NCBI GenBank assembly: GCA_026416375.1
Contig: JAOAFI010000030.1
Location: forward strand, 1-50,922
DNA: 50,922 nucleotides
Direction of reading: 5' to 3'
Source: Patescibacteria group bacterium
GTDB lineage: Bacteria > Patescibacteriota > Microgenomatia > UBA1406 > GWC2-37-13
A model generated the notes under the pieces. It was not told the origin of the DNA, ran no database searches, and worked only from the letters and a program-made list of their open reading frames with translations. This document shows, piece after piece, positions 1 through 50,922 of the stretch (the first letter of the stretch is position 1; each line of letters opens with the position of its first letter). A program made the position numbers and the translations under genes.

Positions 1-438
1 ACCTTCATCATTAGACATTTCTTTGACAATCACTCCTTTTTTTTGAGCTAAACGGATATTATATCTTGTTTTATGATGCATATTTTTTAACAACTCATCT
101 TCAGATTTAGTTAGATCTAATATTTGCGTCCAATCTGGAAATAAAGGATGAGGAGATTTTTTTAATTTTAAATTTTGTCCTCTAGCTGACGGATTGAGTT
201 TTGAATTTTTTTCAACGTATGGCTCAATTTTTATAAAAATTAAATTATTTTGTTTGCCAAATTGGTACAATTTTTCCAAAGTTTTTTTATCAGGCATTTT
301 TGAACGGGGAAGATAACCAATTTTATATTTTGAAAAAGGAATTTTGTGAATAGACAACAAAAAATTATTTATCTTCTCTGTTTCAATTCCCGTTTGATTT
401 CTTGTTTTTTTCCATTTTTGAGATTGAAGAGGATGCAT
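1..438 (-). CDS. FemAB/FemX-like peptidoglycan bridge aminoacyltransferase, partial (runs off window start)
   Basis: Own minus-strand translation from ATG at 438: MHPLQSQKWKKTRNQTGIE...DWTQILDLTKSEDELLKNMHHKTRYNIRLAQKKGVIVKE; the MHxKTRYNIRLAxKKGV motif is typical of FemAB. Confidence 0.8.
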   Translation of the reverse strand, partial: MHPLQSQKWKKTRNQTGIETEKINNFLLSIHKIPFSKYKIGYLPRSKMPDKKTLEKLYQFGKQNNLIFIKIEPYVEKNSKLNPSARGQNLKLKKSPHPLFPDWTQILDLTKSEDELLKNMHHKTRYNIRLAQKKGVIVKEMSNDEG

Positions 439-443
439 ATTTT

Positions 444-470
444 AAATTAAAAATTAAAAGTTAAAAATTA
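444..470. repeat. Heptad array at the femX/GT4 junction
   Basis: AAATTAA AAATTAA AAGTTAA AAATTA; provides the stop codon of the 461..1576 GT4. Confidence 0.7.
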
Positions 471-1576
471 TCAACGCAATTTTTTATTAAAGTCAATGTT
501 TTTTCGGCGCATTTTTCCCAGGAAAATTCTTTGATTCTTTTTTGGCCTTTTTTGATTAGATCATTTTTTAATTTTTTATCTTCTTTAATAAGTTTTAATT
601 TTTCAACTAAATCAAAAACATTATTAGGATCAAAATAAAGACAAGCATCGGCAGCAATTTCAGGAAGAGAAGAAGAAAAAGAAGAGATTACTGGACAGCC
701 AAAATTCATTGCTTCAAGAATTGGTATTCCAAATCCTTCATAAAAAGAAGGAAGAACAAAGCAAAAAGCATTTTTATAAAGAAAAATAAGCTGATTATCA
801 GTAATGTAATCAGTAAAATAAACATCATTTTCTAAATTTAAATTATTAACTAAATTAAAAATTTCTTTATACATCCAGCCTTTTTTGCCAGCAATAATTA
901 ATTTAAATTCCGGATATAATTGTTTGAATTTTTCAAAAGCTTTAATAAGAGTAGTAATATTTTTTCTTGGCTGAAGAGTTCCAACATATAATATATATGG
1001 ATAATTTATATTTTCTTTTTTTAAATTATTGTTGGAAATTAAATAATTATTTTTTGAAATTTTTTTTCCAAAACCATTATAAATAACTTCGATTTTTTCT
1101 TCAGGAATATGATAATTTTTTATAATGTCTTTTTTTGTTGTTTTTGAAACAGCAATAATTTTTTTTGATTTTTTTAAAGAATATTCAGTCCAATATTTTA
1201 ATTGAATTAGGTCTTTTAATAAAAAGTCTTTTGGATAATAAATGTAAGATAAATCATGAATTGTGACAATTGACGGTATTGGAGAAAAACGAGGAATATA
1301 ATGAGCTGGAGAAAAAAATATATCAATATCTTTTTTTTGATGAAGCTTTATTGGCAGAAAAATCTGCGACCAAAAAAAATTGCCAGAAACAACTTCGTAT
1401 TTAAAATATCCTGATTCTTTTGGTAAATCTTTTCTTGGCGAGTTTTTTAAGTATATTATAAATTGTATATTTTTATTAGATTTTTTTTTAAAATAATAAA
1501 TAAGATTAAAAGCATAATTTGAAACACCTACTTTTTTTTCAACATTAGCCTCATTTCCATCAATTCCGATTATCAT
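461..1576 (-). CDS. Glycosyltransferase family 4 (GT-B)
   Basis: ORF; YPYILYVGTLQPRKNITTLIKAF and PSFYEGFGIPILEAMNFGCPVISS motifs. Confidence 0.9.
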   Translation of the reverse strand: MIIGIDGNEANVEKKVGVSNYAFNLIYYFKKKSNKNIQFIIYLKNSPRKDLPKESGYFKYEVVSGNFFWSQIFLPIKLHQKKDIDIFFSPAHYIPRFSPIPSIVTIHDLSYIYYPKDFLLKDLIQLKYWTEYSLKKSKKIIAVSKTTKKDIIKNYHIPEEKIEVIYNGFGKKISKNNYLISNNNLKKENINYPYILYVGTLQPRKNITTLIKAFEKFKQLYPEFKLIIAGKKGWMYKEIFNLVNNLNLENDVYFTDYITDNQLIFLYKNAFCFVLPSFYEGFGIPILEAMNFGCPVISSFSSSLPEIAADACLYFDPNNVFDLVEKLKLIKEDKKLKNDLIKKGQKRIKEFSWEKCAEKTLTLIKNCVDNF

Positions 1577-2765
1577 ATTTCATATTATAATAAACTTTTT
1601 CTAATTTCTTAGCAATTATTTTCCAATTATATTTTTCTTTAACTAAATTATAAGCATTAATTCTTATTTTTTCATAAAAATTTTTATCAGAGATTATTTT
1701 TTTAATTTTATCTGAAAATTCTTGGGGATTATTGGCTATTAAAACTTCTTTGTTTTCTTTTATATCAAGTCCTGTGATTCCGGTTGTTGTTGAAATAATT
1801 GGTATTCCTGAGGCCATTGCGCCTAAAATTTTAAGTCTAGTTCCTCCAGGACCAAATATTGGTGCGATAAAAAGATTAGCTTTTTGATAAAGTTTTTTAA
1901 TAGTTTTTTTGTCATTTGGTTTTACATCAATTATTTTTATATTTTTTTCCTTTATCTGACCTAGTTTTTTTAAAGCATTTTGTCCGGCAATAATAAGATT
2001 AATATTTTTTATATTTTTAATTAGAGGATAAATTTTTTTGATTAAATACAAAGCAGCTTCAGTATTTTGAAGCCATGAAAAATTGCCGACAAAAAGAATT
2101 AATGGTTTTTTTAAATTTTTTTGTCTTAACTTTTTTACTAAAAGATCTTCTCCGGCGCCATTTGGAATAACTATTGGAGAAATAAAATTTAAATGATTTT
2201 TAATTATTTTAGCATCATTTTCTGAAACAGCACCAACCTTATTAGCATTTTTCCAATAAAATATTTCTGATTTCTTTAATTTTAAGACATCTAAATAAAA
2301 AAGCCATTTTATGATAAAAGGTAATGAATTAACAAAATGTTGATAAACCTTATATTCAATTGTTTGTTCAAGTAAAAAAATAGGTGTATTAATTTTTGGC
2401 AAATGAGGCATAATATAAAAAGTTTCAGCATGTATAATATCAAATTGTTCGTTTTCAACAAGTTTTTTTAAAATATTTTTTGCTTCTTTTGAGTGATTTC
2501 TAACGATTAAAAAAGGATCATTAGACAAAACAGCTTTTAAAATGTTTTTTAAAGTAAATGGTTTTTCTGATCTTTTACAAAAATAAATTTTTTTGCAATA
2601 AAAAGATAATTTTTCTTGATATTTTTTTTCTTCCTCATTTTTATAAAGACAAACTAAATATATTTTATGATTTTTTGAAAGATATTTTAAAAGATTATAT
2701 GTTCTAACTTGTCCTCCAGATGAAGGCGGATATGGAACATATGGAGTGAGCATTAAAATTTTCAT
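1560..2765 (-). CDS. Glycosyltransferase family 4 (GT-B)
   Basis: ORF; N-terminal TPYVPYPPSSGGQVRTYNLLKYL and C-terminal GPGGTRLKILGAMASGIPIISTTTG. Confidence 0.88.
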   Translation of the reverse strand: MKILMLTPYVPYPPSSGGQVRTYNLLKYLSKNHKIYLVCLYKNEEEKKYQEKLSFYCKKIYFCKRSEKPFTLKNILKAVLSNDPFLIVRNHSKEAKNILKKLVENEQFDIIHAETFYIMPHLPKINTPIFLLEQTIEYKVYQHFVNSLPFIIKWLFYLDVLKLKKSEIFYWKNANKVGAVSENDAKIIKNHLNFISPIVIPNGAGEDLLVKKLRQKNLKKPLILFVGNFSWLQNTEAALYLIKKIYPLIKNIKNINLIIAGQNALKKLGQIKEKNIKIIDVKPNDKKTIKKLYQKANLFIAPIFGPGGTRLKILGAMASGIPIISTTTGITGLDIKENKEVLIANNPQEFSDKIKKIISDKNFYEKIRINAYNLVKEKYNWKIIAKKLEKVYYNMKYDNRN

Positions 2766-4198
2766 AATTTAAAAATTGAAAAATTTTCATTTTCAAAAAT
2801 AAGTTTATATTTTGATTTTAATTTTTCAATTTCATTAATACTTGAAGTAATTAAATATTGATAGCCTATTTTTTTTAATTCTTCCGGGTCTTTATATATT
2901 GCTGGTGCTCCTTTTCTTTCTGATAAATAAAGAAGAGTAGTGTCTCCTGTTTTATCAACAATAATTTTATCTTCAGAAAGAGTTAGACTTTTTATAATAT
3001 TTGCCTGCTGAATTAATTCTTGAGAATAATTATAATGATTTTTTATTTGATAAAAAGAAAAAAACCAGGATAAAAAAAACATTATTAGTATAATGAAAAA
3101 ACCTAAAGAAAAATTAATATTTTTTTTGTTTTCAAAAATAAAATTTATTCCTAAACCAGAAAATAAGGAAATAGTTGGCAAAATTAATGTTTGATAATAA
3201 TCATGTTGAACATTTCCTCCTTGAAAAACAAAAAGATAAGATAAAGTAGAAATTAAAAAAGAATAAAAAAAATAATTTTTATTTTTTTGAATAATGCCGA
3301 TTATTAAGAAAAATGTAAGATAGCCACCTAAAATTAAGTTATTGATTCTTTCAAAAAAAATCCATCTAAAAAATGCTGGCTTAAAAAAAATTTTTTCCAG
3401 TCCGGAACCAGTATTGATTCCAGTAATTAACCATTCATTAGCAGGTATTCCTTCTGGAAAATTATTTATGTAATTTCTCCAAATAATTAAAGGAATAATT
3501 GCTAATATAAAATAAAAATAAAAATAAATTTTTTTAAATATTTTAAATTGATCTTTTTTAAAGAATAAATAGATTAAAGGAAAAACAAAAAAAATAGCTG
3601 TTGGCTTAATTAATAAAGATGAAGAAAAAAATATTAAAGAAACAAAATAAAACAAAATATTTATTATTTTTTTATTTTTATTATTGATTAATAAATAAAG
3701 AAAAAAAATTGAAATCATTGAAAAAGCTAAAGCAGTTGTTTCAGGCAAAATTACTCGGCTATAAAAAACAAAAAAAGGCATAACTGCATAAATAAATGAT
3801 CCAAAAAAAGCAGATAATCTATTTTTTTCTTTTAATAAAAAATAATATATTAAAGAAATTATTATTAGACTAAAAAATATTGATGTCAATCTTCCCCAGA
3901 TTTCTAGTGAAAAATAAGGAAATATTTTATAAAGATAAGCAAAAATGGTATTATATAAAGGAAATTCAACCATTCGATATCCTTTAGGATTTTCTATTCC
4001 TGATTGAATATTTGATAGATCGTCATATTTTGGATGCAATAGATCAAAGCCGTTTTTTATAAAATTTTTAGCTACTGATGCAGTATCAGCTTGTCTCCAA
4101 GAATGAAAATCAGCTAATGGAATATTTATTTTATAGAGGCGAAAAATTAACCCAATAATTAAAATAAAAAATAAAATTAAAAAATCAATTTTTTTCAT
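2762..4198 (-). CDS. Polytopic glycosyltransferase, PMT/ArnT (GT39/GT83)-like
   Basis: ORF track extends to 4297, but start at 4198 (MKKIDFLILFF) is preferred; multi-TM, early DFHSWRQADTASVAKNF motif. Confidence 0.75.
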   Translation of the reverse strand: MKKIDFLILFFILIIGLIFRLYKINIPLADFHSWRQADTASVAKNFIKNGFDLLHPKYDDLSNIQSGIENPKGYRMVEFPLYNTIFAYLYKIFPYFSLEIWGRLTSIFFSLIIISLIYYFLLKEKNRLSAFFGSFIYAVMPFFVFYSRVILPETTALAFSMISIFFLYLLINNKNKKIINILFYFVSLIFFSSSLLIKPTAIFFVFPLIYLFFKKDQFKIFKKIYFYFYFILAIIPLIIWRNYINNFPEGIPANEWLITGINTGSGLEKIFFKPAFFRWIFFERINNLILGGYLTFFLIIGIIQKNKNYFFYSFLISTLSYLFVFQGGNVQHDYYQTLILPTISLFSGLGINFIFENKKNINFSLGFFIILIMFFLSWFFSFYQIKNHYNYSQELIQQANIIKSLTLSEDKIIVDKTGDTTLLYLSERKGAPAIYKDPEELKKIGYQYLITSSINEIEKLKSKYKLIFENENFSIFKL

Positions 4199-5693
4199 TT
4201 TTGAAAGATAAATTTCTAAAAGCAATAAATAAACCAGCAATAATCCAAAAAGTATAGGCAACTTTTGAAGCTTCAAAAACATCAATATAAGAAGCATTAA
4301 TAAGTAAAGCTCCTAACCCAAAAGTAAAACCAATAAATGGGAAATTGTTTTTATCTAATTTTTTCTTTATTGAAAAAAATGTTTTTTTGATGATATTAAA
4401 AATAATTATTAAAAAACTCAAAGTTCCAAAAAACCCAAATTCTCCAAGCCAGCGAAGATAATCATTATCTGTTGCTTCAGTGATTGATGATGGTCCTGTT
4501 CCAAGAAAAGGATTTTTTTTGAAAGCATTTATAGCTCTTGGCCATTCAACTTGAAGTCTAGTAGCAAAAGAAATATCAGAAACAACAGTATTTACTGGTT
4601 TTAAATTAGCAGAGATTGTTGTTATAAATTCTTCTTTATTTATGTTTGAAATTTTTCCTGATAAAGTTGCTTCTTTTAATTTTTCTTCAACTATTTTTTG
4701 TTTAAATTCGTTTAAATTTATTTCATTTTTTATTTCTTTATTTTGATCTTTTAGTTTTATATAAAAAGATCCAGCTGGTAATTCTTTGGTAGTAATTTTT
4801 TGACCGATATAAACAGCTCCAGTTTTTTCATCAACTAAAATTGTTCTTATTTGAAAAGTTTTTAAAAATCTTTTAGTTAATTCTCCAGTTGTCAGCATAA
4901 GCAAGATAGTTAAAATAATTACGAAAATTGAAAATTTATATTTTTTTATAAAAAATAAAAAAGAAAAAACAGCAATTATATATGCTCCAAAAGATATTCT
5001 TGAAGCAGTATAAATCAAAATAATTAGGCTTAATATGAAAAGAAATAAATATTTTTTTTGATTAAACAAAAAATAAAAACTTAAGATTATTGGTATTGAA
5101 AAAACTAAAAATGAAGCTAAGTCATAATGTCCGGCAAAAGTAGAGGAGATTCTTGCTTCTGGAGTAAGATATAAAAGATAGCCTTTAGCAAATTCTGGAT
5201 TCATTGTTTGAACTGCAGGAAAATTTAAAAATTTTTGGCCAATTCCATATAAAACTACTAGCCAAACAGCAATAAAAAAATATTTTATTATTTCAAAAAA
5301 ATCTTTTTTTGTTTTTACTAAGGAATAGGCAATAAAAAAAACAATCATATATTCAATTCTTCTTAATGAATGAAGAAAACCAAGATGAGGATATTCAATA
5401 TTTTTTGATATATATATATTCCACAAAAAAGAAGAAAAAACAAAAATCCAAAAAATAGAAAATAAAATAAAAAATCTTTTTTCTAAAACAACTTTTTTTC
5501 TTAAAAGCTGAATAAAAAAAATTGAAGTTAAAATAGATAAATATATATCATCAGCTCTTAAAGCGATATAGGTATAATTAATTATTTTAATAGGAATTTT
5601 TGGCCATAAAGGAGCAAAAAAAATAAAACCGACAAAAAACCATTTTAAAATATTTTTATCAATAAATTTAATTAATTTTAAAAGCTTCTTCAT
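4185..5693 (-). CDS. O-antigen ligase/polymerase family membrane protein
   Basis: Multi-TM; RLQVEWPRAINAFKKNPFLGTGPSS...DNDYLRWLGEFGFFG typical of WaaL/Wzy_C. Confidence 0.8.
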   Translation of the reverse strand: MKKLLKLIKFIDKNILKWFFVGFIFFAPLWPKIPIKIINYTYIALRADDIYLSILTSIFFIQLLRKKVVLEKRFFILFSIFWIFVFSSFLWNIYISKNIEYPHLGFLHSLRRIEYMIVFFIAYSLVKTKKDFFEIIKYFFIAVWLVVLYGIGQKFLNFPAVQTMNPEFAKGYLLYLTPEARISSTFAGHYDLASFLVFSIPIILSFYFLFNQKKYLFLFILSLIILIYTASRISFGAYIIAVFSFLFFIKKYKFSIFVIILTILLMLTTGELTKRFLKTFQIRTILVDEKTGAVYIGQKITTKELPAGSFYIKLKDQNKEIKNEINLNEFKQKIVEEKLKEATLSGKISNINKEEFITTISANLKPVNTVVSDISFATRLQVEWPRAINAFKKNPFLGTGPSSITEATDNDYLRWLGEFGFFGTLSFLIIIFNIIKKTFFSIKKKLDKNNFPFIGFTFGLGALLINASYIDVFEASKVAYTFWIIAGLFIAFRNLSFKNEKN

Positions 5694-6567
5694 AAGTATT
5701 GATTAAATAATTATTTTTTTTAATTTTTCCAATAATAATAGCTATTAGTGCTTTTAATTTTAATAAAAATTTTAATATTAATAAATTTATTTTAGAATAA
5801 TGTTTTTTGTAGAAAAATAAAAAACCTTTATATACTTGCAATATTGGAAAAGTTTTTCCGCTTGATGATGCAGATGCTAAATGAATAATTTTTGATTCAG
5901 GATAAAAATAAACATTAAATCCAATTTTATTTGCTCGATATAATAAATCTACTTCTTCCATATACATAAAAATTTTTTCATCAAACCCTTTTAATTTATT
6001 GAAATAATTTTTTTTTGTTAATATACAAGCTCCTGAAATCCAATCAACTTTTTTTGTTTTTTCTGGGGAAAATCTAGTCAAACCCCAATAATCGCCTTTT
6101 AAAAATAAACTAGAAAAAACAACTGGTAAAGTAAAAAAATAAGCAGCTGAAGGTTGAGGAGTTAAATCTTTATTTAATAATTTTGGTCCTAAAAAATGAA
6201 TTTTTGTTTCATTTTTTTGATAAAAATAAAAAAGTTTTTCAATTGAGCGATTTAAAATTATTGTATCTGAATTAAGAAAAAGAATATATTTTCCTTTAGC
6301 ATTTTTTACTCCTAAATTGTTTCCTTTTCCAAAACCTAAATTTTGATTTGTTTGAATATAAATTATATGATTTTTTTTGTTTTTTGAATATTCTTCAAGC
6401 ATTTTTTTTGAACCATCAAAAGAATTATTATCAATAACGATTATTTCATATTTTATTTTTGATTTAAAAAGCGATCGATTTATTGATTCCAAGCAATTTT
6501 TTGTTATATTTTTTGTGTTAAAAGAAATAATAATAATTGAAAGATCAATTTTTTTTGTTTTTGCCAT
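5668..6567 (-). CDS. Glycosyltransferase family 2
   Basis: SIIIISFNTKNITKNCLESI, NQNLGFGKGNNLGVKNAKGKYILFLNSD, GACILTKKNYFNKLKGFDEKIFMYMEEVDL. Confidence 0.92.
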   Translation of the reverse strand: MAKTKKIDLSIIIISFNTKNITKNCLESINRSLFKSKIKYEIIVIDNNSFDGSKKMLEEYSKNKKNHIIYIQTNQNLGFGKGNNLGVKNAKGKYILFLNSDTIILNRSIEKLFYFYQKNETKIHFLGPKLLNKDLTPQPSAAYFFTLPVVFSSLFLKGDYWGLTRFSPEKTKKVDWISGACILTKKNYFNKLKGFDEKIFMYMEEVDLLYRANKIGFNVYFYPESKIIHLASASSSGKTFPILQVYKGFLFFYKKHYSKINLLILKFLLKLKALIAIIIGKIKKNNYLINTYEEAFKIN

Positions 6568-6609
6568 TTATATATTATATAATAAAAAAAGTAAAAAAAA
6601 TTAATGTTA

Positions 6610-6681
6610 GCTAGCATAGCTCAGTGGCAGAGCAGTCGTTTCATAAGCGACGGGTCGGGGGTTCGAATCCCTCTGCTAGCA
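6610..6681 (+). tRNA. tRNA-Met (anticodon CAT; elongator-like, tRNA-Ile2 not excluded)
   Basis: Acceptor GCTAGCA/TGCTAGC, D stem GCTC/GAGC, anticodon loop TTCATAA, T arm GGGGGTTCGAATCCCTC; CCA not encoded. Confidence 0.93.
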
Positions 6682-6702
6682 CTTTAAAAATTGTTTTTTA
6701 AA

Positions 6703-7245
6703 ATGAAAAATTTAAATATTATTGACAAAATTAAAAACAAAATTTTTATTCAAGATTATTCAAAAAAACCAATAATTGAAGGAGTAAAAATATTTGATAT
6801 AAAAAGATTTTTTGGCGAGGATGGTATTTTTGAGGAAGTAACAAGAATTAATGAAAACGGCTGTCTTGAGGTTTTTCCTGAATTTAAATTGCGTCAAATT
6901 AATCGTTCAAAAATTTTAGCTGGTGCTGTAAAAGCCTGGCATATTCATTATTATCAAGAAGATATTTGGTATATTGGTCCTGAAGATCATATGATTTTGG
7001 GTCTCTGGGATTTAAGAGAAAATTCTTTAACAAAAGATTTAAAAATGAGAATTGTTATGGGTGCTACTTATTCAAAATTGGTTTATATTCCAAGAGGAGT
7101 AGCTCATGGAGTAGTTAATATATCGAATAAAGAAGGAACAATTATTTATTTTGTGAATAATCAGTTTAATTTTCAAGATCCTGATGAAAGAAGACTTCCT
7201 TGGGATATAATTGGTACTGATTTTTGGCAACCTGAAAAAGGGTAA
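6703..7245 (+). CDS. dTDP-4-dehydrorhamnose 3,5-epimerase-like cupin
   Basis: KLRQINRSKILAGAVKAWHIHYYQEDIWYIGPED and VYIPRGVAHGVVN; ATG at 6703 preferred over TTG at 6691. Confidence 0.75.
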   Translation: MKNLNIIDKIKNKIFIQDYSKKPIIEGVKIFDIKRFFGEDGIFEEVTRINENGCLEVFPEFKLRQINRSKILAGAVKAWHIHYYQEDIWYIGPEDHMILGLWDLRENSLTKDLKMRIVMGATYSKLVYIPRGVAHGVVNISNKEGTIIYFVNNQFNFQDPDERRLPWDIIGTDFWQPEKG

Positions 7246-7248
7246 AAA

Positions 7249-8052
7249 ATGAAAAAAAATATTTATTTAATAAAATTTGGTGGAAGTATTATCACTGATA
7301 AAAATTCTCCTTTAAAAATTAATTTTAAAGCAATTGATAATTTAAGTTATCAAATAGATATTATCAAAAAAGAAAATCTTGATTTAAATTTAATTATTGG
7401 TAATGGAGCTGGATCTTTTGGTCATTATTATGCTAAAAAATATAAAATCAATGATAATTATGTTAATTTTGAAAATTATGGTTTTTCAAAAGTTAATTTT
7501 TCTGTTAGAAAATTAAATTTATTAATTATTGAAAAATTAATTGAAAAAAATATTAGTTGTATTTCTTTTAGTCCTTCTTCTTTTTTGTTTTCAAAAAATA
7601 AAAAATTAAAAAAAATTATTATTGAACCGATAATTAATTGTTTAAATCAAAATATAATTCCTCTTGTATATGGAGATATTATTTTTGATGAAAAATTAAA
7701 TTCAGTAATTTTTTCAACAGAAAGAGTATTTAAAGAATTAATTTTTAAATTAATAAAATTAAATTACAAAATAAAGTTTATTATTTATTGTTCAGATGTT
7801 GATGGAATATATGATGAGAATAAAAAAATTATTAATAAAATAAATAAGAATAATTTTTTAGAAATAAAAGAAAAATTGACAAAATATTCTCAAAAATATG
7901 ATGTTACTGGAGGAATAATTCATAAAATAGAAGAGTCTTTAGAGTTATTTGATAAATTTAGTATTCCTTCTTTAATCTTTAATGCAACAAAAAACAATCA
8001 ACTGATAAGATTTTTTAGAGGAGAAAAAATAACAGGAACTTTTATAAAATAA
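7249..8052 (+). CDS. Isopentenyl phosphate kinase-like (amino-acid kinase fold)
   Basis: FGGSIITDK, GAGSFGHYYAKKY, SFSPSSF, IPLVYGDIIFD, SDVDGIY and DVTGGI in the order found in archaeal IPKs. Confidence 0.8.
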   Translation: MKKNIYLIKFGGSIITDKNSPLKINFKAIDNLSYQIDIIKKENLDLNLIIGNGAGSFGHYYAKKYKINDNYVNFENYGFSKVNFSVRKLNLLIIEKLIEKNISCISFSPSSFLFSKNKKLKKIIIEPIINCLNQNIIPLVYGDIIFDEKLNSVIFSTERVFKELIFKLIKLNYKIKFIIYCSDVDGIYDENKKIINKINKNNFLEIKEKLTKYSQKYDVTGGIIHKIEESLELFDKFSIPSLIFNATKNNQLIRFFRGEKITGTFIK

Positions 8053-8087
8053 TTATTTTTTTTAAATTTAATTTTTTAATTTTTATT

Positions 8088-9290
8088 TTAAAAATCTTTA
8101 ATATAATATTTTTTTCCTCTTAAATTTTTTGGCAGATATTCTTGATTTATTTTTTTGCCTGTTTGTTTTTCAACAAGCCAAGGATAACGAACATGATTTT
8201 TTTCATAACCTAATGATTTCATTACTTTATTTTCAGGGTTTCGAAGATGAAGAGGAATGGGATCAAGATTGATATTTTCTAAATCCTCAAGAGCTTTTTG
8301 AATGCCGACAGTTGAGGCAATTGATTTTTTAGCAGTGGCTAAATATGTTGCTGTTTGAGCTAGTATTAATGATGCTTCAGGCATGCCGATCATATGAACA
8401 GCCTGCATGCAAGATGTTGCCAAAACCAAAGCAGTAGGCTGGGCGTTGCTGATGTCTTCGCTGGCAAAAATTACCATTCGTCTGGCAATAAAAACTGGGT
8501 CTTCACCAGCCTTTATCATTCTTGCTAAATAATGAAGAGCGGCATCAGGATCTCCTCCTCTCATTGATTTTATAAAAGCAGAAATTGTGTCATAATGAGC
8601 ATCGCCTTTTTTATCATAAAAAATTGATTTTTGTTGAAGAGTATTTTCTATTGTTTTTATATCAATTCTTTTATTTATGTCTGTTGCTAATTCTAAAGCA
8701 TTTAAAGCAGTTCGGGCATCTCCATGAGAATAATTTATTAAATATTTGATTGCCTCGGTTTCAAATTTGTGATTAGGAAAAAATGTTAAAGCTTTGTCAA
8801 TAATTTTTTTTATTTCATTATCTTTTAACTGATATAAAACATAAATTTGACATCTTGAAATTAAAGGAGCAATTACTTCAAATCCTGGATTTTCAGTGGT
8901 TGCGCCAATTAAAGTTATTGTTCCATCTTCAACATAAGGTAAAAAAGCGTCTTGTTGGGCTTTATTAAATCGATGAATTTCATCAATAAAAATAATTGTT
9001 TGATTTTTAGAAAAAAGATTTTTTTCTTTTGATTTTTTAATAATTTCTTTGACTTCATTAATTGTACTTGTCACTGCTGAAAAAGAAATAAATTCAGCTT
9101 TGATATATTTGGCTATTAATCTGGCTAAAGTAGTTTTTCCGCATCCTGGCGGACCCCAAAAAATCATTGAGAATATTTTTCCTTTTTCAATCATTTTTCG
9201 GATAACGCCGTTTTTTCCAACCAAATGTTTTTGACCAATAAATTCATTTAATGTTTTTGGCCTAAGTTTTTCAGCTAAAGGAGCATCCAT
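8088..9290 (-). CDS. rarA: Replication-associated recombination protein A (RarA/MgsA AAA+ ATPase)
   Basis: MDAPLAEKLRPKTLNEFIGQKHLVG, FWGPPGCGKTTLA, FIDEIHRFNKAQQDAFLPYVEDG; start at 9290. Confidence 0.95.
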   Translation of the reverse strand: MDAPLAEKLRPKTLNEFIGQKHLVGKNGVIRKMIEKGKIFSMIFWGPPGCGKTTLARLIAKYIKAEFISFSAVTSTINEVKEIIKKSKEKNLFSKNQTIIFIDEIHRFNKAQQDAFLPYVEDGTITLIGATTENPGFEVIAPLISRCQIYVLYQLKDNEIKKIIDKALTFFPNHKFETEAIKYLINYSHGDARTALNALELATDINKRIDIKTIENTLQQKSIFYDKKGDAHYDTISAFIKSMRGGDPDAALHYLARMIKAGEDPVFIARRMVIFASEDISNAQPTALVLATSCMQAVHMIGMPEASLILAQTATYLATAKKSIASTVGIQKALEDLENINLDPIPLHLRNPENKVMKSLGYEKNHVRYPWLVEKQTGKKINQEYLPKNLRGKKYYIKDF

Positions 9291-9336
9291 AATATTGATA
9301 TAATTATAAGATATAATTATAAAATTCAAAACTCAA

Positions 9337-9366
9337 TCCGCCGGTTGGCGGACGCCAGCTGGCGGA
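9337..9366. repeat. GC-rich double palindrome
   Basis: TCCGCCGGTTGGCGGACGCCAGCTGGCGGA: TCCGCC-GGTT-GGCGGA hairpin followed by the perfect palindrome CGCCAGCTGGCG. Confidence 0.8.
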
Positions 9367-9417
9367 CAAAATGAAAAATAAAAATATTTTTTTTAAGAAA
9401 TGAGTATAAAAATCATT

Positions 9418-10140
9418 TTAATCTAATAATATAGAAGAAACAATTTCTTGAAATGTTTTAAAAGAAATAGAGTCTGATTGAGAGATGTCTTCATTGATTA
9501 AACCATCTACCCAAACAATATTTTTATCAGAATTAATCTGATATATATGTTCTACTGTATTTTTTGAGCTTTCCCAAACTAAATAAGAGACAAAATGTTT
9601 AACTTTATTTTTTCCCATAATTTTATCTGGTAATCTTGTATAAGTAAAATATTCTGGATTTTGTTCTGAAATAGAAATGGTTTCATTAATGTTAAGATTA
9701 GAGATTTTATAATAAACACTATTATTGTAATCAAAAATATATTGTAAAGGTTTTTCTTCATAATATCCCTCTAAAATATAACATTGAGACCCATTTTTTT
9801 CTTGAATAATAATTCTTATTTCGTTCCACATCGGAGAATGAATGATAGGAGTAAATCGGCTAAGTTTAATATAACAGAGTGAGCCTGAAATATTAAAATT
9901 TTGCGGAAATTGAAAAGAAATTCCAAATTTATTATCTTTATAAAGAACTTTTCCACTATCGGTCATTTTTAAATTATTATATTGATTGATTATTGGATAA
10001 AGAGTGATTGTTGGAATAATACTTTTAAAAGATTTTTTTTTAGAATTGTTTATTAATCTATTTAAAATATTTAATGATCCTAAATAATATAGAGAGATAG
10101 AAAAAAATATGAAGGTTATTATTAATGTTAATTTTTTCAT
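9418..10140 (-). CDS. Hypothetical membrane-anchored extracytoplasmic protein
   Basis: N-terminal TM/signal (MKKLTLIITFIFFSISLYYLG) followed by YKDNKFGISFQFPQNF; no recognised family. Confidence 0.7.
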   Translation of the reverse strand: MKKLTLIITFIFFSISLYYLGSLNILNRLINNSKKKSFKSIIPTITLYPIINQYNNLKMTDSGKVLYKDNKFGISFQFPQNFNISGSLCYIKLSRFTPIIHSPMWNEIRIIIQEKNGSQCYILEGYYEEKPLQYIFDYNNSVYYKISNLNINETISISEQNPEYFTYTRLPDKIMGKNKVKHFVSYLVWESSKNTVEHIYQINSDKNIVWVDGLINEDISQSDSISFKTFQEIVSSILLD

Positions 10141-10201
10141 AATATTTTATTTGAAATCCCTAGCATAAGTTTGTGGATTATCTATAATAATTATTAATTA
10201 T

Positions 10202-10225
10202 AAAATTCAAAACTCAAAAATAAAA
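10202..10225 (+). repeat. Heptad array immediately upstream of the alkD-like start codon
   Basis: AAAATTC AAAACTC AAAAATA AAA then ATG at 10226. Confidence 0.65.
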
Positions 10226-10936
10226 ATGAAGATTAATTATCTTAATAAATTAATTAAAGATTTAGAAAAATTAGCAGACAAAGAAAAAGCTAAAGTTTAT
10301 CAAAGATTTTTTAAAACCGGAAAAGGAGAATATGGTGAAGGAGATAAATTTTTAGGATTAACTGTTCCCCAGGTAAGAATGGTTAGTAAAAGATACGTCA
10401 ACGAATTAAGTTTAGATGATTTAAAAAAACTGCTTCAAAACAAAATTCATGAATATCGTTTATCTGCTTTATTAATTCTTCGTTTTAAATATGAAAAAGC
10501 AGATGAAAAGACAAGAGATAAAATTGTTAATTTTTATCTTAAAAATACTTCTTTTATTAACAACTGGGATTTGGTTGATTTATCTTGTCATTATATTTTA
10601 GGGAATTGGTTGCTAAATAAAAAACGAAATATTTTATATAATTTAGTCAATTCAAAAAATTTATGGGAAAGAAGAATTGCTGTTGTTTCAACTTTCGAAT
10701 TTATTAAAAATAATGATTTTAAAGATACTTTAAAAATTGCTGAAATTTTATTAAATGATAAGCATGATTTAATTCATAAAGCTGTTGGTTGGATGTTGCG
10801 CGAAATTGGAAAAAGAAATAAAGAATTGTTGGTAAATTTTTTAAATAAAAATTATCAAAAAATGCCAAGAGTGATGTTGAGATATGCTTTAGAAAAATTT
10901 AATGAAAAAGAAAAAAAGAAATATTTAAAAAAATAA
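10226..10936 (+). CDS. DNA alkylation repair protein, AlkD-like HEAT-repeat glycosylase
   Basis: YQRFFKTGKGEYGEGDKFLGLTVPQVR...INNWDLVDLSCHYILGNWL. Confidence 0.88.
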   Translation: MKINYLNKLIKDLEKLADKEKAKVYQRFFKTGKGEYGEGDKFLGLTVPQVRMVSKRYVNELSLDDLKKLLQNKIHEYRLSALLILRFKYEKADEKTRDKIVNFYLKNTSFINNWDLVDLSCHYILGNWLLNKKRNILYNLVNSKNLWERRIAVVSTFEFIKNNDFKDTLKIAEILLNDKHDLIHKAVGWMLREIGKRNKELLVNFLNKNYQKMPRVMLRYALEKFNEKEKKKYLKK

Positions 10937-10942
10937 TTTTTT

Positions 10943-11920
10943 TTATCTTAATCCCATTTTTTCTTTAACTTCTTTTAAAGTCTGTGAGGCGATAGTTTTT
11001 GCTCTTTCTGCGCCGTTTTTAACCACTTTTTCTACATAATCTTTGTTTTGAGCGATTTGACTTCTTTTTTCCTGTATTGGTTTTAATTCTTGATAAATTG
11101 CTTCAGCAACAGCGTTTTTTATGTTAACAAATTTTAAAATTCCTTGATGATATTCATCTTTAAATTTTTGATAATCAGATTCTTTTAAAAATAATTTTGC
11201 TAATAAAAACAAGGTTTTAACTCCGCCTGTTATTGGACCGCCGGAAATGGTAGCAGTTGGGATGCTTTTAATTTTTTTTCTTATTTCATCAATTGAGTCA
11301 GTTAAATTAATATAGCTTCCTTCAACTGATTTGCTCATTTTTCCTTCGCCTTTTAAAGATGGAATATATTCTCCTGGTGTTGAAAAACGTTTTGGTTCAG
11401 GAAAATTTGTTCCATAAGTTTGATTCATTTTTCTGGCAATTTCGCGAGTTACTTCTAAATGTGGTTCTTGGTCTATTCCAACAGGAACTAAATTAGCTTT
11501 ATAAACTAAAATATCAGCTGCCATCAAAACTGGGTAGTTTAAAAGAGCCATAGTATTGTTTTTCGGATATTGTTTGACTTTTTCTTTGTAGGTTGGTAGA
11601 TGTTGCATCCGGGCAATTGAAACAATTGAGGAAAAATAATAAGCTAGTTCAAAATGTTCGCTTATTTGAGATTGAATAAAAAGAGTTGATTTTTCCGGAT
11701 TAAGGCCGGCAGCAAGATAGTCAATAATAATTTCTTTTTGATTTGTTTTTAATTCTTGAGGATTATAAGGAGTTGTGATTGTGTGAGCATCAGCAACCAT
11801 ATATAAACATTCATATTCTGAATTATTTTGAAGCTCAATCATTCCCTTGACAGCTCCAAGATAATTTCCTAAATGAAGCCTGCCAGTTGCTCTGATTCCT
11901 GATAAAACTCGTTTTTTCAT
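10943..11920 (-). CDS. trpS: Tryptophanyl-tRNA synthetase
   Basis: SGIRATGRLHLGNYLGAVK, GEGKMSKS, VPVGIDQEPHLEVTREIA. Confidence 0.97.
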   Translation of the reverse strand: MKKRVLSGIRATGRLHLGNYLGAVKGMIELQNNSEYECLYMVADAHTITTPYNPQELKTNQKEIIIDYLAAGLNPEKSTLFIQSQISEHFELAYYFSSIVSIARMQHLPTYKEKVKQYPKNNTMALLNYPVLMAADILVYKANLVPVGIDQEPHLEVTREIARKMNQTYGTNFPEPKRFSTPGEYIPSLKGEGKMSKSVEGSYINLTDSIDEIRKKIKSIPTATISGGPITGGVKTLFLLAKLFLKESDYQKFKDEYHQGILKFVNIKNAVAEAIYQELKPIQEKRSQIAQNKDYVEKVVKNGAERAKTIASQTLKEVKEKMGLR

Positions 11921-11945
11921 AGTTTTTATTATAAATTATTTTTTT

Positions 11946-12389
11946 TTAAAAATCTTTACTATCCAAAATAATTGTTGTTGGTCCGTCATTGATAATCTCT
12001 ACTTGCATATATTCTCCAAATTTGCCTGTTTTAACTGATAGACTTTTTTCCTGAAGTTTTTTGATTAATAATTCATAAAGTTTTTTTGCCTCATCTTCTT
12101 TTAATGCTTTAATAAATGACGGCCGGCGCTGAGAAGTGTCGGCACATAAAGTAAATTGGGAGATTAAAAGAATTTCAGCGTTTGTTTGAGATAAATTTAA
12201 GTTCATTTTTCCTTGATTATCAGCCATTATTCTTAAATTAGCAATTTTTTCTGCCATTTTTTCAGTAATTTTGTCATTATCGCCCTGGCAAAAACCAACT
12301 AAAATCGTATAACCTTTTTTAATTTCTGAAATTAATTTATTTTCAACTGAAACGCTAGCTTTTTTTACCCGCTGAATTACAGCAATCAT
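11946..12389 (-). CDS. dtd: D-aminoacyl-tRNA deacylase
   Basis: MIAVIQRVKKASVSV...LLISQFTLCADTSQRRPSF...FGEYMQVEIINDGPTTIILDS; start at 12389. Confidence 0.95.
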   Translation of the reverse strand: MIAVIQRVKKASVSVENKLISEIKKGYTILVGFCQGDNDKITEKMAEKIANLRIMADNQGKMNLNLSQTNAEILLISQFTLCADTSQRRPSFIKALKEDEAKKLYELLIKKLQEKSLSVKTGKFGEYMQVEIINDGPTTIILDSKDF

Positions 12390-12403
12390 ATTTATTTTAA
12401 TTT

Positions 12404-14605
12404 TTAAAGTTTTATTATTTGATAAGGTTGATTTTCGTGATTGCAATCAACACAATAGATTCCAAACATATCGCGAATAATTGTTTTTTCTTTCATTTCA
12501 ATATCAGGCCAGTTTGGCGGAGCAAGCTTATCATCTCGAGTTATTGGAACAACTTGTTTAAAAATATGCGGTTCTTTTGGTTCAGTTCCTTTAATAAAGT
12601 ATTCAAAACGAGATTGACAATTTTCTGATCCATCTTCTTTTTTTGTTGCTAAATCTCCAGAGTCCCAGCAGATTTGACGACCAATAACATTTTCTGGTTT
12701 TACAGGCCAAAGATCGCTTTGATTTTTTAAGACAAAACTCATTACTTTATTCCAGATTGGCGCAGCGCCTGTGACTCCTGATGTTAGATAAGGATTCATG
12801 GGCGAATTATCATTATTTCCAACCCAAACAGAAACTAAAAAATTTGGAGTATAGCCAATTGTCCAATTATCTCTTTTGTCATCAGTTGTTCCTGTTTTGG
12901 CAGAAACAGCTTTTCCTGGAATACGCAAAAACGACGATTCTCCAAAAGAAGCTAATCGGGCATTATTATCAAGAAGAATATGAGAGATAATAAAAGCAGT
13001 TTCCTCAGAAATTACTTGTTTGCCAACAATTGAAAGAGAGCTTGGACGTTTAATCTGTTTTCTTATATTTAAAACAAAATTATTGTCTTTAAATTGATAA
13101 ATAGTTTTTCCAAATTTATCTTCGATTTTTAAAATTTCAGTTAATTTTTTTGTTTTTCCTTGATTGGCAAAACTGGAAAAAGCTTCAGATAATTCAGTCA
13201 TTTTAACTTCGCCTCCTCCAAGAGTTAAAGATAGTCCATAATTTGAAGGATCTTTAAAAGTAGTTATTCCAAAAGCAGATGCTGAAGCAATAAACTCTTT
13301 AACTCCATTTAAAGCAAGCATTTTGACAGCCGGTATATTATAAGAATTTCCAAGAGCAAAACGAAGAGCTGTTGGTCCATGAAATTTTCCATCATAATTA
13401 ACTGGACAATAAGCATTTGGTTGTCCTCCTGCAATAAAACAAGTTGGTTGATCAATAAAAATCGTTCCGGCAGTCACTAGTTTTCTATCAATTCCAACAG
13501 CATAATTTAATGGTTTGATTGCTGAACCAGGCTGGCGAAGAGCAGTAGTGACGTTAAAAGCTCCGCTTCCACTGGCAAAATAATCAACAGATCCAACCAT
13601 TGCTAAAATTTCTCCGGTTGGCGGACGAGTGACTAATAAAGCTCCATTTGAAACATTTAAATAAGATATTTTTTCTAATTCTTCTTTTAAAATTTTTTCT
13701 GTTTCTTCTTGAATTTCTAAATCAAGAGTGGTCGTTACTTTTAATCCGCCTTTTTCTACAGTGTCAACACCATATTTTTCTTCAAGAATTTTTTTTACAT
13801 AAAAAACAAAATGAGGCGCTTTAATATTGTTAGTTAATGGTTTTATTTCAATTTTTTTATTAATATTTTTTTCGTATGTTTTTTTATCAATATATTTTTC
13901 TTCAAGCATTCTTTTTAAAACTTGATTTTTTCTTTTTGAAGCTAAATCTGGGTTATAATAAGGAGAATAAAGCGATGGTGCTTGAGGAAGACCAGCCAAA
14001 AAAGCAGCTTCATTAAGTGATAATTTTTTAGCTGATTTTTTAAAATACATTTGACTGGCTTGTTCTATTCCATATGCTGATCCTCCATATGGAACTTGAT
14101 TTAAGTACATTTCTAAAATTTCATTTTTTGTATATATTCGTTCAATCCATAAAGCTAAAATAATTTCTCTTATTTTTCTTTTTATAGTTCTTTCAGGAGT
14201 TAAAAGAGCAGATTTAACTAATTGTTGAGTAATAGTTGAACCTCCTTGAATTTTTTTAGTGAATAAAGTTTCTTTGATAGCTCTTGCTATTCCTCCAAAA
14301 ATTGATATTCCGCTGTGCTTATAAAAATCTTTGTCTTCAATAGCAATTGTTGCCTGAGAAACATATAAGGGTAAATCTTTTAGTTTTGTTGGAATTCGAT
14401 TTTGTTCTTTATATATTTGATAAAGAAGCTTTCCATTTCTATCATATATTTCAGTTGAAAGAGGAGTAATTTGATAATTTTTAAGTTGATAAGGATTTGG
14501 AAGATTATAAAAAATATAAAATAAAAAAAATATTATAAGAGTTATTAAAAAAACAAAAATAATTTTTTTTAAATTTTTTTTTATAAATTCAAATATTTTT
14601 TTCAT
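12404..14605 (-). CDS. Penicillin-binding protein 1A-type transglycosylase/transpeptidase
   Basis: GT51 IAIEDKDFYKHSGI...GGSTITQQLVKSALL and transpeptidase RQPGSAIKPLNY, SYN, SAKTGTTDDKRDNWTIGYTP. Confidence 0.95.
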   Translation of the reverse strand: MKKIFEFIKKNLKKIIFVFLITLIIFFLFYIFYNLPNPYQLKNYQITPLSTEIYDRNGKLLYQIYKEQNRIPTKLKDLPLYVSQATIAIEDKDFYKHSGISIFGGIARAIKETLFTKKIQGGSTITQQLVKSALLTPERTIKRKIREIILALWIERIYTKNEILEMYLNQVPYGGSAYGIEQASQMYFKKSAKKLSLNEAAFLAGLPQAPSLYSPYYNPDLASKRKNQVLKRMLEEKYIDKKTYEKNINKKIEIKPLTNNIKAPHFVFYVKKILEEKYGVDTVEKGGLKVTTTLDLEIQEETEKILKEELEKISYLNVSNGALLVTRPPTGEILAMVGSVDYFASGSGAFNVTTALRQPGSAIKPLNYAVGIDRKLVTAGTIFIDQPTCFIAGGQPNAYCPVNYDGKFHGPTALRFALGNSYNIPAVKMLALNGVKEFIASASAFGITTFKDPSNYGLSLTLGGGEVKMTELSEAFSSFANQGKTKKLTEILKIEDKFGKTIYQFKDNNFVLNIRKQIKRPSSLSIVGKQVISEETAFIISHILLDNNARLASFGESSFLRIPGKAVSAKTGTTDDKRDNWTIGYTPNFLVSVWVGNNDNSPMNPYLTSGVTGAAPIWNKVMSFVLKNQSDLWPVKPENVIGRQICWDSGDLATKKEDGSENCQSRFEYFIKGTEPKEPHIFKQVVPITRDDKLAPPNWPDIEMKEKTIIRDMFGIYCVDCNHENQPYQIIKL

Positions 14606-15993
14606 TTTGTTTTTGGAAAAAGCGGAGTAATTTTTTTAATTTTATTTTTAGTTATTGATAATATTTTTTCTGCAGTTTGAGGAATAAACGGCTGTAAATT
14701 AAAAGCAATATTATTTAAAACATCAAAAGATTTTATTAAAAAATCTTTTCTTTCATTTTTTGTTTTTTTCCATGGAGCAAAATCATCAATTAATTTATTT
14801 AAATTCTTAATTTTTTTCCAAAGATATTCTAAAACAAGATTAAATTCGAAATTATCAAAAAGTTTAATAATTTTGTCATCTATTTTTTGTTTATTATTGT
14901 TTTTTATTATTAATTCATCTTTTTCAGCTAAATTGGTCAATCTAGAAACTAAATTGCCAAGTTCATTAGCTAAATCAGATTTGTATATTTCATCCAATCT
15001 TTTAAGAGAAAAATCGCCGTCTTCAAAAGGAGAGATTTCTCTTAATAAGTAATATCGAAGAGCATCGCTTCCGTATTTTTCTATAACTTCAAACGGATCA
15101 ATGACATTGCCTAATGTTTTTGACATTTTTTGGCCGTTAACAGTGAAATAGCCATGAACAAATATTGATTTTGGAAGCGGTAAATTAGCAGAAAGCAAAA
15201 ATGCCGGCCAGTAAATAGCATGAAATCTAGTAATTCCTTTGCCAATAACATGAATATCAGCCGGCCAGATATTTTCATTAACTCCGCTTCGGTAAACATT
15301 TAAAGCATCAAACCAAACATATATCCTTTGAGTTGAATCTCCAGGTACAGGAATACCCCAGTTTTTAGCTCTTTTATTTGAACGGGAAATACTTATATCT
15401 TCAAGAGGTTTTTTTAAAAAAGATAAAACTTCATTTTTTCTTTTTTCTGGATAGATTTTAATTATATTATTAGAAATTATTTCAATAATTTTTTTTTGAT
15501 ATTTTGATAATTTAAAAAAATAATTTTCTTCATTTATGATTTCTAATTTTTTTCCTGGATGTTCAGAACATTCATTATTTATTAATTCATCTTCTGTGTA
15601 AAAAGCTTCACAGCCAAGACAATATAATCCTTGATAGTTTTTTTTATAAATATCATTTTTGCATCTTAGCCAAAGTTCTTGAGAAGATTGAAAATGTTTT
15701 TTATCAGTGCTTTTTTGAAAAATATCAAAATGAGTATTTAGTTTTTCTAAAAGTTTTTTAAATAAAAGAGCATTTTTATCTACATATTCTTTTACTGAAA
15801 GATTATTTTTTTCTGCTGCTTGAACATTTTTTAAAGCATTTTCATCACTTCCAGTAAGAGTGATGACTTTTTTACCAATTATTTTATAAAATCTTGCTAT
15901 TACATCAACCTGGACAAATTCTAATGCATGACCAATATGAGGAGAAGCATTAACATAAGGAATAGCTGCTGTGATATAAAAAGGTTTGTTCAT
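14602..15993 (-). CDS. metG: Methionyl-tRNA synthetase
   Basis: AAIPYVNASPHIGHALEF, GQKMSKTLGNVIDP; overlaps the upstream end of the PBP1A gene by 4 nt. Confidence 0.96.
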   Translation of the reverse strand: MNKPFYITAAIPYVNASPHIGHALEFVQVDVIARFYKIIGKKVITLTGSDENALKNVQAAEKNNLSVKEYVDKNALLFKKLLEKLNTHFDIFQKSTDKKHFQSSQELWLRCKNDIYKKNYQGLYCLGCEAFYTEDELINNECSEHPGKKLEIINEENYFFKLSKYQKKIIEIISNNIIKIYPEKRKNEVLSFLKKPLEDISISRSNKRAKNWGIPVPGDSTQRIYVWFDALNVYRSGVNENIWPADIHVIGKGITRFHAIYWPAFLLSANLPLPKSIFVHGYFTVNGQKMSKTLGNVIDPFEVIEKYGSDALRYYLLREISPFEDGDFSLKRLDEIYKSDLANELGNLVSRLTNLAEKDELIIKNNNKQKIDDKIIKLFDNFEFNLVLEYLWKKIKNLNKLIDDFAPWKKTKNERKDFLIKSFDVLNNIAFNLQPFIPQTAEKILSITKNKIKKITPLFPKTK

Positions 15994-16015
15994 AAATATA
16001 AATTATACTAAAAAC

Positions 16016-16146
16016 ATCTAACATCTAACATTTAACTTCTAACATCTAATGTATAACATATAACGTGTAATCGTAACTTTAGAAAGTTTAGCGGGTTTTT
16101 AAGAGTTTAGAGAGTTTTATTGTTTTTTTTAGTTTTGAGTTAATTA
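16016..16146 (+). repeat. Composite intergenic repeat, locus L1 (F1-F2-F3 order)
   Basis: TAACATC TAACATT TAACTTC TAACATC TAATGTA TAACATA TAACGTG (16019-16067), then AGTTTAGCGGGTTTTT...GAGTTTTATTGTTTTTTTTAGTTTTGAGTT. Confidence 0.7.
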
Positions 16147-16150
16147 AATA

Positions 16151-16175
16151 GGATCCCCGCTTTCGCGAGGATGAC
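16151..16175. repeat. Hairpin repeat, GGATGAC-tailed type
   Basis: GGATCCCCGCTTTCGCGAGGATGAC: stem ATCCCCGC/GCGAGGAT around TTTC. Confidence 0.65.
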
Positions 16176-16227
16176 AAAAGAAAAAATATTTAGGATGATA
16201 AAAAAATAATAGGAATAACAATTAATC

Positions 16228-16250
16228 TGAGGACTATCCTCGGAATGACA
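16228..16250. repeat. Hairpin repeat, GGAATGACA-tailed type
   Basis: TGAGGACTATCCTCGGAATGACA: stem GAGGA/TCCTC, same ATGACA tail as neighbours. Confidence 0.5.
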
Positions 16251-16282
16251 GTTCTTTTGATATCTGTCTTTTTTTTGAGTTT

Positions 16283-16561
16283 TTAATCTTTTATTAACAT
16301 GAAGATAACAGTAAAAAGACTAATAGTTAAAATTATGTTTACAGGTTCAAAAATTTTTAAAACAAGAAATATTGAAAAAACAAAAAAGAATGAGGTAAAA
16401 AAAACAGAATATTTGTTATTTTTAGTAAATAATTTTAATATTAAAAAAATAGTTAAATTGATAATAAATAATAAAAAAAATATAATTGACCAATGAAAAG
16501 GCGGAATATAAATAATAATTAATGAAATTAATAACAACAAAAAAAGTATTGCAAGTGACAT
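16283..16561 (-). CDS. Small hydrophobic hypothetical membrane protein
   Basis: 92 aa with about four hydrophobic segments, divergent from rpsO; no family recognised. Confidence 0.5.
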   Translation of the reverse strand: MSLAILFLLLLISLIIIYIPPFHWSIIFFLLFIINLTIFLILKLFTKNNKYSVFFTSFFFVFSIFLVLKIFEPVNIILTISLFTVIFMLIKD

Positions 16562-16577
16562 AATTATTTATTATAAT
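16549..16577 (+). promoter_or_regulatory. Predicted promoter of rpsO, leaderless arrangement
   Basis: TTGCAA (16549-16554), 17-nt spacer, TATAAT (16572-16577), 8 nt, ATG at 16586. Confidence 0.7.
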
Positions 16578-16585
16578 GTTTTAAT

Positions 16586-16855
16586 ATGATTAAATTACCA
16601 GATAATAAACAAAAAATAATTGAAATGTTTGCTCAAAACAAAGGAGATACAGGTTCTCCTGAGGTTCAGATAGCTTTATTATCATATAAAATACAAAAAT
16701 TGGTAGAGCATCTTGAAGAAAATAAAAAAGATAATCATTCACGAAGAGGATTATTAAAAGTTATTGCTAAAAGAAGAAGAATTTTAAACTATCTTCAAAA
16801 ACTTGATGAAAAAAGATATAAAAGATTAATCAAGGAATTAGATCTTAAAAAATAA
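16586..16855 (+). CDS. rpsO: 30S ribosomal protein S15
   Basis: NKGDTGSPEVQIALLSYKI...KDNHSRRGLLKVIAKRRRILNYL. Confidence 0.98.
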   Translation: MIKLPDNKQKIIEMFAQNKGDTGSPEVQIALLSYKIQKLVEHLEENKKDNHSRRGLLKVIAKRRRILNYLQKLDEKRYKRLIKELDLKK

Positions 16856-16862
16856 TTTTTTT

Positions 16863-18950
16863 ATGAATATATTTGAAGACTCTCTTGAAATAAACGGTCA
16901 AAAATTAACTCTTCAATTTGGAAAACTAGCTCAAGCAGTTGATACATCTGTTTATGCTAAATTAGGCGATACTGCTGTTTTGGTGACAATAGCAGTTGGT
17001 CCTGAAAATTCAAACATTGATTATTTTCCTTTAACTGTTGAATATGTTGAAAAACTTTATGCTGGCGGATTAATAAAAGGATCCCGCTGGGTGAAAAGAG
17101 AAGGACGCCCATCAGATGAGGCTGTATTAACAGCTAGAGTTGTTGATAGATCAATAAGACCTCTTTTCCCAAAAACATACAAAAAACAAGTTCAAATTGT
17201 TGTTACTCTTTTATCTGTTGATGGAGTAAATGATCCGGCTGTTTTATCTTGTATTGCTACATCAGCTGCCTTATCAGTTTCTTCGATTCCTTGGAATGGA
17301 CCAATATCAACATTAAGAATAGGATATGTTAGTGTTAATAATAATGGTGAATCACAATTAATTTTGAATCCAACAGAAACAGAAGAAGAATTTTCAAGTC
17401 TTGATCTTTTGGTTTCTTCAACTAAAGAAAAAGTTTTAATGATTGAAACAAAAGCTAATATGATTGATGACAAAATAATTCAAGAAGGAATTGAAATGGC
17501 AAAAAAAGAAGGAATTAAAATAATTGATTTTATTGAAAAAATTACAAAAAAAATCGGTAAGAAAAAGGATGTTGTGCCAGATGAGCAGGATTATTCTGAA
17601 ATTATTAAATTAATTAAAGAAAAATATAAAAAAACTCTTGATCAAGCTTTAAAACAAGCAATAGAAACAGCTGGAAGTGAAGATAAAATGCTTCAAGAAA
17701 TAATTAATTCAATTTATGAAGATTTAGACAAAAAATATGATTTAAAACAAATTAATACAGCAATTACTAAATATAATTATGATCAAATTAGAAAAAATAT
17801 TTTAGAAAAAAAACAAAGACCAGATGGAAGAAAAATTGATGAAGTGAGAAAACTTTATGTTGAAGTTTCAGTTTTGCCTCGAACTCATGGTTCAGCTATT
17901 TTTCAGCGAGGGCAGACACAAATATTATCAATTACTACTCTTGGATCAACTACTTTAGAACAATTAATAGAAGGTCCAGAAGGAAAAGAAGCAAAAAGAT
18001 ATATTCATCATTATTCTGATGGACCATATTCTTACGGCCAGGTTGGTAAAATGATTGGTCCTTCAAGAAGGGCAATTGGCCATGGAGCTTTAGCTGAAAA
18101 AGCTATTGAACCGGTTTTGCCAAATCAAGAAGAATTTCCTTATGCAATAAGGGTAGTTTCTGAAATATTATCTGAAAATGGTTCTTCATCTATGGGAAGC
18201 GTTTGTGGTTCGTCATTATCATTAATGGATGCAGGTGTTCCTTTAAAAGAAGCAGTTGCTGGAGTTGCGATGGGATTAATGAGTAAATCTGATGATGAAT
18301 ATGTAATTCTAACAGATATTATTGGTCTTGAAGATTTTTCAGGAGAAATGGATTTTAAAATTGCTGGTACAAAAGATGGAATAACCGCTATTCAGCTTGA
18401 TGTTAAAAATAAAGGATTAACAAAGAAAATGATTGCTGATATTTTTTCTCAAGCAAAAAAAGCAAGATTGGAAATACTTGAGGCAATGAATAAAGTTATA
18501 AACAAGCCAAGAAAAGAAATATCTCGATATGCACCAAAAGTTGTTGTTTTAACTCCGCCTCTTGATAAAATTGGAGAAATTATTGGTCCGGGAGGAAAAA
18601 ACATCAGAGCATTAATTAGCAGAACTCAAACAGATATTAATGTTGATGATCAGGGCAGAGTAACAATAAGCGGTTTAGATAGAGATAAAGTAGATGAAGC
18701 AGTTGATTATATTAATAATATTACTCGTGTTATTCAAGTTGGAGAAGAATTTATGGGAGAGGTTAAAAGAATTTTGCAATTTGGTGCTTTTGTTGAGATT
18801 GCGCCGGGAAAAGAGGGATTAGTTCATGTTTCTAAAATGGGAAAAGGTTTTGTAAAAAATCCTTTTGATGTAGTGAAAATTGGACAAAAAATTCGTGTTC
18901 GGGTTTATGAAATTGATAATATGGGAAGAATAAATCTTCAAATGATATAA
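16863..18950 (+). CDS. pnp: Polyribonucleotide nucleotidyltransferase
   Basis: Two RNase PH domains, KH (EIIGPGGKNIRALI) and S1 (GEVKRILQFGAFVEIAPGKEGLVHVS). Confidence 0.98.
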   Translation: MNIFEDSLEINGQKLTLQFGKLAQAVDTSVYAKLGDTAVLVTIAVGPENSNIDYFPLTVEYVEKLYAGGLIKGSRWVKREGRPSDEAVLTARVVDRSIRPLFPKTYKKQVQIVVTLLSVDGVNDPAVLSCIATSAALSVSSIPWNGPISTLRIGYVSVNNNGESQLILNPTETEEEFSSLDLLVSSTKEKVLMIETKANMIDDKIIQEGIEMAKKEGIKIIDFIEKITKKIGKKKDVVPDEQDYSEIIKLIKEKYKKTLDQALKQAIETAGSEDKMLQEIINSIYEDLDKKYDLKQINTAITKYNYDQIRKNILEKKQRPDGRKIDEVRKLYVEVSVLPRTHGSAIFQRGQTQILSITTLGSTTLEQLIEGPEGKEAKRYIHHYSDGPYSYGQVGKMIGPSRRAIGHGALAEKAIEPVLPNQEEFPYAIRVVSEILSENGSSSMGSVCGSSLSLMDAGVPLKEAVAGVAMGLMSKSDDEYVILTDIIGLEDFSGEMDFKIAGTKDGITAIQLDVKNKGLTKKMIADIFSQAKKARLEILEAMNKVINKPRKEISRYAPKVVVLTPPLDKIGEIIGPGGKNIRALISRTQTDINVDDQGRVTISGLDRDKVDEAVDYINNITRVIQVGEEFMGEVKRILQFGAFVEIAPGKEGLVHVSKMGKGFVKNPFDVVKIGQKIRVRVYEIDNMGRINLQMI

Positions 18951-18976
18951 AAACTTTCTGTTTAATTTTGTTTAAG

Positions 18977-19005
18977 TTGATTTTTATTTTTTATCTCAGT
19001 AAAAT
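18977..19005 (+). promoter_or_regulatory. Predicted promoter of ftsK
   Basis: TTGATT (18977-18982), 17-nt spacer, TAAAAT (19000-19005), 9 nt, ATG at 19015. Confidence 0.55.
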
Positions 19006-19014
19006 CATCTATAT

Positions 19015-21177
19015 ATGTCAAGAAAAAAATCTTTAGTAAAAATTCCTTTTTTTAAATTTAAAATAAATAAGTTTACTATTTTTAATATTTTAGGGTTTTT
19101 TTTGATAGGATTATCTTTATTGATGTTTTTATCTTTTTCTAAAAGTTTTTCAAGCGAAAATTCAGGAAAATATCTTTTTTTTCTTAATAATTTTTTAAAA
19201 AAAGAGTTTGGTGGATTATCTATTTTTTTGCCATTAATAATTATTTTATTTTCAATTCATTTTTTTAACAGTAAAAAATTAAAATTCATAAAACCAAATA
19301 TTACTTTTGGATTATTGATGGTTTATATTTCTTTGCTTGGAGTTTTTAATTCAGGAGAAAAGGGAAAATTAATATTTGAAAATTTAGTTTTTTATTTTTC
19401 AAAGATTGGCGCTTTATTGATTTTATTTATCTCTTTTTTTATTGGTTTAGTTTTATTTTTTGATACTTCAATCGATGTTTTTTTGATATATATATATAAT
19501 TTATTAAAGTCAATAATTTTATTTTTTAAAACTTATTTATTTAAAAACAAAAAAGATAAGTTTTTATTAAACAATCTTAAAAAAAATGAACCTCAATTAA
19601 TTACAGATAAAAAGAACGAACAAAAACAAAAACAAGAAATTTTGCCAATATTTAATCAAAAACAACAAATTTCTTCATTTGTTTTTAACGAACAACAACA
19701 AGAAAAAAAAGATATTTATATTAAACCTTTATCATTATCTCAAAAAACATCAACATGGATTTATCCTCCATTATCTATTTTATCTGATATAAATAATAAT
19801 CAAGCTGACTATGGAGATGTTAATCGAAATGCTATGATAATTGAGCAAACTTTAGATAGTTTTGGAATAAGAGCTAAAGTTGAAGATGTAAATAAAGGAC
19901 CAACAGTTACCCAATATGCTATTGCAATCGCAATGGGAACTAAATTATCTAAAGTTACTGCTTTAGCTAATAATTTAGCTTTATCATTAGCCACTACAAC
20001 AGGACAAGTAAGAATTGAAGCTCCAATTCCTGGAAGATCTTTAGTTGGAATAGAAATACCAAATATTAAACCAGCCATTGTAACTCAAAAAGTAATTCTT
20101 TCTTCATCAATTTTTTCTTCAAACAATGATCCTCTTTTAGTTCCTTTAGGACTTGATGTTTCTGGAAATCCAATTGCTGATTCAATATCTCGAATGCCTC
20201 ATGTATTAATTGCTGGAGCAACTGGTTCAGGAAAGTCTGTTTTGCTTAATTCTTGGATTTGTTCATTTTTATTTAGAACAAGACCTGATCAATTAAGGCT
20301 TATTTTAGTTGATCCAAAAAGAGTTGAATTATCAGTTTATAATGATGTTCCTCATCTTTTAACTCCTGTAATTGTTGAAGCTGAAAAAATTATTTCTGCT
20401 TTAAAATGGACAGTAAACGAAATGGAGGCAAGATATAAATTATTTGCTCAATATGGAGTAAGAAACATTGAAAGTTATAATCAATTAAAAGATGTTGAAA
20501 AAAAACCTTATATAGTTTTTGTAATTGATGAATTGGCAGACTTGATGATTTTTGCTCCAGGAGAAGCAGAAGAATTAATCACTAGAATTGCTCAAATGGC
20601 TAGAGCAACAGGAATACATTTAGTTTTAGCTACCCAACGTCCTTCTGTTGATGTTATTACTGGTTTAATGAAAGCAAATATACCAACAAGAATTGCTTTT
20701 AATGTTTCTTCTATGATTGATTCAAGAGTAATAATTGATAGTCCTGGAGCAGAAAAGCTTTTAGGTAAAGGAGATATGCTTTATCTTCCGCCTGATAAAG
20801 CAAAACCAATCAGAATCCAAGGTCCATTCATAACAGAAAAAGATGTTCATAATTTAGTTAAGTTTTTAAAAGCTCAGGTTCCTGAAGTTCATTATACTGA
20901 GGAGGTCACAGAACAGCCTGTGACTTTAAAATCAAGCAGTGGTACAATTTCTATTAATGGAGGAGATAAAGATCCTCTTTTTAATCAAGCACTTGAAATC
21001 ATTATGCAACAAGACAAAGCATCTGCATCTCTTCTTCAAAGAAGACTTTCAATTGGTTATGCCAGAGCGGCTAGAATTTTAGATCAAATGGAAGCAGAAG
21101 GATATGTTGGTCCAGCTGAGGGTTCAAAGCCAAGAGACGTGATAAAAAGACAGGTTGAAAATAAAGAAAATCATTAA
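19015..21177 (+). CDS. ftsK: DNA translocase FtsK/SpoIIIE
   Basis: N-terminal TM segments, Walker A HVLIAGATGSGKSVLLNSW, C-terminal gamma winged helix ASASLLQRRLSIGYARAARILDQME. Confidence 0.97.
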   Translation: MSRKKSLVKIPFFKFKINKFTIFNILGFFLIGLSLLMFLSFSKSFSSENSGKYLFFLNNFLKKEFGGLSIFLPLIIILFSIHFFNSKKLKFIKPNITFGLLMVYISLLGVFNSGEKGKLIFENLVFYFSKIGALLILFISFFIGLVLFFDTSIDVFLIYIYNLLKSIILFFKTYLFKNKKDKFLLNNLKKNEPQLITDKKNEQKQKQEILPIFNQKQQISSFVFNEQQQEKKDIYIKPLSLSQKTSTWIYPPLSILSDINNNQADYGDVNRNAMIIEQTLDSFGIRAKVEDVNKGPTVTQYAIAIAMGTKLSKVTALANNLALSLATTTGQVRIEAPIPGRSLVGIEIPNIKPAIVTQKVILSSSIFSSNNDPLLVPLGLDVSGNPIADSISRMPHVLIAGATGSGKSVLLNSWICSFLFRTRPDQLRLILVDPKRVELSVYNDVPHLLTPVIVEAEKIISALKWTVNEMEARYKLFAQYGVRNIESYNQLKDVEKKPYIVFVIDELADLMIFAPGEAEELITRIAQMARATGIHLVLATQRPSVDVITGLMKANIPTRIAFNVSSMIDSRVIIDSPGAEKLLGKGDMLYLPPDKAKPIRIQGPFITEKDVHNLVKFLKAQVPEVHYTEEVTEQPVTLKSSSGTISINGGDKDPLFNQALEIIMQQDKASASLLQRRLSIGYARAARILDQMEAEGYVGPAEGSKPRDVIKRQVENKENH

Positions 21178-21179
21178 AA

Positions 21180-21549
21180 ATAACTCAAAACTCAAAAGTC
21201 AAAACTCAAAACTAAAAACAATAAAACCCGCTAAATTCTCTACTAAACTCATAAAATAAATAATAGACTTGGAAAACTAATTTTTAATAAATTAATTTTT
21301 ATTCAATAATTAATAATTTAATAAATTAATAAAAAAATATTTAATTATTATTAAATATCAAAAAAACTAAAAAATCTTTAATCTTTAATATTTTTTTAAT
21401 ATATTTATCCTTTTATCATTTAATTTCAACTCGCTAAATTTTTTAAACTCGCAAAACTAATTTAATAAGAAAAATAAAAAAAGATCCTGGAACAAGTTCA
21501 GGATGACACAAATGTTAAATGTTAGACGTTAGAAGTTAGTTATTAGTTG
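21180..21549 (-). repeat. Composite intergenic repeat, locus L2 (inverted copy, between convergent ftsK and mltG)
   Basis: Reverse complement reads F1 (21511-21545), hairpin, AT block, F2 (AGAATTTAGCGGGTTTTATTG) and F3 (TTTTGAG heptads, 21182-21216). Confidence 0.7.
21483..21508. repeat. Hairpin repeat, GGATGACA-tailed type, inside L2
   Basis: GATCCTGGAACAAGTTCAGGATGACA: ATCCTGGAAC pairs with GTTCAGGAT with one bulge. Confidence 0.65.
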
Positions 21550-21552
21550 TTT

Positions 21553-22518
21553 TTATCTCAAATATTTTTCAATATTTTCTTCATGTTCTTTAAGAGTGGT
21601 GGCGTAGTGCATATTTTTGCCTTGACTATCTGAAATATAATACCAATATGGTGTATTTATATCAGCATTAGCAACTGCTTCAATTGAAATTATTCCAGGA
21701 TTACAGATAGGTGTTGGTGGTAATCCTTTGTTGATATAAGTATTATAATCTGAATTTATTTTTAAATCATCATAAGTTAAATATTTTTTCCACCAAGTTT
21801 TTTCGTTTATTTGATATCCTAAAGCATATTGAATTGTTGCATCAACTTGAAGTGGCCAATTATTTTTTAATCTTTTTAAAAGAATTGAAGCAACAATTTG
21901 TTTATCTCTTGATTTTTTAGCTTCTTTTTCAACAATAGATGCTAGAATAATTAATTCTTTTTCTGTTAATCCTTTTTTTTGAGCTTTTTTTATTATTTCT
22001 TGATTAACTTTATTTTTATAATTATTTTTTAATATTTTAATTATTATGTCAACATTAGCATTTTTTGGAATAAGATAAGTATCTGGAAACATGTATCCTT
22101 CTTGAGCTTTTTTTATAAATTCAATTTCTTCAATGTCAAATTTTTTGCTTAAAACTTTTGCCATTTCCTCAACTCTTGTTCCTTCAATTAAAGTTACCCA
22201 TATATCAAGAGTACCATGAGTTAGATTTTCAGCTATTTGATAAGCGTTCATTGAAGCAGATAATCTAAAATCACCTGCTTGAATTTTTTTTTCAATACCA
22301 AGTTGTTTTACTATCAAATAAAAAATGATTTTGCTTCTTATTAATTCTTCTTTAGCTAAATTATCAATTATTTTTTGAAGAGGTTGTCCTGGTAGAATAA
22401 CAAAGATTTTTGTTTTTGTACTATTTTTATTAACAGGCAATGAGCCTTGTTTATAAAAAATATAAAAAAATATAATAATTAAGAAAAATATTAAGAAAAT
22501 TAAATTAATTTTTTTCAT
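21553..22518 (-). CDS. mltG: Endolytic murein transglycosylase MltG
   Basis: LPGQPLQKIIDNLAKEELI, EGYMFPDTYLIP, LASIVEKEAK, INKGLPPTPICNPGIISIEAVANA. Confidence 0.95.
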   Translation of the reverse strand: MKKINLIFLIFFLIIIFFYIFYKQGSLPVNKNSTKTKIFVILPGQPLQKIIDNLAKEELIRSKIIFYLIVKQLGIEKKIQAGDFRLSASMNAYQIAENLTHGTLDIWVTLIEGTRVEEMAKVLSKKFDIEEIEFIKKAQEGYMFPDTYLIPKNANVDIIIKILKNNYKNKVNQEIIKKAQKKGLTEKELIILASIVEKEAKKSRDKQIVASILLKRLKNNWPLQVDATIQYALGYQINEKTWWKKYLTYDDLKINSDYNTYINKGLPPTPICNPGIISIEAVANADINTPYWYYISDSQGKNMHYATTLKEHEENIEKYLR

Positions 22519-23783
22519 TTTTCAATATTAAAAATTGGTAAATTTTTTAAAGTTATTTCTGCTTCTTTTAATCTATATTTATTGCTTGAATAAAAAATCA
22601 TTATTGGTTCATTTTTTTCTATATTATGATCTAATTTTTTTAATAAATAAATTCCTGCTTTTTTGTCTTTTGGTGATCCTAATAATTTTGCTATTGTATT
22701 TAAATTATAATTATTTATATCTTTTATTCTGCCTGATATAGAAGAAATAATTTCTTTTTTAAATTCTGCAAGTTTTAAATTTTCCCAGGAAATATTTTTA
22801 TCTCCTTTTTGAGCATTAACTATTTCTCTAAATTTTTTTAATGCCTGTCCTGATTTAAGAATTTTTAATGCTTCTTCCTCTCCATTAATATTTTTTAGTC
22901 CTTTTTCTTTAAAACAAATATCAAGAAGCATACCGGCAAGTCTTAAAGCTTTTGCTTCTAGTCTTAAAGGTCTATCTTTATGTTGTTCTAATACATATAA
23001 AACATCTCTTGCTTCAAGAATTGGCCCTATTCCTTTACCTGCTGGTTCAAGCATTTCATTAATATCAATGACAGTTTTTATACCAAATTTTTTTGCTAAA
23101 TTTTCAAATTTATCAGCAACTTTTTTTGCATCAGAAAAATGACGTATTTTAGCAGTTTTTCCAATAGGTAGATCAAGAGCTAAATGAGTAGTACCAGCAG
23201 CTATTTTTTTAGCCATAACTGAAATAATTATTTTGTCAAATGATTCAAAAGATAAAGGTTCTTCAACTCTTATTATTACATCATCAGCTGGAGCAATTCC
23301 TAATTTTCCATTCCATGCTATACATCCTCCAATTTCATTGACTATTTTTTCAATTTCTTTTGGGGAAAATTCAACAGAAGCAATTGACTCCATAACATCA
23401 GCGGTTCCAGCCGGAGTAGTGATGGCTCGAGAAGAAATTTTTGGAATTTTAAAACCAGCTGAAGCAATAATTGGGACAATTATCATAGTTGTTCTAGTTC
23501 CGGCAATTCCGCCAACACTATGTTTATCAGCTACAATTCCTTTAAATTTTAATTTATTGCCAGTCTCAACCATTGCTTTTGTAAAATAATAAAGTTCTTC
23601 AGATGAATATCCTTCTTTAAAAGAAGATGCAACAAAATAAGTAGTTAATATATCGCTTAAATTTTCTTTAGCAATTTCATCCATTATAGTATATATTTCT
23701 TTATAAGTTAATTTTTTTCCTAAAAGTTTTTTTTGAATTGCTTTGATAGCGATTATTTTTTTTGTGTCCTTATGTTTATTCAT
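22515..23783 (-). CDS. Archaeal-type AMP phosphorylase/thymidine phosphorylase-like, lacking the N-terminal domain
   Basis: ADKHSVGGIAGTRTTMIIVPIIASAGFKIPKISSRAITTPAGTADVMESIA resembles archaeal AMPpase more than E. coli DeoA. Confidence 0.8.
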   Translation of the reverse strand: MNKHKDTKKIIAIKAIQKKLLGKKLTYKEIYTIMDEIAKENLSDILTTYFVASSFKEGYSSEELYYFTKAMVETGNKLKFKGIVADKHSVGGIAGTRTTMIIVPIIASAGFKIPKISSRAITTPAGTADVMESIASVEFSPKEIEKIVNEIGGCIAWNGKLGIAPADDVIIRVEEPLSFESFDKIIISVMAKKIAAGTTHLALDLPIGKTAKIRHFSDAKKVADKFENLAKKFGIKTVIDINEMLEPAGKGIGPILEARDVLYVLEQHKDRPLRLEAKALRLAGMLLDICFKEKGLKNINGEEEALKILKSGQALKKFREIVNAQKGDKNISWENLKLAEFKKEIISSISGRIKDINNYNLNTIAKLLGSPKDKKAGIYLLKKLDHNIEKNEPIMIFYSSNKYRLKEAEITLKNLPIFNIEK

Positions 23784-25404
23784 ATTGATTATATAATTCT
23801 ATAATTTTTTTTTGATATTCTTTTACTTTTAATAATATTTTAACAATTAAATATATTTCTTTCACATTAATAATCCAACAAATAAATAAATATAAAACAA
23901 AAAATATAAAAAAAGTAATTATTAAAAGAAAAAAAACGTTTATAGAAAATGAAGTATTGAATATTAATCCGTCTAAAAATCTCATTAAAAAGTAGGCGAT
24001 AAAAGCAGAAATAAGAGAACTAATAAAAATTTTAAAAATCGAATAAAAAATATTTTTTATATCAAAACAATTTAATTTTTTATTTAAAATAAAAAATAGA
24101 ATACTACTATTTAAAAATATAGAAAAAGAAAAAGAAATAGCTAAAGCATAAACTGGTAATTTAAAATAAAAAACAAATAAAAAACTTAAAATAATATTAG
24201 AAAAAATAGCAATAAGACTTATTAAAAAAGGAGTTTTGCTGTCAATCATCGCATAAAAACTTCTAGTTAGAAGATAATATATAGAATGAAACGGTAATCC
24301 TAAAGAAAAAAAAGAAAGAGTTATGGCGGTATCGTTAGTTGCTTGCCAATCAAATTTTTGACCGCCAAAAAAAACTCTTACTAATGGAGTTCTAGCAAAA
24401 ATAAAAAAAACAGCAATAGGAATAATAATAAAAAAAATATTTAAAATTGATTGAGTAATAATATTTTTGAATTCGTTAATTTTTTTTTCTTTATAAACTT
24501 CAGTTAGATAAGGAAGCGAAGCTTGACCTAAAGCAATACCGATAACTGAAACAGGTAAAAGCTGAAGATGTTGAGCAAAATAAAATATAGTATATGATCC
24601 TGATTTAAGTAATGATGCTAAAATTAAATCGATTGTTGCATCAATTTGAGCAGTAATAACGGTTAGAGTTCGAGGAATTATTATTTTAAAAAAATCAATT
24701 AATGCTTTAGTTTTTTTAATAATTAATTGATATTTGAAGTCAGTATATTTTATAATTGGTATTTGAATTAAAAGCATAATAAAACTACCAAAAACTACTC
24801 CAAAAATTGGCGCTAAAAGATTGAGTTGATTATGTAAAAATAATGTAAAAATAATAATACTTAAGTTATATAAAACAGGCGCTAATCCTGAAAGAAAAAA
24901 AATTTTGTTTGCTTGTCCAATTCCGGTTAATATGCTTCCAACAATAAAAAAAGGAAGTTGTCCAATAAGAAGAATCCGCGAAAACAAAATAACTGTTTGA
25001 ATTTTTTCTTGAGAAAAACCAGGAGTAATAAAAGTAATAATTGGTTTTAAAAAAAGATTAATAATAAAGATAAATATTGTCAAAACAAGGAAAATAATAT
25101 TAATAATTGAAGAAATGTTTATTTTTAATTCTTCTTTATTATTTTTATAATTAAGGTAAATAGGAATAAAAGAAGTGGTTAAGGCACCAGTTATTAGAAT
25201 TTCAAAGATTAAATCTGGAATTTTAAAACTAGCAAAAAAAAGATCAAGTTGTTCTTTGGAAAAATAAGTAGCTAAAATTCTGTATCTTAAAAAGCCGGAT
25301 ATTGAGGTCAAGATAATCATTGATGAAATAATTAAAGCTGAAGAAAAAATACTTGTTTGTTTAGCAAAAATAAAATCAGAGGTTTTTTTAAAAAACTTAT
25401 TCAT
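23776..25404 (-). CDS. murJ: Lipid II flippase MurJ/MviN
   Basis: Multi-TM; SGFLRYRILATYFSKEQLDLFFASFKIPDLIFEILITGALTTSFIPIY. Confidence 0.92.
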   Translation of the reverse strand: MNKFFKKTSDFIFAKQTSIFSSALIISSMIILTSISGFLRYRILATYFSKEQLDLFFASFKIPDLIFEILITGALTTSFIPIYLNYKNNKEELKINISSIINIIFLVLTIFIFIINLFLKPIITFITPGFSQEKIQTVILFSRILLIGQLPFFIVGSILTGIGQANKIFFLSGLAPVLYNLSIIIFTLFLHNQLNLLAPIFGVVFGSFIMLLIQIPIIKYTDFKYQLIIKKTKALIDFFKIIIPRTLTVITAQIDATIDLILASLLKSGSYTIFYFAQHLQLLPVSVIGIALGQASLPYLTEVYKEKKINEFKNIITQSILNIFFIIIPIAVFFIFARTPLVRVFFGGQKFDWQATNDTAITLSFFSLGLPFHSIYYLLTRSFYAMIDSKTPFLISLIAIFSNIILSFLFVFYFKLPVYALAISFSFSIFLNSSILFFILNKKLNCFDIKNIFYSIFKIFISSLISAFIAYFLMRFLDGLIFNTSFSINVFFLLIITFFIFFVLYLFICWIINVKEIYLIVKILLKVKEYQKKIIELYNQYE

Positions 25405-25429
25405 AGACTTATTATAACTGATTTTCTTC

Positions 25430-25458
25430 TTGACAATTTGATTTTTTTGGTGAATAAT
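25430..25458 (+). promoter_or_regulatory. Predicted promoter of mraZ/division cluster
   Basis: TTGACA (25430-25435), 17-nt spacer, AATAAT (25453-25458), 8 nt, ATG at 25467. Confidence 0.65.
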
Positions 25459-25482
25459 GGTTTTATATGGTGTTTTTTGGTG
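25448..25482 (+). promoter_or_regulatory. Candidate MraZ operator: four TGGT(G/T) boxes with exact 10-bp spacing
   Basis: TGGTG AATAA TGGTT TTATA TGGTG TTTTT TGGTG at 25448, 25458, 25468, 25478. Confidence 0.65.
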
Positions 25483-25856
25483 AATATCAATTATCTTTTA
25501 CTTCTCCAGGTCGTCTTGTTTTGCCAAAAAGAATTCGTGATCTTCTTAAAGGTAATATTTTTATTTTAGGAAAAGGATTTGATAATTGTCTTTCGGGATA
25601 TGATAAAGAAGATTGGGAAAAAAGAGCTCAGGCTTTGTTTAATTTTTCTCTTATTCAAAAAGAAAATTTATTAAGACAAAGATTTTTATTTTCTTCTATT
25701 GTTTATTTAGAAATTGATAGTCAAGGTAGATTTATTATTCCAAAAAATCTTTTGAGCCACGCTGATTTAAAAGAAGAAGCATTAATTGTTGGAGTGGGCG
25801 ATCATTTTGAGATTTGGAATCCGAGAAAATGGAAAGAATATCAAAAGAGTTTTTAA
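25467..25856 (+). CDS. mraZ: Transcriptional regulator MraZ
   Basis: MVFFGEYQLSFTSPGRLVLPKRIRDLL...EIDSQGRFIIPKNLLSHADL; tandem AbrB-like halves. Confidence 0.95.
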   Translation: MVFFGEYQLSFTSPGRLVLPKRIRDLLKGNIFILGKGFDNCLSGYDKEDWEKRAQALFNFSLIQKENLLRQRFLFSSIVYLEIDSQGRFIIPKNLLSHADLKEEALIVGVGDHFEIWNPRKWKEYQKSF

Positions 25857-25864
25857 GATTTTCT

Positions 25865-26680
25865 ATGCACACACCAGTACTTTTACAACAAGCGATTGAA
25901 AAGCTAAATATTAAGCCTAATGGATTATATATTGATGCTACTTTTGGCGAAGGAGGATATAGTAAAGAAATTATCAATAAGGGTGGAAAAGTTTTGGCAA
26001 TTGATTTAGATAAAGAACAATTATTAAAGAAAAAATCTGAATTTTTACAAGACAAAATTATTTTTCTTCAAGGAAATTTTTCCCAAATTGAAGAGATTGC
26101 CAAAAAAAATAATTTTTATCCAGCTGATGGCATTGTTTTTGATTTAGGATTGTCAATGGAGCAGATAAAAAATTCCAGCAGAGGTTTTTCTTATAAAAAT
26201 GAAGATGAGATTTTAGATATGAGAATAGATATTAATCAGAGTTTAAAAGTTGTTGATTTAATTAGAAAAAAATCAGCAGAAGAACTTGAAGAAATTTTTT
26301 CTAAATACAGCGAAGAGATAAATTCAAAAAAAATTGCTTTGGAAATAAAAAAAAGAAAAAGAATAGAAAAAGTAAAAGATTTGCTTAAAGCAATTGATAA
26401 AGCTTTAGGATTTAAATCAGAAAAAACTTACAGTCGGATATTTCAGGCTTTGCGAATTGCGGTCAATAATGAATTTGAAAATTTAAAAAGAGGATTAAAG
26501 GGCGCATTAAATATTATAAAAAAAGAGGGAAGGATTGTTGTTGTTTCTTTTCATTCGCTTGAGGATAGAATTGTTAAAAATTTTGTTAGAGAAAATAATT
26601 TAAATTTTTTAGAAAAAAAACCAATTAAAGGCGTTTTTTCTTATGAAAGAAGCGCTAAATTAAGAACAATAATTTTATGA
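25865..26680 (+). CDS. rsmH: 16S rRNA (cytosine(1402)-N4)-methyltransferase
   Basis: MHTPVLLQQAIEKLNIKPNGLYIDATFGEGGYSKEI; ORF track opens at 25814, MHTPVLL start preferred. Confidence 0.95.
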   Translation: MHTPVLLQQAIEKLNIKPNGLYIDATFGEGGYSKEIINKGGKVLAIDLDKEQLLKKKSEFLQDKIIFLQGNFSQIEEIAKKNNFYPADGIVFDLGLSMEQIKNSSRGFSYKNEDEILDMRIDINQSLKVVDLIRKKSAEELEEIFSKYSEEINSKKIALEIKKRKRIEKVKDLLKAIDKALGFKSEKTYSRIFQALRIAVNNEFENLKRGLKGALNIIKKEGRIVVVSFHSLEDRIVKNFVRENNLNFLEKKPIKGVFSYERSAKLRTIIL

Positions 26681-26955
26681 AAAAAATAAATTTTTTAATT
26701 GGAATAATTATTTTTTTATTTGTTTTTTTTAATTTGTCTTTTTTTTATTTATCAATTAAATTAAGTGATGAAATATCTTTTTATGAAAAAAAAATTGAAA
26801 ATATTCATCATGAAAACATTAATTTAGAAAAAAAATTATCAGAAATTTCTTCTTTAGAATATGCAAAAAAAACCGCTTCTAATTTTGGCTTAACAGAAAA
26901 ACCTAAAATATATTTTTTAGAAAATTTAAAATATGCTTTAGTAGTTAAAGAATGA
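26677..26955 (+). CDS. ftsL: FtsL-like bitopic division protein
   Basis: 92 aa, one TM then coiled coil, between rsmH and ftsI. Confidence 0.75.
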   Translation: MKKINFLIGIIIFLFVFFNLSFFYLSIKLSDEISFYEKKIENIHHENINLEKKLSEISSLEYAKKTASNFGLTEKPKIYFLENLKYALVVKE

Positions 26956-28610
26956 AAACAAAATTATTATTTTTATTTTTTTTATTTTTTTTTGTTTTAA
27001 TTATTTTTAAACTCTTTTATATTCAAATTATTTCTCCTTATAATTTTAAATATGATTTTTATTTAAAATCAAAAAAACTTCTTCCTGAAAGAGGAAAAAT
27101 ATACGATGTTAAAAAACAACCATTAGTTTTAAATCAAAATTCTTATCTTTTATATTTAGAACCAAAAAAAATAGATGACAAATTAAAGTTAATTAAATTT
27201 TTAAGTGATAAATTAGAAATACCTGAAGCTTCTCTTGAGGCAAAAATAGATGAAAGCAAACAATGGCTTGCAATAACTTCAGGGATTGATGAAGAAAAAA
27301 AAAATCAAATTGATAAATTAAAATTGAATGGAATTGGTTTTGAAAAACAATTTAAGCGTTATTATCCAGAGTCTTCTTTATCCGCTCACTTGCTTGGTTT
27401 TGTTGGAAAAAATAAAGATGGAGAAAATATTGGTTATTTTGGAATAGAGGGTTTTTATAATCAAGATTTAAGTGGTATGCCAGGTTTACTTCAATCAGAA
27501 AGAGATCTTTTTGGAAAACCTATATTTATTGGTGTTCAAAATATTATTAAACCTGAAAATGGAAGAGATTTTGTATTAACAATTGATAAAACTATTCAAG
27601 AAATTACTAAAAAAAAATTAAACGAAGGAATAGAAAAATATCAAGCAAAAAGCGGATGTGTAATTATTGCTAATCCTTACACAATGGCAATTTTATCTTT
27701 GGTTTGTCTTCCTGATTATGATTTAGATAAATATTATCAGTTTTCAGAAGATTTTTTTCGTAATCCAGCAATCTCAGATGTTTATGAACCAGGATCAATA
27801 TTTAAGCCTTTAATTATGGCAATTGGAATTGAAGAAAAAAAAATAAAACCAAACGATATTTATAATGAAGAGGGTCCAATTAAAATAGGCGAACATAAAA
27901 TAAAGACTTGGAATGATAAATATGAAGGAAAAATCACAATGACAAGAATTTTAGAAAAATCTTCAAATGTTGGCATGGTTTATATTGGAGAAAAATTGGG
28001 AAGAAACAAACTTTACGATTATATTTATAAATTTAATTTTGATAAATTGACCCAAATTGATCTTCAAGGTGAAACTTCTGGGTTTATTAAACCAAAATCT
28101 CAATGGTATGATATAGATTATGCAACAGTTACTTTTGGTCAAGGAATAGCCATTACTCCAATATCAATGATTAGAGCTTTTGCTTCAATTATTAATGGAG
28201 GTTATTTAATGAGACCATATATTGTTGACACAATTATCTCTCAAAAAGAAGAAATAAAAATAAAACCAAAAACAGAAAAGAAAATTTTTTCAGAACTGAC
28301 AAGCGAAATTTTAAAAAAAATGCTTGTTTCAACTGTTGAAAATGCTGAAGCAAAATGGGACAGGCCAAAAAATATAAAGATTGGAGGCAAGACGGGAACA
28401 GCTCAAATACCAATAAAAGGCCAATATGATCCCTCAAAAACAAATGCTTCTTTTATTGGTTTTGGGCCGGCTGATAATCCAAAATTTATTATATTAGTCG
28501 CATTAAAAGAACCAAAAACATCTCCTTGGGGTTCAGAAACAGCAGCGCCAATATTTTTTGAAATTGTTAAAGAGCTTATAGTATACTATGGAATAACACC
28601 AGATAATTAA
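26952..28610 (+). CDS. ftsI: Division transpeptidase FtsI/PBP
   Basis: LPERGKIYD, YEPGSIFKPLIM, SSNVGM, GGKTGTAQIP. Confidence 0.95.
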   Translation: MKTKLLFLFFLFFFVLIIFKLFYIQIISPYNFKYDFYLKSKKLLPERGKIYDVKKQPLVLNQNSYLLYLEPKKIDDKLKLIKFLSDKLEIPEASLEAKIDESKQWLAITSGIDEEKKNQIDKLKLNGIGFEKQFKRYYPESSLSAHLLGFVGKNKDGENIGYFGIEGFYNQDLSGMPGLLQSERDLFGKPIFIGVQNIIKPENGRDFVLTIDKTIQEITKKKLNEGIEKYQAKSGCVIIANPYTMAILSLVCLPDYDLDKYYQFSEDFFRNPAISDVYEPGSIFKPLIMAIGIEEKKIKPNDIYNEEGPIKIGEHKIKTWNDKYEGKITMTRILEKSSNVGMVYIGEKLGRNKLYDYIYKFNFDKLTQIDLQGETSGFIKPKSQWYDIDYATVTFGQGIAITPISMIRAFASIINGGYLMRPYIVDTIISQKEEIKIKPKTEKKIFSELTSEILKKMLVSTVENAEAKWDRPKNIKIGGKTGTAQIPIKGQYDPSKTNASFIGFGPADNPKFIILVALKEPKTSPWGSETAAPIFFEIVKELIVYYGITPDN

Positions 28611-28634
28611 TTTTTAATTTTCAATTTTTAATTT
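28607..28634. repeat. Heptad array at the ftsI/murE junction
   Basis: TTAATTT TTAATTT TCAATTT TTAATTT; first TAA is the ftsI stop, array ends 2 nt before murE ATG. Confidence 0.75.
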
Positions 28635-28636
28635 TA

Positions 28637-29803
28637 ATGTTAAGAAAAATAAAAAATTTTTTTCATTTAATTGAGGCTTTGATTGCTAATATTATTTATA
28701 GTTTTCCATCAAAAAAAATAAAAGTTATTGGTGTTACTGGAACAGATGGCAAAACAACAACGACAAGTTTTCTGGCTCATCTTTTAAAACAATCAGGAAA
28801 AAAAGTTTCTTTTGTTTCAACTGTTTATGCTCAAATTGCCGATAAAATTTATGATACTGGTCTTCATGTGACTACTCCTTCGTCATTTATGATTCAGCGT
28901 TTTTTAAATAAAGCAGTAAAAAATAAAGATGAATTTTTTGTTTTAGAAACCACTTCTCATGCTTTGGATCAAAATCGAGTTTGGGGAGTGAATTTTGAGA
29001 TTGGAGTTTTGACAAATATCACTCATGAGCATTTAGATTATCATAAAACTTATGAAAATTATGTTAAAGCAAAATGTAAGTTATTAAAAAATTCAAAAAT
29101 AATTGTTATTAACCAAGAGGATAATTCTTATAAATATGTCTTAAATCAAATTAAAAATTCAAAATTAAAAATTCAAAATTATAATTCAAAACTAAAAATT
29201 TTAGATAAAGTACCTAATTTGACAAAATTTAATCGTTTTAATTTTTCAGCTGGTTATCAAGTGGCAAAAATTTTAAATATCAGCGATGATGATTTTTTAA
29301 AAGCAGTTAAAACTTTTAAGCTTCCTCAAGGAAGGCTTGACTTGATTTATGATAAAGATTTTAAAGTGATTATTGATTTTGCCCATACTCCAAATGCTTT
29401 TAAAGAACTTTTGCCTGAGATAAAAAAAATTTATTTGAAAAAAAGTGGGCGGTTGATTCATGTTTTTGGATCAGCTGGACTTCGCGATTCTTCAAAAAGG
29501 CCTTTAATGGGCAGATATTCAAGTCAGTATTCTGATTATATTATTTTGACTGAAGAAGATTATCGGACTGAGGATCCAAAAAAAATCTGCCAGCAAATTG
29601 CTTCTGGATTTATTAATAAGAAAATTAATTACGAGACGATTATTAATAGAAAAGAAGCAATTAAAAAAGCTTTAAAAATGGCTAAAAAAAATGATGTTGT
29701 TTTGTTGACTGGCAAAGGCCATGAAAAAAGTTTGTGCCGGGGAAAAAAAGAATATCCTTGGAGTGATTATGAGGCGGTTAAAGAAATATTAAAAATTAAT
29801 TAG
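28637..29803 (+). CDS. murE: Mur ligase, MurE-like, short form
   Basis: GVTGTDGKTTTTSFLAHLL, TTSHALDQNRVWGVNFEIGVLTNITHEHLDYHKTYENY, ILTEEDYRTEDPKKI. Confidence 0.85.
   Translation: MLRKIKNFFHLIEALIANIIYSFPSKKIKVIGVTGTDGKTTTTSFLAHLLKQSGKKVSFVSTVYAQIADKIYDTGLHVTTPSSFMIQRFLNKAVKNKDEFFVLETTSHALDQNRVWGVNFEIGVLTNITHEHLDYHKTYENYVKAKCKLLKNSKIIVINQEDNSYKYVLNQIKNSKLKIQNYNSKLKILDKVPNLTKFNRFNFSAGYQVAKILNISDDDFLKAVKTFKLPQGRLDLIYDKDFKVIIDFAHTPNAFKELLPEIKKIYLKKSGRLIHVFGSAGLRDSSKRPLMGRYSSQYSDYIILTEEDYRTEDPKKICQQIASGFINKKINYETIINRKEAIKKALKMAKKNDVVLLTGKGHEKSLCRGKKEYPWSDYEAVKEILKIN
29147..29200 (+). repeat. Heptad array within the murE coding sequence
   Basis: CAAATTA AAAATTC AAAATTA AAAATTC AAAATTA TAATTC AAAACTA AAAATT, encoding QIKNSKLKIQNYNSKLKI. 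Confidence 0.8.
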
Positions 29804-29837
29804 TTTAGCGGGTTTAGAGGGTTAGCGAGTTTAAAAT

Positions 29838-30584
29838 ATGTTTTTTAATTCTAATTTAAAGATATTTACTTCTTTTTTAATCAATAATAATTATTTTCTT
29901 GCTGGTTTTGGAACAAAAGAATTAGGCGATGGAAGAAAAAGCGAAAACTTAATTTCTTTTTTTAAAAAAAACAATATTAATTTTTCCAAAATTATAGTAC
30001 CAAAACAAATTCATTCAACTAATGTTTATTTTTATCAACAAGCTACAAATCCATTTTTAGTTGAAAAGATAGAAGATATTGATGGTCTGATAACTAAGGA
30101 AAAAGATGTAGTTTTAACAGTAATAACAGCTGACTGTGTGCCAATAATTTTTATTGAAGAAAAAGAAAAAATTATTGGTATTTCTCATCAAGGCTGGAGG
30201 GGAAGCATCAAGCGGATGAGCCAAAAAATGATTGATAAGGTGATTGAGGCAGGAGGAAAGATTGAAAATTTAAAAATATTGATTGGACCGTCAATTGGGG
30301 ATTGTTGTTATGATGTTAAGGAAGAGCGGTATTATCAGTTTAAAGAAGAATTTGACAGCTATTCAGAAAAAATTTTTCGGTTTTTTAAAGGAGGATGGCA
30401 TTTGAGTTTGGCTAAATTGAATTATTTATTGCTTATTGATAAAGGAGTTAAAAAGGAAAACATCGATTTTTTTCCATTTTGCACAAATTGCGACAAAAAA
30501 AGATTTTTTTCTTATCGAAGATATAAAAGGAAAAAAAATGAAGAATATGGAGAGATGGTGAGTTTTGTGTTAAGAAAATTTTAA
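29838..30584 (+). CDS. pgeF: PgeF/YfiH-family peptidoglycan editing factor (laccase domain)
   Basis: VPKQIHSTNVYF, ITADCVPIIF, ISHQGWRGSIKRM, IGPSIGDCCYDV. Confidence 0.9.
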   Translation: MFFNSNLKIFTSFLINNNYFLAGFGTKELGDGRKSENLISFFKKNNINFSKIIVPKQIHSTNVYFYQQATNPFLVEKIEDIDGLITKEKDVVLTVITADCVPIIFIEEKEKIIGISHQGWRGSIKRMSQKMIDKVIEAGGKIENLKILIGPSIGDCCYDVKEERYYQFKEEFDSYSEKIFRFFKGGWHLSLAKLNYLLLIDKGVKKENIDFFPFCTNCDKKRFFSYRRYKRKKNEEYGEMVSFVLRKF

Positions 30585-30629
30585 AGCTTTTAAATCTTTT
30601 TATTTTTATTTTGATATAATTTTATTCTA

Positions 30630-31997
30630 ATGATTCATACTATCAAATCAATCTTTTTTTTAGGAATAAAAGGGGTGGCGATGGCGAATCTGGCAGTAAT
30701 TTTGAAAAAAATGGGCAAAAATGTCAGCGGAGTTGATTTAGAAGAAGAGTTTATTACTGATAAGCTGCTTAAAGAAAATAATATTCATTTTCAGACAAAC
30801 TTTGATAATCTTCCAGAAAACATTGATCTTTTTGTTTATTCAGCTGCTCATCAGGGTTTAAAAAATCCATTGCTTTTAAAAGCTAAAGAAAAAAATATCA
30901 AAATTATTTCTCAAGCAGAATTAATTAATGAGATTATGAAGCAATTCAGCCTAAAAATTGCTGTTTCCGGCTGTCATGGCAAGACAACAACTTCTTCTCT
31001 TTTAAGCTATTCTTTAATTAAACTTTTTCAAAAACCATCATATTTGGTTGGCGTGCCTTATTTTAAAAACAATAAAAACGAATATCAAGGTGCTGATTTT
31101 CAAGAAAAAAAATATTTTGTTCTTGAGGCAGATGAATATGGGGTGGCGCCTCCAGTTGATAAAACTCCAAAATTTTTAAAAATTAATTCTGATTGGATTA
31201 TCAATACTAATATTGATTTTGATCATCCAGATGTTTATCAAGATATAGAAGATGTTAAAAAAACTTTTTTAAAATTTTTTGAAAATAAAAATTTGATTAT
31301 TAATGTTGATAATGAAAACACGATTTCAATTTTAAATAAAATCAAAGCGAAAAAAATCATTACCTATGGATTTTCAAAAAAGGCTGATTATCAGGTAGTT
31401 GATTGGAAAGTTAATGAAGACTATAGCTGGTTTAAAATCAAAAATTTAGGAGAATTTAAAATTTCTTTATTTGGCGTTCATAATATTTTAAATGCAACAG
31501 CAGTTATTGTCCTTCTTTTAAAATTAGGTTTTTCTGTTGAAAAAATAAAAGTAGCAATTAAAGACTTTTTAGGCGCAAAAAGAAGACTTGAATTGGTAAA
31601 AAAAACTAATGAGTATATGATTTTTGACGATTATGCCCATCATCCAGAAGAAATAAAAAAAACAATTTTAGCAATAAAAGAAAGATTTAAAAATAAAAGA
31701 TTAATAGTCATTTTTCAGCCTCATACTTATTCAAGAACAGCTTCGTTAATCAAAGAATTTAGAGAAAGTTTGTCTTTGGCTGATCTTTGTTTTATTTTGC
31801 CGATTTTTGCTTCAGCTAGAGAAAAAAAAGAAGATTTTAAGATCTCATCAAAAGACATTGTTTTTGACAAAAAAAATTTGATTTATGTTGAAGACGAAAT
31901 ACAGTTAAACAGTCAACTGCATTTTATTTTAAAAAAAGGCGATATAATAATGACAATGGGAGCAGGAGACGTCTACAAGTTAAAAATTAAAAGTTAA
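30630..31997 (+). CDS. murC: UDP-N-acetylmuramate--L-alanine ligase
   Basis: FFLGIKGVAMANLAVILKKMGKNVSGVD, GCHGKTTTSSLL, FDDYAHHPEEIKKTI. Confidence 0.96.
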   Translation: MIHTIKSIFFLGIKGVAMANLAVILKKMGKNVSGVDLEEEFITDKLLKENNIHFQTNFDNLPENIDLFVYSAAHQGLKNPLLLKAKEKNIKIISQAELINEIMKQFSLKIAVSGCHGKTTTSSLLSYSLIKLFQKPSYLVGVPYFKNNKNEYQGADFQEKKYFVLEADEYGVAPPVDKTPKFLKINSDWIINTNIDFDHPDVYQDIEDVKKTFLKFFENKNLIINVDNENTISILNKIKAKKIITYGFSKKADYQVVDWKVNEDYSWFKIKNLGEFKISLFGVHNILNATAVIVLLLKLGFSVEKIKVAIKDFLGAKRRLELVKKTNEYMIFDDYAHHPEEIKKTILAIKERFKNKRLIVIFQPHTYSRTASLIKEFRESLSLADLCFILPIFASAREKKEDFKISSKDIVFDKKNLIYVEDEIQLNSQLHFILKKGDIIMTMGAGDVYKLKIKS

Positions 31998-32006
31998 AAG
32001 TTAAAA
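31979..32006 (+). repeat. Heptad array at the murC/murB junction
   Basis: GTTAAAA ATTAAAA GTTAAAA GTTAAAA directly followed by the murB ATG; contains the murC stop codon. Confidence 0.8.
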
Positions 32007-32894
32007 ATGAAGACTTTTCAATTAAAAATAGAAGAAAATAAAGATATTTCGCATTTTTTTACCTTAAAAACAAAGGTAATTGCCAGATATTTTTTTGAAG
32101 CAAAAACAAGAGAAGATTTAATTAATATTAAAAAATATTCTCTTGAAAAAAAAATACCTATTTTTATTTTAGGCGGAGGAAGCAATATAGCTGTTTTATC
32201 AGGAAAGCTTGATTATTTAGTTGTTAAAAATAATTATTTAAAGCTTGAGATTATTGATGAAAATGAAAAAGAGGCGAAAGTTTTAATCTCTTCAGGCTAT
32301 CCAGTTTCTTTATTAATAGCTAAATCTATTGATAAAGGTTTGGGTGGTTTTGAATATCATCAAGGACTGCCGGGGACTGTTGGAGGAGCAATATATATGA
32401 ATTCAAAATGGACAAAGCCATTAACTTATTTTGGAGACAACTTAATTGAGGCTTTTTTAGTTGATAAAAGCAGCAGTTTAAAAAAAGTTAATCGTGATTA
32501 TTTTAATTTTGCTTATGATTATTCAATTTTGCAAAAAACAAAAGAGATTTTTGTTGAGGGAGTTTTTCTTTTAAAAAAAGATAAAAAAGAAGAAATAAAA
32601 AAAAGAGCTAATTTTGCTTTGTCTTATAGAAAAACAACTCAGCCTTATGGAGTGGCAACTTGCGGTTGTTTTTTTCAAAATCCAGGCGGAGTTTCAGCTG
32701 GTTATTTGATAGATAAATCTGGTTTAAAAGGTTTTAAAGTTGGCGGTTTTTATGTTTCACAAATTCATGCTAATTTTATTGTTAATGACGGAAGCGGGAA
32801 AAAAGAAGATTTGTTAAAACTTCTTGAAATTATAAAAAACAAAGTAAAAGAAAAATTTAATATCCAGTTGGAAGAAGAAGTGGTAATTATGTAA
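32007..32894 (+). CDS. murB: UDP-N-acetylenolpyruvoylglucosamine reductase
   Basis: IFILGGGSNIAVLSGKLDYLVV, GLPGTVGGAIYMNS, CGCFFQNPGG. Confidence 0.95.
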   Translation: MKTFQLKIEENKDISHFFTLKTKVIARYFFEAKTREDLINIKKYSLEKKIPIFILGGGSNIAVLSGKLDYLVVKNNYLKLEIIDENEKEAKVLISSGYPVSLLIAKSIDKGLGGFEYHQGLPGTVGGAIYMNSKWTKPLTYFGDNLIEAFLVDKSSSLKKVNRDYFNFAYDYSILQKTKEIFVEGVFLLKKDKKEEIKKRANFALSYRKTTQPYGVATCGCFFQNPGGVSAGYLIDKSGLKGFKVGGFYVSQIHANFIVNDGSGKKEDLLKLLEIIKNKVKEKFNIQLEEEVVIM

Positions 32895-32911
32895 AATTAA
32901 AATTTAAAAAT

Positions 32912-34234
32912 ATGGAAGACAGCTATATCATAAATGGCGGAAAAAAATTAAGAGGAGAAGTATTTTTATCTGGAGCAAAAAATGTTGCTTTAAAAATGAT
33001 TATTGCTTCGCTTTTATTTGAAGAAAAAGTGATTTTGGAAAATATTCCTCAGATAAAAGACGTAAAAGAATTAATTAATTTGATAAACGATCTAGGAGTA
33101 AAAGCTAATTTTATTAGCAAAAATGTTTTAGAAATCAATCCTTTAGGTTTAAATAAAAATAAAGTTGATTTTCTTTATGCTTCAAAAATAAGAGTTTCTT
33201 TTATGTTTTTTGCACCTCTTTTATATAAATTTAGAGAATGTTTTGTTCCTAATCCAGGCGGATGTAGAATTGGCGCCAGACCGATTGACAGAATTGTTGA
33301 TGGTATGAAAGCTTTGGGGGTTGAGGTTGATTATAATTCAGAAACTGGTTATTATCAGGTAAAAATGACAAAAAAACCTTCGGGCTACTACAAATTTTCA
33401 AAACCAACTCATACTGGCACTGAACTCTTAATTATGCTATCTGTTTTTTCAGATAAAGAAGTTATTTTGGATAATTGTGCGGTTGAGCCGGAAATTGATG
33501 ATTTAATTAATTTTTTAAATCAATCAGGAGCAAAAATAGAAAAAGAAAATACAAAATTAAAAATAACCGGAGTTAAAAAGCTAAAATTCAAAAAACCATA
33601 TTCAATTATTACTGACCGAAATGAAGCTGCAACTTTTATTGCTTTGTCTTTAGCAACAAAAGGAGATTTAATTTTAAAAAATATTAATTTTGAACTGATA
33701 GAAACATTTGTTGAAAAATTAAAATCAGCAGGAGCGATAATTGAAGAAAAAAAATCGGGCATTTATTTTAAAGCTGAAAATAATTTAAAAGCAGTTAGTA
33801 TCGAGACTTCTCCTCATCCTGGTTTTATGACTGATTGGCAGCCTAATTGGGCAGTTTTGATGACTCAAGCTCAAGGCATTTCAAATATTGTTGAAAGAGT
33901 TTTTGAAAATAGATTTTCTTATGTTGAAGAACTTAAAAAACTTGGCGCTAAAATAAAATTTGTTGAACATAAAGTTAAAAATCCTTATCAATATTATTAT
34001 TTTAATTATGAAGAAAATAAAAAATATTTTCAAAAAATTGAGATTATTGGACCGACTCATCTTCATGGAGGAGTTTTAAATATTGCTGATTTGAGAGCTG
34101 GAGCAAGTTTAGCAGTGGCTGCTTTGATTGCTGAAGGTGAATCTGTTATCAATCAAGTATCGATTTTAGAACGTGGTTATGAAGATTTTGTTAAAAAGGT
34201 AAAAAATATTGGAGGAATAATAAGAAAAGTCTAA
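32912..34234 (+). CDS. murA: UDP-N-acetylglucosamine 1-carboxyvinyltransferase
   Basis: INGGKKLRGEVFLSGAKNVALKMIIASLL, PGGCRIGARPIDRIVDGMKALG, TDWQPNWAVLMTQAQG. Confidence 0.96.
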   Translation: MEDSYIINGGKKLRGEVFLSGAKNVALKMIIASLLFEEKVILENIPQIKDVKELINLINDLGVKANFISKNVLEINPLGLNKNKVDFLYASKIRVSFMFFAPLLYKFRECFVPNPGGCRIGARPIDRIVDGMKALGVEVDYNSETGYYQVKMTKKPSGYYKFSKPTHTGTELLIMLSVFSDKEVILDNCAVEPEIDDLINFLNQSGAKIEKENTKLKITGVKKLKFKKPYSIITDRNEAATFIALSLATKGDLILKNINFELIETFVEKLKSAGAIIEEKKSGIYFKAENNLKAVSIETSPHPGFMTDWQPNWAVLMTQAQGISNIVERVFENRFSYVEELKKLGAKIKFVEHKVKNPYQYYYFNYEENKKYFQKIEIIGPTHLHGGVLNIADLRAGASLAVAALIAEGESVINQVSILERGYEDFVKKVKNIGGIIRKV

Positions 34235-34267
34235 ATATTGTCTTCTTTTTTTGATAAAATATAAGAT

Positions 34268-35545
34268 ATGAGAAAAATTAAGAATGTTATTTTATTGGCT
34301 GGCGGCGATGGAGATAGATTTTGGCCTTTGGAAAATAAAGTTTTGTTTTCTTTTTTAGGAGTACCCTTAATTATTCATTTAATTCAAAAACTAGTTAATT
34401 ATGGAGAAAAAATATATTTAGTTGCTAATGAAAATAATGCTTCTTTTATTAAAAGGTTTATTGATAATTATAATCTTTCTTCTATTGTTGATGTTTCAAT
34501 TCAAAAAAGTTCTTTTCCAGGACAAGCCGGAGCAATTGATACTTTAAAAAAATTTATTAACGGCGAAGTTTTGATTGTTAATGCCAATGATAAAATTGAT
34601 TTTTCTATTTTACAAAAAATCACCCAATTTTCATATGAAGAAAATAAAGTTGTTTTTTTTGGAAAAAAAACTAATGAATATTTTCCAGGAGGGTATTTTA
34701 AATTTGACAAAAATAATAAGCTTGAGGCAGTGATAGAAAAACCTAAAAAAGAAGAGGTTCCTTCAGATATTATCAAGTTAGTTTTAGATTATTATTCTAA
34801 TTTTTCCTTGATTGTTAAAGCAATTAATGAAATTAAAAGCAATTCTGACAATATTTATGAACAAGCAGTTAATAAAGTTTTAAATAATTCTTCTTTAAAA
34901 AGAAACTATTTTATTTATCAAGAAGAAATGATCAGTTTGAAGTATTCTTGGAATGTTTTAACAATGATGAAAAGTTTTTTGGAAGAAATAAAAAAACCTT
35001 TTATCTCAAAAAGTGTTAAAGTTTCAAAAAAATCAAAAATTATCGGTAATGTTTTTATTGATGATGGATCAATAATTGGTGATTATGTCAAGATTTTGGG
35101 ACCAATGTATATTGGCAAAAATTCAATTATCGGCGATTATTCTTTGGTAAGAGAAAGCCATATTGGCGATGACTGCTTGATTGGTTCTTACAATGAAGTT
35201 GCTCGTTCTTATATTGGCAATAAAGTATTTTTGCATCGAAATTATATCGGCGATTCTGTCTTAGATGATAATGTTATTTTTGGAGCAGGTGCTAATACTG
35301 CTAATCTTAGATTTGATGGTGAAATAATTAAATCTTATATTAATGATAAAAAAATTGATACTAATTTTTATAAATTAGGAACAATTGTAGGTAAAAATTC
35401 AAAAATTGGTGTTAATACGACTATTTTTCCAGGAGTAAAAATTGGCAAAAATACTTGGATATCTCCAAGAGAAATAGTTAAACATGATATTGATGATTAT
35501 ATATATTTAAAAAATATAGAGGAAAAAAAGAATATAAAATCATGA
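34268..35545 (+). CDS. Bifunctional-looking sugar-1-phosphate nucleotidyltransferase with left-handed beta-helix (GlmU-like)
   Basis: ILLAGGDGDRFWPLENKVLFSFLGVPLI N-terminus; hexapeptide-like IIGDYVKILGPMYIGKNSIIGDYSLVRESHIGDD C-terminus. Confidence 0.78.
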   Translation: MRKIKNVILLAGGDGDRFWPLENKVLFSFLGVPLIIHLIQKLVNYGEKIYLVANENNASFIKRFIDNYNLSSIVDVSIQKSSFPGQAGAIDTLKKFINGEVLIVNANDKIDFSILQKITQFSYEENKVVFFGKKTNEYFPGGYFKFDKNNKLEAVIEKPKKEEVPSDIIKLVLDYYSNFSLIVKAINEIKSNSDNIYEQAVNKVLNNSSLKRNYFIYQEEMISLKYSWNVLTMMKSFLEEIKKPFISKSVKVSKKSKIIGNVFIDDGSIIGDYVKILGPMYIGKNSIIGDYSLVRESHIGDDCLIGSYNEVARSYIGNKVFLHRNYIGDSVLDDNVIFGAGANTANLRFDGEIIKSYINDKKIDTNFYKLGTIVGKNSKIGVNTTIFPGVKIGKNTWISPREIVKHDIDDYIYLKNIEEKKNIKS

Positions 35546-36513
35546 AAAAAATTACTATAATTGGCGGAGGTACTGGAACTTTTGTTGTTTTATCAGGTTT
35601 AAAAAAAGATTCTTTTTTGGATTTAGGTGTTGTTGTAGCAATGACTGATTCAGGAGGATCAACTGGAAAACTTCGAGATCAGCTTGGAGTTTTACCTCCT
35701 GGAGATCTTCGTCAATGTTTAGTAGCTTTATCTGATGCGCCATTATTGTGGAGAAAGCTTTTTTTATATAGATTTGATAAGGGCGATTTTCAGGGTCATA
35801 ATTTTGGCAATTTATTTTTAGCAACATTGGAGAAAATTTCTTCAAATTATGATCAGGTTATCAATACTGTCTCTTATGTTCTTCAGACAAAGGGAGAAGT
35901 AATTCCAGTAACTTATCAAAAATTACATCTTGTAGCTGAATATGAAAATGGAAAAAAAATTACTGGTGAAGGTTTAATTGATGAAAATGTTCTTGAAACT
36001 TCGAAAATAAAAAAAGTTTATCTAAAACCTTCTGGATTAGCTAATAGAAAAGCTATAAAAAGAATTATTAACTCTGATTATGTTGTTATTGGTCCTGGAG
36101 ATTTATATACTAGTATTATTCCAGTATTTTTAGTTGACGGTATAAAGCAGGCTTTTGCTAAATCAAAAGCAAAAATAATTTTTATTATGAATTTAATGAC
36201 AAAAGCAGGCCAAACAAGTAAATATACAGCTTTGGATCATATAAATGATTTAGAAAAATATTTAGGAAAAAAAATTGATATTGTTTTAATGAATAATGGA
36301 TTAATTTCAAAAAGAATAATCAATATTTATAAAAAACACAATGAAGAAGTTGTTATTGATGATTTAAAAGATTTTAATTATCAAGTTATTAGAAAAGATA
36401 TTATTGATAATAAACCTGTTGAAAAAAATAAAGTAGATATTGTTTATCGAAGTATTTTGCGTCATGATAGTAATAAATTAGCTAAAATTTTAAAAAAAAT
36501 ATTTTATGCTTAA
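35542..36513 (+). CDS. yvcK: YvcK/GlmR family (gluconeogenesis factor-like)
   Basis: ITIIGGGTGTFVVLSGLK, MTDSGGSTGKLRDQLGVLPPGDLRQCLVALS, NLFLATLEKI. Confidence 0.93.
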   Translation: MKKITIIGGGTGTFVVLSGLKKDSFLDLGVVVAMTDSGGSTGKLRDQLGVLPPGDLRQCLVALSDAPLLWRKLFLYRFDKGDFQGHNFGNLFLATLEKISSNYDQVINTVSYVLQTKGEVIPVTYQKLHLVAEYENGKKITGEGLIDENVLETSKIKKVYLKPSGLANRKAIKRIINSDYVVIGPGDLYTSIIPVFLVDGIKQAFAKSKAKIIFIMNLMTKAGQTSKYTALDHINDLEKYLGKKIDIVLMNNGLISKRIINIYKKHNEEVVIDDLKDFNYQVIRKDIIDNKPVEKNKVDIVYRSILRHDSNKLAKILKKIFYA

Positions 36514-36862
36514 ATACCATACAATTTCTTTTAAACATGCTTGGGATGGAGTGGTTTGGGCTTTTAAAACTCAACCAAATTATCGAATTCATTTATTTTT
36601 ATCTTTTTTATCAATTATTGCTGGAATTTATTTTAAAATATCATATTTTGAATTTTTATTAATTATTTTTTTAATTACTGTGGGTTTAGTTGTTGAAACA
36701 ATAAATACAGGATTTGAACAAACAACTGATGCAATAGATAAAAAAATAAGAGAAGATATAAAAATTGCTAAAGATGTATCAGCAGCAGCGATGCTGATTT
36801 ATGCTTTTGGCGCATCAATAATTGCTTTAATAATTTTTATTCCAAGAATTTTTAATTTATAA
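36506..36862 (+). CDS. dgkA: Diacylglycerol/undecaprenol kinase
   Basis: FKHAWDGVVWAFKTQPNYRIHL, VETINTGFEQTTDAI, AKDVSAAAMLI. Confidence 0.93.
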   Translation: MLKYHTISFKHAWDGVVWAFKTQPNYRIHLFLSFLSIIAGIYFKISYFEFLLIIFLITVGLVVETINTGFEQTTDAIDKKIREDIKIAKDVSAAAMLIYAFGASIIALIIFIPRIFNL

Positions 36863-36864
36863 TT

Positions 36865-37905
36865 ATGATTTCAGTTTATCTTTTTGCTTTAATTTTTTCT
36901 TTTTTATTTAATTTTTTTCTTATTGTTCCGTTTATTAATTTTTTATATAAACTTAAACTTCAAAGAGCTAATCAAATTTATAAAGATATTTTAAACAAAC
37001 CGACTCCAATTTTTGAAAAATTTAATCAACATAAAAAAGGAACACCAATTGGCGGAGGAATTTTAATTTTAATAACAACAACATTTGTTTTTTTATTATT
37101 TATTTTTTTATATTGGTTTTTTAAACAAAAAATTTTGACTAATTATCCCTCAATTGCTTCAGAAATAAAAATAATTCTTTTTACTTTTTTATCTTTTGGA
37201 ATTTTAGGTTTGTTTGATGATTTAAATAAAATTTTTTTATGGAAAAAAACCGGAATTTTTGGATTAAAAATGTCTCATAAATTTTTTATTGAATTAATAT
37301 TATCCTTAATTATTTCTTGGATGTTATTTAGTGAATTAAAAATTCAAATTGTTCATATTCCTTTTTTTGGTGTTTATGATTTAGGTTATTTTTATATTTT
37401 ATTTTCTACTTTTATTATTTTATCTTTTGCTAATGCAGTAAATATTACTGATGGTCTTGATGGATTAGCAGCTGGAATTTTATCTTTTTCTTTAATTGGT
37501 TTTTGGGTTGTTTCAAGATCAGTTCTTGATGTACCAACATCTCTTTTTATTGCTGCTTGGCTTGGAGGTTTGTTTTCATTTTTGTATTTTAATATTTGGC
37601 CGGCAAGAATTATGATGGGAGATGCTGGAGCTTTGTCTTTTGGAGCTAGTTTTGCTGTAATTGGTTTAATTTTAGGAAAAATTTTTGCTTTGCCGATAAT
37701 TGGAGGAATATTTGTGATTGAGGCAGGATCATCATTAATTCAAATATTAGGTAAAAAATTTTTAAAAAGAAAAGTATTGCCCGTTGCTCCTTTTCATCTT
37801 TATCTTCAATATAAAGGTTGGGAAGAACCAAAGATTGTTATGAGGTTTTGGCTTACTTCAATAATTTTAGTAATCTTTGGTTTAATGATTGCATTTATGA
37901 AATAA
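36865..37905 (+). CDS. mraY: Phospho-N-acetylmuramoyl-pentapeptide transferase
   Basis: KKGTPIGGGILIL, FGLFDDLNK, ANAVNITDGLDGLAAG, GDAGALSFG, APFHLYLQYKGW. Confidence 0.96.
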   Translation: MISVYLFALIFSFLFNFFLIVPFINFLYKLKLQRANQIYKDILNKPTPIFEKFNQHKKGTPIGGGILILITTTFVFLLFIFLYWFFKQKILTNYPSIASEIKIILFTFLSFGILGLFDDLNKIFLWKKTGIFGLKMSHKFFIELILSLIISWMLFSELKIQIVHIPFFGVYDLGYFYILFSTFIILSFANAVNITDGLDGLAAGILSFSLIGFWVVSRSVLDVPTSLFIAAWLGGLFSFLYFNIWPARIMMGDAGALSFGASFAVIGLILGKIFALPIIGGIFVIEAGSSLIQILGKKFLKRKVLPVAPFHLYLQYKGWEEPKIVMRFWLTSIILVIFGLMIAFMK

Positions 37906-37911
37906 TAATTC

Positions 37912-38280
37912 GTCTAACAACTAACACCTAACATCTAACGTCTAACTTCTAACCTTAACTTATAACTTGTAACGTATAACATTATTAATTATTCATTATT
38001 TATTATTAATTTATTAATTATTAAATATTAAATAAAAATTAAAAATTAATTTATTAAAAATTATTTTTTTTAAAGTTTATTATTTAGTTTATGAGTTTAG
38101 AAGGTTAGAAAATTAACGAGTTTAGAAGATTAGAGGGTTTATTATTATTATTAAGTTTGAGAATTTAAAAAGTTAGTGAGTTTATAGAGTTAACAAATTT
38201 TAGTTTAAAGTTATAGTTTTAAGTTTTGAGTTATAGTTTTGAGTTTTAAATTTTGAGTTTTGAGATTTAAGATTTTTAAG
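37912..38280 (+). repeat. Composite intergenic repeat, locus L3 (F1-AT-F2-F3)
   Basis: TAACNNN heptads 37915-37983; AT block with AATTTATTAAAAATTA; TTTATGAGTTTAGAAGGTTAG...; TTTTGAG heptads to 38275. Confidence 0.7.
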
Positions 38281-38292
38281 TATAATTATTAT

Positions 38293-39648
38293 ATGGCTTT
38301 AATTGATGATTTAAAAAGAAAGTATTATGGTAAAAAAGTACTAGTTGTTGGTTTAGGTCTTCAGGGTGGAGGATTAGGAACGGCTCGTTTTTTTTCTGAA
38401 CTTGGAGCAAAAGTGATTGTTACTGATAAAAAAACTGAAAAACAGCTTTATTCATCAATTCAAAAATTAAAAAACTTTAAAAATATTGATTTTCATTTAG
38501 GCAGTCATTCTTTAGATGATTTTGTTAATGCTGATATTATTTTTAAAGGTCCTAGTGTTTCTTGGCAGTTGCCGGAAATAATTGAGGCAGAAAAAAGAAA
38601 TATTCCAATTGAAATGGAGATGTCTTTTACTGCTTTTTATTTTCCTGGAAAAATTATTGGCATTACTGGCACAAGAGGAAAATCAACAACAACAAATTTA
38701 ATCTTTAATGTTCTTAAAGAAGCTGGTTTTAAAGTATTTTTAGGAGGTGGTTTGCCTGGAATTTGTAATATTGAATTTTTAAAAAAAGCAGATAAAAATA
38801 CTTGGCTTGTGGCTGAGCTTTCTTCATGGGCATTATCAGGTTTTCATAATAAAAAAATTAGTCCTCATATTGCTGTTTTTACTAGTTTTTATCCTGACCA
38901 TTTAAATTATTACAAAAATATGAATGATTATTTATTTGATAAAAAAGCAATATATCTTTATCAAAAAGAAAATGATTATTTGGTTGCCAATAAATCTTTA
39001 AAAGAATTAATTAATGAAAAAAATAAAAATATTATTTGGTTTTCAAAAAATGATTTTTCTTATAAATTAAAATATTTAAGAGGCGATCATAATTTAGAAA
39101 ATGCTGCTTCAGCTTTAAAAGTGGCCCAGATATTAAATATTAATCAAAAAAAAGCAGTTAAAATTATTTCTAATTTTAAAGGTGTTCCTTATCGTCAAGA
39201 AATAATTAAAGAAAAAAATGGAATAATTTTTGTCAATGATACAACATCAACTACCCCAACAGCAACAATTAAGGCAATAGAATCTTTTAGTGATAAAAAA
39301 ATTATTTTAATTTTAGGAGGAAATTCTAAAAATTTGCCGTTTGATGATTTAATAAAAAATTTAAATAAAACAGAAAAAATAGTCTTGCTTGCTGGTTCTT
39401 TTACTGATGAAATTTTGAAAATTATTAAAAAATTTTTTTCTGAAAAAATAACAGAAAAAATCTATGATAATCTTGAAGAAGCAATAAAAAAAGCGTATGA
39501 TTTGGCAAAAGAAATAAAATCAAAATCTATTGATAAAAATGAAATTTGTATTCTTTTTTCTCCAGGAGCAACATCTTTTGCTATGTTTAATAATGAATTT
39601 CATCGGGGAGACGAATTTAATAAAATTGTTAAAAAAATCATCTCTTAA
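38293..39648 (+). CDS. murD: UDP-N-acetylmuramoylalanine--D-glutamate ligase
   Basis: GKKVLVVGLGLQGGGLGTARFFSELGAKVIVTDKK, IGITGTRGKSTTTNLI; MALIDDL start at 38293 preferred. Confidence 0.94.
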   Translation: MALIDDLKRKYYGKKVLVVGLGLQGGGLGTARFFSELGAKVIVTDKKTEKQLYSSIQKLKNFKNIDFHLGSHSLDDFVNADIIFKGPSVSWQLPEIIEAEKRNIPIEMEMSFTAFYFPGKIIGITGTRGKSTTTNLIFNVLKEAGFKVFLGGGLPGICNIEFLKKADKNTWLVAELSSWALSGFHNKKISPHIAVFTSFYPDHLNYYKNMNDYLFDKKAIYLYQKENDYLVANKSLKELINEKNKNIIWFSKNDFSYKLKYLRGDHNLENAASALKVAQILNINQKKAVKIISNFKGVPYRQEIIKEKNGIIFVNDTTSTTPTATIKAIESFSDKKIILILGGNSKNLPFDDLIKNLNKTEKIVLLAGSFTDEILKIIKKFFSEKITEKIYDNLEEAIKKAYDLAKEIKSKSIDKNEICILFSPGATSFAMFNNEFHRGDEFNKIVKKIIS

Positions 39649-39662
39649 TTTTTTTAATATTT

Positions 39663-40763
39663 ATGAAAATAATAAGAAAATTTTTTTTAAGAAATAATTT
39701 TTTTTGGCCGATGGTTTATATTCCAATAATTCTTTCTTTGATGGGCTTAGTTTTTATATTTGAAGCTTCAGCTATAAGAGCCTCAAGTTTTTTTGGAGAT
39801 AGTTTTTATTTTTTAAAAGCTCAATTTATTTGGTTTTTAATTGGTTTGATTATGATGTTATTTTTTTCATTTTTTGATTATAAAAAACTTTATTTTTTTT
39901 CTTTTTTATCTCTTGTTATTACTTTTTTTCTTTTGTTTATTGTTTTAATTCCTGGAGTTGGAATAAAAGCTGGCGGAGCCAGACGCTGGATTGATTTTGG
40001 TTTTTTTAATTTACAGCCAACAGAACTTGCTAAGTTTTCTATTATTATTTATCTTTCATCTTGGTTTATTAATAAAGAAAAAAGAAATTTTTTATCTTTT
40101 TTGACATTAGTTGGATCTTTAATTTTTCTTATTATTCTTCAGCCTGATATGGGAACAGGAATTATTGTTTTTTTAATTTCTTTAATTATTTATTATCAAT
40201 CAGGAATGAATTTATTAAATTTTCTTTTTTTATTGCCAATTTCTTTTTTTGGTTTTTATTTTTTGATAAAAATAGCTCCTTATAGATTAAATAGATTAAT
40301 AGCATTTTTAAATCCATCATCTGATCCTCAAGGAGTAGGTTATCATATTAATCAGATATTTATTTCTTTGTCTCAAGGAGGATTTTTTGGTCAAGGTTTT
40401 GGAGTTTCAAGACAAAAATATTTATTTTTACCTGAAGCTCATACGGATTCAATTTTTGCAATAATTGCAGAAGAATATGGATTTTTAGGTAGTTTTTTAT
40501 TGATTTTTTTGTATTTGATTTTTATTTATAAGATATATCATTTAATTCGTTTGTCTTCTGATAGATTAGCAAAACTTTTATCAACAGGTATTTTTGCTTT
40601 TTTTAATTTACAGATTATTTTTAATTTAGCGGGAATGGTTGGTCTTTTTCCTTTAACTGGAGTTCCTTTGCCTTTTATTTCCTACGGAGGAAGCAATCTT
40701 ATTGTTTCATATATTTTTATTGGTATATTATTGAATATAGAAAAAAAAGTTAAAATATTTTAA
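39663..40763 (+). CDS. ftsW: FtsW-type SEDS glycosyltransferase
   Basis: GARRWIDFGFFNLQPTELAKFS, GQGFGVSRQKYLFLPEAHTDSIFAIIAEEYGFLG, GVPLPFISYGGSNLI. Confidence 0.93.
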   Translation: MKIIRKFFLRNNFFWPMVYIPIILSLMGLVFIFEASAIRASSFFGDSFYFLKAQFIWFLIGLIMMLFFSFFDYKKLYFFSFLSLVITFFLLFIVLIPGVGIKAGGARRWIDFGFFNLQPTELAKFSIIIYLSSWFINKEKRNFLSFLTLVGSLIFLIILQPDMGTGIIVFLISLIIYYQSGMNLLNFLFLLPISFFGFYFLIKIAPYRLNRLIAFLNPSSDPQGVGYHINQIFISLSQGGFFGQGFGVSRQKYLFLPEAHTDSIFAIIAEEYGFLGSFLLIFLYLIFIYKIYHLIRLSSDRLAKLLSTGIFAFFNLQIIFNLAGMVGLFPLTGVPLPFISYGGSNLIVSYIFIGILLNIEKKVKIF

Positions 40764-40779
40764 AAATAATTTTGTTTAT

Positions 40780-41880
40780 ATGAAAATTTTAATTACCGGC
40801 GGACATTTAGCGCCAGCTTTGGCAGTTATAGATGAAATTAAAAAAGAAAAACCTAATATTAAAATGATTTTTGTTGGTCGAAAATACGCTATCGATAAAG
40901 ATAAAGTAGAATCTTTAGAGTATAAAGAAATTAAGAAAAAAAATATAAAGTTTATTAATCTTAAAACAGGAAAATTGACGAGAATTTTTTCTTTAGAGTA
41001 TTTTTTAAATTTTTTAAAAATTTTTTTAGGTTTTTTCAATTCTTTTTTTATTATTTTAAACCATCGTCCTGATTTAATTTTATCTTTTGGCAGTTATTTA
41101 GCTTTGCCGATTGTTTTTTGGGGATATATTTTTAAAATACCAGTTTTTACTCATGAACAGACAATTAACCCTGGCTTAGCAAATAAGATTATTGGGCTTT
41201 TTGCTAAAAAAATTTTTATTTCTTTTAAAGAAGCTGAAAAATTTTTTAATAAAAATAAAGTTATTTTAACAGGCAATCCAATAAGACAATCTATTTTTAA
41301 AATACAAAAAAAACCTTTTTTTATAAAAAAAACAATTCCTGTTTTATATATTACTGGCGGAAGTTTGGGCAGTCATAGTATAAATTTACATATAAAAAAA
41401 ATTTTAAAAAATCTTCTTGAAAGTTATATTGTTATTCATCAAACAGGCGATACTAAAGAATATCATGACTATGAAGATTTATTATCAATAAAAAATCAAT
41501 TGCCCGAAAATTTAAAAAATAAATATTTTTTAGCAAAACATTTTTTTGAAGATGAAATTGCTTATATTTACTTTTTATCTGATTTAGTTATTAGTCGATC
41601 CGGCGCTAATACTTTTTTTGAGCTTATTGTTTTGAAAAAACCAGCTGTTTTTATTCCTCTTCCATGGTCTGCAGGAAAAGAACAACAATATCATGCTGAA
41701 ATTTTTGCTAAAGCTGGTTGTGGTGAGATTTTTCATCAAATTGAATCAAGTGATAAGCTTTTGAGAATAATTAATAAAATGATAAAAAATATTTCTTTTT
41801 ATAAAAATAATTTTAAAAATTTAAGAGATTTATATTCAAAAAATGCATCAAAAAAAATCATTAAAGAAATTTTTTTATAA
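40780..41880 (+). CDS. murG: MurG-like UDP-GlcNAc transferase with divergent glycine loops
   Basis: MKILITGGHLAPALAVIDEI, FTHEQTINPGLANKII, LTGNPIRQSI, YITGGSLGSHSIN, SRSGANTFFELIVLKKPAVFIPLPW. Confidence 0.9.
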   Translation: MKILITGGHLAPALAVIDEIKKEKPNIKMIFVGRKYAIDKDKVESLEYKEIKKKNIKFINLKTGKLTRIFSLEYFLNFLKIFLGFFNSFFIILNHRPDLILSFGSYLALPIVFWGYIFKIPVFTHEQTINPGLANKIIGLFAKKIFISFKEAEKFFNKNKVILTGNPIRQSIFKIQKKPFFIKKTIPVLYITGGSLGSHSINLHIKKILKNLLESYIVIHQTGDTKEYHDYEDLLSIKNQLPENLKNKYFLAKHFFEDEIAYIYFLSDLVISRSGANTFFELIVLKKPAVFIPLPWSAGKEQQYHAEIFAKAGCGEIFHQIESSDKLLRIINKMIKNISFYKNNFKNLRDLYSKNASKKIIKEIFL

Positions 41881-42568
41881 TTTTTTTAAATTTTTTTTAT
41901 TTTTATTTTTAAGTTTTTTGTTTTTTATTTTCATAAAAATTTTTTTTAACTTCTTTCTTATTAAAAATATAAAAATTATTAATTCTGAAAAAAAAGATCT
42001 TTTAGGAATTGAAGAAATAAAAAAACAACAAATATTTTTATTAAATGAAGAAGAAATAAAAAATATTTTATTAAGAAAAAATCCTGATTTAAAAGATGTA
42101 AAAATAGAAAAAAAATATCCTAATTCAATCATTATTAATATTTTTAAGGATGAAGAAATAGCCTTTTTGGAAGCAGATATTGGTTATTTTTATCTTTCAG
42201 AAAATGGCAAAATAATTTTTAAATCAAAAAATAAAAAAAATGAATCTTTGCCTAGAATTAATTTTTATCAAAAATTAATTTTTAATAATTATTTACCTGG
42301 AGAAAAGATTTATTTTAAAGAAATTCTTTCTAGTCTTAAAATTTTAAAAAAAATGAATGAAATTGATGTTAAAATTATTAGTATTGATATTAATGGAGTT
42401 GATATGATACTATTTAATTTAGAAAATGAAAAAATTTTTTTTGGAGTAGAAAAAGATATTGATTTTCAATTTTTTCAATTTAAAAAAATTTTTACTTATT
42501 TAAAAATTGAAGGAAAAAAATATAAAGAAATTGATTTGCGTTTTGATAAACCAATTATTAGATTTTAA
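41843..42568 (+). CDS. ftsQ: FtsQ/DivIB-like (POTRA)
   Basis: Single N-terminal TM, IKNILLRKNPDLKDVKIEKKYPNSIIINIFKDEEIA; between murG and ftsA; overlaps murG by 38 nt. Confidence 0.8.
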   Translation: MHQKKSLKKFFYNFFKFFLFLFLSFLFFIFIKIFFNFFLIKNIKIINSEKKDLLGIEEIKKQQIFLLNEEEIKNILLRKNPDLKDVKIEKKYPNSIIINIFKDEEIAFLEADIGYFYLSENGKIIFKSKNKKNESLPRINFYQKLIFNNYLPGEKIYFKEILSSLKILKKMNEIDVKIISIDINGVDMILFNLENEKIFFGVEKDIDFQFFQFKKIFTYLKIEGKKYKEIDLRFDKPIIRF

Positions 42569-42576
42569 GTAATTAT

Positions 42577-43836
42577 ATGTCAGATGTAATAATTTCAGGT
42601 TTAGATATTGGTAGTAATAAAATATCAACTTTAGTAGCTATAAAACAACAAGATTCTAATGATTTAAAAATTATTGGTTTTAATAGCACTCCTTCATTTG
42701 GAGTGAAAAAAGGATTAATAGTTGATATAAAACAAGTAACCGATGCTGTTGAAGATAGTATTGAAAAAGCTGAAAGAATGGCTGGCCACAAAATTAATAA
42801 TGTGTTTGTTTCTGTTGGAGGTCCTCATATTTCTTCTTTAAATTCTCATGGAATTGTTGCTATTTCTAATTCTCAAGGAGAAATTGATGATGAAGATGTT
42901 AATCGTGTTATTGAGGCAGCCAGAGCAATTTCTTTATCAACAACAAAACAAATAATTCAAGTTAATCCTAGAGATTTTATTGTTGATGGTCAATCAGGAA
43001 TAAAAAATCCTATAGGAATGACAGGTGTAAGGCTTGAAGTTGATACTCATATTATTACTGCTTCATCAATTAATTTAAAAAATATTGAAAGAGTTCTTAA
43101 TGATTTAGGATTAGAAAATTCTGGATTTGTTTTTTGCGGATTAGCTTCATCCGAGTCAGTTTTGACAGATACAGAAAAAGAGCTTGGAGTTGTTTTAGTT
43201 GATATTGGAGGAGGAAAAACAGATATTGCTATATTTGTTGATGGTTCGTTATCTTATTCATCATCAATTCCAATTGGTGCAAGGCATATTACAAACGATA
43301 TTGCTGTTGGTCTTCGAATTTCTCTTGATTCAGCAGAAAAAATAAAACTTTATTTAAGTAAAAACTTAAATCTTAAAAAAAAATCTTCTCAAATTGATTT
43401 TTCATCTTTGAATCTCAATGAAACAATTGAAGATATTTCTCTTTCAACTTTAATTGATGGAATTATTTTTGCAAGAATTGAAGAAATATATAAAATGATT
43501 TTTGAAGAAATTGAAAAGAGCGGTTTTTCTCAAAATATACCAGCGGGTTTAGTAATTACTGGTGGAGGAGCTTTAAATATTGGAATGATTGAAGTGGGAA
43601 AAAAAGTTATTGGTCTTCCTATAAGAATTGGTATACCTGATAAAGTATCGGGATTAGTTGATGAAATAAATGATCCTCAATATGCTACTTCTGTTGGTTT
43701 GATTTTATATGGGTTTAAAAATATAATTAATAAAGAAAATCCAGATTTTAAAAATTTTTCTAATATTTTAAAAGATTTTAAATTAACAAATACTATTAGT
43801 AAAATAAAGAATTTTTTTAAACAATTTATTCCTTAA
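42577..43836 (+). CDS. ftsA: Cell division protein FtsA
   Basis: SGLDIGSNKISTLVAI, VVLVDIGGGKTDIAIFVDGSL, GLVITGGGALNIG, C-terminal amphipathic tail. Confidence 0.96.
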   Translation: MSDVIISGLDIGSNKISTLVAIKQQDSNDLKIIGFNSTPSFGVKKGLIVDIKQVTDAVEDSIEKAERMAGHKINNVFVSVGGPHISSLNSHGIVAISNSQGEIDDEDVNRVIEAARAISLSTTKQIIQVNPRDFIVDGQSGIKNPIGMTGVRLEVDTHIITASSINLKNIERVLNDLGLENSGFVFCGLASSESVLTDTEKELGVVLVDIGGGKTDIAIFVDGSLSYSSSIPIGARHITNDIAVGLRISLDSAEKIKLYLSKNLNLKKKSSQIDFSSLNLNETIEDISLSTLIDGIIFARIEEIYKMIFEEIEKSGFSQNIPAGLVITGGGALNIGMIEVGKKVIGLPIRIGIPDKVSGLVDEINDPQYATSVGLILYGFKNIINKENPDFKNFSNILKDFKLTNTISKIKNFFKQFIP

Positions 43837-43847
43837 AATATAAAAAT

Positions 43848-44972
43848 ATGTTAATAAAACCAAAAACAGGCCAAGAAGCAAGAATAAAAGTAATTGGAGT
43901 TGGAGGAGGAGGAGGGAATGCTATTTCTTCAATGGTTGAAGAGGGAGGAATTAAAGGTGTTGATTTTATTGCTGTTAACACTGATGCTCAGGCTCTTTTA
44001 GCCAATAAAGCAACAATAAAAATTCAAATAGGAGAGAATTTAACAAAAGGATTAGGTTCTGGAGGAAATCCAGAAATTGGTCGCCAAGCAGCTGAAGAAT
44101 CAAGAGAAAAACTTAAAGAAGAACTGACAGGTGCTGATATGATTTTTATTACTTGTGGAGAAGGAGGAGGAACAGGCACAGGCGCTTCGCCTATTATTGC
44201 TGAAATTGCTAAAGAAACTGGTGCTTTGACTATTGCTGTTGTTACTAAGCCATTTGATTTTGAAGGAGTAAAAAGAAAATTCACTGCTGAAGATGGAATT
44301 GCTAATTTAAAAGAAAAAGTAGATACATTAATAGTTGTTCCAAATCAAAAAATTTTAAATATTATTGATAAGAAAACTTCTATTCTTGAAGCTTTTAAAA
44401 AAATAGATCAAGTTTTGGTTTCTGGAGTGAAAGGAATAGCTGAACTTATTACTACTCCTGGATTAATTAATGTTGATTTTGCTGATGTAAAATCAATTAT
44501 GAGCAATTCAGGAACTGCTTTAATGGGAATGGGATTAGCAAGCGGAGATAAAAGAGCAATGGCCGCAATAAAGCAAGCTATTAGTTCTCCTTTACTTGAC
44601 ATATCAATCGAAGGAGCAAAAGGAGTGCTTTTAAATATTGTTGGCGGACCTGATTTAACAATGAGTGAAGTTGATGAAGCAGCTTCAATTATTGCCAAAA
44701 GCGTTGATCCTGATGCTAATATTATTTTTGGTGCTGTTATTGATGATAAAATGATGGATCAGTTAAAAGTAACAATTATTGCTACTCGTTTTGATGATAA
44801 TAAATTAAGATTTTTTAAATTTAAAAAAAACGATGAAAAAAAAGAAGAAAAGGATTCTGATTTAAAAGATAAATTAGACGAAGAAAAAATAGAAGATATT
44901 AAAGATGATGAAGAGTTTTTTGATGAAGAATCTTCTGAATTTGATATTCCTGCTTTTTTAAGAAAAAAATAA
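43848..44972 (+). CDS. ftsZ: Cell division protein FtsZ
   Basis: IGVGGGGGNAISSM, NTDAQAL, GEGGGTGTGASPIIAEIAKE; acidic linker and FDIPAFLRKK tail. Confidence 0.98.
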   Translation: MLIKPKTGQEARIKVIGVGGGGGNAISSMVEEGGIKGVDFIAVNTDAQALLANKATIKIQIGENLTKGLGSGGNPEIGRQAAEESREKLKEELTGADMIFITCGEGGGTGTGASPIIAEIAKETGALTIAVVTKPFDFEGVKRKFTAEDGIANLKEKVDTLIVVPNQKILNIIDKKTSILEAFKKIDQVLVSGVKGIAELITTPGLINVDFADVKSIMSNSGTALMGMGLASGDKRAMAAIKQAISSPLLDISIEGAKGVLLNIVGGPDLTMSEVDEAASIIAKSVDPDANIIFGAVIDDKMMDQLKVTIIATRFDDNKLRFFKFKKNDEKKEEKDSDLKDKLDEEKIEDIKDDEEFFDEESSEFDIPAFLRKK

Positions 44973-45001
44973 TTGTTATATTTTTTTATTTTTTATATAA
45001 T
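44973..45001 (+). promoter_or_regulatory. Predicted promoter of ileS
   Basis: TTGTTA (44973-44978) starting right after the ftsZ stop, 17-nt spacer, TATAAT (44996-45001), 9 nt, ATG at 45011. Confidence 0.65.
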
Positions 45002-45010
45002 TATTAAAAT

Positions 45011-47980
45011 ATGTTTAAGCCAATTGAAGAAAATCATAATTTTATTGAGATGGAGAAGAAGTGGTTGAAATATTGGTATGAAAATGGAATTGTTAAAAAA
45101 TATTTAAACAAAAATAAAAATTCAAAAAAATACTTTTCTTTTTTAGACGGGCCGATTACTGCCAATAATCCTATGGGCGTTCATCATGCTTGGGGAAGAA
45201 CTTATAAAGATTTATGGCCAAGATTTTATAATCTGCTTGGTTATAAACAAAGATTTCAGAATGGATTTGATTGTCAAGGACTTTGGGTTGAGGTAGAAGT
45301 TGAGAAGGAGCTTGGACTTAAAACAAAAAAAGATATTGAAAATTTAGTGCCTGGCGATAAATTTGCTTCAATTGCTAAATTTGTTCAACTTTGCAAAGAT
45401 AGAGTTTATCGTTTTTCTAAAATTCAAACAGAACAATCAAAGAGACTTGGATATTTTGCTGACTGGGAACATTCTTACTTTACAATGAGTGATGAAAATA
45501 ATTATATGATCTGGACTTTTTTGAAAAAATGTTATGAAAACGGCTGGATATATAAAGGTCAAGAATCTGTTCCTTGGTGTCCAAGATGTGAGACGGCTAT
45601 TTCTCAGCATGAGATGTTGACAGAAGATTATAAAGAAGTAATTCATGAATCAATATATTTTAAGTTAAAAATCAAAAATCAAAAATCAAAAATCAAAAAT
45701 ATCACTGAAAATTTAGAAAAAGAAAATCAATATTTATTGGTATGGACAACAACGCCATGGACTTTGCCAGCTAATATCGCAGTAGCTGTTGATGAAACAT
45801 TTGATTATTCTTTGGTAGAGTTAAAAAACGGCGAACAATATTGGCTGGCAAAAGATTTAGTTAATTCAGTTATTGGCGATGATTTAAAGAAAATTATAAA
45901 GACAGTAAAAGGAAAAGATTTAGTTGGTTTAAAATACACTGGTCCTTTTGACGATCTGCCGGTTGTCAAAAAAACAGCTCAAAAAAACCCTGATAAATTT
46001 CATATAGTTATTGCTACTGATGAAAAGATAATGCCGATTAGTTTAACTGAAGGAACAGGAATGGTCCATACTGCAGTTTCTGCCGGTACCGAAGATTATA
46101 AACTGGGAAAAAAACTTGGTCTTCCAATGATTCCGGTAATTGATGATCAGGCAAATTATTTGGAGGGATTAGGAGAATTTTCTTTTAAAAACGCCAAAAA
46201 AAATCCAAGATTAATTCTTGACTATATGAAAAAAAATGGATTTGCTTATAAGATTCATAATTATAAACATCGTTATCCTGCCTGCTGGAGATGCAAGACT
46301 GAACTTGTCTGGAAAGTGGCTGAGGAATGGTATATCGCAATGGATAAACCTAGTAAATTAAAAATTAAAAATTCAAAATTAAAAATTTCGACTTTGCGAG
46401 AAAAAATGATCAAAGTTGCAAAGTCGATAATATGGATGCCGGAATTTGGTCTTGATCGTGAACTTGATTGGCTTAAAAATATGCATGATTGGCTTATTTC
46501 TAAAAAAAATCGTTTTTGGGGACTTTCTCTTCCGATTTATGAATGTAAAAAATGCGGTTATTTTGAAGTTATTGGATCAAAGGAAGAATTAAAACAAAAA
46601 GCAGTTGAAGGATGGGAGAAATTTGAAGGTCGTTCTCCTCATAAGCCTTATATTGATGAAGTAAAGATAAAATGTCAAAAATGTGGAAATTTAGTTTCTA
46701 GAATTGATGATGTTGGCAATCCTTGGCTTGATGCTGGAATTGTTGCTTATTCAACAATTGCTAAAAACAATCAAGGAGAACCTCTTTATAAAATAAATAA
46801 AAAAGAATGGCGAAGGTGGTTTCCGGCTGATTTTATTACTGAGTCTTTTCCCGGCCAGTTTAAAAACTGGTTTTATGCTTTGATTGCTATGTCAACCGTA
46901 ATGGAAAATGAGCCTCCTTTTAAAAGAGTTTTAGGATATGGCACTCTTTTGGGGGAAGATGGACGGCCAATGCATAAAAGCTGGGGCAATGCTATTGAAT
47001 TTAATGAAGGAGCTGACAAAATTGGTGTTGATGTGATGCGCTGGATGTTTAGTCGTCAAAATCCTTCGGATAATATGCTTTTTGGTTACAAAAAAGCTGA
47101 TGAGGTCAGACGTCAATTTTATTTAATTCTTTGGAATATATATAAATTTTTTGTTGAATATGTTAATTTAGATAAAATAGAAGTTGAAAAATTAAAAATA
47201 GAAAATGAATATGAAAAATTAACCATTTTAGATAAATGGATTTTAAGTAGGTTTGTTTCAACTGTTTATTTTGTTGAAAAAAATCTTAAAAATTTTAATG
47301 CTAAAGATGCTGTTTTTGAAATTGAAAAATTTGTTTCTGATTTGTCTACTTGGTATATTAGAAGAAGCAGAGACAGAGTTTGGGTTAATAGCGATAATCA
47401 AGAAGATAAAAAAAATTTTTATTTAACTTTATATTATATTTTAGTTAATTTATCAATTGTTCTTTCAATGTTTTTGCCTTTTATAAGCGAAGAGATATAC
47501 ACAAATTTAACAAATAATGAATCTGTTCATCTTGAGTTTTGGCCTAAATTAAATAAAAATTTTTATAATAAAGATTTAGAAGATCAGATGAATTTAGCAA
47601 GAAAAATAGTTGAGGCAGGTCATTCAAAAAGAAAAGAAATGAAAGTAAAAGTAAGAATTCCTCTTTTAAAACTTAATATTGATTTTTCAGAAAATTTAGA
47701 AAAATTAAAAATAATCGATAGAAATATTTGGAAAATAGTTTTAGATGAACTTAATATAAAAAATCTTTATTTGAATAAAAAACTTATTTATCCAGAAAAA
47801 GAATTTTTTGTTTCTCAAGAAGATCTCGATTATGAAGGAAATTTGAGAGAGTTTATCAGAACTGTTCAAATGAAAAGAAAAGAATTAAGACTTAAACCAA
47901 ATGAATATTTTAATTATAATATTCCTTCAGAATTTAAAAAAAGCGAATCTTTCTTAAAAAGAAAACTAATGATAAAATAA
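45011..47980 (+). CDS. ileS: Isoleucyl-tRNA synthetase with variant HIGH and KMSKS motifs
   Basis: DGPITANNPMGVHHAWGRTYKD, LLVWTTTPWTLPANIAVAV, RELDWLKNMHDWLISKKNRFWGLSLPI, DGRPMHKSWGNAIEF. Confidence 0.93.
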   Translation: MFKPIEENHNFIEMEKKWLKYWYENGIVKKYLNKNKNSKKYFSFLDGPITANNPMGVHHAWGRTYKDLWPRFYNLLGYKQRFQNGFDCQGLWVEVEVEKELGLKTKKDIENLVPGDKFASIAKFVQLCKDRVYRFSKIQTEQSKRLGYFADWEHSYFTMSDENNYMIWTFLKKCYENGWIYKGQESVPWCPRCETAISQHEMLTEDYKEVIHESIYFKLKIKNQKSKIKNITENLEKENQYLLVWTTTPWTLPANIAVAVDETFDYSLVELKNGEQYWLAKDLVNSVIGDDLKKIIKTVKGKDLVGLKYTGPFDDLPVVKKTAQKNPDKFHIVIATDEKIMPISLTEGTGMVHTAVSAGTEDYKLGKKLGLPMIPVIDDQANYLEGLGEFSFKNAKKNPRLILDYMKKNGFAYKIHNYKHRYPACWRCKTELVWKVAEEWYIAMDKPSKLKIKNSKLKISTLREKMIKVAKSIIWMPEFGLDRELDWLKNMHDWLISKKNRFWGLSLPIYECKKCGYFEVIGSKEELKQKAVEGWEKFEGRSPHKPYIDEVKIKCQKCGNLVSRIDDVGNPWLDAGIVAYSTIAKNNQGEPLYKINKKEWRRWFPADFITESFPGQFKNWFYALIAMSTVMENEPPFKRVLGYGTLLGEDGRPMHKSWGNAIEFNEGADKIGVDVMRWMFSRQNPSDNMLFGYKKADEVRRQFYLILWNIYKFFVEYVNLDKIEVEKLKIENEYEKLTILDKWILSRFVSTVYFVEKNLKNFNAKDAVFEIEKFVSDLSTWYIRRSRDRVWVNSDNQEDKKNFYLTLYYILVNLSIVLSMFLPFISEEIYTNLTNNESVHLEFWPKLNKNFYNKDLEDQMNLARKIVEAGHSKRKEMKVKVRIPLLKLNIDFSENLEKLKIIDRNIWKIVLDELNIKNLYLNKKLIYPEKEFFVSQEDLDYEGNLREFIRTVQMKRKELRLKPNEYFNYNIPSEFKKSESFLKRKLMIK
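45667..45701 (+). repeat. Heptad array within ileS (first)
   Basis: (AAAAATC)x4 + AAAAATA, encoding KIKNQKSKIKN. Confidence 0.85.
46355..46388 (+). repeat. Heptad array within ileS (second)
   Basis: AAATTA AAAATTA AAAATTC AAAATTA AAAATTT, encoding SKLKIKNSKLKIS. Confidence 0.8.
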
Positions 47981-47984
47981 AAAA

Positions 47985-49016
47985 ATGACATTTGTTTTTT
48001 TAACAATACTTTTATCTCTTTTTGGACTATTTAATCTTTTTGGAATAAATCAAGATTTATTTTGGAAACAATTAATAAATATTATTTTTGCTTTTTTAAT
48101 TTTTTTTATTTTAAAAAAATTTTCTTTTAATTTTTTTAAAATAAATTCTCGTTTTTTTTATTTATTTTTCTTAAGTCTTTTAATATTAAGTTTTATTATA
48201 GGAGTTGAAATAAAAGGATCAAAAAGATGGATTGATTTTGGTTTTTTTAGTTTTCAATCAAGCGAGTTTTTAAAACCTTTTTTTATATTGTTTTTAAGCG
48301 ATTATTTGTCAAAAAAAAATATTTTTGAAAATGATCTTTTTGTTTTATTTAAAACTTTTATATATTTTTTTATTCCGTTTTTTATTATTTTTAAACAGCC
48401 TGATTTAGCTAATTCTTTGACTTATTTAACAATTTTTTTAGTACTGGTTTTTTTTTCAAAAATTAATAAAAAATATTTTTTTTATATTATTAGTTTTTTT
48501 ATTTTTATTTTGCCTTTTGTTTTTTTTATTCTTAAACCTTATCAAAAAGCAAGAGTTTTATCTTTTTTAAATCCTTATTTTGATACAAAAGGAGCTTCAT
48601 ATAATATTATTCAATCTATTATTACTATTGGAAGCGGTGGTTTTTTGGGAAAAGGATTAGGATTTGGAACTCAATCAAAACTTAATTTTTTGCCGGAAAA
48701 TACGACTGATTTTGCTTTTGCTTCTTTAGTTGAACAATTTGGTTTTTTTGGTGGAGGAATTGTTATTTTTATTTATTCTTTATTGATTTTTTTTATTTTT
48801 AAGAAAATTTTATATTATTTTTTTGAAAAAAACGAAGATAGTTATGACAAGTTTTTATTTTGTCTTGGAATTTGTTCGTATATTGTGTTTCAATTTTTTG
48901 TTAATGTAGGAATGAATATGGGTATTATGCCTGTTGCTGGAGTAGCTTTGCCGTTTATTTCTTATGGAGGATCAGCTATAATGTCTTTAATGATTAGTTT
49001 AGCTTTATTGCCTTAA
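47985..49016 (+). CDS. rodA: RodA/FtsW-type SEDS protein (second copy)
   Basis: KGSKRWIDFGFFSFQSSEFLKPF, GKGLGFGTQSKLNFLPENTTDFAFASLVEQFGFFG, GVALPFISYGGSA. Confidence 0.88.
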   Translation: MTFVFLTILLSLFGLFNLFGINQDLFWKQLINIIFAFLIFFILKKFSFNFFKINSRFFYLFFLSLLILSFIIGVEIKGSKRWIDFGFFSFQSSEFLKPFFILFLSDYLSKKNIFENDLFVLFKTFIYFFIPFFIIFKQPDLANSLTYLTIFLVLVFFSKINKKYFFYIISFFIFILPFVFFILKPYQKARVLSFLNPYFDTKGASYNIIQSIITIGSGGFLGKGLGFGTQSKLNFLPENTTDFAFASLVEQFGFFGGGIVIFIYSLLIFFIFKKILYYFFEKNEDSYDKFLFCLGICSYIVFQFFVNVGMNMGIMPVAGVALPFISYGGSAIMSLMISLALLP

Positions 49017-49034
49017 ATTTTTATAAATTTATCA

Positions 49035-49063
49035 TTGCTTTAAAAAAATTTTTTTTGTATAAT
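49035..49063 (+). promoter_or_regulatory. Predicted promoter of rplU, leaderless arrangement
   Basis: TTGCTT (49035-49040), 17-nt spacer, TATAAT (49058-49063), 7 nt, ATG at 49071. Confidence 0.7.
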
Positions 49064-49070
49064 TTGATTT

Positions 49071-49382
49071 ATGGCTAAATTTGCTGTTATAAAAACTGGA
49101 GGAAAACAATATTTAGTAAAAGAAGAAGACAAAATTATTGTTGATAGAATTGAGGCAAAAGAAAAAGAAAAGATAGATTTAGATACTTTAATGATTTTTA
49201 GTGATGATGAAAAAGAATTTGAAATGGGTAATCCATTATTAGGTAAAAAAGTTATAGCTGAGATTGTTTCTCAAGATAAAGGAGAAAAAATAAAAATTTT
49301 AAGATTTAAAGCAAAAGTAAGATATAGAAAAAGAAAAGGTTTTCGTCCATATTTAACAACATTAAAAATAATTAAGATATAA
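49071..49382 (+). CDS. rplU: 50S ribosomal protein L21
   Basis: MAKFAVIKTGGKQYLVKEEDKIIVDRI...KVRYRKRKGFRPYLTTLKI. Confidence 0.97.
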   Translation: MAKFAVIKTGGKQYLVKEEDKIIVDRIEAKEKEKIDLDTLMIFSDDEKEFEMGNPLLGKKVIAEIVSQDKGEKIKILRFKAKVRYRKRKGFRPYLTTLKIIKI

Positions 49383-49389
49383 TTTTTAT

Positions 49390-49635
49390 ATGGCACATAC
49401 AAAAGCTCAAAAAACAGTTAAAGGCAACCGTGATTCTCAAAGTAAAAGACTTGGAGTTAAAGTATATGGCGGAGAAAAAGTTGAAGCTGGAAATATTATT
49501 ATTCGTCAGAGAGGAACTAAAGTTAATGCTGGTCCTGGAACAATGCTTTCTAGAGACTTTACGATTTTAGCTTTAAAAAAAGGAAATGTAAAATTTTATA
49601 AAAGACGCGGTGAGCTTTTTGTTTCTGTAGTGTAA
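49390..49635 (+). CDS. rpmA: 50S ribosomal protein L27
   Basis: NRDSQSKRLGVKVYGGEKVEAGNIIIRQRGTKVNAG. Confidence 0.97.
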   Translation: MAHTKAQKTVKGNRDSQSKRLGVKVYGGEKVEAGNIIIRQRGTKVNAGPGTMLSRDFTILALKKGNVKFYKRRGELFVSVV

Positions 49636-49645
49636 AATAATCTTC

Positions 49646-50188
49646 ATGGAGGATATTTTTCAAAAAATAAAATCTTCAGATGATATTTTTGAAAAAGCAA
49701 GATTAATTAGAGATTTAATAAGAAATAAAGATATTCAAATAAAAAAAATTGCTGAAAATCTTGGTGTTTCTTCTTCTTATGTTTGTCATTTAGAGCGTAT
49801 TTTAAATCTTCCTGAGATAATAGTTGATGGATATTATTCAAAATTAATAACAATTAGTCATCTTTTTATAATCTCAAGAATTAAAGATAAAGAAAAATTG
49901 ATAAAAATTTATGAAAAAATATTAGCAGAAAGTTTAACTATTTCTCAGACTGATAATTTAATAAGAGAAGAATTATATCAAGTTTCAGATAGGGGAGACT
50001 ATTTGAAATTGGAAGAGAAAAATAAATTATTTGAAAAATTTAATAAGAAGTTTAAAGATGTTTTAATAAAAATAATTCAAACAAGAAAAGGAGCAAAAAT
50101 AATTTTTGAGATTAAAGGAAACTTAGAAAAAACCTCAAGATTGATAAAAAAAATTTTTAACGAAGTGTCTCAGGTAGAGGATTTTTGA
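49646..50188 (+). CDS. ParB/Noc-type HTH protein lacking the N-terminal CTPase domain
   Basis: KIAENLGVSSSYVCHLERILNLPEIIVDGYYSKLITISHLFIISRIKDKEKLIKIYEKILAESLTISQTDNLIRE matches the ParB HTH layout. Confidence 0.7.
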   Translation: MEDIFQKIKSSDDIFEKARLIRDLIRNKDIQIKKIAENLGVSSSYVCHLERILNLPEIIVDGYYSKLITISHLFIISRIKDKEKLIKIYEKILAESLTISQTDNLIREELYQVSDRGDYLKLEEKNKLFEKFNKKFKDVLIKIIQTRKGAKIIFEIKGNLEKTSRLIKKIFNEVSQVEDF

Positions 50189-50729
50189 TCCAACCTACTT
50201 GTCCTGGAGGAAAATAACGGTAAAAAACTTGTCCGACTAAGCTATTAATTGGCACAGAGCAAAATTCTCTTGAATCAGAAGAACGTGGACGATTATCGCC
50301 CATAACAAATACCTCATCCTCTGGAATCTTATAAGGTTCGCCGTTTTTGATGCATCCGCCTTCCCATAAATTTGTAGTATCAGAGATATAATTTTCTTGT
50401 ATAACTTTTCCATCAACTGAAACTATTCCGTCTTTAATAACAAGAGTTTCCCCAGGAAGACCAATAACTCTTTTAATATATTCAATATCAGGATTTTTTG
50501 GAGATTTTAAAACAACAACATCGCCTCGTTCAATTTTTCGGAATTTATAGGTGATTCTGCTTGTTAAGATATAATCGCCGGTATGAAAGTTTGGTTCCAT
50601 TGAGGCGCCTTTGACTTGATTTGGAGTTAAAATAAAAAGATAAATAACAATAAATATTGAGCCAATAAAAACAATAGTTTGTAATATATCCATTACAAAA
50701 TCAATAATATCTCTTATAGTTTTTACCAT
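50157..50729 (-). CDS. lepB: Signal peptidase I
   Basis: GASMEPNFHTGDYILTSR, RGDVVVLKSP, YIKRVIGLPGETLVI, GDNRPRSSDSREFCSVP. Confidence 0.95.
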   Translation of the reverse strand: MVKTIRDIIDFVMDILQTIVFIGSIFIVIYLFILTPNQVKGASMEPNFHTGDYILTSRITYKFRKIERGDVVVLKSPKNPDIEYIKRVIGLPGETLVIKDGIVSVDGKVIQENYISDTTNLWEGGCIKNGEPYKIPEDEVFVMGDNRPRSSDSREFCSVPINSLVGQVFYRYFPPGQVGWIKNPLPETLR

Positions 50730-50737
50730 AGATATTT

Positions 50738-50766
50738 ATTCTAGATAAAAATAAATTAATTTACAA
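50738..50766 (-). promoter_or_regulatory. Predicted promoter of lepB
   Basis: Minus strand TTGTAA, 17-nt spacer, TAGAAT, 8 nt, ATG at 50729. Confidence 0.6.
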
Positions 50767-50807
50767 TAGATTTTTTATATAATTATTATGTTTTAAATAT
50801 TTTTATT

Positions 50808-50881
50808 GACTGCTTAGCTCAGTTGGCTAGAGCGTCACGTTCACATCGTGAAGGTCGGTGGTTCAAGTCCACCAGCAGTCA
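50808..50881 (+). tRNA. tRNA-Val (anticodon CAC)
   Basis: Acceptor GACTGCT/AGCAGTC, D stem GCTC/GAGC, anticodon stem TCACG/CGTGA with loop TTCACAT, T arm GGTGGTTCAAGTCCACC; CCA not encoded. Confidence 0.95.
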
Positions 50882-50922
50882 CAAATATTTTTATTATATT
50901 TATTTCTTTCTAATTAAAAATA

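Follow-up and report, generated by a model that had tools for sequence, protein, structure and literature searches.

The gap between mraY and murD in the cell-wall gene cluster of a Roizmanbacteria-like bacterium holds a single copy of a dispersed composite repeat, at positions 37915-38280 of the window (the whole 50,922-nt stretch of DNA analysed here). Its modules recur at other loci in the host genome, always in one order and on one strand. The element is probably a lineage-specific, non-autonomous, BOX/BIME-like composite intergenic repeat of heptamer arrays that spread by segmental copying. The host, assigned to Candidatus Roizmanbacteria by its MraY relatives, is represented by a 764-kb assembly in 63 contigs (93% complete).

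The mraY-murD copy lies on the forward strand and consists of F1, (TAACNNN)n, followed by an AT block, a 30-nt core (GTTTATTATTTAGTTTATGAGTTTAGAAGG), F2, (GTTTAGNNG)n, and F3, (TTTTGAG)n. A first-pass annotation of the window had described ordered blocks in this gap, all of which we recovered where it had placed them. F1 (37915-37980) is a polar array of TAACNNN heptads (AAC, ACC, ATC, GTC, TTC ... TTA, TTG, GTA) at 37915-37953 and 37956-37980, with its first TAAC beginning 9 nt downstream of the mraY stop codon. The AT block (37981-38074) includes AATAAAAATTAAAAATTAATTTATTAAAAATTA, with AATTTATTAAAAATTA at 38048-38063, and leads into the core (38075-38104). F2 (38098-38195) is composed of degenerate GTTTAG/GTTAG units and F3 (38196-38280) of TTTTGAG-type heptads, with TTTTGAG units proper at 38224-38264. 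Outside the element lies the ancestral murD junction (TATAATTATTAT, 38281-38292, forward strand), in which a TATAAT (38281-38286) stands six nt 5' of the murD ATG (38293). The mechanically called murD open reading frame starts at a TTG (38260) that falls within F3; translation is likely to begin at the ATG (38293).

Other copies occur in the window. That reported at 16016-16146 is real and keeps the order F1-F2-F3 (16019-16146, forward strand), with F1 passing directly into F2 (from 16086) and then F3 (16133-16139); the AT block and core are missing. The inverted copy reported at 21180-21549 is complete, with all modules in order on the reverse strand at 21178-21549 and an extra GATCC/GGATGAC palindrome at 21483-21507. 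A fragment comprising the end of the AT block and F2 (AATTAATTAGTTTAGCGGGTTTAGAGGGTTAGCGAG; 29781-29838, forward strand) is located at a gene boundary. We also observed a second repeat family, of GC-richer palindromes, within or adjoining the composite at 16151-16175 and 21483-21507 in the window and at many other loci; its members are of the GGATCCCCGCTTTCGCGAGGATGAC type, with TCCGCCAACTGGCGGA and AGGACTGTCCT also represented.

Module order and strand were assessed in 323 kb of sampled stretches, many picked around F1 or F3 matches but none on the basis of order or strand; genome-wide repeat counts came from pattern searches over the whole genome. All 109 of 109 neighbouring module pairs (different modules no more than 450 nt apart) lay on one strand in the order F1, AT, core, F2, F3. 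Within 30 kb of intergenic DNA from these stretches, F1, AT block, core, F2 and F3 gave 22, 17, 11, 41 and 11 matches, respectively, compared with means of 0.008, 0.17, 0.004, 0.09 and 0.11 in 500 dinucleotide shuffles of the same DNA. At least three modules were present in 19 intergenic regions, whereas each of the 500 AT-matched shuffles contained no such region, and a chance origin of the multi-block order is thereby rejected. The F1 pattern matched 58 times genome-wide, versus 0 for the reversed pattern. With ~25 more module-bearing loci in the host genome, which follow the order and strand without exception, these results bear out the first-pass proposal of a dispersed, fixed-order element over independent slippage. 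The proposal thus passes both refutation tests set in that annotation, namely equally good multi-block alignments in shuffled DNA and a lack of further ordered copies in the genome. Although Patescibacteria are regarded as streamlined, modules of this one young, ordered repeat family are present in most of the longest gaps sampled (23 of 38 of at least 250 nt).

Module content differs between copies, and the mraY-murD copy is itself a mosaic. Its 5' part is 87% like a copy on contig C18 and its middle 93-95% like copies on C18, C2 and C27 (over 74-78 nt, the AT block is 95% identical to copies C2b and C27), and its 3' 122 nt (38147-38268) are 99% identical to copies at the ends of contigs C15 and C54, where the upstream context is cut by the contig ends. 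Contigs C5, C9, C13, C14, C15 and C54 all end in or near repeat copies; the repeat therefore probably breaks the assembly at several contig ends, and the true copy number is likely to be higher than that counted. Copies are found in all gene orientations, including between convergent and divergent genes, which argues against a fixed promoter or terminator role. A terminator or promoter cassette was rejected on this ground and because a search for a terminator-like site found none.

Of the 13 copies of the core in the host genome, 7 are exact and 6 are near matches; the 56 relatives searched, 19 of them congeners, have none. Nor was the core found in viral contigs, on which basis viral spread was rejected. 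F1-type arrays are patchy, being present in 21 of 57 genomes (host included) with heptads that differ by species. The closest syntenic relative, a sister species (G010; 91% identity for an FtsK fragment and 82% for MraY), has a composite of its own, in which F1 heptads as in the host are followed by TAATTAACCTAATTGATCTAA-type units, an AT block and finally GTCAAAA/TTTTGAC heptads. Order is largely kept in this composite too (36 pairs follow it and 1 does not); most of its opposite-strand pairs involve modules 4 and 5, the pattern of each matching the reverse complement of the other. With a core absent from the relatives searched, the host element thus appears to represent a new family of small repeats that spread. 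The G010 version, with the same F1 heptads and other middle and 3' blocks, makes the birth, spread and turnover of heptad arrays testable across close genomes.

The mraY-murD junction is an empty site in several relatives (L128, L160, L130, L134 and L142), where ~9-21 nt separate the mraY stop from the murD start. The junction in L128 reads AAGTAAC-TATAATAATTATATGGCT, versus AAATAATAATTCG-element-TTTTTAAG-TATAATTATTATATGGCT in the window; on this alignment, the mraY-murD copy was inserted into, or overwrote, the sequence separating the mraY stop from the ancestral TATAAT. The first-pass annotation had placed that TATAAT at the end of the block series, but it is ancestral rather than part of the element because a near-identical motif is present at the L128 empty site. 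G010 has a 6.2-kb insert at this junction, which contains a CRISPR-Cas12d locus and terminates in an inverted F1 fragment; the junction therefore tolerates insertions. This insert (L272:191-6211, where L272 is G010:C3:49100-55500) encodes Cas1 and a Cas12d (CasY) gene split into two open reading frames, and its CRISPR array has repeats of ~25 nt and spacers of 18-19 nt. A fragmented CasY has been reported from hot-spring Roizmanbacteria (PMC6509639). A stretch of host contig C2 (L090:4167-4408) is similar to sequence next to the Cas12d locus in G010 (GGGTCCCTAACCC...TGAGCGC) and is possibly a Cas12d-associated guide-helper RNA. At metG and ftsK-mltG, G010 has other heptad-rich sequence where window copies sit; gap sequence therefore turns over fast, and these two junctions are not clean empty sites.

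F1 arrays are polar, with heptads ending in C first, then those ending in T and then those ending in A or G. The polarity score is 208 in the host, compared with 0±31 when shuffled (0 of 2,000 shuffles), and 36 in G010, compared with 0±11 (1 of 2,000). The start of F1 usually coincides with a functional boundary: it follows a stop codon or the end of a tRNA by a few nucleotides, or lies immediately beyond the -10 box of a divergent gene. Nine loci have an upstream coding sequence in the same orientation, and in 6 of them a TAA of F1 serves as the stop codon of that gene; for one gene with its stop inside F1, the G010 orthologue has different terminal residues. The 3' ends of host genes may be set by repeat insertion, which is a warning for annotation. 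In F1 and F3, TAA and TGA recur at a period of 7, so that every forward frame meets a stop codon.

We suggest that copying carried an ancestral unit of fixed polarity (F1 heptads followed by AT block, core, F2 and F3) to dozens of gene boundaries. Recombination between loci, or gene conversion, would then have remodelled these copies, giving mosaic blocks and near-identical segments, and 7-nt slippage within the heptad arrays would have altered them further. The element would act as selfish or neutral filler, its extent bounded by genes and promoter -10 boxes. It may survive at gene ends because of the stops that F1 and F3 carry in every forward frame, such that landing on the 3' end of a gene would merely trim or re-terminate it. 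We infer both the copying mechanism and the absence of a positive function. Selection for function is possible, as F1 polarity is kept in two species and neutral slippage alone would erode it.

Other explanations fit parts of these data. Slippage of AT-rich heptads arising independently at every locus, with coincidental order, would be in keeping with the predominance of period-7 recurrence in intergenic DNA (10.8 per thousand positions at lag 7 and 6.0 at lag 14, versus at most 2.1 at other lags) and with the wide occurrence of heptads in bacteria (PMC4692102, PMC4679880). It is refuted as a full explanation, and scarcely credible as one, given the exact 30-nt core at 7 loci, the module order and strand kept by 109 of 109 pairs, and a 122-nt segment that is 99% identical at three loci; slippage does contribute to array length. 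We consider a structured non-coding RNA or terminator highly improbable. The CTAAC of F1 can pair with GTTTAG/GTTAG of F2 in predicted folds, but single-copy RNA folds no better than shuffles (z of -0.2 and -1.3), RNAalifold returned no consensus pairs in the core and an Rfam covariance search gave no match. These results led us to reject a structured RNA, and they lend no support to the non-coding RNA option raised in the first-pass annotation. A miniature inverted-repeat transposable element (MITE) with defined ends, mobilized by a transposase whose autonomous partner is lost or lies in the unassembled part of the genome, would account for the empty site at mraY-murD and for recent near-identical copies. 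Many F3 ends close with GAGTTATTTTT, to which the AAAAACA 5' ends are loosely complementary. However, 5' ends vary between copies, with only five beginning AAAAACA, no consistent terminal inverted repeat was found, and module content is variable. No target duplication was seen in flanks inspected by eye or between the mraY-murD copy and the L128 empty site, and Y1 transposase (PF01797), RVT_1 reverse transcriptase and rve were not found in the 93% complete assembly. These negative enzyme searches, and a near-inverted repeat (AAAAACAACT...AGTTATTTTT) confined to a minority of 5' ends, led us to reject a clean-ended transposon, and we regard the MITE explanation as quite unlikely. With non-uniform ends and no target duplication seen, true transposition is not demonstrated.

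A regulatory role has more to recommend it in where F1 sits, within a few nucleotides of stops or just past -10 boxes, and in the heptad polarity common to two species. The heptads could be putative DNA or RNA sites for a protein that reads 7 nt at a time (Csp- or S1-like), making the composite a mobile regulatory cassette at gene boundaries; the TAACTGA heptads of Beggiatoaceae have been proposed as Csp, S1 or Csr binding sites (PMC4679880). Against this, copies sit in every gene orientation, convergent and divergent pairs included, module content is variable and the core is missing from all 56 relatives searched, and we give the regulatory explanation a small but real chance. A more specific and more speculative form, which we doubt, is a functional boundary cassette with a polar heptad code (TAACxxC to TAACxxT to TAACxxR) read by a putative 7-nt-stepping protein, equipped with all-frame stops and copied to boundaries; if true, its role in a streamlined genome would be to insulate transcription or translation. 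We retain segmental copying of a non-autonomous repeat as the favoured explanation.

An open-licence literature search returned no paper on such repeats in Roizmanbacteria, an absence that is no proof of novelty, and term searches of a paper on CRISPR in hot-spring Roizmanbacteria (PMC6509639) found no mention of them. Among known systems, the element is likened by its organization to BOX of Streptococcus pneumoniae (boxA-boxB(n)-boxC; PMC3049150), with which it shares ordered distinct modules, a variable internal tandem part, dispersal and a non-autonomous character. BOX differs in its predicted stem-loop folding and its terminal inverted repeats like those of ISSpn2 (PMC3049150), whereas the element has no structure, no consistent inverted ends and modules that are mostly heptad or nonad arrays. 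BIME/REP (REPIN) sequences are likewise mosaic intergenic repeats of several motifs, but have palindromic units and RAYT transposases (PMC2817692, PMC3116915); the element is non-palindromic, its core lacks consensus pairing and no Y1 transposase was found. The TAACTGA repeats of Beggiatoaceae, Cyanobacteria and Bacteroidetes also consist of intergenic TAACNNN heptads with three-frame stops, and some arrays overlap the stop codon of the upstream gene; they use one fixed heptad per array, however, and lie mostly just 5' of start codons (PMC4679880), whereas in the element NNN changes in a polar fashion along an array that forms the 5' module of its ordered composite. The heptanucleotide repeats of Calothrix (STRR), Nostoc and Xanthomonas share the 7-nt period, intergenic location, many copies and variable unit number, but are single-motif arrays with no ordered multi-block unit, and those of Xanthomonas and Nostoc are G-rich and quadruplex-capable (PMC4692102). 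One homogeneous motif per array is ruled out as a full account of the element by its ordered multi-block unit, polar heptads and unique core. The element therefore matches neither the BOX nor the TAACTGA/STRR definition in full, and as a composite it ties scattered reports of heptamer repeats in bacteria to a mobile-type unit.
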